Assembly (NCBI GenBank): GCA_021794095.1
Contig: JAJYRN010000008.1
Span: forward strand, 98,535-141,551
Direction: 5' to 3'
Length of the DNA: 43,017 bases
Origin: Acidobacteriota bacterium
GTDB lineage: Bacteria > Acidobacteriota > Holophagae > Holophagales > Holophagaceae
The notes below the pieces were generated by a model. It did no database searches and had not been told where the DNA came from. It saw nothing but the letters and a program-made list of their open reading frames with translations. This document shows, piece after piece, positions 1-43,017 of this stretch. Each line of letters starts with the position of its first letter. Position 1 is the first letter of the stretch. Made by a program: the position numbers and the translations under genes.

Positions 1-308
1 GTCCCCTTCGTCTGGCATCAGGCGACCGGGGCGGGCTCTGCCCGGCGCGGGCGCGGGGAGCGCGAGGGGGACGCAGAGCGGCCGCAGGCCGCGGGCGGTC
101 CCCTTCGTCTGGCATCAGGCGACCGGGACGGGCTCTGCCCGGCGCGGGCGCGGGGAGCGCGAGGGGGACGCAGAGCGGCCGCAGGCCGCGGGCGGTCCCC
201 TTCGTCTGGCATCAGGCGACCGGGACGGGCTCTGCCCGGCGCGGGCGCGGGGAGCGCGAGGGGGACGCAGAGCGGCCGCAGGCCGCGGGCGGTCCCCCTC
301 GTCTAGAA
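1..308. repeat. 97-bp tandem repeat array downstream of glgP
   Basis: Three complete, nearly identical 97-bp units start at 1, 98 and 195, and a partial fourth starts at 292. The array abuts the glgP stop codon at 309-311 and may continue beyond the window edge. Each unit holds GC-rich inverted repeats: a GAGGGGGAC arm, a GGCCGCAGGCC palindrome and a GGTCCCC arm, so RNA from it would fold into strong hairpins. The end of each unit (ATCAGGC) resembles the last codon plus stop of glgP as read on the plus strand. No protein is expected; reading frames through it are compositional artefacts. Confidence 0.9.
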
Positions 309-2432
309 TCAGGCCGGTGGCATCTGGCAGGAGGCCGCCACAGCCGCCGGAAGATAGCACTGGTTGACGTAGTCCATCACCATGCGATCCGCATTGAACC
401 GCCACGCCAGGGTGCGGATGGAGCGCTTGACGCGCTGGAGCCAGGCCCGGGGCACCCCGGCGGCATCCCGGTCGTAGTAGAGGGGCACGATCTCCTCCTC
501 CAGCAGACGGAAGAGCGCATCGGCATCCCGCCGGTCCTGGATGGAGAAGTCCGCATGGGTTTCGCCATCCCCGATGGCGAAACCGTTCTGGCCGTCGTAG
601 GCCTCGGCCCACCAGCCGTCCAGGACGGAGATATGCAGGGCACCATTCATCGCGGCCTTCATGCCGCTGGTGCCGCAGGCCTCCAGGGGCCGCTGGGGAT
701 TGTTCAGCCAGGCGTCCACACCCTGGTAGAGGTTGCGCCCCACGTGGATGTTGTAGTTCTCCACGAAGGCCATGTGGCCGCGGAAGCGCGGATCCTCGAT
801 GAGCTGATTCACCCGCTGGATGAGGCCCTTGCCCAGCTGGTCCGCCGGATGGGCACGGCCCGCGAAGATGAGGTTCACGGGGCGGGACGGATGGTTCACC
901 AGCGCCGCCAGGCGCTCGGGATCCGAGAAGAGAAGATCCGGCCGCTTGTAGGGCACGAAGCGGCGGGCAAACCCGATGGTGAGGGCATCCGGGTCCAGCG
1001 GCGGCGGATCCAGCGGCCGCAACCCCTGGTGGGCGCGGGTCTCGGCCACGTGATCCCGCACGAAGCGGATGAGCCGCGCCTTGAGCACCTGCTTGATCTC
1101 CCAGATCTCGGCCGCATCCACGGATTCGAGGCGCGTCCAGAGATCAGGCCGCGCCATGCTATCCATCCAGTTGACCCCGAGCCGTTCCACATACAGCTGG
1201 TTCAGCTCCGAAGCCAACCAGGTGGGCGCATGCACACCATTGGTGATATGGCCGATGGGCACCTCGTGCTCCTTGCGCTCGGGCCAGAGGCGGTTCCACA
1301 TGGCGCGAGAGACGGTGCCATGAAGGGCCGATACGCCGTTGGCCCGCAGGGAATGGCGCAGGGCCAGCACCGTGGGCATGAAGGCATCGTGGGGGTTGCT
1401 GGCGTCGAGCTGACCGAGGCCCAGCACATCGCGCACCGGCAGCTTCAGGCCCTCGGCCAGGGGCCGCAGGTGTTCCTCCGCCAGGTCCGCCGGAAAGCGG
1501 TCGTGGCCCGCATCCACCGGCGTGTGGGTGGTGAAGACCGTGGCCGCCGCCGCCGCCCGGAGGGCGGCATGGGGATCCTGGCCATCCTCCTGCACCCGGT
1601 GGCGGGCCCGTTCCAGCACCGCGAAGGCGGTGTGCCCCTCGTTCAGGTGGTACACGCTGGGGGTGATACCCAGGGCCCGCAGGGCCCGGGCACCGCCGAC
1701 GCCGAGCAGCAGCTCCTGCTGGATGCGGATGCGCTGATCCCCCCCGTAGAGCCGGGCGGCAAGGGCCTGATCCGCCTCGCTGTTCTGGGAATCCCGGGTG
1801 TCCAGGAGGATCAGCTTGACCCGCCCCACGCAGGCTTCCAGCACCCGGGCCCAGATCAGGCGCCCCGGCATTTCCACCGACACCCGCACGGGCTCACCCT
1901 GGGGATCCCGCGCCAGGCGCAGCGGCAGATCCTTCAGGTCGAAGGGCTCCAGCACATCCTGCTGCCAGTGGGAGCCGTCCAGCACTTGGCTCACATAGCC
2001 CTGGTGGTAGAGCAGGCCCACCCCCACCATGGGCACGCCCAGGTTGGAAGCGCCCTTCAGGTGGTCACCGGCGAGGATGCCCAGGCCGCCGGAATAGATC
2101 GGCAGGGATTCGTGCAGGCCGAACTCCGCGCAGAAGTAGGCCACCGGACGGGAACCCAGGCCACCCGCATGGAACAGGCTCCAGGTGGTGACGGGGTGGA
2201 CGTACTCGTCGAGCTGGCGCAGGGCCCGGTCAATGCGGGCGGGAATGTCCACCTCGGTGGCCCGCTTCTCCATCTGGCGGGTCTCGATCTGGCGGAGCAC
2301 CGCCAGGGGATTCCGGTGCACCCGGTTGTAGAGGTCAATGTCCAGGTCGCGGAAGATGGACCGCACTTCGGGGCGCCAGGTCCACCACAGGTTCTGGGTG
2401 AGGCGTTCAAGCTTCTGCCGGAGGGTTTCCAT
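309..2432 (-). CDS. glgP: Alpha-glucan (glycogen) phosphorylase, GT35
   Basis: The product is a cytoplasmic PLP-dependent enzyme that releases glucose 1-phosphate from the ends of glycogen or maltodextrin. It has 707 residues, the shorter bacterial form of family GT35. The PLP-binding region is clear (CGTSGMKAAMNG, lysine near residue 592), followed by the typical WWAEAYDGQNGFAIGDG segment. The N-terminus (METLRQKLERLTQNLWWTW) is a standard start for this subfamily. It is the last gene of a three-gene minus-strand operon, 24 bp after glgB, and its stop codon runs directly into a tandem repeat array. Together with the debranching enzyme and GlgB it makes a glycogen turnover module. No glycogen synthase or ADP-glucose pyrophosphorylase gene is in the window. 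Confidence 0.95.
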   Translation of the reverse strand: METLRQKLERLTQNLWWTWRPEVRSIFRDLDIDLYNRVHRNPLAVLRQIETRQMEKRATEVDIPARIDRALRQLDEYVHPVTTWSLFHAGGLGSRPVAYFCAEFGLHESLPIYSGGLGILAGDHLKGASNLGVPMVGVGLLYHQGYVSQVLDGSHWQQDVLEPFDLKDLPLRLARDPQGEPVRVSVEMPGRLIWARVLEACVGRVKLILLDTRDSQNSEADQALAARLYGGDQRIRIQQELLLGVGGARALRALGITPSVYHLNEGHTAFAVLERARHRVQEDGQDPHAALRAAAAATVFTTHTPVDAGHDRFPADLAEEHLRPLAEGLKLPVRDVLGLGQLDASNPHDAFMPTVLALRHSLRANGVSALHGTVSRAMWNRLWPERKEHEVPIGHITNGVHAPTWLASELNQLYVERLGVNWMDSMARPDLWTRLESVDAAEIWEIKQVLKARLIRFVRDHVAETRAHQGLRPLDPPPLDPDALTIGFARRFVPYKRPDLLFSDPERLAALVNHPSRPVNLIFAGRAHPADQLGKGLIQRVNQLIEDPRFRGHMAFVENYNIHVGRNLYQGVDAWLNNPQRPLEACGTSGMKAAMNGALHISVLDGWWAEAYDGQNGFAIGDGETHADFSIQDRRDADALFRLLEEEIVPLYYDRDAAGVPRAWLQRVKRSIRTLAWRFNADRMVMDYVNQCYLPAAVAASCQMPPA

Positions 2433-2456
2433 GGCGGCCTCGGAGGGTGGGGGCGA

Positions 2457-4361
2457 TTATGGCAGGCTGTCGGCCGGCCGGAGGACGATGACGCCCAGCG
2501 GCGGGAGGGTGAGGGTCAGGGCGTGGTCGAACCCGTGGCTGGGCCCCGCGTCCGGTACCAGACGCCCCGGATTGCCAAAGCCCTGGCCACCGTAGAGGGG
2601 CGCATCGGTGTTGAGGATTTCCTCACAGGGCCCCTCCCAGGGCACACCGACTCGGTAGCCGTGATGGACCAGGGCGGTGGCGTTGAGCACCACCAGCAGG
2701 GTCTCGCCCGAATCGGGATCCCGGCGGAGCAAGGCCAGCACATTGTTGTGGCGGTCCTGGCAATCCACCCAGGTCCAGCCACCCGCGTCGCAATCGCCCC
2801 GGTAGAGGGCCGGGTGCGCCCGGTAGAGGGCGTTGAGATCCCGCAGGAGGTCGTAGATGCCGTGGTGTCCCGGCTGATCGAGCAGTTCCCAATCCAGGGC
2901 GGTCTCGTGGTTCCATTCCCGTTCCTGGCCCAGTTCCACGCCCATGAAGAGCAGCTTCTTGCCGGGATGCGCGAACTGCCAGGCCAGCAGAAGGCGCAGG
3001 TTCGCCAGGCGCTCCCAGGCACTCCCCGGCATGCGGCCCAGGAGGCTCCGCTTGCCATGCACCACCTCATCGTGGGAGAGCGGCAGGACATAGTTCTCCG
3101 CATGGTGGTAGAGCAGGCTGAAGGTCAGCTCATCGTGGTGGTAGCGGCGGTGGGGCATGGTCCGCGCAAGGAAGCGCAGCGTGTCGTGCATCCAGCCCAT
3201 ATCCCACTTGAAGCCAAACCCCAGGCCGCCGACATGGGTGGGCCGGGACACCATGGGCCAGGCGGTGGATTCCTCCGCCAGGGTGAAGGTATCCGGGTGC
3301 AAGGCGTACACCGTCTCGTTGAGGCGGCGGAGGAAGGACACCGCATCCAGGTTCTCCCGGCCGCCATAGCGGTTGGGGATCCACTGGCCTGGTTCGCGGC
3401 TGTAGTCCAGGTAGAGCATGGAGGCCACCGCGTCCACCCGCAGCCCGTCCACATGGCACTGCTCCAGCCAGAAGAGGGCGTTGGCGATGAGGATGTTCTG
3501 CACCTCGCGCCGGCCGTAGTTGTAGATCAGGGTGCCCCAGTCCCTGTGGCGTCCCTGCCGGGGATCCGCGTGCTCGTACAGGTGCGTGCCATCGAAGAAG
3601 CCCAGCCCGTGGGCATCCTCCGGGAAGTGGGCGGGAACCCAGTCCAGCACCACGCCGATGCCCGCCTGGTGGAAGGCATCCACGAAGGCCTTGAAGTCCT
3701 CCGGCGAGCCGTAGCGGCTGGTGGGCGCGAAGAGCCCGAGGGGCTGGTAGCCCCAGGAACCGTAATAGGGATGCTCGCTCACGGGCAGCAGCTCGATGTG
3801 TGTGAAGCCCAGGTAGCGGACGTAGGGAATGAGCTGCTCCGCGATCTCCCCGTAGGTCATGAAGGTGCCATCGGGCCGGCGCCTCCAGGAACCGAGATGC
3901 ACCTCGTAGGCGCTGAAGGGCGCGCGGTGGAGGGGTTCTCGGCCCCGGGCCTCCATCCAGGCCGCATCGCCCCAGGCGTAGTCCCCCAGGCCATGGACGA
4001 TCGAAGCGGTGCCCGGCGACGGCTCGCAGCGGAAGGCGAAGGGATCCGCCTTGAGGGGCAGCAGGGCGCCATCAGGGCCGTGCAGCTCGAACTTGTACAG
4101 CTCGCCGGGGCCTACCCCCGGAACGAAGCCCTCCCACACCCCCGAATCGCTCCCGGTGAGGGGATTCCGCCGGCCATCCCAGGCATTGAAGGAGCCCACC
4201 ACGCTGGCACTCCGGGCGTTGGGGGCCCATACGGCGAAGGCCGTGCCTGGAACGCCCTCGACCACACAGGGGTGTGCCCCGAGCTTCTCGAACAGGCGCC
4301 GGTGGGTGCCCTCCCGCAACAGGTAGTGATCGAGGGGGCCCATGCGGCGGCGGCGGGTCAT
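2457..4361 (-). CDS. glgB: 1,4-alpha-glucan branching enzyme, GH13
   Basis: The 634-residue product makes alpha-1,6 branches in glycogen. A CBM48-like domain (about residues 35-125, [20 protein letters not shown]) precedes the GH13 barrel. Visible catalytic regions are DWVPAHF (near 240), [16 protein letters not shown] with nucleophile D310, AEEST with acid/base E363, and [10 protein letters not shown] with the third acidic residue. The start chosen is the ATG at 4361, which overlaps the upstream stop codon in a 4-base ATGA. The reading frame stays open further upstream, but that part overlaps the debranching gene and resembles no GlgB N-terminus. The overlap indicates translational coupling with the debranching enzyme. 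Confidence 0.95.
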
Positions 4362-7300
4362 GACCGGACGCCCAGTTTCAGCCACACCCGCAGGGCCTCG
4401 GTGACGCTCCAGGCCTGGGCGTCGCAGCCCCGCTGGGCGTGGGGCGCATCGCCCTCCAGCAGCTCCGGGAGCTGGCCCAGGCAGCCCTCCGCCAGGGGGC
4501 CCTCCAGACTGCCCAGCAGGGCCCGGGCCGCCGCCACGGCCACCGGCGCCTGGTCCCAGGCCGCGGCGAGCGCCTCGCAGAACGTGGGCAGCAGCCATAC
4601 CCAGGCGGTGCCGTTGTGGTAGGCCGGCTTGCGCCGAGTGTCCTCATCGCCCTCGTAGTGGCCCCAGTAGGGACGCTGCGGATCATTGAGCAGGCGGCCG
4701 TCTGCGCCGTGGATCGCCAGGGGCGCCGCCACGGGCAGGGGCGCCAGACTGCGCAGGGCGCCGGGCACCAGCAGGTGCCGCTGGGCCGCGGCCACCAGGC
4801 TGCGGGCCCGATCGCCCCGCACCAGGCCCAGGCTCACGAGGAACAGCGCGTTGGGACGCAGATGATCCAGCGGAACAGCCTCCGCCGCGGTTGTCCCGGG
4901 CGGAGCGGCGAGGACATCGGCGAACCAGCCCTGGGCCGGCAGCCAGTAGCGCTCCAGGGCCGTCTCGGCCCGCCGGGCCAGGGCCTCCCAGGGCGCCCGG
5001 GCCGCTGGCGCCTCCACCCGCGCGAGCTGGCGCAACAGGCGGATCCACAGGGCCTGGAGCTCGACGGGGTAGCCCTCCCGCGGCGTGCCGGCGGGATGGT
5101 TCGTGTCCATCCAGGTGAAGTGGGCGGGGCTCCACACCAGGGCAGATTCGGGATCCACGCGCACGCCGTTGGGGGCACCCGCCAGCAGGCCCTGCGCCAG
5201 GCTGCGCAGCACCTCCAGAAGGGTGCGGTCCCCGGCCTGGGCCCCGTACACCGAGCCGCCCAGGGCCTCCGCGGTCTCCTCCAGGGCCAGGGCGTACCAG
5301 AGCGGGGCATCCGACGTATCCCGGTCGCCCGCATCCCCGGCCTGGAGGCGGTTGGGCAGGGTGCCCTGATGTTCCAGGGCGCCGTAGGTGCGAAGCAGCG
5401 CCAGGGCCTCCGCGCCCCAGCCCGCCGCCACCAGGCCCCGGGCGGCGATCAGCGAATCCCGGCCCCAGTCCAGGAACCAGGGATAGCCGGCGATCACCGT
5501 GAGCCCCGCGCCCCGGCGGACGAGGAAGGCCCCGGCGGCGCGGGCCAGCTGGCCGCCGAAAGCATCCATGGCCGCAGGTGGCGCAGGTGCAGGCGGCGGG
5601 ACCGACCCGGCAGCTTCCTCCACCTCCACCTGGAGGACCGCCTCACCGCCAGGCGCGAGGGGCAGTTCGAACCAGCCCGGGCTCCAGGCATCGCCCCGGT
5701 CCCGCTGGCCCCGGCAGCCTTCCAGGGGGTGGGGAATTCCCAGCGACCATTCGGGCTCCGGATGGTAGGTGCCGGTTTCGCTCCAGGCCCGGAGGCGGCG
5801 GTCCGCCGCAGGGTGGAAACGGAAACCCGCAACCCCGGGCAGCGGCTCCGCGCTGGCCCGGAAATGGGCGTCCAGGCCCGCATCGCAGACGGTCTCCCCG
5901 TGGAAGCTCCGGTCCTCCAGATCCAGGCGCACCGTCACCGCCACGCGCGCCTCCCGCGGCAGGCCTCCGTCCCCGCGCCGGAAGCGCAGGGACAGCGCAT
6001 TGCGCCCGGGCCGCATCTCCGCCTCCAGGTCCAGCAGCACGCTGCGGCCGTCGCCGGCATGGGCCCGGAAGCGCCACTGGGCGGGCGGCCCGGGTGTGAA
6101 CGCGGCGAGGTTGGCGCCCTCCAGGGCGGTGAGGAACCCATCCGCGATGACCCAGGCGCGCAGGCGCTTCACCAGCACGTGGCGATCGCACGGTAGGTCC
6201 GGATGGAGGTTGGCGCCCAGCAGGCAGTCGTACTTGGAAGCGATGGCGCCCAGATCCGCCGCCAGCCGCGCCATGCCGCCCCGGCCGTTGGTGAGCAGGG
6301 CCATGCCCTGCCATGAACGAGGGGGGACCGCCTGCTCGCCGTTGGCTCGCGATGTCCCCCCTCGTGCACCCCCACGTGGTGTCCCGGCCAAGCCGGGACA
6401 CCACGTCTGGTCGGCAACGTCCTGCCAGCGGGGCTCAGCGGCCAGGTAGCGCAGGGTGGTTTGGAGCGGCCCGCCGCACCGGCCGAAGGGATCGAGGATC
6501 AGCCGGGCCTCTCCGGGGGGCGCAGCCCCGGGGGGCAGAGCCGCCACGTGGTGCCCACCGGCCCGCAGCGACCGCAGGCACAGATCCGGCGCCCCGGGCC
6601 GCTCAAGAGTGAGGGCGAAGGGCCCGTCCTCGCGCACCAGCACCCAGTGGCCCGGCGGCACCGGCAGGATGCGGCGGACATCGCCGGCTTCCCACACCAC
6701 CACCGCGGGATAGACCGCCGGATCCGTGGCCGCAGCCAGGGCCGCCTCCAAATCTTCCGCGGCGCGACCAGGATCCAGGCGAGGCAGGGCCGCCAGGAAC
6801 CCCGCTGGATCGCGGTCCACCCGCTCGGCCAGCGCACGCCAGTCGCAGGGGCCCAGGGCCTCCACGGGCACCACCTCACCCAGGCACTGGAAGGCCCAGG
6901 CGGCCTGGGCCCGCCGCATGCGGTAGGGCTCGCCGGACAGCCCCGCCGGACGGGCCTGAGCCGCCAGACAGTGGGCGGCGCCGGGTTGTAGCTGGAGGTG
7001 GCGGACCTCGCCTTGGCGCGTGTGCTGGGGCGGATCGCCCAGCAGATCCACCCGGGGGTCACCCAGCGCCTTCCAGGCCGCTTCCGGAAGCGCCAGGGCC
7101 CCGGGCCGGAGGGGATCCAGGTTCACCAGCACCAGGCAATGGTCCAGCCCCTCCGCGGAATGACGGGCCAGGGCCAGCACCGGCGAGTCGTCGGCGCTCA
7201 GGCGCTCCACCTGGGCGCCATCAAAGAAACAGGGATGGTCCGCCAGCAGGCGGTTGAGGGTAGCCAGCTCGGCCACCAGGTTCGGCTCGGCGCCCCAGGC

Positions 7301-8710
7301 CAGGCCGCTGGCCCCATGCACATCCAGCTTCTCGGTGGCCAGCCACTCCACCCCGGCGGTGAAACCGAAGGCACCGGTCTGGCTGGCGAGGGCGCAGAGG
7401 CGGTTGCGCAGCAGGGACCAGGCGGAACCCCGCTCGGCCAGGCGGGCGTTGTCGTGGGTCTCGCTGTAGTGGACGAGGGGCCCGAGGCGCTGGGCCTGGC
7501 GGAAGCAGTGATCCAGGTAGCCCGAGACGGCGCGGGGCTCGTGGTTCTGGAACAACTCCGAATAGGCCCACTGCATGCCACCTTCACCCAGCAGACACTC
7601 CGTCGCCTCCCAGGCCCCACCCAGGCCCTCCAGCAGGAAGAGGCAATCGGGGAATTCCCGCCGCACCCGGGCGCCCAGGTACTGCCAGACCGGCAGGGGC
7701 ACCATGTAGCCCGCATCGCACCGGAAGCCATCCACGCCCCGGCGGCACCAGGTGAGCAGGGCCTCGCCCACCTCCTCCCAGAACGCCGGCGCCCCGCCGT
7801 CCAGTTCGACGAGATCCGCCCAGGTGTTGCCCCAGGCGCCGGGGCTGTGGAAGCTCCCATCGGGATCGCGGCGGAACCATTCCGGGTGGGTTTCCATCAG
7901 GCGGGATTCCCAGCCCGTGTGGTTCACCACGATATCCAGCAGGAGGCTGCCGCCCCGGGCGTGGACGCCATCCGCTAACTCCCGGAACTGATCCACGGCG
8001 GTGGTGCGCCGGTCGAATTCGACGAGAGCCGGGTCAATGGCGGTGAGGTCGAGCTGGGCGTAGGGGCTGCCGAAGCGCCCCATGCGGGCGAAGGTGGTGG
8101 GCACGGGGCCCACGGGCAGCAGGTGGAGGAACCGGACGCCGAGCGAATCGAACAGATGGGGCAGGTGCCGGGTCAGATCCCGGAGGGTGCCCGAAGGCGG
8201 GACGACCGTCATGCCCTGCCGGTCGAGCTCAGCCCAGGCGGCCTCCTGCCGGGCATTCCGGGTGCTGCGCAGGCTCCGGGCGGGACCGAACTGGCGCGGG
8301 AAGGCGCAGTAGATCAGATTGGCGGAGCGCAGCCGGTCCGGCAGCACACTGAGCCCCAGATCCTCGCCCAGGGGCCAGTGCTGGAGGCCCTCGGGATCCA
8401 CCGCATAGGCCTTGGCCCGGAAAGGGCCGGGCTCCGTGAGCACCAGATCCAGGCTCCAGCCAGCCGCCCCCGGCCGCAGGGGGAGGTCGCGCCAGGCGGC
8501 CCCGGCGAAGGTGGCTTCTTCGCCGCGCAGGAGGCCTGCCTGGGCCAGGATCTCCTCCCGGGCGCGGACGCCGCGGGTGAGGTTGGTGCGCAGAAAAGCC
8601 CGCCAGCCCGGCTGGCCCGGGGCGGGATGGGCCAGGTCCACCCGCAGGCAATCGCCCACATAGCGCACGAGGCGGGCGCCGGGCTCGGGACGCATGGCGG
8701 GTCGGAGCAC
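4358..8710 (-). CDS. GH13-GH133 glycogen debranching enzyme, AGL-like two-domain architecture
   Basis: The 1450-residue product joins two carbohydrate-active domains. The N-terminal GH13 part has DIVVNHT (259-265), [11 protein letters not shown] with candidate nucleophile D332, FLLEGLGG with candidate acid/base E361, and ETHDN with H419-D420, so all four GH13 regions look intact. The C-terminal part, about 1045-1445, matches the amylo-alpha-1,6-glucosidase family ([20 protein letters not shown], then a [13 protein letters not shown] segment). This order is that of the eukaryotic debranching enzyme AGL (glucanotransferase plus 1,6-glucosidase); dual activity here is inferred. The GTG start at 8710 has a GGAGG Shine-Dalgarno; an ATG at 8695 is an alternative. 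Around residues 767-800 an in-frame palindromic repeat insertion interrupts the linker. It is the first gene of the glgB-glgP operon. Confidence 0.88.
6313..6412. repeat. In-frame double-palindrome insertion inside the debranching enzyme gene
   Basis: Two perfect inverted repeats lie next to each other within coding sequence. One has 12-bp arms at 6317-6328 and 6354-6365 (ACGAGGGGGGAC / GTCCCCCCTCGT), the same core found in the intergenic arrays. The other has 15-bp arms at 6374-6388 and 6392-6406 (ACGTGGTGTCCCGGC and its complement) with a 3-nt loop. Together they encode about 34 low-complexity Gly/Arg/Pro-rich residues between RWQDVA and [11 protein letters not shown]. Reading frame is preserved. 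Confidence 0.8.
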
Positions 8711-8787
8711 GGCTCACCCTCCGGCCCCATCCTACCCCGTTGATTGGCTTCCCGGAGGTGGCCGGGACAGGGGACAATGCCCGCACC

Positions 8788-9747
8788 ATGTCCACCACAG
8801 TTCCTGCCTCTCCCGCCCTCGATGCGCTGCTCGCCGAATGCCGCAAGGTGATCGTCGGGCAGCCCCTCCTGCTCAATCGCCTGCTCGTGGCCCTGCTCTG
8901 CCGGGGCCACGTGCTGCTGGAGGGCCTGCCGGGCCTGGCGAAGACGCGCACGATCAAGACCCTCGCAGCGGCCAGCCACACCAGCTTCCGCCGCATCCAG
9001 TTCACGCCGGACCTGCTGCCGAGCGACGTGGTGGGCACCCTCGTCTTCGATCCCCGGGCCCTCACCTTCACGCCCAAGAAAGGGCCCGTATTCGCGAACC
9101 TCCTGCTGGCCGACGAGATCAACCGCGCGCCCTCGAAGGTGCAGGCCGCCCTGCTGGAGGCCATGGAGGAGCGCCAGGTCACCCTGGGCGAGGAGAGCTT
9201 CCGCCTGCCGGATCCCTTCCTCGTGCTGGCCACACAGAACCCCCTGGAGCAGGAGGGCACCTTCCCCCTGCCCGAGGCCCAGATGGACCGTTTCCTCTTC
9301 AAGCTGCGGGTGGACTACCCCAAGCAGGAGGAGGAGGTCGAGGTGCTGCGCCGGGCCCACCTCAGCGGCGATGAGGTGCGACCCGTGGTGGACGCGGCCA
9401 TGCTGCTGGCCGCCGGCGCCCAGGCCGAGCAGGTACGCCTGGATGACGCCATCCGCACCTACATCGTGCGCCTGGTGCAGGCCACCCGCCCCGGCCACGG
9501 CAAACCCTGGAAGGGCAAGGAGCAGCTCCGCTGCGGCGCCAGTCCCCGGGCCTCGCTCGCGCTCCAGGCCTCCTCACGGGCCCTGGCCTTCCTCCAGGGC
9601 CGCGACCACGTGCTGCCCCAGGATGTGGTGGACCTGGCGCCGGACGTGCTGCGCCACCGCCTCCTGCTCACCTTCGAGGGCGAAGCCGACGGCGCCACCA
9701 CCGACCAGGCCATCGCCCTGCTGCTCCAGGCCGTCCCCCGGCCCTGA
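8788..9747 (+). CDS. MoxR-family AAA+ ATPase
   Basis: The 319-residue product is a MoxR/RavA-type AAA+ ATPase, a family often acting as a chaperone in maturation of secreted or metal-dependent complexes. Walker A is GLPGLAKT, Walker B is LLADEINRAPSKVQAALLEAMEE, sensor 1 is ATQNP, and the C-terminal lid carries SPRASLAL. The ATG at 8788 fits the family N-terminus; a TTG at 8740 in the same frame is possible but adds 16 unconserved residues. MoxR genes usually sit beside DUF58 and von Willebrand A genes. Here none follows; a tandem repeat array starts 41 bp after the stop, so its partner is elsewhere or was lost. It is transcribed divergently from the glycogen operon across 77 bp. Confidence 0.92.
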   Translation: MSTTVPASPALDALLAECRKVIVGQPLLLNRLLVALLCRGHVLLEGLPGLAKTRTIKTLAAASHTSFRRIQFTPDLLPSDVVGTLVFDPRALTFTPKKGPVFANLLLADEINRAPSKVQAALLEAMEERQVTLGEESFRLPDPFLVLATQNPLEQEGTFPLPEAQMDRFLFKLRVDYPKQEEEVEVLRRAHLSGDEVRPVVDAAMLLAAGAQAEQVRLDDAIRTYIVRLVQATRPGHGKPWKGKEQLRCGASPRASLALQASSRALAFLQGRDHVLPQDVVDLAPDVLRHRLLLTFEGEADGATTDQAIALLLQAVPRP

Positions 9748-9760
9748 GCCCGATCCGGGC
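9748..9760 (+). terminator. Short hairpin directly after the moxR stop
   Basis: GCCCG (9748-9752) and CGGGC (9756-9760) pair across a 3-nt loop immediately after the TGA. It has no U tract, so an intrinsic-terminator role is only possible. Confidence 0.3.
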
Positions 9761-9788
9761 GCATCTGGTTCCAGGAACTCCCGGGCCA

Positions 9789-10373
9789 GGGGGGACGCAG
9801 AGGCGAAGCCAGGCGTCCCAACGCGGGACAGGAGGGGCAGGAGAGGCAGGCTCCGCCTGCCCCTCCTGCGGGGGTCCCAGGGGGGACGCAGAGGCGAAGC
9901 CGGGCGTCCCAACGCGGGACAGGAGGGGCAGGAGAGGCAGGCTCCGCCTGCCCCTCCTGCGGGGGTCCCAGGGGGGACGCAGAGGCGAAGCCGGGCGGTC
10001 CAACGCGGGACAGGAGGGGCAGGAGAGGCAGGCTCCGCCTGCCCCTCCTGCGGGGGTCCCAGGGGGGACGCAGAGGCGAAGCCGGGCGTCCCAACGCGGG
10101 ACAGGAGGGGCAGGAGAGGCAGGCTCCGCCTGCCCCTCCTGCGGGGGTCCCAGGGGGGACGCAGAGGCGAAGCCAGGCGTCCCAACGCGGGGACAGGAGG
10201 GGCAGGAGAGGCAGGCTCCGCCTGCCCCTCCTGCGGGGGTCCCAGGGGGGACGCAGAGGCGAAGCCAGGCGTCCCAACGCGGGATAGGAGGGGCAGGAGA
10301 GGCAGGCTCCGCCTGCCCCTCCTGCGGGGGTCCCAGGGGGGACGCAGAGGCGAAGCCGGGCGGTCCCCCCTGG
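9789..10373. repeat. 91-bp tandem repeat array between moxR and the ABC permease
   Basis: Units start at 9789, 9880, 9971, 10062, 10153, 10245 and 10336, giving six full copies plus a partial seventh. Period is 91 bp, once 92 through an extra G. Copies are almost identical; differences include AGGCGTCC, GGGCGTCC or GGGCGGTCC in the middle. Every unit contains a perfect 12-bp inverted repeat (AGGAGGGGCAGG / CCTGCCCCTCCT) enclosing GGCAGG-CTCCG-CCTGCC. The array ends with GGGCGGTCCCCCC, matching the end of the glgP-side units. Long reading frames across it on both strands merely translate the repeat. Confidence 0.93.
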
Positions 10374-10588
10374 ACAGCATGGTTGACCCTCCCCCCGGGT
10401 GGAGGGCAGACTGCCCTTGGCCCTGGCGCCGGAAAGGAGGTTGCGATGGGACGACATTCCGACGTCGCAGAGCCTCCGTCGCGGGACGCCGCCCGCTGAG
10501 GCGGCCCTCCCCGACGCTCTCCCGCCCCGCCCCCTGAACGGAACGGCGGCCCGCCTTGGTGCGCCCTCCTCCTTGCTCCGGAACGGCC
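10374..10588 (+). promoter_or_regulatory. Structured leader region of the ABC transporter operon
   Basis: These 215 bp upstream of the permease contain a small hairpin (GGGCA 10404-10408, TGCCC 10412-10416), a strong Shine-Dalgarno (AAAGGAGG 10433-10440), a 17-codon ORF, and two overlapping, mutually exclusive hairpins at its stop: GCGGG 10481-10485 with CCCGC 10492-10496, and GCCGCC 10488-10493 with GGCGGC 10500-10505. I looked for known riboswitch consensus elements by eye and found none. The promoter is not evident. Confidence 0.4.
10446..10499 (+). CDS. Putative 17-residue leader peptide upstream of the ABC permease
   Basis: The ATG follows a near-perfect Shine-Dalgarno (AAAGGAGG) with 5-nt spacing. 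The peptide is MGRHSDVAEPPSRDAAR and ends at a TGA lying between alternative hairpins, 89 bp before the permease start. No codon run points to a particular amino acid. The Shine-Dalgarno is stronger than that of the permease itself, which suggests a translated upstream ORF. A chance ORF is possible. Confidence 0.35.
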   Translation: MGRHSDVAEPPSRDAAR

Positions 10589-12331
10589 ATGATTCAACGC
10601 TTCCTCGACACCGTCTGGGGCCAGGCCAACGCCCTCTTCCTCCCCTTCAAGCGCCGGCGCTGGGTGGACCTCCTCGTCCTCGTGGCGGGCGCCGCCATCC
10701 TCTATGGCCTGGTGATGATGGGCCGCCAGTGGACCGGCCTCCACCGCCCTGTGGTGGACATCAACCTGTCCCCCTTGGCCCTGCCCAAGTACACCTTCTT
10801 CTCCATGATGCGGGGCCTGGTGGCCTACGTCCTCAGCCTCGGCTTCACGCTCGTCTATGCCTTCTGGGCCGCCAAGGACAGCCGGGCGGAGAAGGTGCTG
10901 ATCCCGCTCCTCGACATCCTCCAGAGCATCCCCGTGCTCGGCTTCATGCCGGGCCTAGTGCTGGCCCTGGTGGCCCTGTTCCCCCGCAGCAACCTGGGCC
11001 TGGAACTGGCCGCGGTACTCATGATCTTCACCGGCCAGGCCTGGAACATGACCTTCAGCCTTTACCATTCCCTGAAGTCGGTGCCCCTCGACATGCAGGA
11101 GTCGGCCACGGTCTACGGATTCAATTGGTGGCAGCGGTTCCGGTGGGTGGAGTTGCCCTACGGGACCACCGGCCTCGTCTGGAACAGCATGATGAGCATG
11201 GCCGGTGGCTGGTTCTTCCTGATGATCACGGAGGCCTTCAAGCTCGGCGACAAGGACTTCCGCCTGCCCGGCCTCGGCTCGTACATGAGCGTGGCCGTCG
11301 AGCGTGGCAACGTGCCCGCGATGATCTATGCGATCCTCGCCATGGTGGCCATGATCGTGTTCCTCGATCAGGTGCTCTGGCGGCCCGTGGTGGTCTGGGC
11401 CCAGCGGTTCCGGGTGGAGGAGACCGCCCAGGGCGAGGCGCCGCGCAGCTGGCTGCTGAAGCTGTTCCGCCGGTCCCGCCTCATCCGCTGGCTGGAGGCC
11501 CGCCGGGTCCACCGGCGTTCCACCCCGCGCCCCAGGGCCCGGGCGGCCAAGGCCCCCCGGGAATCCAACCTCGGTCCGCGCGCGGGCCGATGGGCGGCAA
11601 ACCTGGGCCTGCTGGCGCTGCTGGGGCTGGCGGCCTGGTCGGCCGTGCGGCTGGTGGTCTTCCTCCAGCCCATCCCCGGCGCCCGCTGGTGGGATCTCGC
11701 CAAGGCCGGCAGCCTCACCCTCAGCCGCGTGCTCATCTCCACCCTGCTCGGCACCCTCTGGGCCGTGCCGGCGGGTCTGGCCATCGGCCTCTCGCCCCGA
11801 CTCTCCAAGGTGCTCCAGCCGGTGGTCCAGGTGGCGGCCTCCTTCCCGGCGCCCATGCTCTTCCCGGTGGTCATCGGCCTCCTCGCCACCTTCGGCGTGG
11901 GCCTGAACTACGGCTGCATCCTGCTCATGCTGCTCGGCACCCAGTGGTACATCCTCTTCAACGTCATCGCGGGCGCCATGGCCATTCCCGGCGACCTGCG
12001 GGAGGCCGCCACGAGCTTCCGCCTATCCCGCTGGCAGCGCATGAAGGCCCTCTACCTCCCCTCGATCTTCCCCTACCTGGTGACGGGCTGGGTGACGGCC
12101 GCGGGCGGCGCCTGGAACGCCAGCATCGTGGCCGAGTACGCCGAATACAAGGGCCACACCCTCACCACCTGGGGCCTGGGTTCCACCGTGAGCGCCGCGG
12201 CCTACCACCGCGATCTCCCGCTCCTGGCCGCCGGCGTCATCCTCATGTCCTGCCTGGTGGTCACCTTCAACCGCCTGGTCTGGCGGCCCTGCTACCACCT
12301 CGCGTCCACCCGCTATTCTCTGACGAAGTGA
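10589..12331 (+). CDS. ABC transporter permease with two fused BPD-type domains (NitT/TauT-like)
   Basis: The 580-residue inner-membrane protein holds two copies of the nitrate/sulfonate/bicarbonate-type permease domain. The first half (about residues 25-290) has its ATPase-contact loop near 170-190 (SATVYGFNWWQRFRWVELPY). A basic linker (about 290-330, rich in Arg/Pro/Ala) leads to a second membrane half with its loop near 470-495 (REAATSFRLSRWQRMKALYLP). Both homodimer partners normally needed by an ABC importer are therefore on one chain. The start is the ATG at 10589; the frame is open to a TTG at 10556 without family support. The ATPase gene follows 3 bp downstream. No substrate-binding protein is nearby, so the substrate cannot be named. 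Confidence 0.9.
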   Translation: MIQRFLDTVWGQANALFLPFKRRRWVDLLVLVAGAAILYGLVMMGRQWTGLHRPVVDINLSPLALPKYTFFSMMRGLVAYVLSLGFTLVYAFWAAKDSRAEKVLIPLLDILQSIPVLGFMPGLVLALVALFPRSNLGLELAAVLMIFTGQAWNMTFSLYHSLKSVPLDMQESATVYGFNWWQRFRWVELPYGTTGLVWNSMMSMAGGWFFLMITEAFKLGDKDFRLPGLGSYMSVAVERGNVPAMIYAILAMVAMIVFLDQVLWRPVVVWAQRFRVEETAQGEAPRSWLLKLFRRSRLIRWLEARRVHRRSTPRPRARAAKAPRESNLGPRAGRWAANLGLLALLGLAAWSAVRLVVFLQPIPGARWWDLAKAGSLTLSRVLISTLLGTLWAVPAGLAIGLSPRLSKVLQPVVQVAASFPAPMLFPVVIGLLATFGVGLNYGCILLMLLGTQWYILFNVIAGAMAIPGDLREAATSFRLSRWQRMKALYLPSIFPYLVTGWVTAAGGAWNASIVAEYAEYKGHTLTTWGLGSTVSAAAYHRDLPLLAAGVILMSCLVVTFNRLVWRPCYHLASTRYSLTK

Positions 12332-12334
12332 CCC

Positions 12335-13618
12335 ATGGCTGAATCCCCGATCTGCGAACTCAAGGGCGTCCAGAAATCCTTCGACCGCGGCGGCGGCAAC
12401 CTGCTGCGGGTGCTGGAGGACATCAGCCTCGATGTCCGTCCCAACGAGGTGCTCTGCCTCATCGGCCCCTCGGGCTGCGGGAAGTCCACCATCCTGCGGA
12501 TCTTCGCAGGCCTCATCGAGGCCAGCAAGGGCGAGGTGCGCTACCACGGCCAGCGCCTCGACGGCCTGAATCCCGGTGTCTCCATCGTGTTCCAGGGCTT
12601 CGCCCTCTACCCCTGGATGACGGTGGAGGAGAACGTCCGGACGGTGCTCCGCGCCAAGGGCCTGCCCGAGGACCAGGTGCGCTCCCGGGCCGACCACGCC
12701 ATCACCCTCGTGGGCCTGGAGGGCTTCGAAGAGGCCTATCCCCGGGAGCTGTCGGGCGGCATGAAGCAGCGCGTGGGCATGGCCCGCGCCCTCAGCGTGG
12801 ATCCCGAGATCCTCTTCATGGACGAGCCCTTCAGCCAAGTGGACGCCCTCACGGCCGAGGGCCTCCGCGCCGAGATCCTGGACATCTGGGTGGACGCCGA
12901 GCGGAACCCCTCCTCCATCCTGATGGTGAGCCACGACATCAAGGAGGTGGCCTACATGGCCGACCGCATCGTGGTGCTGTCGGCGAATCCCGGCCGCGTC
13001 CGCACCATCGTGGAGAACGCCCTGCCCCGGCCCCGGGACACCCGTTCCGCAGAATTCCTGCGGCTGGTGGACCAGCTCCACGACATCATCACCAGCACCG
13101 AGCTGCCGGATGTGGAAGTCTCCGCGCCGGAGCCGAGCCTGCTGTCGGATATGGCGGAGCCCCTGCCCTCGGCCCAGAGCGGCGACATCCTGGGCCTGCT
13201 GGAGTTTCTCGAGACCCAGGGTGGCACCTGCGATCTCTTCCAGGTGGTGTCGCACACCCACGTCCCCTTCGAGCTGGTGCTGTCCTCCGTGAAGTCCGCC
13301 GAGATGCTGGATTTGGTGGACACCCCCAAGCGCTCCGTCATCTTTACGGCCCTGGGCCAGCGTTTCGTCCGCGCCGGCATGGAGGAACGCAAGCATATCT
13401 GGAAGGAGCAGCTCCTCAAGCTCAAGCTCTTCCGCGTCGTCAGCGACCTCCTGGAGATGCGGGAGGGCCAGCTCAGCCGCGAGGAACTCATCACCGAACT
13501 CCACCAGCGCCTGCCCATGGAGGATCCCGAGCGCACCTTCGCCACGTTGGTGGCCTGGGGCCGGTTCGGCGAGCTCTTCGCCTACCGCGAGGAGCGCGGC
13601 GTCCTCACCCCCGAGTAG
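12335..13618 (+). CDS. ABC transporter ATP-binding protein with C-terminal AAA-associated domain
   Basis: The 427-residue product powers the fused permease encoded 3 bp upstream. The nucleotide-binding domain (residues 1-260) has Walker A GPSGCGKST (near 45), signature LSGGMKQRVGMARAL (near 138), Walker B ILFMDEPFSQVD and H-loop SHD, like NitT/TauT-type ATPases. After about residue 285 comes an extra domain of some 140 residues (GDILGLLEFLETQGGTCDLF to the end), resembling the C-terminal AAA-associated domain seen in such ATPases, probably regulatory. The two-gene operon ends here. CCCGGCCTC begins on the base after the stop codon and pairs perfectly with GAGGCCGGG at 13692-13700. Confidence 0.92.
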   Translation: MAESPICELKGVQKSFDRGGGNLLRVLEDISLDVRPNEVLCLIGPSGCGKSTILRIFAGLIEASKGEVRYHGQRLDGLNPGVSIVFQGFALYPWMTVEENVRTVLRAKGLPEDQVRSRADHAITLVGLEGFEEAYPRELSGGMKQRVGMARALSVDPEILFMDEPFSQVDALTAEGLRAEILDIWVDAERNPSSILMVSHDIKEVAYMADRIVVLSANPGRVRTIVENALPRPRDTRSAEFLRLVDQLHDIITSTELPDVEVSAPEPSLLSDMAEPLPSAQSGDILGLLEFLETQGGTCDLFQVVSHTHVPFELVLSSVKSAEMLDLVDTPKRSVIFTALGQRFVRAGMEERKHIWKEQLLKLKLFRVVSDLLEMREGQLSREELITELHQRLPMEDPERTFATLVAWGRFGELFAYREERGVLTPE

Positions 13619-13700
13619 CCCGGCCTCCCCTCAGAACGGCCCATGCAGCCATAGGGGGAAGCTCGACGCGCTGGGCATCTAGTCTCACGGTGAGGCCGGG
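13619..13700. terminator. Wide inverted repeat between convergent genes
   Basis: CCCGGCCTC (13619-13627) begins directly after the ATPase stop codon and is perfectly complementary to GAGGCCGGG (13692-13700), with 64 nt between. It lies between convergent genes (the EamA stop is at 13731) and could end transcription from either side. There is no U tract. Confidence 0.3.
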
Positions 13701-13730
13701 TGCCGCCGCCAACCGGGCCCTTCTCCGGCA

Positions 13731-14564
13731 TCAATTCTGGGCCGGCGGATTGAGCGCGCTCAGGGCGATGCCCCCCAGCACCAGCAGGATCCCCCCGCCT
13801 TGAAGAGGTCGCACCGCCTCGCCGAGCAGCAGCCAGCCCAACGCCACGGTGGCCACGGGCTGGACCATGAGGGTCACGGCGCCCAGGTTCGCCGTGACAT
13901 GGCCCAGCCCCCAGGTGATGAGCCACCAGGCCGCCACCTGCATCACCAGGCCAAGGGCCGCCAGGGAGAACCACACCCTCAGCGGAAAGCCGTGGAACGC
14001 GTCGCCCCGAGCCCAGCCCAGCAGACCGAACCCCACGGTGCAACAGAGGATGACCCAGGCCAGGGCTTCGGGCGCGGCGAGGCTGCGGCGGGCGCGGCTC
14101 AGGGTGAGGGTGAAGCTGGCGTAGGCCAAGGAGGCGAGCGAGGCGAGCAGCTCGCCCCGGCCGGTGCCCCACCGCGCGCCCTTGGCCAGCCCCAGCACCA
14201 GGCCCCCGGCCAGGGCCAAGGCCAGACCGGCCAGGAACCGCCGTTTCAGCCGCGCCCCCAGCCATAGCACGGAGATGAGCGCCACCCACAGGGGCGCCAA
14301 CCCGATCAGCAAGGTGGAATTGGCGGCGCTGGTGTAGAGGAGGCTCGTGTGCCACATCCACAGGTCCACCACGAAACACCCACCGGCCAGGAAGGCCCAG
14401 CCCCGGGCCGCGCCCCCACCCGGACGATGGGCCCGCCAGCCCATCCAGGCCACCAGGGGTAACGCGAAAACCATGCGGTAGAAGCCGATGACCAGTGGTC
14501 TCGCCGGTTCCGCCCAGCGCACCAGCATGGCGGCGAAGCCCAGCAGAAAGGCCCCGGCCAGCAC
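13731..14564 (-). CDS. EamA/DMT-family membrane transporter
   Basis: This is a drug/metabolite-transporter-type permease with about ten hydrophobic segments in two EamA repeats (ending in LQGGGILLVLGGIALSALN). Substrate unknown. The start is uncertain: the first hydrophobic helix (LLAVLAGAFLLGFAAMLV) has no ATG before it. The coordinates use the GTG at 14564 (277 residues). An ATT at 14603 would add 13 residues. Upstream the frame runs without stop through the 96-bp repeat array, whose last unit ends a few codons before the helix (EGDRPDIRRNSAGTAGLLA). The array may have replaced the native 5' end. The gene follows the response regulator in the same direction. Confidence 0.8.
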   Translation of the reverse strand: MLAGAFLLGFAAMLVRWAEPARPLVIGFYRMVFALPLVAWMGWRAHRPGGGAARGWAFLAGGCFVVDLWMWHTSLLYTSAANSTLLIGLAPLWVALISVLWLGARLKRRFLAGLALALAGGLVLGLAKGARWGTGRGELLASLASLAYASFTLTLSRARRSLAAPEALAWVILCCTVGFGLLGWARGDAFHGFPLRVWFSLAALGLVMQVAAWWLITWGLGHVTANLGAVTLMVQPVATVALGWLLLGEAVRPLQGGGILLVLGGIALSALNPPAQN

Positions 14565-14611
14565 CGCCAGAAGGCCCGCCGTCCCGGCGGAATTCCGCCG
14601 AATATCCGGGC

Positions 14612-14820
14612 GGTCCCCCTCGTTGAAATCAGACGCGGAGGACGGGCTTGGCCCGGCCCCCGCGTGGGGAGCACGAGGGGGACGCAGAGGGCGCGCAGCG
14701 TCCGGGCGGTCCCCCTCGTCGGGAGAAGACGCGGGGGCTGGGCTTGGCCCGGCCCCCCCGTGGGGAGCACGAGGGGGACGCAGAGGGCGCGCAGCGTCCG
14801 GGCGGTCCCCCTCGTCGGGA
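14612..14820. repeat. 96-bp tandem repeat array between response regulator and EamA gene
   Basis: The GGTCCCCCTCG element recurs at 14612, 14708 and 14804, giving two full 96-bp units and a partial third that stops 6 bp before the response-regulator stop codon. Each unit holds a perfect inverted repeat: CGAGGGGGAC and GTCCCCCTCG around a GCAGAGGGCGCGCAGCGTCCGGGC-type loop. The second half (GGGCTTGGCCCGGCCCCC) is also self-complementary. It shares its core with the arrays at 1-308 and 9789-10373. Confidence 0.9.
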
Positions 14821-14826
14821 TTAACC

Positions 14827-15198
14827 TCAGCCCGCAAGGGTCTCCTGGACCTTGGCCACCAGGGCCCCGGCATCCAGGGGCTTGAGCAGGAAGCCCGACA
14901 GGCCCTGCTGCTGCATCCGCCGGAGGGCTTCATCATCTCGGTGAGCCGACAGGACCAGGATGGGCAGGCCCTGCAGGGCCGAATCCTCCCGGCAGGCCCG
15001 CACCAGGCTCTCGCCCGGGCAGTTGGGCATCAGGAGGTCCAACAAAAGAAGATCCACTGGGGCCTCTCGCAGCACCGTCAGCACCCGGAAGAGCGATTCG
15101 GGCTCCACCTCGACCACCTCGTGCCCCCGGGCACGTAGCGCCGCAGCCGCGAACACGCGGGCCAAGCGGCTGTCATCCACGATGGCGATCCGGGCCAT
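14827..15198 (-). CDS. Single-domain response regulator (CheY-like receiver)
   Basis: The 123-residue product is a stand-alone receiver. Acidic pocket D8/D9 (IVDDS), phosphoacceptor D54 (LLLDLLMP), switch residue S84 (LVLSAH) and K106 (FLLKPLDA) are all present. There is no output domain, so it acts by protein contact. The start ATG at 15198 is preceded by GGGAGAG and gives the canonical N-terminus MARIAIVDDS. It lies 29 bp after the PBP4 gene in a minus-strand operon headed by a GAF-HD-GYP protein; no histidine kinase is adjacent. Confidence 0.93.
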   Translation of the reverse strand: MARIAIVDDSRLARVFAAAALRARGHEVVEVEPESLFRVLTVLREAPVDLLLLDLLMPNCPGESLVRACREDSALQGLPILVLSAHRDDEALRRMQQQGLSGFLLKPLDAGALVAKVQETLAG

Positions 15199-15227
15199 GG
15201 GTCTCTCCCTCATCCATCCTAGTCGGG

Positions 15228-16379
15228 TTAGTTGGCCCAGCGGGACACCTGCTCCCAGACATCCGCATCGGAGGCGGGACCATTCAGCAGGATGGCGAAG
15301 ATGCGCACCTGGCCATCGGGCATCTGGATGTACCCGCAGGCGGTGTCCACCTGATCCAGGTGGCCGGTCTTCACCCGGATGCGGTGGGCCAGGTTGGGAT
15401 CCTTGATGTGCAGCGGCCACGGCTCACCCCCGATGACCTTCAGGGAGGACACCCACTCCGGCCCGGCCTCGAAATCGTGGTAGGCCGCGCGCAGCACAAT
15501 GGCCAGGGTCCGGGCCGACAGGCGGTTCTCCTTGCTCAGGCCGGAGCCATCCGTGATGTGGATCTCCCCGGCGCCCAGCCCGAAGGTGGTGGCGTAGAAA
15601 TCCTGGATGCGACGCACACCGCGCGGCCAGGAGCCCGCGCCGAAGGTCCGCGTGAGCATCTCCACCATGAAGTTGTTGGACCACTTGTTGATGTCCTGGA
15701 TGAGCGTGCGCAAGGGCGGGGAAGGCCAGTCCAGCAACTGCCGGGGCTGGGCCGCCGCGGGCGCGGGGCGGTCCTCGAACACGATGCCCGCCTCCTGGAG
15801 AATCTCGCGGAGGGTGGCCCGGATGGAGGGATCGGGATCCGTGAGGACATGGCCGCGCTCATCCCGGTTGAAGTTCACCGAGAGTGCCTCCACCCGCGGA
15901 AGGGTGTCGGCCGAGGTGTCCTGCCAGCCCTCGGGCTGGCGCTGGGCGTCGAAGGCGCTCTGGTCCAGCCGGATGCCGCCCGTCACCCGGTCCACACCGG
16001 CCCGGCGCAGGGCATGGGCCAGCAGCCAGATCTTCTCGCTCGTCAGGAAGGGATCGCCGCCCCCCTTGAAGATCAGATCCCCCTGCACCGTCCCGTTCCG
16101 CAGGTCGCCCCAGACCTCCGTGTGAAGGGTGTACTCGGGCTGCCAGCTCTTGAGCAGGGCGTAGGTGGTCACCACCTTGGTGGTGCTGGCGGGGATCAGC
16201 GCCTGGCTGTCCTTGTAGCGCGCGATGGTCTTGCCGGTGGCGGCATCCCAGAGACCCGCGGACACGGACACCCCCCGGTGTTCCAGACGCCGGGCCCAGG
16301 TCTGGACGTCCTGCGCCCGCAGGGTCGCCCCGGCCAGGACGGCCAGGGACATCGTCAGAAGGACACGGAGAGGTTTCAT
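15228..16379 (-). CDS. dacB: D-alanyl-D-alanine carboxypeptidase/endopeptidase, PBP4 type (S13)
   Basis: The 383-residue product is a periplasmic serine peptidase acting on peptidoglycan. A signal peptide is visible (MKPLRVLLTMSLAVLAGATLRA, cleavage near residue 22). The three penicillin-binding motifs are SxxK at S65-K68 (PASTTKVV), SxN at 234-236 (KWSNNFMVEML) and KTG at 337-339 (RVKTGHL). It is shorter than E. coli PBP4 (477 residues), but an insertion between the first two motifs (about 85-220) is retained, as in S13 enzymes. It starts 5 bp after the stop of the pseudopilin-like gene, so the two are cotranscribed. Confidence 0.92.
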   Translation of the reverse strand: MKPLRVLLTMSLAVLAGATLRAQDVQTWARRLEHRGVSVSAGLWDAATGKTIARYKDSQALIPASTTKVVTTYALLKSWQPEYTLHTEVWGDLRNGTVQGDLIFKGGGDPFLTSEKIWLLAHALRRAGVDRVTGGIRLDQSAFDAQRQPEGWQDTSADTLPRVEALSVNFNRDERGHVLTDPDPSIRATLREILQEAGIVFEDRPAPAAAQPRQLLDWPSPPLRTLIQDINKWSNNFMVEMLTRTFGAGSWPRGVRRIQDFYATTFGLGAGEIHITDGSGLSKENRLSARTLAIVLRAAYHDFEAGPEWVSSLKVIGGEPWPLHIKDPNLAHRIRVKTGHLDQVDTACGYIQMPDGQVRIFAILLNGPASDADVWEQVSRWAN

Positions 16380-16384
16380 CGCAC

Positions 16385-16969
16385 CTACTTCTTCGAACCT
16401 GAGGTCGAGGCGCCGCCATTCAGGCCCGAGCCTTTCCCGGAATCCGTGCCGGCACCGCTGGCCGGATTGCCCGGCCTTCCGCCACCCAGCCCGATCAGGT
16501 TCGGATCGGCCGAGAAGATCCAGTCGCTCACCAGGGACTTGTTCTCGTAGAGGTGGATGCTGTCCTTCTGGCAGCGGCTCCGCACCCCCACGATGGGCAG
16601 CCCCTCCGTATCACCCGAGGCGCCCGGCTGGACCTGGGTGAGGTATTCCCAGTCCCCCGAAGCGGTCATGGGATCGGTGTACTTCTGCCGGAGGATGCGG
16701 GGGCGCACCTTCATCACGTCGTCGAGACTCGTCGGGTACTTGTGGTACAGGGCGAAATACACCCGCAGCGACTCGGCGATGGCCTCCCCTCGGAAGATCA
16801 GCTCCGATTCATTGGCCCGCTGGACCTCTGCGGACACCAGGGGGCCGGTCTTCAGGAGCAGGATCCCCATCACCACCACCATGGCGAGGGCGAGGGCCAT
16901 GGTGAACCCAGACTGGCCCCGGCGCGTCCGAAGAACGGAGTGGCGGGTGGATGATGGGCGGAACGGCAT
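16385..16969 (-). CDS. Pseudopilin-like secretion/pilus protein without the usual Glu5
   Basis: The 194-residue product begins with a type IV prepilin-like leader: a basic segment (RTRRGQSG), a likely prepilin-peptidase site between G21 and F22, then a hydrophobic helix (FTMALALAMVVVMGILLL). The conserved Glu at mature position 5 is Leu here, as in tip-type minor pseudopilins. The body has a helical region and a small alpha/beta part (PTSLDDVMKVRPRILRQKYTDPMT), and the C-terminus is a Gly/Ser-rich tail. The ATG at 16969 is used; upstream codons do not fit the family. It lies 28 bp after the HD-GYP gene and 5 bp before dacB. The specific machine it serves is unknown. Confidence 0.75.
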   Translation of the reverse strand: MPFRPSSTRHSVLRTRRGQSGFTMALALAMVVVMGILLLKTGPLVSAEVQRANESELIFRGEAIAESLRVYFALYHKYPTSLDDVMKVRPRILRQKYTDPMTASGDWEYLTQVQPGASGDTEGLPIVGVRSRCQKDSIHLYENKSLVSDWIFSADPNLIGLGGGRPGNPASGAGTDSGKGSGLNGGASTSGSKK

Positions 16970-16997
16970 GGGACACATCCAGAGCTTCCAGGGTACC

Positions 16998-18776
16998 TCA
17001 CCCGGCTTCCCGGCTCCCCTTTTGTGCCATGAGTTCGATGAAAGCTCCCACCACAACGGGATCGAACTGGGCGCCCGCCTCGTTCTGGAGTTCCTCCAGC
17101 ACCTGCCGGAATCCCCGGGCCTTCCGGTAGCCCTTGCCGCTGGTCATCACCTCGTAGGCCTCGATGAGGCCGATGATCCGGCTGCCGATGGGAATGGCCG
17201 TCTCCTTCAGCCGGTCGGGATAACCGTAGCCATCCCAGCGTTCGTGGTGGTGGCGGATCATCCGCACCACGTCGCCCGGGAAGCGCAGATCCTTCAGGAA
17301 CAGCGCCGCCAGCTCGGAATGGGTGCGGACCCGCTTCAATTCCTCGGAGGTGAGTTCGGCTTTGGCCAGCAGGGTGGGATCGAGCAGCAGGGTGCCCACA
17401 TCGTGCAGCATGGCCGCGATGCTGATGGCCTCCACCTCCTCCGAGGGCAGCTCGAGGCGGAGTGCCAGATCCCGGGCCAGGCGCGCGGTGGCCAGGCTAT
17501 GGGAGCGCAGGGTGGGCAGGCGCCGTTCGCTGGACTGGAGGATGCGATGGCTGACGGAGAGGAACCCGTGGTAGTAGCGCTCGTGGAGCCGCGCCTCTTG
17601 CAGGTAGAGCGCCAGGATGCGCCCCAGCTGCTGGATGGCCTCGATCTCGGTCAAGGAGAAGGAGTGGTCCTCCTGGCGGAAGACCATGAGAAGGTCGTGC
17701 CCCTGGACGGTCTCGTTGAGCAGGAACGGCATGTAGGTGGCGAAGGCCCCGGACAATTGCACGCCCTCGGGCAGCCCCACCCGGGTGATGATCCGCAGAT
17801 CCTTCTCGTCCACCCCAGGCAGGTGGAAGGTGGCGTGGGCCAGTACCTGCTGCTGGAGTTCCAGCGACAGGGGCAGCGCGCTGTACACCAGGATGGGGCG
17901 GATCTCCTCGGGATCCTCGATCCACAGGGCCACCGCCGAGGCGGCGAGTATCTGGCAGAGCAGGCCCGCAGTTTCCCAGAAGTAGGCCCGCTGCTCGGGC
18001 GCGACCATCCCGGGCTTCCGGTCAGGGCTCACCGGCGGCATGACCCACCCGCTGAGGGTCTGGTCCGCTTCCCAGGGAAGGGCCTTGTAGCCCTCCGTCC
18101 CCGCCTGGAAGCCGTACAGCTGTTCGGGCATGGGGTACTCAGCGGGACGGATGCGTGGAACCGGCGCATCCAGGGCGTCGGGTTCCTGGATCGGCGGCGG
18201 CAGCAGGCGCTCCGGAGCGGGCGCCACGGATTCGAGCACATCCATGGCCGTCGGCAGATCCTCCGGAACCGGCCCGGACAGGGCCGCCGTGGGCGTCAGG
18301 CGGCTTCCGTTGCCGAAGGGAGGGAACTCCTGGAGCGCCTGCACCAGATCCTCGCAGATGGCCAGCGTGGGTGCTTCGTCGCGCTCGCGGTCGAAGGTGC
18401 CCCCCTTGATGCGGTCCCGCTGGATGAGGAGGCCCATCCACTCACCCCGGGCATAGACGGGCGAAATCAGGTAGCGGGGCCAGTCCGTGCCTTGGCCGAA
18501 GGCGGCCAGCTCCGGCGCATCCGAGGCATCATTCACCACGAAAACCCGGCGCTCCCGCTGGGCACGCACCATCAGGGGATGGCTTTCCGGGAGCTGCACC
18601 GGCGGGCGGGTGCCCCGGGGCCAGCCGAAAAAGCTGATCAGGTCGAAGGCATCCTGCCCCGGCAGGTGCAGGTAGAGCGCGCCCTTGGTGCTGCCGACTT
18701 CCTCCAGGCAGCGGTACAGAACCTGGGAGCACCGGTTGGAGAGGGCTTCACCGAGAATGAGCGGGGAGACCGGCAT
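16998..18776 (-). CDS. GAF-GAF-HD-GYP protein, probable cyclic di-GMP phosphodiesterase
   Basis: The 592-residue product has no membrane helix. Two GAF-like sensory regions (about 10-150 and 265-395) are separated by a Pro-rich linker. The HD-GYP domain occupies about 420-590. H426 (LRSHSLATARLA), H458-D459 (AMLHDVGTLLL) and HHERWDGYGYP (509-519) are intact, so metal binding and cyclic di-GMP hydrolysis are plausible. It appears to head an operon with a pseudopilin, a PBP4-type peptidase and a receiver protein, suggesting a link between cyclic di-GMP and a surface machine; that link is inference. The 151-bp region upstream contains a perfect palindrome, CACGTTACGTG at 18887-18897. Confidence 0.92.
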   Translation of the reverse strand: MPVSPLILGEALSNRCSQVLYRCLEEVGSTKGALYLHLPGQDAFDLISFFGWPRGTRPPVQLPESHPLMVRAQRERRVFVVNDASDAPELAAFGQGTDWPRYLISPVYARGEWMGLLIQRDRIKGGTFDRERDEAPTLAICEDLVQALQEFPPFGNGSRLTPTAALSGPVPEDLPTAMDVLESVAPAPERLLPPPIQEPDALDAPVPRIRPAEYPMPEQLYGFQAGTEGYKALPWEADQTLSGWVMPPVSPDRKPGMVAPEQRAYFWETAGLLCQILAASAVALWIEDPEEIRPILVYSALPLSLELQQQVLAHATFHLPGVDEKDLRIITRVGLPEGVQLSGAFATYMPFLLNETVQGHDLLMVFRQEDHSFSLTEIEAIQQLGRILALYLQEARLHERYYHGFLSVSHRILQSSERRLPTLRSHSLATARLARDLALRLELPSEEVEAISIAAMLHDVGTLLLDPTLLAKAELTSEELKRVRTHSELAALFLKDLRFPGDVVRMIRHHHERWDGYGYPDRLKETAIPIGSRIIGLIEAYEVMTSGKGYRKARGFRQVLEELQNEAGAQFDPVVVGAFIELMAQKGSREAG

Positions 18777-18886
18777 GAGCGACCTGTGGAAGGGTCCAAC
18801 TGGGAGGAAAGAGACTCCATCATGGCAGAGGGTGGAATGTCCGTGCTATCGGCAGGAACTGAAGAAAAGACGACTTTTGCCATCCT

Positions 18887-18897
18887 CACGTTACGTG
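18887..18897. promoter_or_regulatory. Short perfect palindrome upstream of the HD-GYP gene
   Basis: CACGT-T-ACGTG sits in the gap between the HD-GYP start and the end of the next upstream gene. It could be an operator, but a single 11-bp palindrome in this composition is weak evidence. Confidence 0.2.
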
Positions 18898-18927
18898 GCA
18901 CCCCGGAATAGCCAGGGGTCCCCGGCC

Positions 18928-19833
18928 TCAGGGCGCGCCCTGGAGGGATGCCACCTCGAGGCTCCGATCCGCCCAGCGGGTGAGGCTCGCGAGCTGCCTT
19001 CCGCAGCCACATTCCGCCAGGGGCGCCCCCAGGGCCTGGAGGCGCCGCACCACCTGGAGCCAGTCCACGGGCAGGGCCACGGACGCTAGGCCCTCGTCCC
19101 AGGCAGCGGCGGCACCCGTGATCAAACGCCCGTCGAAATGCGAGATGAGGGGGAAGGACGGTGGCGCCGGGGCAACGGCCGACAGCCGCCGAGCGATCGC
19201 GGGCAGGAGCGGCGCCATGTGGGGCCCGTGCAGCGGGTGCTGGACGGGGAGAAGGCCCGCTTTCATCGCCTTCGGCTGGAGGGCCGCCACAAGCTCATCC
19301 AGGACGGCCACGGGGCCGGATACGGTGAACTGAGCTTTCCCATTTCGGTTGGAAAGCACCGCCTCCGGGAGGCCGTTCATCGCTTGACGCAATTCCAGCT
19401 CGGGCACCCCGATGAAGAAGGCCATGCCCACGCTGCCGGGAGCGAAGGTGGCCTCGCACCGGTCCTCCACGGCGGTAATGAGCTCCAGCGCGGCCTCCAG
19501 GGGCACTACCTCCGCGGCCACCAAGGCCGAGTAGAACCCCATGCTGTGGCCCGTGGCGGCCACCGGAAGGGGCATCCCCAGGGCCCGGCGGGTCCGGTAG
19601 ATCCCCACGGAATGGGCCAGCACCGCATAGGGCGCGCACCGCTGGGCCCGCAGGGCCTCCAGGGGCCCCTCCGCCATGAGCTGCCGCAGCGGCGCCCCCG
19701 TACGCGCCTCCGCCACCGCGAGCGCCTCCCGCCACGGTGCGTGCGCCTCCCAGCCCGCGGCCATGCCCACGGCCTCCGTGCCCTGGCCGGGAAAGAGGAG
19801 CGTGCAGGCGGGCTGATCCATGGACGAGAGCAT
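18928..19833 (-). CDS. Malonyl-CoA:ACP transacylase-like protein (FabD family)
   Basis: The product (301 residues from the ATG at 19833, or 297 from the ATG at 19821) has the acyltransferase fold. It starts with TLLFPGQGTEAVGMA, carries the nucleophile motif GHSMG (S93 counting from the second Met) and has the catalytic-His region HPLHGPHM. It should move malonyl groups to acyl carrier protein. The stretch around the usual Arg (VEDRCEATF) and the SH-x-LM-like motif (LHGPHM) deviate from housekeeping FabD. No other fatty-acid genes are beside it, so it may be a second, specialised copy. The stop codon overlaps a perfect 14-bp palindrome (18929-18942). Confidence 0.8.
   Translation of the reverse strand: MLSSMDQPACTLLFPGQGTEAVGMAAGWEAHAPWREALAVAEARTGAPLRQLMAEGPLEALRAQRCAPYAVLAHSVGIYRTRRALGMPLPVAATGHSMGFYSALVAAEVVPLEAALELITAVEDRCEATFAPGSVGMAFFIGVPELELRQAMNGLPEAVLSNRNGKAQFTVSGPVAVLDELVAALQPKAMKAGLLPVQHPLHGPHMAPLLPAIARRLSAVAPAPPSFPLISHFDGRLITGAAAAWDEGLASVALPVDWLQVVRRLQALGAPLAECGCGRQLASLTRWADRSLEVASLQGAP
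18929..18942 (-). terminator. Palindrome overlapping the malonyltransferase stop codon
   Basis: CAGGGCGCGCCCTG is a perfect 14-bp palindrome that includes bases of the TGA stop. It lies in a wider CCAGGG/CCCTGG context and has no U tract. Confidence 0.3.
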
Positions 19834-19858
19834 AAATCGGCTTCACGGCCGATCTCAG

Positions 19859-19986
19859 GAAAAGCGGGAACGCAGAGGACGCGGAGCACCACAGAGAACC
19901 CAGAGGAAGGTGCCGGTTTCTGCATTTTTTCACGTACTCCTCTGTGTCTTCCTTTTCCTTCTGTGTCCTCTGTGTTCCAGCTTTTC
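19859..19986. repeat. Large imperfect inverted repeat of CTCTGTGTCC type in a divergent intergenic region
   Basis: Left arm 19859-19909 (beginning GAAAAGCGGGAACGCAGAGG) pairs imperfectly with right arm 19936-19986 (ending GTGTTCCAGCTTTTC). The tip is AT-rich and carries TTTTTT. Arms are built from repeated CAGAG/CTCTG words, and base composition is clearly lower in GC than the flanks. It fills the gap between the malonyltransferase gene and the zeta-like kinase gene, where both promoters should be. Confidence 0.75.
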
Positions 19987-20039
19987 GAGGTGCACGGATG
20001 CCTGCGGCGCGGAAGGGCCCGATGCCGTACTGTGTCCCC

Positions 20040-21056
20040 ATGACCGCCCCCCTTCCCTGGCAGCGGGTGCCCTGGCACCTTCGCCGCTCCTACTGGGAGC
20101 TGGAGGAGGCTGCACGCGCGGTCCTGCGCGGGGCTCTGGAGGCGGAGGCCGCGGACTGCGCCCGCCGGGCCGAGGCGGCCCTCGACGCCTATGCCGCCCT
20201 GCCGGACACCCTGGGCGGCCAGCTCTTCAACGCGGACCTGCTGGCCACCCTCCTCCCCAGCCTCCAGCGCAATCCCACCCAAGGCTACGAGGCCCTGGAG
20301 GATCCCGGCGGCCGCGCGGCCCTCCACCTGCACGCCCTGGGCAAGCGCCTGCGCGACCGCGTGCTGGAACGCGCGGAGGGTCGTCCCGTGCTCATCCTCA
20401 TGGGCGGCCAGGCCACCAGCAAGACCACGGGTGCCGCCGCCCTGGGCTGGTCCTTCGGCGCCGTCTTCGACGCGCCCCACACGGATCCGGATGGCCTGGC
20501 GTTCCTGCTGGCGCGGATCCGCCGCACGCCCAGCGAGATCCACCTCGCCTATGCGGACCGCGATCCGGCCGGGGCCGTGAAGGCCATGCTGGAGCGCTCC
20601 GAACGGGAAGGCCGCTACGTGCCCCTGGACCGCATGGCCCGCGCCCATGCCCGGGCCCCCCGCACCTTCCTGGCCCAGACCCCGGAAACCAGGCAAGGCC
20701 TCCGCCTCTACTACATCCGCGTGGACGAGGGCACCTCCGGCAGCCTGGCCATGGACCGCGATGCCGTAGCTCAAGTGCGGGCGCGAACCGAATGGCCCGA
20801 ATCCGCAGTTGCCTACCAGCTCCAGACCGCGTACCTTGCACTCCTAAGGAACCCACTCCATGACCCCGAATCCTGGTACCCGCGGGATGTTCTCGCCGGA
20901 CTCAACCGAACCCTCGACCCCTGGCGCCGACTCGAGGCCGACCATCTCCTCCGCCGACGTGTCGAGGCTATGGCACAGCGAAGTGCCGAAGGTGCTCCAG
21001 ACCCACGAAGCGCAGCGGCGGATGATTCGCGAGGATCTGGGCCTGGCCTAGGCTGA
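20040..21056 (+). CDS. Zeta-toxin-like P-loop kinase family protein
   Basis: The 338-residue product has an N-terminal helical part (about 1-105) and a P-loop kinase-like domain. The loop reads GRPVLILMGGQATSKTTGAAA: Lys-Thr is present, but the Gly usually before the Lys is Ser. The segment IHLAYADRDPAGAVKAMLERSEREGRYVPLDRMARAH resembles the zeta toxin/UDP-N-acetylglucosamine kinase family (R-P/D motif, then a conserved GR-V-P). No epsilon-type antitoxin is adjacent, so toxin function is not established. The ATG at 20040 is used; ATGs at 20022 (with GGAAGGG before it) and 19998 are alternatives. The stop codon is embedded in a perfect hairpin. Confidence 0.6.
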   Translation: MTAPLPWQRVPWHLRRSYWELEEAARAVLRGALEAEAADCARRAEAALDAYAALPDTLGGQLFNADLLATLLPSLQRNPTQGYEALEDPGGRAALHLHALGKRLRDRVLERAEGRPVLILMGGQATSKTTGAAALGWSFGAVFDAPHTDPDGLAFLLARIRRTPSEIHLAYADRDPAGAVKAMLERSEREGRYVPLDRMARAHARAPRTFLAQTPETRQGLRLYYIRVDEGTSGSLAMDRDAVAQVRARTEWPESAVAYQLQTAYLALLRNPLHDPESWYPRDVLAGLNRTLDPWRRLEADHLLRRRVEAMAQRSAEGAPDPRSAAADDSRGSGPGLG

Positions 21057-21075
21057 ATCCGCGGCGCGGATTCAG
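21053..21075 (+). terminator. Hairpin containing the stop codon of the zeta-like gene
   Basis: CTGAATCCGC (21053-21062) and GCGGATTCAG (21066-21075) are perfect 10-bp arms with a GGC loop. The TGA stop (21054-21056) lies in the left arm. Confidence 0.6.
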
Positions 21076-21094
21076 TTAACAAGGCTTCCCCTAT

Positions 21095-21117
21095 CTGAAT
21101 TCGCGGAGCGAATTCAG
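21095..21117 (-). terminator. Hairpin containing the stop codon of the CoA-binding protein gene
   Basis: CTGAATTCGC (21095-21104) and GCGAATTCAG (21108-21117) are perfect 10-bp arms with a GGA loop. The minus-strand stop (21114-21116) is inside. The sequence differs from the hairpin at 21053-21075 by only a few bases. The two mirror each other between convergent genes. Confidence 0.6.
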
Positions 21118-21515
21118 TCGTGGTAGCCCATCATCACGAGCAGGCACGGGCCGCCGGCGATGACACTCAGGCCCAGGCTTTCCGCCAGGGCCACCGCCTG
21201 GGGACTTTCGGCGCCGGGCTGCATCCAGATATGCGTCACCCCTGCGGCAGCGGCTTCGCGCACCACCTGCTCCGTGGTCGCGGGCGGCGTGATAACCGAG
21301 ATGGCCGGCACCTTCACCGGCAGCGCCGATAGCGACGGGTAGGCCTTCAGCCCCTCCACCTCCGGCGCCTTGGGGTTGATGGGGTAGACCTCCTTCCCGT
21401 GCTGCTGATAGCAGCGCAGAACCTTGTTGCCGTACTTCGAGCGGTCCGTGCTCGCGCCGACCACGGCGAAGGGCCCGGAGGCCAGGAAGGACTGGATGCG
21501 GTCTTGAATGGACAT
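21114..21515 (-). CDS. CoA-binding domain protein (YccU-like)
   Basis: The 133-residue product is a single Rossmann-type CoA-binding domain: FAVVGASTDRSKYGNKVLR at the N-terminus, then YPINPKAPEVEGLKAYPSLSALP, and HIWMQPGAES near residue 100. The cellular role of this family is not defined. The ATG at 21515 is preceded by GGAG. It is 39 bp downstream of the isochorismatase-fold gene in the same direction and converges on the zeta-like gene. Confidence 0.9.
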   Translation of the reverse strand: MSIQDRIQSFLASGPFAVVGASTDRSKYGNKVLRCYQQHGKEVYPINPKAPEVEGLKAYPSLSALPVKVPAISVITPPATTEQVVREAAAAGVTHIWMQPGAESPQAVALAESLGLSVIAGGPCLLVMMGYHD

Positions 21516-21554
21516 CGAATCTCCACGAGAAAAGCCCAAGGGAAGACGACTCGG

Positions 21555-22136
21555 TCAGGGCTCCAGCGCCGCGAGCACCGCCTCGGTGTCGCGCACGCGG
21601 CCCATGCGCGGGAAGATCCGGGTCAGGCAGTGCGCGTGCGACTCGGGGCCCAGGGCGCCCATGGCATCGGCGACGAAGATCTGCTCGAACCCGCGCTCGT
21701 AGGCATCCCGGGCCGTGCTCTCCACGCCGTACTCCGTGGCGATGCCGCAAAGCACGATCGTGGCGAGGCCCCGCCGACGGAGCTGGAGCTCCAGATCGGT
21801 GCCATAGAAAGCCCCCCACTGGCGCTTGAGGATCACGAGATCCCCGGGCGCCTGTTCCAGGTCGGGAATCAGCTCCGACCAGTCGGGAGGGAGGGGCGCC
21901 TGGCCACCCAGGAGCTCGTCCGCCACGGGATGCAGCCGGTCCCGGCCGTCGGCGGCGCCTCCGACATGCACAAGCACAGGCGTAGCACCGGCCCGGCGGG
22001 CCGCCCGCAGGATCCGTACCGTGTTGGCCACCACCACGGACGCCGGGTGAGGCTGCGTGGCGCGGCCGACGATCCCCTTCTGCAGATCAATGACGACGAT
22101 CGCGGTTCGGGCGGGTTCCAGCATCAGGTCGGCCAT
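21555..22136 (-). CDS. Isochorismatase-fold hydrolase with Gly at the nucleophile position
   Basis: The 193-residue product has the cysteine-hydrolase/isochorismatase fold: D17 in VVIDLQKG, K104 in ILKRQWGAFYGTDL and the signature GIATEYGVESTARDAYERGF. Amidohydrolases of the family have Cys before the VExTA motif; here it is G137, as in true isochorismatases of the EntB/PhzD kind, which act on the vinyl ether of isochorismate. A Cys-dependent amidase mechanism is therefore unlikely, but the substrate is unknown and no siderophore genes are nearby. The ATG at 22136 is preceded by GGAGG with 5-nt spacing, which decides the start over upstream Mets. Confidence 0.88.
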   Translation of the reverse strand: MADLMLEPARTAIVVIDLQKGIVGRATQPHPASVVVANTVRILRAARRAGATPVLVHVGGAADGRDRLHPVADELLGGQAPLPPDWSELIPDLEQAPGDLVILKRQWGAFYGTDLELQLRRRGLATIVLCGIATEYGVESTARDAYERGFEQIFVADAMGALGPESHAHCLTRIFPRMGRVRDTEAVLAALEP

Positions 22137-22188
22137 GCAAACCTCCATGAGCCTGGGGGCGTCTCTCATCCTATCCCCAGGCGGCGCC

Positions 22189-25100
22189 TCACCCCAGGGA
22201 CTGGATCGCCCGCACCTTCATCTCGCCGCGCAGGGTCTCGACGGCTTCGCAGGCGGCGAGGGCGGCGCTGAGGTTGGTGAGGCAGGGGATCTTCAGGCGC
22301 AGGGCCTCCTTGCGGATGGCGCTCTCGTCGAAGAAGGCGTCGCGGCCCAGGGGCGTGTTGACGACCCACTGCACCTCGCCGTTCTTGAGGAGGTCCACGG
22401 CGTTCGGGCGGCCCTCGTTCACCTTGAAGATGCGGCGGACCTTGAGGCCCACGGATTCCAGCGTGCGGGCCGTGCCCTCGGTGGCACAGAGGCCGAAGCC
22501 GAGGCCCACCAGCTTCTGGGCCAACTCCGGCAGCCGCGCCTTGTCCGCGTCGTTCACCGTGAGGAAGACCGTGCCGGAGAGCGGCAGGGGGATCCCGGCG
22601 GCCAGCAGGGCCTTGGCGTAGGCCTCACCGAAGGTGTCGCCGATGCCCATGACCTCGCCCGTGCTCTTCATCTCCGGGCCCAGCACCGGATCCACGCCCG
22701 GGAACTTGGCGAAGGGGAAGACCACGCCCTTCACCGACACCGCGCGGGGCACGCCATCGGTGATGCCCTGCTGCTTCAGGCTTTGGCCCAGACCCACCCG
22801 GGCGGCCACGCCGGCCCAGTCCACACCCGTGGCCTTGCTCACGAAGGGCACCGTGCGGCTGGCCCGGGGGTTGGCCTCCAGGCAGTAGGCGATGCCGTCC
22901 TTCACGGCGAACTGCAGGTTCATGAGGCCACGCACGCCCAGGTCCAGGGCCAGCCGGCGGCTGTACTCCTGCACCGTCGCGACAATGGTCTCGGGCACGC
23001 CCAGGGCCGGGATGACGGCGTAGCTGTCGCCCGAGTGGATGCCCGCCTCCTCGATGTGGGCCAGCAGGCCCGCGATGACCACCTGCTCACCGTCGCAGAC
23101 TACGTCCACATCCAGCTCCTGGGCGCCGTCCAGGAAGCGGTCCAGCAGCACGGGCTGGTCGTTGCTCACGGCCACCGCCTCGCGCATGTACTTCTCCAGG
23201 CCCGCATCATCGAAGACCACGGCCATGGCCCGGCCGCCGAGGACGAAGCTGGGCCGCACCATCACGGGGTAGGCCAGGCCATGCGCCACCTCCAGGGCCT
23301 GCTCGAAGCTGGTGGCCATGCCCCAGGCCGGAGCCGGGATGCCCAGGCGCTGGAGGGCCTGGCCGAAGCGCGCGCGATCCTCCGCATCGAGGATGGCGTT
23401 CAGGGGCGTCCCCAGCAGGGGCACCCCCGCGGCATCCAGCGGCGAGGCCAGCTTCAGCGGCGTCTGGCCGCCGAACTGGGCGAAAACGCCCAGCAGCTTA
23501 CCGCCCGCCGCCTCCCGATCCACCACGGCCTTCACATGCTCGTAGGTGAGGGGCTCGAAGTAGAGTCGGTCGCTGGTGTCGAAGTCGGTGCTGACGGTCT
23601 CGGGGTTGCAGTTGATGAGGATGGCCTCGACGCCGCTGGCCCGGATGGCCTCCACCGCCTGCACGCAGCAGCAGTCGAACTCCACGCCCTGGCCGATGCG
23701 GTTGGGGCCCGAGCCCAGCACGATGGCCTTGGGGCGGTCGGTGGGCTCGGCTTCGCTTTCCTGTTCCCACGTTCCGTAGAGATAGGGCGTCTCCGCTGCG
23801 AATTCGCCCGCGCAGGTGTCCACCCGCTTGTAGGCCGGTCGCAGGCCCAAGGCCTCGCGGCGCTTCGCCACCTCGGCCTCGGTGCCCGCGCAGAAGACGG
23901 CGATCTGCGCATCGGCGAAGCCCGCGCGCTTGGCCCGCTCCAGCAGCTCCTCCGGCAGGCGGTCCACCGGGAAGCTGCGCAGGCGGCCCTCCAGCACCAC
24001 GATCTCCTCGATCTCCCGGAGGAACCAGGCGGTGATCTTCGTGAGGCGGTGCAGTTCCTCCACGCTGTGGCCGGCCTTCAGGGCGTGGTAGAGCCAGAAG
24101 AGGCGCTGGGGCCCGGGGATGAGCAGGTGCTCCTTCAGCCGGTTCAGGTCCAGCTTGCCCTCCAGGGCGCCGGAGAGGCCCAGGTGGCCCTCCTCCAGGG
24201 AGCGCACGGCCTTCTGCAGGGCTTCCTGGAAGCTCCGCCCCAGGCTCATGACCTCGCCCACGCTCTTCATCTGCGTGCCCAGCACCTGCTCGGCCTGGGG
24301 GAACTTCTCGAAGGTGAAGCGGGGGATCTTCACCACGATGTAGTCCAGCACCGGCTCGAAGGCCGCCTTGGTCATGCGCGTGATGGCGTTGGGCAGTTCC
24401 CACAGCCGGTAGCCGAGCGCCAGCTTGGTGGCCACCCAGGCGATGGGAAAGCCCGTGGCCTTCGACGCCAGCGCGGAGCTGCGGCTCACGCGGGGGTTCA
24501 TCTCGATGACGATGATGCGGCTGGTCTCGGGATCCAGGGCGAACTGGATGTTGGAGCCGCCGGTCTCCACGCCTACGGCGCGGATGACGGCCATGGCCGC
24601 ATCCCGCATGCGCTGGTACTCGGGATCCGTGAGGGTGAGCACCGGGGCCACCGTGATGCTGTCGCCCGTGTGGATGCCCATGGGATCCAGGTTCTCGATG
24701 GAGCAGATGACCTCGACGTTGTCGTCCAGATCGCGCACCACCTCCAGCTCGAACTCCTTCCAGCCCAGGATGCTCTCCTCGATGAGCACCTGCTTGGTGG
24801 GGCTCAGGTCCAGGCCCCGGGCCACGATGGTCTCGAACTCGTCCACGTTGTAGGCGATGCCGCCGCCGCTGCCGCCCAGGGTGAAGCTGGGCCGGATGAT
24901 GGCGGGGAAGCCCGTGACGGTGAGCAGGTCGCGGGCCTCGGCCATGCTGTGGGCGAAGCCGCCCCGGCAGGTCTCCAGGCCCAGGCCGTCCATGAGGGCC
25001 TTGAACAGCTGGCGGTCCTCGCCGCGGTTGATGGCCTCGGGCTGGGCGCCGATCAGGTGCACCCCTGTCCGCGCCAGCAGCCCGCTCCCGTGGGCCTCCA

Positions 25101-25398
25101 TGGCCAGGTTGAGGGCCGTCTGGCCGCCCACCGTGGGCAGGATGGCGTCGGGCTTCTCCGCCTCGATGACCTTCTCCAGCACCGCCAGCGTCAGCGGCTC
25201 CAGGTAGGTGGCGTCGGCCCGGCCCGGGTCCGTCATGATGGACGCCGGGTTGGAGTTCAGCAGGATCGTGCGGATCCCCTCCTCCCGCAGCGCCTTCAGC
25301 GCCTGCGTCCCCGAGTAGTCGAACTCGCAGGCCTGCCCGATCTGGATCGGCCCCGACCCCAGCACCAGCACACTCTTCAGATCCGTACGCTTAGGCAT
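22189..25398 (-). CDS. carB: Carbamoyl-phosphate synthase large subunit
   Basis: The 1069-residue product is the full-length synthetase subunit, making carbamoyl phosphate from bicarbonate, ammonia (delivered by CarA) and two ATP for pyrimidine and arginine synthesis. The two homologous ATP-grasp halves are clear ([23 protein letters not shown] at the start; [22 protein letters not shown] opening the second half). The C-terminal MGS-like allosteric domain begins near residue 930 ([15 protein letters not shown]). Its start overlaps the end of carA by 8 bp, so the pair is translationally coupled. The C-terminal domain normally binds UMP/IMP or ornithine; which applies here cannot be read by eye. 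Confidence 0.98.
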
Positions 25399-26473
25399 GG
25401 TGGAACTCCTGCATCAGCTCGACGAACCGCCGGAACGCCGGATGCGCGTCGTGGGGCCCGGGGCTGGCCTCGGGGTGGTGCTGGAGGCTGAAGATGGGCA
25501 GGGAGGTGTGGCGCAGGCCCTCGACGGTGCCGTCGCTGAGGTGTTTGTGGGTGACCACCACCTCCTTGGGGAGGCTGGCCTCGTCCACCGCGAACCCGTG
25601 GTTCTGGGCGGTGATCTCGATGCGGCCGGTGGCCAGGTCCTGCACGGGCTGGTTGGCACCCCGGTGGCCGAATTTCAGCTTGAAGGTGCGCCCGCCGAAG
25701 GCCTGGCCCAGCAGCTGGTGGCCCAGGCAGATGCCGAAGATGGGGAGCTTCCCGAGGCAGGCCTCGACTTCCCGCTGCATGCCCGGCAGGGCGCCCGGAT
25801 CGCCGGGGCCGTTGCTGAGGAAGAGGCCGTGGAACCGATGGTCCGTGAGCTCCGTGGCCGGGGTGTCCCAGGGGAAGACCTCCAGGTGCAGGCCCGCCCC
25901 CACCAGCTGGTCCAGGATGCTCCGCTTGATGCCGCCATCGAGGACCGCCACGCGGAGGGTTCCGCCGGGGTTCAGCTCGTAGCGGTCCCGGCAGCTCACT
26001 TCGCCGCAGAGGGCCTGACCGCTCATGTCCGGCAGGGCCTTCGCCCTGGCCACGCCCACCTCCAGGCCGCCGTCGGCCTCGGTCCAGATGATGGCCGGCT
26101 GGGCGCCCTGGTCGCGGAGGTGCTGGGTGAGGGCCCGGGTGTCGAGGTCGGTCATCACGGGGATGCGATGGCGCTTCAGCCAACCCGCCAGATCGCCCTC
26201 AGCGCGCGTGTGGTCCGGGACGAGGGTGAGGCGGCGGCAGAGCAGGCCCGTGGCCCAGGGATGGGCGGCCTCGTTCAGGTCCGCGTGGACGCCGTAGATG
26301 CCCTGCTCGGGGAAGGTCATGCACACCATCTGCCCGGCGAAGCTGGGATCCGTGAGGATCTCCTGGTAGCCCGCCATGGCCGTGGTGAACACCGCCTCGC
26401 CGCCCCCGCCGAAGCCCAACGGCGCCCGTCCCCGGAAGATCGTTCCATCCTTCAGGATCAGGTGCGCCTGCAT
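25391..26473 (-). CDS. carA: Carbamoyl-phosphate synthase small (glutaminase) subunit
   Basis: The 360-residue product hydrolyses glutamine and channels ammonia to CarB. The N-terminal CPSase domain ([23 protein letters not shown]) is followed by a class I glutamine amidotransferase with nucleophile motif [15 protein letters not shown] and the His-Glu pair in [11 protein letters not shown]. The start is the ATG at 26473, which matches the family N-terminus and has GGAGG five bases upstream. A strong intrinsic terminator ends only 17 bp before this ATG, inside a translated-looking leader ORF that overlaps the carA start by 16 bp. This points to regulation by attenuation. carB overlaps the 3' end. 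Confidence 0.97.
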
Positions 26474-26616
26474 GGGGCCTCCGGCTCTGCAAAAACCCCG
26501 CGAGGGCGCTGCCGTCGCGGGGCCATGGAAAAGAGTCGGTCCTTGGGGGACCTGGATGAGTGTAGCGGTGCGCAAAAGGGCGGATCAGCCTTTTTGTTCC
26601 AAGGGAAATCCGCCAT
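26458..26616 (-). CDS. Putative 52-residue leader peptide of carAB (pyrL-like)
   Basis: The ATG at 26616 has a strong Shine-Dalgarno (AAAGGAG, 4-nt spacing). The frame runs through the whole leader, through the terminator hairpin, and stops 16 bases inside carA. The product is MADFPWNKKADPPFCAPLHS followed by a basic stretch. In the E. coli pyrBI operon a 44-codon leader also spans the attenuator, and ribosomes following a polymerase slowed at U-rich sites prevent termination when UTP is low. The same geometry is seen here; the function is inferred. Confidence 0.5.
   Translation of the reverse strand: MADFPWNKKADPPFCAPLHSSRSPKDRLFSMAPRRQRPRGVFAEPEAPCRRT
26491..26522 (-). terminator. Intrinsic terminator (attenuator) in the carA leader
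   Basis: Read on the minus strand, CCCCGCGA (26522-26515) pairs perfectly with TCGCGGGG (26503-26496) around an 11-nt loop that can form an extra GGC/GCC pair. Five Ts follow (26495-26491). It is the only hairpin plus T-run terminator I recognise in the window, and it lies before carA rather than after a gene. Confidence 0.75.
26529..26552 (-). promoter_or_regulatory. Pause-like hairpin with U run in the carA leader
   Basis: On the minus strand GGTCC-CCCAA-GGACC (26552-26538) forms a small hairpin, followed by CGACTC and TTTT (26532-26529), just upstream of the terminator. A hairpin followed by a U-rich stretch before the attenuator is the arrangement of UTP-sensitive pausing in pyrBI-type leaders. 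Confidence 0.4.
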
Positions 26617-26669
26617 ACTGCTCCTTTGTTCCCGAGATACGCATCGCTGATTCGGCCACACTGGAAAGC

Positions 26670-27125
26670 ATGTGGAGCGGCGACGACATCTCCTTCATGC
26701 GCATGGCGCTGGAATCCGCCCGCGACGCCGAATGCCTGGACGAGGTTCCCATCGGCGCCGTGGTGGTTTCGGAGGGCATCCTGTTGGGCCGCGGCCACAA
26801 CTGCCCCGTGAGTTCCAACGATCCCACCGCCCACGCTGAGGTGCAGGCGCTGCGGGCTGCCGGGGCCTGGACCCGGAACTACCGCCTGACCGGCGCCACG
26901 CTCTACGTGACCCTGGAACCGTGCCTCATGTGCTTCGGTGCCCTTGTCCATGCCCGGGTGGCGCGGGTGGTGTTCGGCGCGCCGGATCCCAAGGTGGGCG
27001 TCAGCCGCTGGGCCGCGCAATTGGAGGCCCTGCCCCTCAACCACCGCCTGGGTTTCGACGGCGGCCTGCTGGAGGCCGAATGCCGGGAGCAGCTCCAGGC
27101 CTTTTTCCGGCGGCGGCGGCGCTGA
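26670..27125 (+). CDS. tadA: tRNA-specific adenosine deaminase
   Basis: The 151-residue product deaminates A34 of tRNA-Arg(ACG) to inosine. The zinc/catalytic motifs are TAHAEVQAL (His and Glu) and PCLMCFGAL (two Cys). The N-terminus ISFMRMALESARDAECLDEVPIGAVVV matches TadA and supports the ATG at 26670, preceded by GGAAAG. Later in-frame ATGs at 26697 and 26703 would remove helix 1. It is divergent from carAB, so its promoter overlaps the carA leader region. Confidence 0.96.
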   Translation: MWSGDDISFMRMALESARDAECLDEVPIGAVVVSEGILLGRGHNCPVSSNDPTAHAEVQALRAAGAWTRNYRLTGATLYVTLEPCLMCFGALVHARVARVVFGAPDPKVGVSRWAAQLEALPLNHRLGFDGGLLEAECREQLQAFFRRRRR

Positions 27126-27181
27126 CGGATGTCATGCCAGCAGACGGATCGCCGATACGCCCTCTTAGGCGAGGTTGTCCC

Positions 27182-28294
27182 ATGCCCTCCAGCAAAGTCC
27201 TGTTCCTCCCCGTGCTTGTCGCGCTGGCATCCGCGGGTGGAGGCTGGCTGCAGGCCGCGATGCGGGGGCGCCGCCTCACGAAGCGGGCAACCCAGCTGGA
27301 GGCCGAACTGGGCAGTCTCCGGGAGCAGGTCCAGGTTCTGGAAATGCAGGCCACCCATGATGCCCTCACCGGGGCCTGGAACCGCCGCCGATTCCAGGAA
27401 TCCGCCCGATACGAGATGGCCTTGGCCCGGCGGCGCAGGGCCCCGGTATCCCTGATCCTGCTCGATCTCGACCACTTCAAGCGTGTCAATGACACCTTCG
27501 GGCATGGGGCGGGAGATGGGGTCCTCAAGGGCGCGGCAGAGGCCTGCCGGCAGGTCCTCCGGGGCACGGATGCCTTGACACGGTGGGGCGGCGAGGAGTT
27601 CCTTGTCCTCTCCCCCGCGACGGGCCTGGGGGGCGCCCTCAACCTCGCCGAGCGCATCCGGGCCGAGCTCGAGGCAGTGTCCTTCCCGGACGACGGGACT
27701 GTCACGCTCAGCGCCGGAGTGGCTGAGTATGTCGAGGGCGAGTCCCTGGAGGCCTGGGTGGACCGGGCTGACCAGGCGCTCTACCGGGCCAAGGAACTGG
27801 GGCGGAACCGGGTCGAGGGCCACCCAGGACGGACCCAGTGGAACGGTCAGGCAGCCGGGGGCCTGCTGGAGTTGGCCTGGGACGAGTCCTACGCCAGCGG
27901 CAACCGCACCGTGGACGGCCAGCATCGGGCTCTGTTCGAGCTGGCCAACCGCCTGCTGTCCGGCCTTCTGGAGGGCCTCCCTCCCCGGGAGCTCGAACGC
28001 AGGCTTCAGGCTCTGCTGGATCACAACACCCGCCACTTCCATGACGAGGAGGAACTCCTGCGCCAGGCGGCCTACCCCGACCTCGCGGGACACCAGGCCG
28101 AGCATGCCCGGCTGACCCGTGAGGCCATGGCCCTCCGGGACGAGGTCGCCACAGGCCGGGTCACCACCGGGAGGCTCGTCTCCTACATCATCTGCGACCT
28201 GGTGCGGGATCATATCGTCAACGAGGACCGCCGGCATTTCGAGTACCTCGCACGGAGGCAGCGCCTAGGAGCCACCCAGGTTTCACCGTCCTGA
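27182..28294 (+). CDS. Diguanylate cyclase fused to bacteriohemerythrin
   Basis: The 370-residue product has an N-terminal hydrophobic segment (VLFLPVLVALASAGGGWL), a short coiled coil (31-55) and a GGDEF domain with active site GGEEF at 136-140 and an inhibitory RxxD site (RGTD, 127-130) at the canonical spacing. After residue 225 comes a hemerythrin domain with a complete ligand set: H248, H285-E289, H304-H308 and H344-D349. Such fusions are known to couple oxygen or redox state of a di-iron centre to cyclic di-GMP synthesis. The start at 27182 has GAGG seven bases upstream; an ATG at 27134 is an alternative. Its 3' end overlaps the convergent DUF2891 gene by 12 bp. Confidence 0.93.
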   Translation: MPSSKVLFLPVLVALASAGGGWLQAAMRGRRLTKRATQLEAELGSLREQVQVLEMQATHDALTGAWNRRRFQESARYEMALARRRRAPVSLILLDLDHFKRVNDTFGHGAGDGVLKGAAEACRQVLRGTDALTRWGGEEFLVLSPATGLGGALNLAERIRAELEAVSFPDDGTVTLSAGVAEYVEGESLEAWVDRADQALYRAKELGRNRVEGHPGRTQWNGQAAGGLLELAWDESYASGNRTVDGQHRALFELANRLLSGLLEGLPPRELERRLQALLDHNTRHFHDEEELLRQAAYPDLAGHQAEHARLTREAMALRDEVATGRVTTGRLVSYIICDLVRDHIVNEDRRHFEYLARRQRLGATQVSPS

Positions 28295-29368
28295 GCGCGC
28301 CGCCAGCATCTGCACGGCGAAGGTGGCGAGCCAATGCTCGCCTTCGTAGTGTCCAGAGGCCAGGAACGGCAGACTGGCCTGGGCGTGGCGATCCCCCGCG
28401 AGGACGAGGGCGGCCCGGCGCGGATCCTTCGGCCCCAGGGCCGCGGCAATCTCGTAGAGCGCCCGGGCGCGGCTCAGGTTCAGGCCATCCAGGTGCACCA
28501 GCTTCGGATCCGTGCGGTCCGTCACCAGAGCCGGCGCCAGCCCCGCCGGAAGCCCCGGGAGGAAATCCCGCAGCCATCGCGCGAAGCGCGCCCGGGGCAG
28601 CACCTCCGCCATGAGCGCCGCCTCCTCCAGACAGGGGGAGAGGAAATCCTCGCCGCCAGGCTCCCAGGCCAGCGGGCCCTTGCGATCCCTGCCGAAATAG
28701 GTTCGCGCCCGCTCTGCAAGCAGCGCCTCCAGCGGGGCATCCCCGGCGGCCCGGGCGTAGTCCAGGGCCAGATGCAGGCTGAAGGCCGTGTTGGGATGGA
28801 CGCCGGTGCGGATGGGGTAGGTCTGCTTCGGCAGGAAGTCCAGGAACTGCGCCGCGAAGCGGTCCGCCAGGGGTTGCAGGGCCGCAGACCATTGCCGAGC
28901 CTGGGGATCGTCCCAGGTGCGCAGCTCCGCGGCGAGTTTCAGCAGCCAGGCCCAGCCGTAGGTGCGCTCGAAACTCCGCCGGTTGGGTTGGTCCAGGTAG
29001 GCCACCTCGCCCGCGATGCAGTCGGGCCGCAGATGCGCGTCCAGCGCCGCGCGGCTCTCCGCCGCCCCGGCCAGGCCTGGATACTCCTTCAGCAGCCGCA
29101 CGAGCATCCAGTGCCCGTGGACCGACGAATGCCAGTCGAAGCAGCCGTAGAAAGCCGGGTGCAGCGCCCGGGGCCCCTTGACCTCCTCCGCCGCGTTCAT
29201 CACATGGTCCAGCTTGTTCGGATACTCCCGGCCCACACAATTCAGCGCCAGCGCCGCGAACCGCCCCGCCGCGGCCTCCGACAGCGCCAGATCCGCCTCC
29301 TGCGCGCCACCCGGAACCCCCATCGCAAGCGTCATCGCCATCCCCAGAGCCTTCGACCGGATGCCCAT
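28283..29368 (-). CDS. DUF2891 family protein, exported
   Basis: The 361-residue product begins with a signal-peptide-like stretch (MGIRSKALGMAMTLAMGVPGGAQEA), so it is probably periplasmic. The body matches DUF2891, seen from ALHPAFYGCFDWHSSVHGHWMLV, PNRRSFERTYGWAWLLKLAAEL and GVHPNTAFSLHLALDYA. The repeated His/Trp/Tyr-rich helices suggest an alpha-toroid-like fold. No function is established for the family. It converges on the GGDEF-hemerythrin gene and lies just upstream of, and divergent to, the tRNA-Ser gene. Confidence 0.85.
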   Translation of the reverse strand: MGIRSKALGMAMTLAMGVPGGAQEADLALSEAAAGRFAALALNCVGREYPNKLDHVMNAAEEVKGPRALHPAFYGCFDWHSSVHGHWMLVRLLKEYPGLAGAAESRAALDAHLRPDCIAGEVAYLDQPNRRSFERTYGWAWLLKLAAELRTWDDPQARQWSAALQPLADRFAAQFLDFLPKQTYPIRTGVHPNTAFSLHLALDYARAAGDAPLEALLAERARTYFGRDRKGPLAWEPGGEDFLSPCLEEAALMAEVLPRARFARWLRDFLPGLPAGLAPALVTDRTDPKLVHLDGLNLSRARALYEIAAALGPKDPRRAALVLAGDRHAQASLPFLASGHYEGEHWLATFAVQMLAARSGR

Positions 29369-29400
29369 GCGCGCCCCCCGCTGGATTCTACCGGCCGGTT

Positions 29401-29409
29401 TGCTAGACT
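29401..29409 (+). promoter_or_regulatory. Extended -10 element of the tRNA-Ser promoter
   Basis: TGCTAGACT fits an extended -10 (TGnTAnnnT) and ends 10 bp before the mature tRNA 5' end. No convincing -35 box is visible. Confidence 0.4.
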
Positions 29410-29419
29410 GGTTGTTCCC

Positions 29420-29509
29420 GGAGAGATGGCCGAGCGGTTGAAGGCGCCTGACTCGAAATCAGGTTTGGGGGTGACCTCAACGGGGGTTCGAATCCCTCTC
29501 TCTCCGCCA
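29420..29509 (+). tRNA. tRNA-Ser (anticodon CGA)
   Basis: This 90-nt class II tRNA has acceptor arms GGAGAGA (29420-29426) and TCTCTCC (29499-29505), discriminator G and an encoded CCA. The anticodon stem CTGA/TCAG encloses the loop CTCGAAA, giving anticodon CGA, which reads UCG. The long variable arm typical of serine tRNAs (GGGGGTGACCTCAACGG region) and a T arm with GGTTCGAATCC are present. Confidence 0.97.
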
Positions 29510-29512
29510 GAT

Positions 29513-29541
29513 GAAGCGCCCCGGGTACCCTCGGGGGCTTC
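29513..29541 (+). terminator. GC-rich hairpin after tRNA-Ser
   Basis: GAAGCGCCCCG pairs with CGGGGGCTTC across GGTACCCT, with one bulge, starting 4 bp after the tRNA CCA. There is no U tract. Confidence 0.4.
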
Positions 29542-29567
29542 GCGGCGTCTGCGCGCGGGACGGGGGT

Positions 29568-31142
29568 TCAGTTGATCCGGCGATCGCGGTTGCCCCACGC
29601 TTTGTCGCGCAGCAGGAACTTCTGGATCTTCCCCGTGGAGGTCTTCGGCAGGCCGCCGAATTCGATCTGGCGGGGGACTTTGAAGGTAGCGAGCCGGGCG
29701 CGGCAGTGCGCCACGAGTTCGTCCACGGTGAGCGAGGCCCCGGGCTTCAGGGTGACGAAGGCCTTGGGCACCTCGCCCCACTTTTCGTCGGGGACGGCGA
29801 TGACGGCGCATTCGAGTACCGCCGGATGGGAGACCACCGCCTGCTCCACCTCGATGGTGGAGATGTTTTCGCCGCCGGAGATGATGATGTCCTTCTTGCG
29901 GTCGCGCAGCTCCACGGAACCATCGGGATGCATCACCCCCAGGTCGCCCGAGTGGAACCAGCCGCCGGCGAAGGCTTTGCGAGTGGATTCCGGATCCTCG
30001 TAGTAGCCCGTCATCACCACGTTCCCGCGCATGACCACCTCACCCAGGGTGGCGCCATCGCGGGGCACATCGTTCATGGCATCGTCCACCACCCGGACTT
30101 CACCCGCGCAGACGTTGGCCATGCCCTGGCGCGCCCGCAGCCGCGCCTGCGCCTCGGCGGGCAGGGTCTCCTGGGCCGGGGCGGGCACGTTGATGGTGAA
30201 GGGCCCGTACACCTCGGTGAGGCCATAGACGTGGTCCAACTGGAAGTTCAGCTCGGCCATGCGGGCGATGAGGGTGGGCGAGGGCGGCGCGCCGGCCGTG
30301 AACAGGCGCACGGATGTGTCGAGACGATGGGCGGCAGGATCCGTCACCAGCATGGTGCAGACCGTCGGCGCCGCGCAGAAATGGGTGACGCCTTCCTCGA
30401 AAAGGCGCCAGACCGGGCCGGGTTCAATCCTCGGGATGCACACACTCTCCGCCCCCACCGCCGCGAGGCCCCAGGTGAAACACCAGCCGTTGCAATGGAA
30501 CATGGGCAGGGTCCACAGGTAGCGCGACTCGGCCTGGAGCCGGTGGTCAATGATCATGGCCAGCGCGTTCAGGTAGGCGCCGCGATGGTGGTAGACCACT
30601 CCCTTGGGGCGGCCCGTGGTGCCGGAGGTGTAGTTGATGGAAATGGGCTCGTCCTCGCTCTGAAGCCAGGATTCCAGCGGGGCCTCGGACCCCCTGGCCA
30701 GCATGGCCTCGAAGTCAGACCCGAGCACCACCCGGCGCACCGTGGGCGGAACCGCCGCGAGCAGGGGCAGCAGCTCGGGCGACACGAACACCGTGGTCGC
30801 GCCACTGTGGCCGATGATGTAGGCGATCTCCTCGGGGTTCAGGCGGGTGTTGATGGCCACCAGCACCCCACCGGCCATGGGCACGGCGAAGTGGCCGAGG
30901 AGCAGCGGCTCCGAGTTGAAGGCGAGGAAGGCGATGCGGTCGCCCTTTTTCAGCTCGTCCGCGCGCAGGGCCGAGGCCAGGCGACGGGCCCGGGCCCGCA
31001 ACTCGCGCCAGGTGAAGCGCTGGTCGCCATCGGAGGCCGCGGGGCGCCCGGCGAACACCTCTCCCGCCCGCTCCAGCAGGTGGATGGGCGACAGTTCCTG
31101 GCGGAAGACACGGATTCCATCCGAAGGGATCGGCGCGCTCAT
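29568..31142 (-). CDS. Acyl-CoA synthetase (AMP-forming fatty-acid--CoA ligase)
   Basis: The 524-residue product activates a carboxylic acid to its CoA thioester through an acyl-adenylate. ANL-family motifs are intact: the P-loop YTSGTTGRPKGVVYHHRGAY, VYGLTEVYGPF, the SGDLGVMHPDGSVELRDRKKDIIISGGENIS hinge, and the C-terminal catalytic lysine in KTSTGKIQKFLLRDK. It resembles medium/long-chain ligases of the AlkK/FadD3 kind; chain length cannot be read by eye. The ATG at 31142 has AAAGGAG five bases upstream. It lies 123 bp downstream of the PP2C gene, separated by two hairpins, so it is probably transcribed separately. Confidence 0.92.
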   Translation of the reverse strand: MSAPIPSDGIRVFRQELSPIHLLERAGEVFAGRPAASDGDQRFTWRELRARARRLASALRADELKKGDRIAFLAFNSEPLLLGHFAVPMAGGVLVAINTRLNPEEIAYIIGHSGATTVFVSPELLPLLAAVPPTVRRVVLGSDFEAMLARGSEAPLESWLQSEDEPISINYTSGTTGRPKGVVYHHRGAYLNALAMIIDHRLQAESRYLWTLPMFHCNGWCFTWGLAAVGAESVCIPRIEPGPVWRLFEEGVTHFCAAPTVCTMLVTDPAAHRLDTSVRLFTAGAPPSPTLIARMAELNFQLDHVYGLTEVYGPFTINVPAPAQETLPAEAQARLRARQGMANVCAGEVRVVDDAMNDVPRDGATLGEVVMRGNVVMTGYYEDPESTRKAFAGGWFHSGDLGVMHPDGSVELRDRKKDIIISGGENISTIEVEQAVVSHPAVLECAVIAVPDEKWGEVPKAFVTLKPGASLTVDELVAHCRARLATFKVPRQIEFGGLPKTSTGKIQKFLLRDKAWGNRDRRIN

Positions 31143-31202
31143 GGCGGCTCCTTTCAGGGTAGAAGGGCGCCCGGCCCGGCGGGCGTGGGCGTGGAACAGC
31201 AG

Positions 31203-31231
31203 GGAATCTGGCGCCCATGGTGCCAGATTCC
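31203..31231. repeat. Perfect inverted repeat between PP2C and acyl-CoA ligase genes
   Basis: GGAATCTGGC (31203-31212) and GCCAGATTCC (31222-31231) are perfect 10-bp arms around a 9-nt loop. It lies upstream of the acyl-CoA ligase, so it may be an operator or a terminator for the upstream gene. Confidence 0.45.
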
Positions 31232-31265
31232 GGACCTCCTGAGGGGGAAAGCCCTGCGGGGGCGC

Positions 31266-32900
31266 TCAGGGCTGCCGCCGCACCAGCAGCAGCGTCCGGT
31301 CATCCGCGAGGGGGGCGCCACCGGTGTGGCGGGCCAGGGCCGTGCCGAGGGCGCGGTGGAGCTCCGCCAGGTCCGCAGCCGGATGGGCCCGCAGCACCGT
31401 CTCCAGCCCGTTGGTCCCGAATTCCCGTCCCTCGGAATCCGGGGCCTCAAGGATGCCGTCCGTCGCGCAGCAGAGGAGGTCGCCGGGCCCCAGGGCCACC
31501 CGGCCGCTCCCGTAGGGCCGGCCGGCGAACATGGCCAGGGGGAAGCCCTGGGAGGCCAATTCCTCAACCTGCCCATCCCCACGGAGCAGCAGGGCCGGAT
31601 TGTGGCCGGCACTGGTGTATTCAAGAACCCCCGACCGCGGATCCAGGAGCACCAGGAAGGCCGTGATGAAGCGGTTGGGCGTGGTCTTCCGGCTGAGGGC
31701 CACGGAGAGCTTCAAGGCCAGGGCGGCTGGATCTTCGTGCAGATCCGACCATGCCTGCAGGTAGGCCTGGAAGGTGGCCATGAGGAGGCCCGGGCCGAGG
31801 CCCTTGCCAGAGACATCCGCGAGGGCCAGCCAGAGCCGCCCGTCCGGTCCCGGCCAATGCCCGAAGAGGTCGCCCGAGACCTGGCGGCAGGCTTCGTTGG
31901 CGCCGAACAGGTCGAAGCCTTCCACCTCCGGCATCCGGTCCGGCAGGATCCGCACCTGGATCTCCCGCGCAATGGCCAATTCCTTCTCCAGATCCCGGAT
32001 CCGGGCGGCCTCCTCGGCCAGCCGGGCGGTCTGGATCTTCGCGGCGGCCAGGTGGCCCAGCGACGCCACCAGCTGGAGATCCGCCTCGGTAAAGGAGGCA
32101 CGCTGGGCGTCCGCATCGAAGTAGACGAGGCCCACCACTTCCGATCGCGATTCCAGGGGCACGGTCATCACACTGGTCACGCCGCTCTGGATGAGCGAAG
32201 GGGCCCGGCCCAGCTTCGCGTCCCGCAGGGGATCATTCACCAGCATGGCCTCGCGCCGCTCGATGGCCGCCTCGACCATGGTCCGCGAAAGGGCCACCCG
32301 GAAATCCTGGCCATGGCTCGCGGATCGCGCCGCGACCTGGGAGAGGCGCCCCGCGGAATCCTTCAGCAGTACCGCGCCGTGCCGGGGTTTGAGGAAGGCG
32401 AAGAGCCGGTCCAGCAGCCCCCAGAGCATGAGGTCCAAGGGCTCATTCCCAAGCAGTTCCAGGCTCGCCTCGTGGATGATGGCCAAAGCCTCCCGCCAGT
32501 GGCGGGAATCTCTCATGGGTCCGGAGCGGAGGTTCCGCAGCCCCGCTACGGGCCGGTAGAGGGCAGATGCGGAAGGGAGATCCGCCTCCTCCAGGATGCG
32601 CACCGGGGGCGGTTCGCCGGCCTCGAGGGCGATCCGGACATTCCCCAGCCGGATTTCGTCGCCCGGGGCCACGGTCCGGGGCCCGGCGATGCGCAGGCCG
32701 TTCACCCGGCAACCATTGCGCGACGAAAGGTCCACCAGCCGGATCTCCCCCTGGCCCGCCTCCAGCCGCGCGTGGTGCCGGGAGACACTCGCATCCCGGA
32801 TCACCAGATCGTTCTCCGTGGCGCGCCCCAAGGTGAGGACCGCCGCCTCGCCCATGGCGACAGGATCCTGCCCTGGCACATGAATCCACAGTGTGGACAT
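31266..32900 (-). CDS. FHA-GAF-PP2C (SpoIIE-type) phosphatase
   Basis: The 544-residue cytoplasmic product has an FHA domain (about 20-95: LGRATENDLVIRDASVSRHHARL then DLSSRNGCRVNG) that binds phosphothreonine, a GAF domain (about 140-300), a short coiled coil, and a SpoIIE-like PP2C phosphatase domain (about 320-544). Metal-binding acidic residues are visible in LALADVSGKGLGPGLL, CCATDGILEAPDS and DDRTLLLV. It should remove phosphate from Ser/Thr of a target such as an anti-anti-sigma factor or kinase substrate. It is divergent from a transmembrane Ser/Thr kinase 104 bp away, and the FHA domain makes that kinase a natural partner. The stop codon lies in a GCCCTG/CAGGGC hairpin. Confidence 0.93.
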   Translation of the reverse strand: MSTLWIHVPGQDPVAMGEAAVLTLGRATENDLVIRDASVSRHHARLEAGQGEIRLVDLSSRNGCRVNGLRIAGPRTVAPGDEIRLGNVRIALEAGEPPPVRILEEADLPSASALYRPVAGLRNLRSGPMRDSRHWREALAIIHEASLELLGNEPLDLMLWGLLDRLFAFLKPRHGAVLLKDSAGRLSQVAARSASHGQDFRVALSRTMVEAAIERREAMLVNDPLRDAKLGRAPSLIQSGVTSVMTVPLESRSEVVGLVYFDADAQRASFTEADLQLVASLGHLAAAKIQTARLAEEAARIRDLEKELAIAREIQVRILPDRMPEVEGFDLFGANEACRQVSGDLFGHWPGPDGRLWLALADVSGKGLGPGLLMATFQAYLQAWSDLHEDPAALALKLSVALSRKTTPNRFITAFLVLLDPRSGVLEYTSAGHNPALLLRGDGQVEELASQGFPLAMFAGRPYGSGRVALGPGDLLCCATDGILEAPDSEGREFGTNGLETVLRAHPAADLAELHRALGTALARHTGGAPLADDRTLLLVRRQP

Positions 32901-33004
32901 GGCCGCGCCCTTCCAGGATGAGGCTCCGAGTGTGGCTCCATCCCCGGCCTATTTCAAGCGACATGATGGTTCAAAAACGGCACATGAAGTAACAAGGGCG
33001 TAAA

Positions 33005-35635
33005 ATGACCCTGCGTTTACCTTCCACGCCCCGCGTGGCCGCCATGCCGCTTTCCGCGCAGACTCGCCTCGGCCCCTACCGCATCCTCGCGCCCATCGGC
33101 GCCGGCGGCATGGGCGAGGTGTACCGCGCCCAGGATGCCCACCTCGACCGGGAGGTGGCCCTGAAGGTGCTGCCGGAGGCCTTCGCGCAGGATCCCGACC
33201 GCCTGCGGCGCTTCGAGCGCGAAGCCCGGATGCTCAGCGCCTTGAATCATCCCAACATCCTGGCCATCCATGATCTGGGGAACGAGGGAGGAGCGCCGTA
33301 CCTCGTGATGGAACTGCTGGAGGGGGAAACCCTGCGCCAGCGGCTCCAGAAGCAGCCCATTCCCGGGCGGAAAGTCGTGGCGCTCGCCCTGCAGGTGGCG
33401 GCGGGGCTTTCCGCCGCCCATGAGAAAGGCATCCTCCACCGCGACCTCAAACCCGGGAACCTGTTTCTCTGCCGGGACGGCCGGGTGAAGATCCTCGATT
33501 TCGGCCTGGCGAAGGTGTCCGGTCCCTTGGGTTCGGAAGGCGATACCCGCACGGGGCTCTCCGGGGCCGAAGAGACCGTGGGCACCCCAGGCTACATGAG
33601 CCCCGAGCAGGTGCGTGGCGAACCGCTGGACGCCCGGAGCGATCTCTTCAGCCTGGGCGTGGTGATGTGGGAGATGCTCTCCGGCCAGAACCCCTTCCAG
33701 CGGGACAGCGCTGTGGAGACGCTGCACGCGACGCTGAAAGAGGAGCCCCCGGATCTGGATCCGGGACTCAGGATCCCGCCCGATCTGGCCAGGATCGTGG
33801 ACACCTGCCTGGCCAAGGATCCCGCCGCCCGCTTCCACAGCGCCCACGACCTGGCCTTCGCCCTGGAACACCTGGAGCCGAGCCTCCCACCCTCCGGCAC
33901 GGGATCGTTCCCTGGGTTCCGGTCCGCCTCCTTCCGGCGGAAGGGCCTATCCCTGGCCGCAGTGGTCCTGGCCACCGGTGTGCTCGCCGCCGCAGCCGCG
34001 ATCTGGTGGCCCCGGTACCGGGCCTCACCACCCTACGACCCCCGCTGCGTGGCCATCCTGCCCTTCGAGAACCGGACCGGGGACGCTTCCCTGGAACCCC
34101 TGGGACAGCGAGTGGTGGAACTCCTGCGCCAGGACCTCCAGCCCGTGGAGGATCTCCGGGTGGCGCCGGATGTGCCCGCCAGTGGGCCCAGCGCGCCGCG
34201 GCGCGTGGCGGAGGCGACCCGGGCGCGGTTTGTGGCGGCAGGTTCGTACTACCTGGAGGACGGAGAACTGGCGTTCCTGGGCCGTCTCGAGGATCCCTGG
34301 TCGGGCCGCGTGATCTACCAGCTGGGCCCGTGGCGCGCCCCGATCCGCCAACCGGGCCCCGCTCTGGCCGAGCTGCGGCAGCGGATGGGCGGGGCGGTGG
34401 CCTGGTCCTATGACAACGCCTTCCGCTATCCCCCCGGCGCCGTGCGTCCCCCGCGCCTCGATGCCCTGCAGGTGTACCAAAAAGTGATGAACGAGTACGG
34501 CGCCACGCCAACGCAGAACCTCCTGCCCCGCTTCGAACAGGCCATCGCCATGGATCCTGACTTCTTCCCCCTGCGCCTCGATGCCTTCGACGCCTGGACC
34601 ACTCCGGGCATGGAGCGGATGGACAAGGGGGCCGAGCAGGTGGCCGCCATGGAAGCGAGGGTTGACCGGACGCCTGTGGAGCGGAACCTGGCCCGGATGG
34701 CCCGCTCAGCGCTGGAAGGCTGGCGGGAGGACATGTTGAAGGCCGAGGAGGAGCTCGCAGCCCTGATGCCGGATACCCCCTTGATTCAACTCCGCCTCGC
34801 CCAGGGGCTGGCCGCCATGAACCTGCCGGGCCGGGCGATCCCCATCCTCCAGAGGGTACCCGACGATTGGGCCGGCAAGGATGCGGCCGTCGCCCCCATG
34901 CTGGTCTACACCCTCTGCTGGGCCTATCACGCCCGGGGAGACTATGCGGCAGAGCTGGAGGCGGCCCGGGCCGCCCAGGCCCGGGCCGGGGCTCAGCTCA
35001 GCCTGCGGCAGCCGGAAGTCTCGGCCCTCGTGGGCCTGGGCCGGGTGGAGGAAATCGAACGGCTGCTCTCGTCCCTGTCCGCGGCGACCCTCGGCCGCGG
35101 CGGAACAGGGGGCCTCGGGGCTGTGCGGAGCATGGCCATGCTGGAGTTTCGGGTTCACGGGCCCCGGGACGAGGCCCGGCGACTGGCGGAGCAGCAGCGG
35201 ATCGAGATCCTGGAGGCTCCACCGGCCTTCCAGAAGGCCAGACGCGTGGCCCTGGTCATGGCTCTCCTCTGCCTCGACCGCCCGGAAGAGGCCTTGCCGA
35301 TCTGCCGGGAACTCTCGTCGGAAGCACCCGACCGGATTCTCTACCAGGGCTTTCTGGGCGCCATCCTGGCCCGCCTGGGCCGCAGCGAAGAAGCCCGTCA
35401 GGTCGAAGCCAAGCTTGCGGGGCTCACCCGGCCCTACCTGCGGGGGGAGCACACCTACTGGCGAGCCTGTATCGCCGCCCAGCTGGGCGAGAAGGACCGG
35501 GCTGTCGAACTCCTCCGGAAGGCCTTCGCCCAGGGGAGGTACCTGGACTATTTCGGAGCCACCCACCGGGCGATCTTCCTGGAACCGCTTCGGGGCTACC
35601 CGCCCTTCGAGGAACTCACCCGGCTCCGTGGCTGA
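33005..35635 (+). CDS. Transmembrane Ser/Thr protein kinase (PknB-like) with large C-terminal helical-repeat domain
   Basis: The 876-residue product has a complete Hanks-type kinase domain (about 24-290): P-loop IGAGGMGEVY, K54, HRDLKPGN (145-152), DFGLAK (165-170) and GTPGYMSPEQ. A membrane helix follows (about 315-336, LSLAAVVLATGVLAAAAAIWW). The outer part has an AILPFENRTGDASLEPLG segment, then TPR-like helices to the end. The layout implies sensing outside and phosphorylation inside. The ATG at 33005 is used; ATG 33044 (MPLSAQTRLGPY) is closer to the domain edge. It is divergent from the FHA-PP2C gene. Confidence 0.92.
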   Translation: MTLRLPSTPRVAAMPLSAQTRLGPYRILAPIGAGGMGEVYRAQDAHLDREVALKVLPEAFAQDPDRLRRFEREARMLSALNHPNILAIHDLGNEGGAPYLVMELLEGETLRQRLQKQPIPGRKVVALALQVAAGLSAAHEKGILHRDLKPGNLFLCRDGRVKILDFGLAKVSGPLGSEGDTRTGLSGAEETVGTPGYMSPEQVRGEPLDARSDLFSLGVVMWEMLSGQNPFQRDSAVETLHATLKEEPPDLDPGLRIPPDLARIVDTCLAKDPAARFHSAHDLAFALEHLEPSLPPSGTGSFPGFRSASFRRKGLSLAAVVLATGVLAAAAAIWWPRYRASPPYDPRCVAILPFENRTGDASLEPLGQRVVELLRQDLQPVEDLRVAPDVPASGPSAPRRVAEATRARFVAAGSYYLEDGELAFLGRLEDPWSGRVIYQLGPWRAPIRQPGPALAELRQRMGGAVAWSYDNAFRYPPGAVRPPRLDALQVYQKVMNEYGATPTQNLLPRFEQAIAMDPDFFPLRLDAFDAWTTPGMERMDKGAEQVAAMEARVDRTPVERNLARMARSALEGWREDMLKAEEELAALMPDTPLIQLRLAQGLAAMNLPGRAIPILQRVPDDWAGKDAAVAPMLVYTLCWAYHARGDYAAELEAARAAQARAGAQLSLRQPEVSALVGLGRVEEIERLLSSLSAATLGRGGTGGLGAVRSMAMLEFRVHGPRDEARRLAEQQRIEILEAPPAFQKARRVALVMALLCLDRPEEALPICRELSSEAPDRILYQGFLGAILARLGRSEEARQVEAKLAGLTRPYLRGEHTYWRACIAAQLGEKDRAVELLRKAFAQGRYLDYFGATHRAIFLEPLRGYPPFEELTRLRG

Positions 35636-35679
35636 GGGTGACGGATGCGGCGGATAATGGAACGTCAGCCGGAGGCCCC

Positions 35680-36333
35680 ATGCGCTTCGTATTCGAGCAG
35701 CTCCGTCTCGGCGGCGACCGCAACTTCGCCTACCTGCTGGGGGACCGGGAGGCCGGCGAGGGGCTGCTGGTGGACCCCTCCTTCGATCCGGCGGCGGCCG
35801 TGGCCCGGGCGCGGGCCCAGGGGCTGCGGATCACGGCCATCCTGAACACCCATGGCCACGCCGACCACACCAACGGCAATGCCGGAGCCCAGACCCTCAC
35901 GGGCGCCCCGGTGCTGGGCGGTCCGGGCCATCCCGGACCCGTGGACCGGACCCTGAAGGATGGCGACCGCATTCCCTTCGGCGGATTCGCGGTGAAGGTC
36001 TGGCAGGTGCCCGGCCACTGCCCGGATCACCTGGCCTTCCTCGTGGAGCACCAGGCCGCGGGAATCACCGGCGATCTGCTCTTCGTGGGCAAGGTGGGCG
36101 GCACGATGAGCGAGGCGGACGCCCGCACCGAATGGGACAGCCTCCAGCGCCTCCTGCGGGAGTGGCCGCCGGAGACGACGGTGTGGCCCGGCCACGACTA
36201 CGGGGCCCGGCCCAGCTCGACGATGGCCTGGGAGCGCGTCGGCAACCCGTTCCTCCAGTGCCCGGATGTCGCGGCCTTCATCGCCCTCAAGGCCGAGTGG
36301 CCCACCTTCAAGGCCCGACACGGGCTGCGGTGA
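35680..36333 (+). CDS. MBL-fold metallohydrolase (glyoxalase II-like)
   Basis: The 217-residue product is a small metallo-beta-lactamase-fold hydrolase. Metal ligands are THGHADHTNG (HxHxDH), the later His in PGHCPDHL, the Asp in ITGDLLFVGKVG and the His in WPGHDYG. It resembles glyoxalase II-type thioester hydrolases or persulfide dioxygenases; substrate unknown. The ATG at 35680 has GGAGG five bases upstream, and the open frame before it lies inside the kinase gene. A degenerate copy of the repeat core (ACGAGGGGGGAC, 36339-36350) sits 5 bp after the stop. Confidence 0.9.
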   Translation: MRFVFEQLRLGGDRNFAYLLGDREAGEGLLVDPSFDPAAAVARARAQGLRITAILNTHGHADHTNGNAGAQTLTGAPVLGGPGHPGPVDRTLKDGDRIPFGGFAVKVWQVPGHCPDHLAFLVEHQAAGITGDLLFVGKVGGTMSEADARTEWDSLQRLLREWPPETTVWPGHDYGARPSSTMAWERVGNPFLQCPDVAAFIALKAEWPTFKARHGLR

Positions 36334-36338
36334 TGTGA

Positions 36339-36373
36339 AACGAGGGGGGACCGACCGGAAAGGTCGAGCCGAG
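36339..36373. repeat. Solitary copy of the repeat core after the MBL-hydrolase stop
   Basis: ACGAGGGGGGACCGACCGG occurs 5 bp after the stop codon, followed by a small hairpin CGACC-GGAAA-GGTCG. It matches the first arm of the array units in the same orientation relative to the preceding gene, but it is not amplified. Confidence 0.55.
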
Positions 36374-36437
36374 CCGCAGACCGCCCCTGGGCGCCCCGAC
36401 CCCACGGACTATGATCATGCGAAGGGAGGGCACACCC

Positions 36438-37391
36438 ATGGTCCATGGCGAGGCATCCCAGGAGCAGCCAGCGGCGGGGCCGGGCCTGGGCCGCGTGGTG
36501 GTGGCCGGAGGTACCGGCCTGGTCGGGCGGGCGCTGGTGAAGACCCTGGTGGCCCGCGGCGCCGAGGTCACCGTACTGACCCGGCGGCCCGGCTCCGCCG
36601 TGCTGCCCCCGGGCGCGAAGGCCCTGGGCTGGGAGCACCCGGCCAAGACACTGGAAGGCGCCGACGCGGTGTTCAACCTCGCGGGGGAAGGCATCGCCGA
36701 CCGGCGCTGGACCGCGGCACGGAAACGGGCGCTGCTCCAGAGCCGCGTGGCCCCCACCGAAGAACTGGTCGCGGCCCTGGCGGCCTGCACCCGGCGCCCG
36801 TCCGTGCTGGTGAACGCCTCGGCCATCGGCTACTACGGCGCGCGACCCGACGACACCCCCGTGAGCGAGGCCAGCCCCGCTGGGACGGGTTTTCTGCCGG
36901 AGCTCTGCCAGGCCTGGGAGGCCGCGGCCCTGCCGGCGGTGGATCTGGGCGTGCGGGTGGTGCTGCCCCGCCTCGGCGTGGTGCTGGCCGAGCAGGGCGG
37001 CGCCCTGCCGAAGATGGCCCGGCCGGTCCGCCTCTTTGCCGGCGCCTGCCTGGGAACGGGCCGCCAGGGCCTCAGCTGGATCCACCTGCGTGATCTGGTG
37101 GCCCTGCTGGTGGACGCCGCCACGAACCCGGCCTGGGAGGGCCCGGTCAACGCCACCGCCCCGGAACCCGTCAGCCATGCGGTGTTCATGGCGCTGCTCG
37201 CCAAGCGGCTCCATCGCCCGCTGCTGCCCATCCCCGGATTCCTCACCCATGCCGCCCTGCGCCTGGCCCTCGGGGAGATGGGCCGGGATCTACTGCTGCA
37301 GGGGGCCTTCGTGTACCCGGGCAAGGCCGAGGCCCTGGACTTCCCCTTCCGCTTCCCCTCGCCGGAGGCGGCCCTGGAGGATCTGTTGTAG
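36438..37391 (+). CDS. TIGR01777 family NAD-dependent epimerase/dehydratase-like protein (YfcH-like)
   Basis: The 317-residue product is an extended short-chain dehydrogenase: a Rossmann motif (VVVAGGTGLVGRALVKTL), NLAGEGIADRRWTAARKRALLQSRV, the active-site-like SAIGYYG and a C-terminal domain typical of TIGR01777 (FLTHAALRLALGEMGRDLLLQG). Its reaction is unknown; some relatives are implicated in cell division or lipid-linked chemistry. The ATG at 36438 is chosen because GGAGGG lies seven bases upstream; ATG 36411 adds 9 residues. It is followed by pabA after 53 bp. Confidence 0.88.
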   Translation: MVHGEASQEQPAAGPGLGRVVVAGGTGLVGRALVKTLVARGAEVTVLTRRPGSAVLPPGAKALGWEHPAKTLEGADAVFNLAGEGIADRRWTAARKRALLQSRVAPTEELVAALAACTRRPSVLVNASAIGYYGARPDDTPVSEASPAGTGFLPELCQAWEAAALPAVDLGVRVVLPRLGVVLAEQGGALPKMARPVRLFAGACLGTGRQGLSWIHLRDLVALLVDAATNPAWEGPVNATAPEPVSHAVFMALLAKRLHRPLLPIPGFLTHAALRLALGEMGRDLLLQGAFVYPGKAEALDFPFRFPSPEAALEDLL

Positions 37392-37444
37392 GAAGGCGAA
37401 CCGGCAGCTTTGACGGATGCCGTTCCGCCAGGTACACCTGTTCC

Positions 37445-38014
37445 ATGTCCCGCGTGCTTCTTCTGGATCATTTCGATTCCTTCACCTTCAATGTGGCGCA
37501 CGGGCTGGCAGCCGCCGGGGCGGAGGTCCAGGTGTTGCGCGTGGATGCAGTCTCCGTGGACGATCTGGCCGCGATCGAGGCGGATCTGCTGGTGCTCGGT
37601 CCGGGCCCGGGGCGCCCCAAAGACGCCACTTCGGCGCTGGCCCTGGTCTCCCGCCTCGCCGGGAGGCTCCCCATCCTCGGAATCTGCCTGGGGCACCAGG
37701 TCCTGGCCCTGGCCTTCGGCGGACGGGTCGGACCGGCCCCGGCCCCCGTCCACGGGAAGGTCTCGCGCATCCACCACGATGGGCGGGGGCTCTTCGCGGG
37801 GCTGCCGGATCCGCTGGACGTGGGCCGGTACCACTCCCTGGCCGTCTCGGAGCTGCCTGAACCTCTCGACGGCTGCGCCTGGGCCGAAGACGGCACCCTG
37901 ATGGCCCTGCGCCATCGGAACCTGCCCATCGCGGGTCTCCAATTCCACCCGGATTCCTTCCTCACGCCCCAGGGCGGTCAGCTGTGGCGCCATGCCCTCT
38001 CGCTGGGTCACTGA
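37445..38014 (+). CDS. pabA: Aminodeoxychorismate/anthranilate synthase glutaminase subunit
   Basis: The 189-residue class I glutamine amidotransferase supplies ammonia to the chorismate-binding subunit encoded next. The start LLLDHFDSFTFNVAHGL is typical; the nucleophile is C81 in GICLGHQ. The catalytic His is H168, but the usual HPES reads HPDS, so the triad Glu is Asp (D170). It is assigned to p-aminobenzoate rather than tryptophan because the partner has the PabB signature and a pabC-like gene follows. It overlaps pabB by 23 bp, implying translational coupling. Confidence 0.9.
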   Translation: MSRVLLLDHFDSFTFNVAHGLAAAGAEVQVLRVDAVSVDDLAAIEADLLVLGPGPGRPKDATSALALVSRLAGRLPILGICLGHQVLALAFGGRVGPAPAPVHGKVSRIHHDGRGLFAGLPDPLDVGRYHSLAVSELPEPLDGCAWAEDGTLMALRHRNLPIAGLQFHPDSFLTPQGGQLWRHALSLGH

Positions 38015-39248
38015 GCACTGGCAGACCGAAGCGGGAACCCTGGACCCGGATGCGCTCCTGGCCCACCCGCCCCGGGTTCCCTTCACCCTGCTCCACGGCG
38101 CGGGGCGCTTCGTGGTGTGGGCGGAGGAGCCCCTAGCCCACCTGGGGGTGGAGGACCTGGCGGACCTCCACTGGGAACGCATCGGAGCGGCCCCGCCCCT
38201 GATGCCGGACCTCCTGGGCTTCGTGGCCTACGAGTACGGCTACCGGCTGGATGCCAGCCTCCCATTGCCCCCAGCCGTGGCGGATCCGATCCCGGACCTC
38301 CGCTTCACCCTCCATGCCCGCGTCCTCGTGGCGGACCGGGCCACGGGGCGCCTGCACCGGGCCGTCCGGACCCTCCCTCCCGAGGTCGAGACGCGGCCTC
38401 CGGCCCTGGGACAGGGCTCCTTCCGGACCCGCAAGGCGGGGGACACGGACACCCCGGAGGCCTATGCCGCCAAGGTGGCGCGGATCCGGGAGGAGATCGC
38501 CCGGGGCAACGTGTACCAGGTCAATCTCTCGCGGCAGGAAGCCTGGGCGATCCAGGGCGATCTGGCGGAACTGGCCCGCAGGCTCCACGCGGCCAACCCC
38601 GCGCCCTATTCGGCCTTAGTGGCGGACCCGGCCTTCGTCCTGCTGTCCAGCAGCCCCGAATCCTTTCTCCGCTGGGGCCAGGGCCTGATCCGCAGCCGGC
38701 CCATCAAGGGCACCGCCCCCCGCGCCGCGGACCCCGCGCAGGATGAGGCCCTGGCCCGGGAGCTGCGATCGAGCGCCAAGAACCGCGCCGAACTGGCCAT
38801 GATCGTGGACCTGCTGCGCAACGATCTGGCGCGGCTCTGCTCGCCCGTCGTGCGGGTCGAAGGCTTCCCGATCCTCGAATCCTACGCGAACGTCCACCAC
38901 CTGGTGGCGGACATCGTGGGCACCCTCGCGGGGCCGCTCCGCCTGGCATCCCTGCTCGCGGCCCTCTTCCCGGGCGGATCCATCACCGGCTGCCCCAAGC
39001 TCGCGGCCATGGGCTTGATCCGCGCCCTGGAGCCCGCGCCCCGCCGCATCTACTGCGGTGCGCTCGGCTGGATGACCCACGACCTGGCCGCCGGGGAATG
39101 GGCGCTGCCCATCCGCACCGCCTGGGCGGCGGACAGCCTGCTGCGGTTCGGCGTGGGCGGCGGCGTGGTGTGGGACTCGGATCCCCGCGAGGAGTACGAA
39201 GAGACCCTTCACAAGGGCAGGAGCCTGGTCCAATGCTTGAACTCGTGA
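37992..39248 (+). CDS. pabB: Aminodeoxychorismate synthase component I
   Basis: The 418-residue chorismate-binding enzyme adds ammonia to chorismate to give 4-amino-4-deoxychorismate for folate. The PIKGT motif carries the lysine that distinguishes PabB from anthranilate synthase (PIAGT). Other family motifs are NVYQVNLSRQ, KNRAELAMIVDLLRNDLARLC, FPGGSITGCPK and FGVGGGVVWDSDPREEYEET. The N-terminus is short compared with E. coli PabB but complete enough to include LGFVAYEYGYRLD. It overlaps pabA by 23 bp and pabC by 16 bp, making a tight three-gene module. Confidence 0.95.
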   Translation: MPSRWVTEHWQTEAGTLDPDALLAHPPRVPFTLLHGAGRFVVWAEEPLAHLGVEDLADLHWERIGAAPPLMPDLLGFVAYEYGYRLDASLPLPPAVADPIPDLRFTLHARVLVADRATGRLHRAVRTLPPEVETRPPALGQGSFRTRKAGDTDTPEAYAAKVARIREEIARGNVYQVNLSRQEAWAIQGDLAELARRLHAANPAPYSALVADPAFVLLSSSPESFLRWGQGLIRSRPIKGTAPRAADPAQDEALARELRSSAKNRAELAMIVDLLRNDLARLCSPVVRVEGFPILESYANVHHLVADIVGTLAGPLRLASLLAALFPGGSITGCPKLAAMGLIRALEPAPRRIYCGALGWMTHDLAAGEWALPIRTAWAADSLLRFGVGGGVVWDSDPREEYEETLHKGRSLVQCLNS

Positions 39249-40003
39249 CGGCAAGGGCCACCGACATCGCCGATTCGGACGCCCGGCACGGCTGGGGCTG
39301 TTTCGAGACCCTCCGCGTGGAGAAGGGCCGCCCCCGCTGGCTCGAACGCCATCTGGCCCGGCTGGCCGGCGGGTGCGCCTTCCTGGGCCTCGAGCCCCCG
39401 CCGCCTCCCGCATCCGTTCGGGCCTTCCTGGGCGCCCTCCCCCTCCTCGGGCCTGACCTCACGTCTGGCTTCGAAGGCACCCTCCGCTTGATCGCCGTGG
39501 ATGGCTGCCTGCTCGTGCGCCTCGATGGGCGGCCGGCCCCTCCCGCCGAGCCCCTCCGGGCCTGCCTCTCCACCCGCGTGACCCGCTGCTCCGCCTCGCC
39601 GCTCAACCGCTTCAAGACCCTCAGCTACCTTGAGAATCGGCTGCTCCAGGTCGAAGCCGGGGAGCGGCGGGCCTTCGAGGCCCTGGCCCTCAACGAATCG
39701 GGCCGGTTGACGGATGGCGGTCGCACCACCTTGGTGCTCCGGAAGGGTGGACGCTGGCTCACCCCGCCCGCGGAGGACGGCGCGCTTCCAGGCATCGCCC
39801 GGGGACTGCTGCTGGAGGCTGGGCTCGCGGAAGAGGCTCGCCTCCGGCCCGAGGATCTCCCAAAGGCCGAGGGAGCCCTGCTGGTGAACGCCCTGCGGGG
39901 CCTGATGGTGCTCAGTGACGTGGCAGGCTGGTCCCGCTGGACGGGGACTCCCGCAGGCCTCGGCGGCCTGCAACGGGTGCTGAACGGGCCACCTCGGGCG
40001 TGA
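39233..40003 (+). CDS. pabC: Class IV aminotransferase, probable aminodeoxychorismate lyase
   Basis: The 256-residue PLP enzyme probably converts aminodeoxychorismate to p-aminobenzoate and pyruvate, completing the steps begun by pabA and pabB. The start (RHGWGCFETLRVEKGRPRWLERHLARL) is typical, and the PLP lysine is K128 in NRFKTLSYLENRL. The usual Glu in the GxxxE segment is replaced: LNESGRLTDGGRTTLVL has D161. It is somewhat divergent from well-studied PabC, so a related class IV enzyme is possible; context favours PabC. It overlaps pabB by 16 bp. Confidence 0.82.
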   Translation: MLELVTARATDIADSDARHGWGCFETLRVEKGRPRWLERHLARLAGGCAFLGLEPPPPPASVRAFLGALPLLGPDLTSGFEGTLRLIAVDGCLLVRLDGRPAPPAEPLRACLSTRVTRCSASPLNRFKTLSYLENRLLQVEAGERRAFEALALNESGRLTDGGRTTLVLRKGGRWLTPPAEDGALPGIARGLLLEAGLAEEARLRPEDLPKAEGALLVNALRGLMVLSDVAGWSRWTGTPAGLGGLQRVLNGPPRA

Positions 40004-40010
40004 TCCGCTC

Positions 40011-40268
40011 CTTCAGCCTTCCTTTTCGAGCATGCCGAAGCGGGCCAGGGGGGGTCCCGCTCCGCGAGCCCTTGGCGAGCGGGAGGGCCATCCAGGCGGA
40101 TGGCCCGTTCGCGGGCTGCCAGGTGGATCCTGAGCCCGCTTCAGCCTTCCTTTTCGAGCATGCCGAAGCGGGCCAGGGGGGGTCCCGCTCCGCGAGCCCT
40201 TGGCGAGCGGGAGGGCCATCCAGGCGGATGGCCCGTTCGCGGGCTGCCAGGTGGATCCTGAGCCTGCT
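40011..40268. repeat. 128-bp tandem repeat including the 3' end of the helicase gene
   Basis: The sequence CTTCAGCCTTCCTTTTCGAG recurs at 40011, 40139 and 40267, a 128-bp period. The third occurrence is the real end of the helicase gene; the two others are copies of its last 11-12 codons (LARFGMLEKEG plus stop) joined to about 90 bp of spacer. The spacer contains perfect inverted repeats such as GGGCCATCC/GGATGGCCC and CCCGCT/AGCGGG. Copies are nearly identical. It fills the gap between the convergent pabC and helicase genes. Confidence 0.93.
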
Positions 40269-42560
40269 TCAGCCTTCCTTTTCGAGCATGCCGAAGCGGG
40301 CCAGGATCCGCTTCTCGCCGGCTTCCGCGAAGCGCACGGTGTAGGTTAGGCCGTCGCCACTGCCGGTGCTGGCGACGATGAGGCCGCGGCCGAACCGGGG
40401 GCTGCGGACCCGCGTGCCGCTGGGCCAGGCGCCCGCCGCGGCGCGGGGTTCGGGCTCCGGAGCGGCGGGAGCCAGCCCGGATTCCGGTTCGGGCTGGGCC
40501 CGCACCCGGTCGAAGAACCCACGGATGCGCTGGAGTTCTGAAGCCACCGCGGCGCCGCCGGAGGCGCGGGTGAAGGAACTGCCGGGCCGGACGCCCTCGC
40601 CCGCCTGGTACAGCTCGGTGCCCCAGCGGATGGGCGTCTGCAGGGCCTCGGGCGGGATCTCCCGCAGGAAGCGGCTGGGCATGCCCAGCATCTCCGTGCC
40701 CATGATGCGGCGGCGGCGGGCGGCAGTGAGCGTGAGGTGGCGCTGGGCCCGGGTGATGGCGACGTAGAAGAGGCGCCGTTCCTCCTCCAGGCCCTCGGGG
40801 GTTTCGCGGGCCTGGCGATTGGGGAAGACCTCCTCTTCCATGCCCACCACGAAGACATGCGGGAACTCCAGCCCCTTGGCGCAATGGATGGTCATGAGGC
40901 TGAGCTGGGCGCTCTCCTCCACCTGGTCGGCGTCGGCGGCGAGGGTGATGCGGTCCAGGAATTCGGAGAGGCGCAGGCCCAGGGATTCCGATTCCGCCGC
41001 GGCGCTGAGGAACTCCTCCAGGTTGCGGATGCGCCCTTCAGCTTCCAGGGTGCCCTCGTCCTCCAGGCTCTGCAGGTAGCCGCTCTCCTGGAGCACCCAC
41101 CGCACGAGGCCGGCGAGCCCCAGGGCGTCGCGTTCGCGGGCCGCCCGGTGGAACAAGTCCAGGAACTTCCCCATCTCCCGCTGGGCGCGGCCCTTCAGCT
41201 CGCCGCGGCGGAGGAGTTCGGCCAGACCCTCCAGGGGCGTACCGCCCTCGGGGATGGCCGTCTCGATCTTCCCCAGCGTCGTGGGCCCCACGCCGCGGCT
41301 GGGGGCGTTCACACAGCGGCGGAAGCTCACCAGATCGAAGGGGTTCGACACCAGCCGCAGGTAGGAGATGAGATCCTTCACCTCCTGGCGCTCGTAGAAC
41401 TTCACGCCGCCCACCAGCCGGTAGGGCAGGTTCACGGCCCGCAGGGCCTCTTCCAGCTGCCGGGACTGCCAGTTGGCCCGGTAGAGCACGGCCACCTTGG
41501 CGTCCGGCTCGCTGTGCCGCAGGTCCAGGATGCGCTGCACCACCCACTCGGCCTCCAGGCGGCCCTCCTCCGCCAGCTTGAAGGCGATGGCCTCGCCATG
41601 GCCCAGGTCACTCCAGAGCGTCTTGCCCAGGCGCTGGGAGTTGTTGGCGATGACGGAGCTGGCCGCGTCGAGGATGCGCTGGGTGCTGCGGTAGTTCTGC
41701 TCCAGCTTGATCTGCACCGCCTCCGGGAAATCCTTCTGAAAGTCCAGGATGTTGCGGATGTCGGCGCCTCTCCACCCATAGATGGACTGATCTTCATCGC
41801 CCACCACGCACAGGTTGTGGTGGCGCCGGGCGAGGTGCTGCACCAGGAGGTACTGGGCGCGGTTCGTATCCTGGTACTCGTCCACCAGGATGTAGCGGAA
41901 GCGGTCGCCGTAGGCGGTCTGGAGCGCCGGCTCACGGAAGAGGCGCTCGGTGTGGAGCAGCAGATCATCGAAGTCGCAGGCCCGGTGGTTCCGCAGCCCC
42001 TTCTGGTAGAGGTCGTAGGCATCGAGCACCTTGCGGGTCCAGGGATCCAGCGCCTCTTCGCGGGCCTCCTCCGGCAGGAGGCAGCGGTTCTTGAAATCGG
42101 AGATCAGCTCCAGCACCTTCCGGGGGTGGAACTGCTTCTCGGGCAGGTGCAGTTCCGCCAGCACCTGCTTCATCAGGCTCTTCTGGTCCGAGGGATCGAA
42201 GATGACGAAGTCGCGGCCCACGGGCGTGCGGTCGCCCTCCCGGCGCAGGATCCGCGTGCAGAAGCTGTGGAAAGTGCTCACCCAGAGCTGGGCCAGGGGC
42301 ACGGAGACCAGCCGCTGCACCCGCTCCCGCATCTCCTCGGCGGCCTTGTTGGTGAAGGTCATGGCCAGGATGGCGCCGGGGTGGACCCCCTCCTCCTCGA
42401 TGAGCCAGGCGATGCGGCGGGTGATGACCGTGGTCTTGCCTGACCCCGCGCCCGCCAGGATGAGCAGGGGGCCGTGGGCATGGCGGACCGCCTCCTGCTG
42501 GGGGGCGTTCAGGTTCCGCAGGAGCGGGTGGTCGGAAGGATCAGGATCGGGACCGGGCAT
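40269..42560 (-). CDS. pcrA: UvrD/PcrA-type superfamily 1A DNA helicase
   Basis: The 763-residue product is an ATP-dependent 3'-5' helicase for nucleotide excision/mismatch repair and replication-fork clearing. Motifs run in order: Q motif LNAPQQEAV, motif I AGAGSGKTT, motif II VDEYQDTN, GDEDQSIYGWRGAD, LEQNYRS, then VSLMTIHCAKGLEF-type and EEERRLFYVAITRA motifs. The C-terminal tail ending in VRSPRFGRGLIVASTGSGDGLTYTVRF is the PcrA RNA-polymerase-interacting Tudor-like domain. The last codons form part of a tandem repeat that duplicates the gene's 3' end twice downstream. The start ATG is at 42560. Confidence 0.95.
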   Translation of the reverse strand: MPGPDPDPSDHPLLRNLNAPQQEAVRHAHGPLLILAGAGSGKTTVITRRIAWLIEEEGVHPGAILAMTFTNKAAEEMRERVQRLVSVPLAQLWVSTFHSFCTRILRREGDRTPVGRDFVIFDPSDQKSLMKQVLAELHLPEKQFHPRKVLELISDFKNRCLLPEEAREEALDPWTRKVLDAYDLYQKGLRNHRACDFDDLLLHTERLFREPALQTAYGDRFRYILVDEYQDTNRAQYLLVQHLARRHHNLCVVGDEDQSIYGWRGADIRNILDFQKDFPEAVQIKLEQNYRSTQRILDAASSVIANNSQRLGKTLWSDLGHGEAIAFKLAEEGRLEAEWVVQRILDLRHSEPDAKVAVLYRANWQSRQLEEALRAVNLPYRLVGGVKFYERQEVKDLISYLRLVSNPFDLVSFRRCVNAPSRGVGPTTLGKIETAIPEGGTPLEGLAELLRRGELKGRAQREMGKFLDLFHRAARERDALGLAGLVRWVLQESGYLQSLEDEGTLEAEGRIRNLEEFLSAAAESESLGLRLSEFLDRITLAADADQVEESAQLSLMTIHCAKGLEFPHVFVVGMEEEVFPNRQARETPEGLEEERRLFYVAITRAQRHLTLTAARRRRIMGTEMLGMPSRFLREIPPEALQTPIRWGTELYQAGEGVRPGSSFTRASGGAAVASELQRIRGFFDRVRAQPEPESGLAPAAPEPEPRAAAGAWPSGTRVRSPRFGRGLIVASTGSGDGLTYTVRFAEAGEKRILARFGMLEKEG

Positions 42561-42579
42561 CCCGCCATCCTACCGGGCT

Positions 42580-42996
42580 CTACGGCGCGATGGCCTTCCC
42601 CTTCTGAGCCTTGCGGAGGACCTCCTGGACCATCGCATTCGCATCCTGCTCGCTCAACTTGCCCTTGAACGAGGGCATTCTCCAACCGAAAAAGAGACCC
42701 TTCCGGATGGTCCGGGCCATGTCCGCATCGGTCTGGTTCGCCATCTTGGCCGCGTTCGTGAAATCGAAGCCCCTCAGTTTCCGGCCATCAGGCCCGTGGG
42801 CCGAGCCATCGGCCCCGTGGCACCGGACGCAATTCTGCTGGAAGAAGGCCCGGAGTTCCTGCGGCGATTTGACGGGGGCCTGGGCCGCCAGGCGGTCGTG
42901 TACACCAATTTCTGTAAGTTCCCCCTGAGCCGAGGCGAGGGGGTGAGGGCATAAGGAAGCCATTGGGTCCGGTAGGTTTGAGTTTGCGAGAACCAA
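42580..42996 (-). CDS. Small class I c-type cytochrome, start uncertain, possibly partial at the window edge
   Basis: A monohaem cytochrome c domain occupies the C-terminal 85-90 residues: haem motif CVRCHG, with a distal Met likely in WRMPSFKGKLSEQDANAMV. Export is required for haem attachment, but no normal signal peptide is visible. From the TTG at 42996 the product starts VLANSNLPDPMASLCPHPLASAQGELTEIG, and the frame stays open to the window edge, so a true start may lie outside. The N-terminal segment overlaps a hairpin (CCCCCT/AGGGGG, around 42924-42946) and may be a repeat insertion that displaced the signal sequence. It lies 19 bp upstream of the helicase gene in the same direction. 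Confidence 0.65.
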   Translation of the reverse strand: MVLANSNLPDPMASLCPHPLASAQGELTEIGVHDRLAAQAPVKSPQELRAFFQQNCVRCHGADGSAHGPDGRKLRGFDFTNAAKMANQTDADMARTIRKGLFFGWRMPSFKGKLSEQDANAMVQEVLRKAQKGKAIAP

Positions 42997-43017
42997 TCCA
43001 ACTGGAGGGCCAATGGC

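Follow-up and report, generated by a model that had tools for sequence, protein, structure and literature searches.

In-frame and stop-adjacent copies of a two-hairpin palindromic repeat in the Geothrix group of Acidobacteriota

Introduction

How does a DNA repeat that folds into two strong hairpins come to lie inside an open reading frame, and how does such a repeat spread? This question is raised by a glycogen debranching enzyme gene on a 43,017-nucleotide stretch of an acidobacterial genome (contig JAJYRN010000008.1), which is called the window throughout this paper. A preliminary description of this DNA had proposed that a palindromic repeat, which elsewhere forms arrays behind genes, is inserted in frame in the debranching gene, that the element can move or be copied and that it is tolerated as a protein linker like the RPE1-type palindromes of Rickettsia genes. 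RPE are described in a 2024 review as palindromic repeats of about 150 bp that lie in frame in unrelated genes, where they are tolerated, and that also occur outside genes; the same review considers such events conceivable in other prokaryotes (PMC10969869). Before that, a 2013 survey had recorded REPs within genes in several species (PMC3733652).

The repeat unit in the debranching gene

Both the 12-bp arms and the perfect 15-bp arms of the palindromes could be located inside the debranching gene, and the minus-strand reading frame 4358-8710 runs through both hairpins, so that it is kept open as had been claimed. The features of this locus are as follows.

4358-8710, minus strand: glycogen debranching enzyme gene, 1450 aa, with alpha-amylase, GDE_N and GDE_C domains (Pfam); host of the insert
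6311-6410, plus strand, read in frame on the minus strand: one two-hairpin repeat unit, net +99 nt compared with orthologues, 121.1 bits
6317-6365, plus strand: hairpin A, arms 6317-6328 and 6354-6365, with a small inner hairpin
6374-6406, plus strand: hairpin B, arms 6374-6388 and 6392-6406, loop of 3

The insert is rich in Gly, Arg and Pro and is positioned directly ahead of the GDE_N domain. For the 100-nt stretch (6311-6410), a folding energy of -66.7 kcal/mol was calculated (z = -7.0), which was equaled by 0 of 200 shuffles, and two strong hairpins were found on both strands (z about -7, 0/200 shuffles). Structure prediction of residues 560-1110 of the enzyme gave a mean pLDDT of 66 and the insert is part of a stretch below 50; since this stretch also covers conserved residues, the prediction says nothing firm on the linker. 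The suggested tolerance of the insert as a protein linker appears plausible as far as the open reading frame shows.

Orthologous genes in related genomes

Between query residues 748 and 815, the window gene comprises 204 nt (68 residues), whereas all 25 aligned congeners besides the nearest relative (genome G027) carry 105 or 108 nt (35-36 residues) at this position. The difference between the window gene and the 105-nt orthologues amounts to 99 nt (33 codons). An in-frame addition had thus been recognized correctly, but its net size is 33 residues instead of the roughly 34 originally given. Since the segment is missing in these 25 close relatives, the possibility that it constitutes a conserved protein segment was ruled out. 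One genome from outside the genus (L047) contains an unalignable stretch of 183 nt at the same residues.

The nearest relative has 129 nt at this position and has retained the left-end part of the same element. Judged from the alignment, this remnant appears to result from one shared insertion that was followed by a 75-nt in-frame deletion, and insertion of the window copy into the debranching gene would predate the separation of the window's species from G027. In addition, the debranching gene of G027 carries a second copy of the element near query residue 977, where its length is 222 nt as compared with 123 nt in the window gene and in all congeners shown. This second copy also adds 99 nt in frame, but it is read in a different frame from the window copy.

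In-frame inserts in other genes

The expectation that the same palindromes occur inside other genes was borne out, and comparison with orthologues revealed in-frame inserts in five further genes. Inserts of 33 aa are present in G027 in a glycosyltransferase (one orthologue compared, without insert), in HypF (contiguous in all three other genomes with a match) and in the HATPase region of a histidine kinase (contiguous in six others with a match). The leucyl-tRNA synthetase (LeuRS) of genome G015 carries an insert of 32 aa and is contiguous in 15 of 15 other genomes searched, and a GluQ-type synthetase of three MAGs has an insert of about 30 aa, with contiguous orthologues in 16 of 16 genomes searched. 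A net insert of exactly 99 nt was found in five cases; the LeuRS and GluQ-type inserts do not have 33 residues. For a copy in an IcmF gene (L235, bog_363 MAG), the joined flanks are contiguous in 16 of 16 genomes and pairwise alignment puts the gap elsewhere; this copy is probably an in-frame insert as well. When a copy in a PD-(D/E)XK protein (L277) was analyzed in the same number of genomes, contiguous matches were obtained in 9 of 16.

The in-gene copies are read in sense and antisense, and their frame and orientation vary from gene to gene. Five of the six frames of the 99-nt consensus unit are open and the sixth contains one stop, which according to our own reading would be missing in the ATC variant of the unit. 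One of the open sense frames would still hit the TGA created at the left junction.

Two other genes that adjoin element copies should be mentioned. In Geothrix fuzhouensis SG12 (L271:3589-5217), a called gene encodes both an HhH-GPD repair domain and a domain of periplasmic binding proteins, which are connected in frame by an element copy; this is a possible element-made gene fusion or a gene-calling artefact. In the window genome (L095:2493-2571, G000:C13), the region following the conserved domains of a DnaX-like clamp loader gene contains a degraded copy, and a related copy occupies the same place in G027.

Size and spread of the family

Searching the window genome (G000) with a 121-nt query yielded 107 matches, and a good part of them arose because one arm of a hairpin matched the opposite arm in reverse. 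The copies number in the dozens, most of them are about 80-96% identical, and the window repeat is therefore not a product of chance. When stretches around same-strand matches were counted, we obtained 43 places, including that of the window, which are occupied by a copy or an array. Arrays of the first subtype have a period of 99. A second subtype (period 96-97) contributes, by our own count, 18 places outside the first set (60 matches in all). The following related features were found in the window.

1-314, minus strand: family array with a period of 97; adjoins the stop codon of gene 309-2432 (minus strand)
9786-10367, minus strand: family array with a period of 91 and 6.4 copies; follows gene 8848-9747 at a distance of 38 bases
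14605-14820, minus strand: family array with a period of 96; adjoins the stop codon of gene 14827-15198 (minus strand)
36340-36351, plus strand: left-end remnant (half element, exact 12-mer), just behind the stop of gene 35680-36333
40011-40305, minus strand: array, period 128, behind gene 39233-40003, weak match to the family model (21.4 bits, E 0.023)

The 12-mer had been regarded as the core of such arrays. It recurs once in the window, in the half element at 36340 (at most one mismatch), and the arrays have variant cores. These arrays do match the covariance model of the family (40011-40305 weakly), so that the relationship held and the shared exact core did not. In the array at 9786-10367, tandem copies show 97% matches to each other and are open in several frames; its copy number may vary between strains.

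To define the spread of the family, we employed three kinds of searches. A DNA search (E <= 0.01) matched 33 of 36 congeners and 0 of 23 genomes outside the genus. A covariance model was built from 61 copies (65 references were made and four were dropped as palindromes matching their own reverse), and at E <= 0.001 it matched 46 of 47 genus genomes, the window genome included. It gave at least 80 matches in the window genome, at least 87 in G027 and 27 in the next genome; since 87 first-look candidates were scored per genome, the first two counts are lower bounds. Finally, a pattern scan of named species genomes returned at least 102 stretches, and the 80 listed come from Geothrix, Holophagaceae or 'Acidobacteria bacterium'. 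The family is genus-wide in this acidobacterial genus (Geothrix group). An Rfam search of five loci with copies (E <= 1) gave no family match on the element and one sub-threshold match elsewhere, and a known Rfam RNA was thus ruled out at these loci.

Empty sites and insertion target

When 28 places of the window genome were sought in G027, 23 were found, of which 4 were empty (L062, L066, L083, L096) and 19 carried a copy or a remnant. Conversely, 26 G027 places were sought in the window genome; the left flank identified 23 of them, and a copy or remnant was present at 4. This test leans to empty sites, since its places were picked from those G027 places without a fetched counterpart. The flanks of 14 of the 43 places in the window genome matched fetched element stretches of G027, two of them on one side only (L088, which matched the element itself, is left out). 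By our own reading, about 10 of the 19 shared places are shortened in G027, which indicates that much of the family is old. Some of the intergenic presence/absence pairs can be explained by loss as well as by gain. Nevertheless, empty orthologous sites support the earlier suggestion that the element can move or be copied, and it does enter genes.

The cleanest empty pairs (L083/L189, L150/L319, L136/L325) show CTG or CTGA once when empty and on both sides of the insert when filled, and no clear terminal inverted repeat was seen by eye; a MITE would have both terminal inverted repeats and a target-site duplication. L143, L140 and L157 are less clean empty sites. For several inserts, the site is CTGG or CCG-like, and the right junctions differ by a few bases. 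A single target-site rule was not obtained from all empty sites, since the flanks are often rearranged.

A candidate mechanism and the search for the mobilizing enzyme

Lineage-specific presence and absence of the unit, length increments of 99 nt, a bias in site and orientation and the covariation of the hairpins between copies (see below) are direct observations. We consider it likely that they reflect a non-autonomous mobile palindromic repeat, which is copied by a candidate trans-acting enzyme recognizing hairpins. The unit of 96-99 bp, with hairpin A followed by hairpin B, would have no gene of its own, and the enzyme would recognize the hairpins and copy the unit to new places. New copies would enter CTG(A)-like sites, where the first base of the unit, an A, would remake TGA, so that insertion at a gene's own stop codon would be silent. 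Because the unit has 33 codons and five of six frames are open, copies inside genes would survive as in-frame spacers.

As a special case of this explanation, the repeat could be a miniature element derived from an IS200/IS605-type (Y1) sequence like the REPs, the transposase of which was lost from most of the genus or is encoded in unassembled DNA. The two hairpins near the ends, the fixed orientation, the short CTG(A) motif common to the left flank and the right end, and the lack of clear terminal inverted repeats fit this origin, and there may be a resemblance to IS200/IS605 cleavage sites. However, the Y1 transposase profile (PF01797) had 0 matches in the window genome, which is 99.25% complete, as compared with matches in 5 of 14 control genomes. 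There was no match in G027 either, and 42 of 47 congeners are without one. At the 10 Y1 loci fetched (of 15 matches), no element copy was present. On these grounds, a resident Y1 transposase/RAYT was rejected as mobilizer, and we regard a Y1 derivation as possible but rather doubtful. An IS110-type enzyme (PF02371) was rejected as obvious partner, since the genome's one match has no element copy in its 3.2-kb locus. As a separate observation, the genomes G019 and G067 (loci L169, L170, L173-L177) carry multi-copy Y1 (IS200-type) transposase genes with 7 and 5 matches, respectively.

Position relative to stop codons

At 23 of the 43 places in the window genome, the repeat starts exactly one base past the stop of a same-strand gene, genes being called by a simple, codon-based procedure trained on the window. 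For G027, this was the case in 22 of 46 rows, which derive from 40 fetched stretches (part of its copies) plus L098, and for other congeners in 12 of the 18 best loci (one duplicate left out). Among the stretches listed from named species genomes, the first hairpin of an array is 8-10 nt away from a stop codon in 37 of 76 cases; 14 of these hairpins have no stop within 150 nt and 13 are inside a called gene, several of the latter at gene ends or in weakly scored genes (5 near contig ends were dropped, G027's own contigs are included).

The element has a preferred orientation and its left edge adjoins (C/T)TGA. A stop codon was found within -1 to +2 of the left edge at 25 of 41 places outside genes, compared with 31% expected for any noncoding (C/T)TGA (p = 7e-5). 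Thus, the target motif accounts for part of the stop-codon pattern, but not for all of it.

We also compared the stop codons of the window genome and G027. The stop codon differs in 6 of 84 element-free gene-end pairs (2 of the 84 involve TGA) and in 2 of 23 pairs with the element in both genomes. For pairs with the element on one side only, it differs in 7 of 14 (p = 0.0003 vs 6/84); these 14, in which the filled side starts at most 2 bases from the stop and the other side looks empty, were hand-picked from 32 flagged one-sided pairs. In five of the seven differing pairs, the filled allele has TGA and the empty allele TAA or TAG, and two show the reverse. These data are only suggestive of stop codons being remade by insertion, since the 14 pairs were selected by ourselves and the neighboring DNA is often rearranged.

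A more far-reaching scenario would be that the element targets the stop codon itself and restores it, mostly as TGA in the same codon position, irrespective of which stop was originally there. Insertion would then be silent where it costs nothing, the 33-codon length would make misdirected copies survivable as protein inserts, and the mobilizing enzyme would represent a new hairpin-directed system. This scenario strikes us as improbable.

Pairing of the hairpins between copies and in place

The stems comprise 12 pairs (hairpin A) and 15 pairs (hairpin B). Between the 61 copies, 91.7% of the cells are paired, compared with a shuffle mean of 85.7 and with 37-50% when the partners were slid; the slid control leans towards structure because the structure was drawn from the consensus. 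Changes on both sides were seen in 17 of 32 pairs (shuffle mean 9.2), and for either pairing measure 0 of 500 shuffles reached the observed value. Thus, the hairpins covary between copies.

A different picture was obtained for orthologous copy pairs, 17 of 18 of which were comparable. Here, one-sided changes result in at least one unpaired allele in 43 cases and preserve pairing in 11, two-sided changes kept pairing in 8 cases and not in 10, and the stems differ by 8.3% compared with 5.1% for the loops. The 8 pairing-preserving two-sided changes could be due to some selection or to whole units having been replaced. Since stems do not change more slowly than loops in place and broken pairs outnumber kept ones, pairing is conserved among copy lineages rather than clearly guarded at each place.

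These data bear on the alternative that the repeat is a functional RNA element of 3'-ends (mRNA stabilizer, modulator of translation or of Rho), which is selected behind stop codons and has entered genes by accident. The position exactly one base behind the stop at about half of the places in two genomes and in 12 of the 18 best loci elsewhere would suit such a role, as would the strong structure (fold, covariation) and the eight two-sided changes by which pairing is preserved at orthologous places. Moreover, E. coli REPs within 15 nt of a stop codon are reported to lower translation (PMC12306157). On the other hand, pair-breaking changes in place far exceed pair-keeping ones, stems change no more slowly than loops and many places are empty in the sister genome. 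In the copies inspected, the hairpins are not followed by a T run and are therefore unlike intrinsic terminators. Covariation between copies combined with free decay in place fits better to a mobile element, for which hairpins are important during copying, than to a locally maintained RNA, and we consider the RNA alternative decidedly improbable.

An ordinary low-complexity or GC-rich protein linker that forms hairpins by coincidence would agree with the composition of the insert and its position just before GDE_N, but there are dozens of similar DNA copies, the majority of which lie outside called genes, and different genes use different frames and orientations. This leaves the linker reading practically no probability, and it was rejected.

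Comparison with known repeat systems

In its behavior, the mobile repeat proposed here resembles the RPE, since palindromic inserts lie in frame in unrelated genes and are absent from orthologues. The likeness to RPE1-type elements that had been put forward is one of behavior, and there are differences: the present element belongs to another phylum, measures 96-99 bp, has two hairpins and forms tandem arrays behind stop codons.

REPs are described as short palindromes, mostly 3' of genes and sometimes inside them; the CGTC types have no dedicated transposase and include some RPE, and GTAG types can supply a stop codon (PMC3733652). The present element shares the palindromes, their location and, with the CGTC types, the lack of a recognizable transposase. 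In contrast, it combines two dissimilar hairpins in a constant arrangement with a period of 96-99 bp, and its genome has no RAYT. Its stems of 12 and 15 bp exceed the 8-9 bp stem (loop of 4-5) by which CGTC-tagged REPs are defined in this source (PMC3733652). No GTAG tag is present at either end of the element consensus. CGTC occurs at columns 94-97, near the right end, so that a distant link to the CGTC repeats is possible; its CGT is paired inside stem B, whereas the CGTC tag of REPs should be unpaired.

MIRU are described as apparently mobile 40-100-bp units in tandem arrays that sit at codon junctions with the neighboring gene still working; start codons are given as their insertion sites, and a coupled ORF is attributed to them (PMC12548453, PMC2734929). 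Unit size, tandem arrays, apparent mobility and codon-junction placement are similar in the present element. According to these descriptions, it is set apart by the stop codon of the upstream gene, which marks its position, and by its strong hairpins. By analogy, we infer that the element works like RPE, REPs or MIRUs, without sharing the REP/RAYT features tested (Y1/RAYT, GTAG, short stem).

In the titles and abstract starts of literature on Geothrix, Holophagae and acidobacterial repeats, no description of this repeat was found. The addition of protein segments by palindromic repeats in the Rickettsia style is now also seen in an acidobacterial genus (Geothrix group), for instance in leucyl-tRNA synthetase and HypF. 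With close genomes, empty sites and named Geothrix strains at hand, the rules of insertion and the fate of the added protein segments become testable.

Element copies can themselves be interrupted. At one locus of the window genome (L091, G000:C26:17700-22700), hairpin A of a copy that follows a stop codon (reverse strand, 2110-2510) is interrupted by a sequence of about 250-300 bp with 17-bp terminal inverted repeats (GAGCTGGAACGGAATAA), which is apparently another miniature element.
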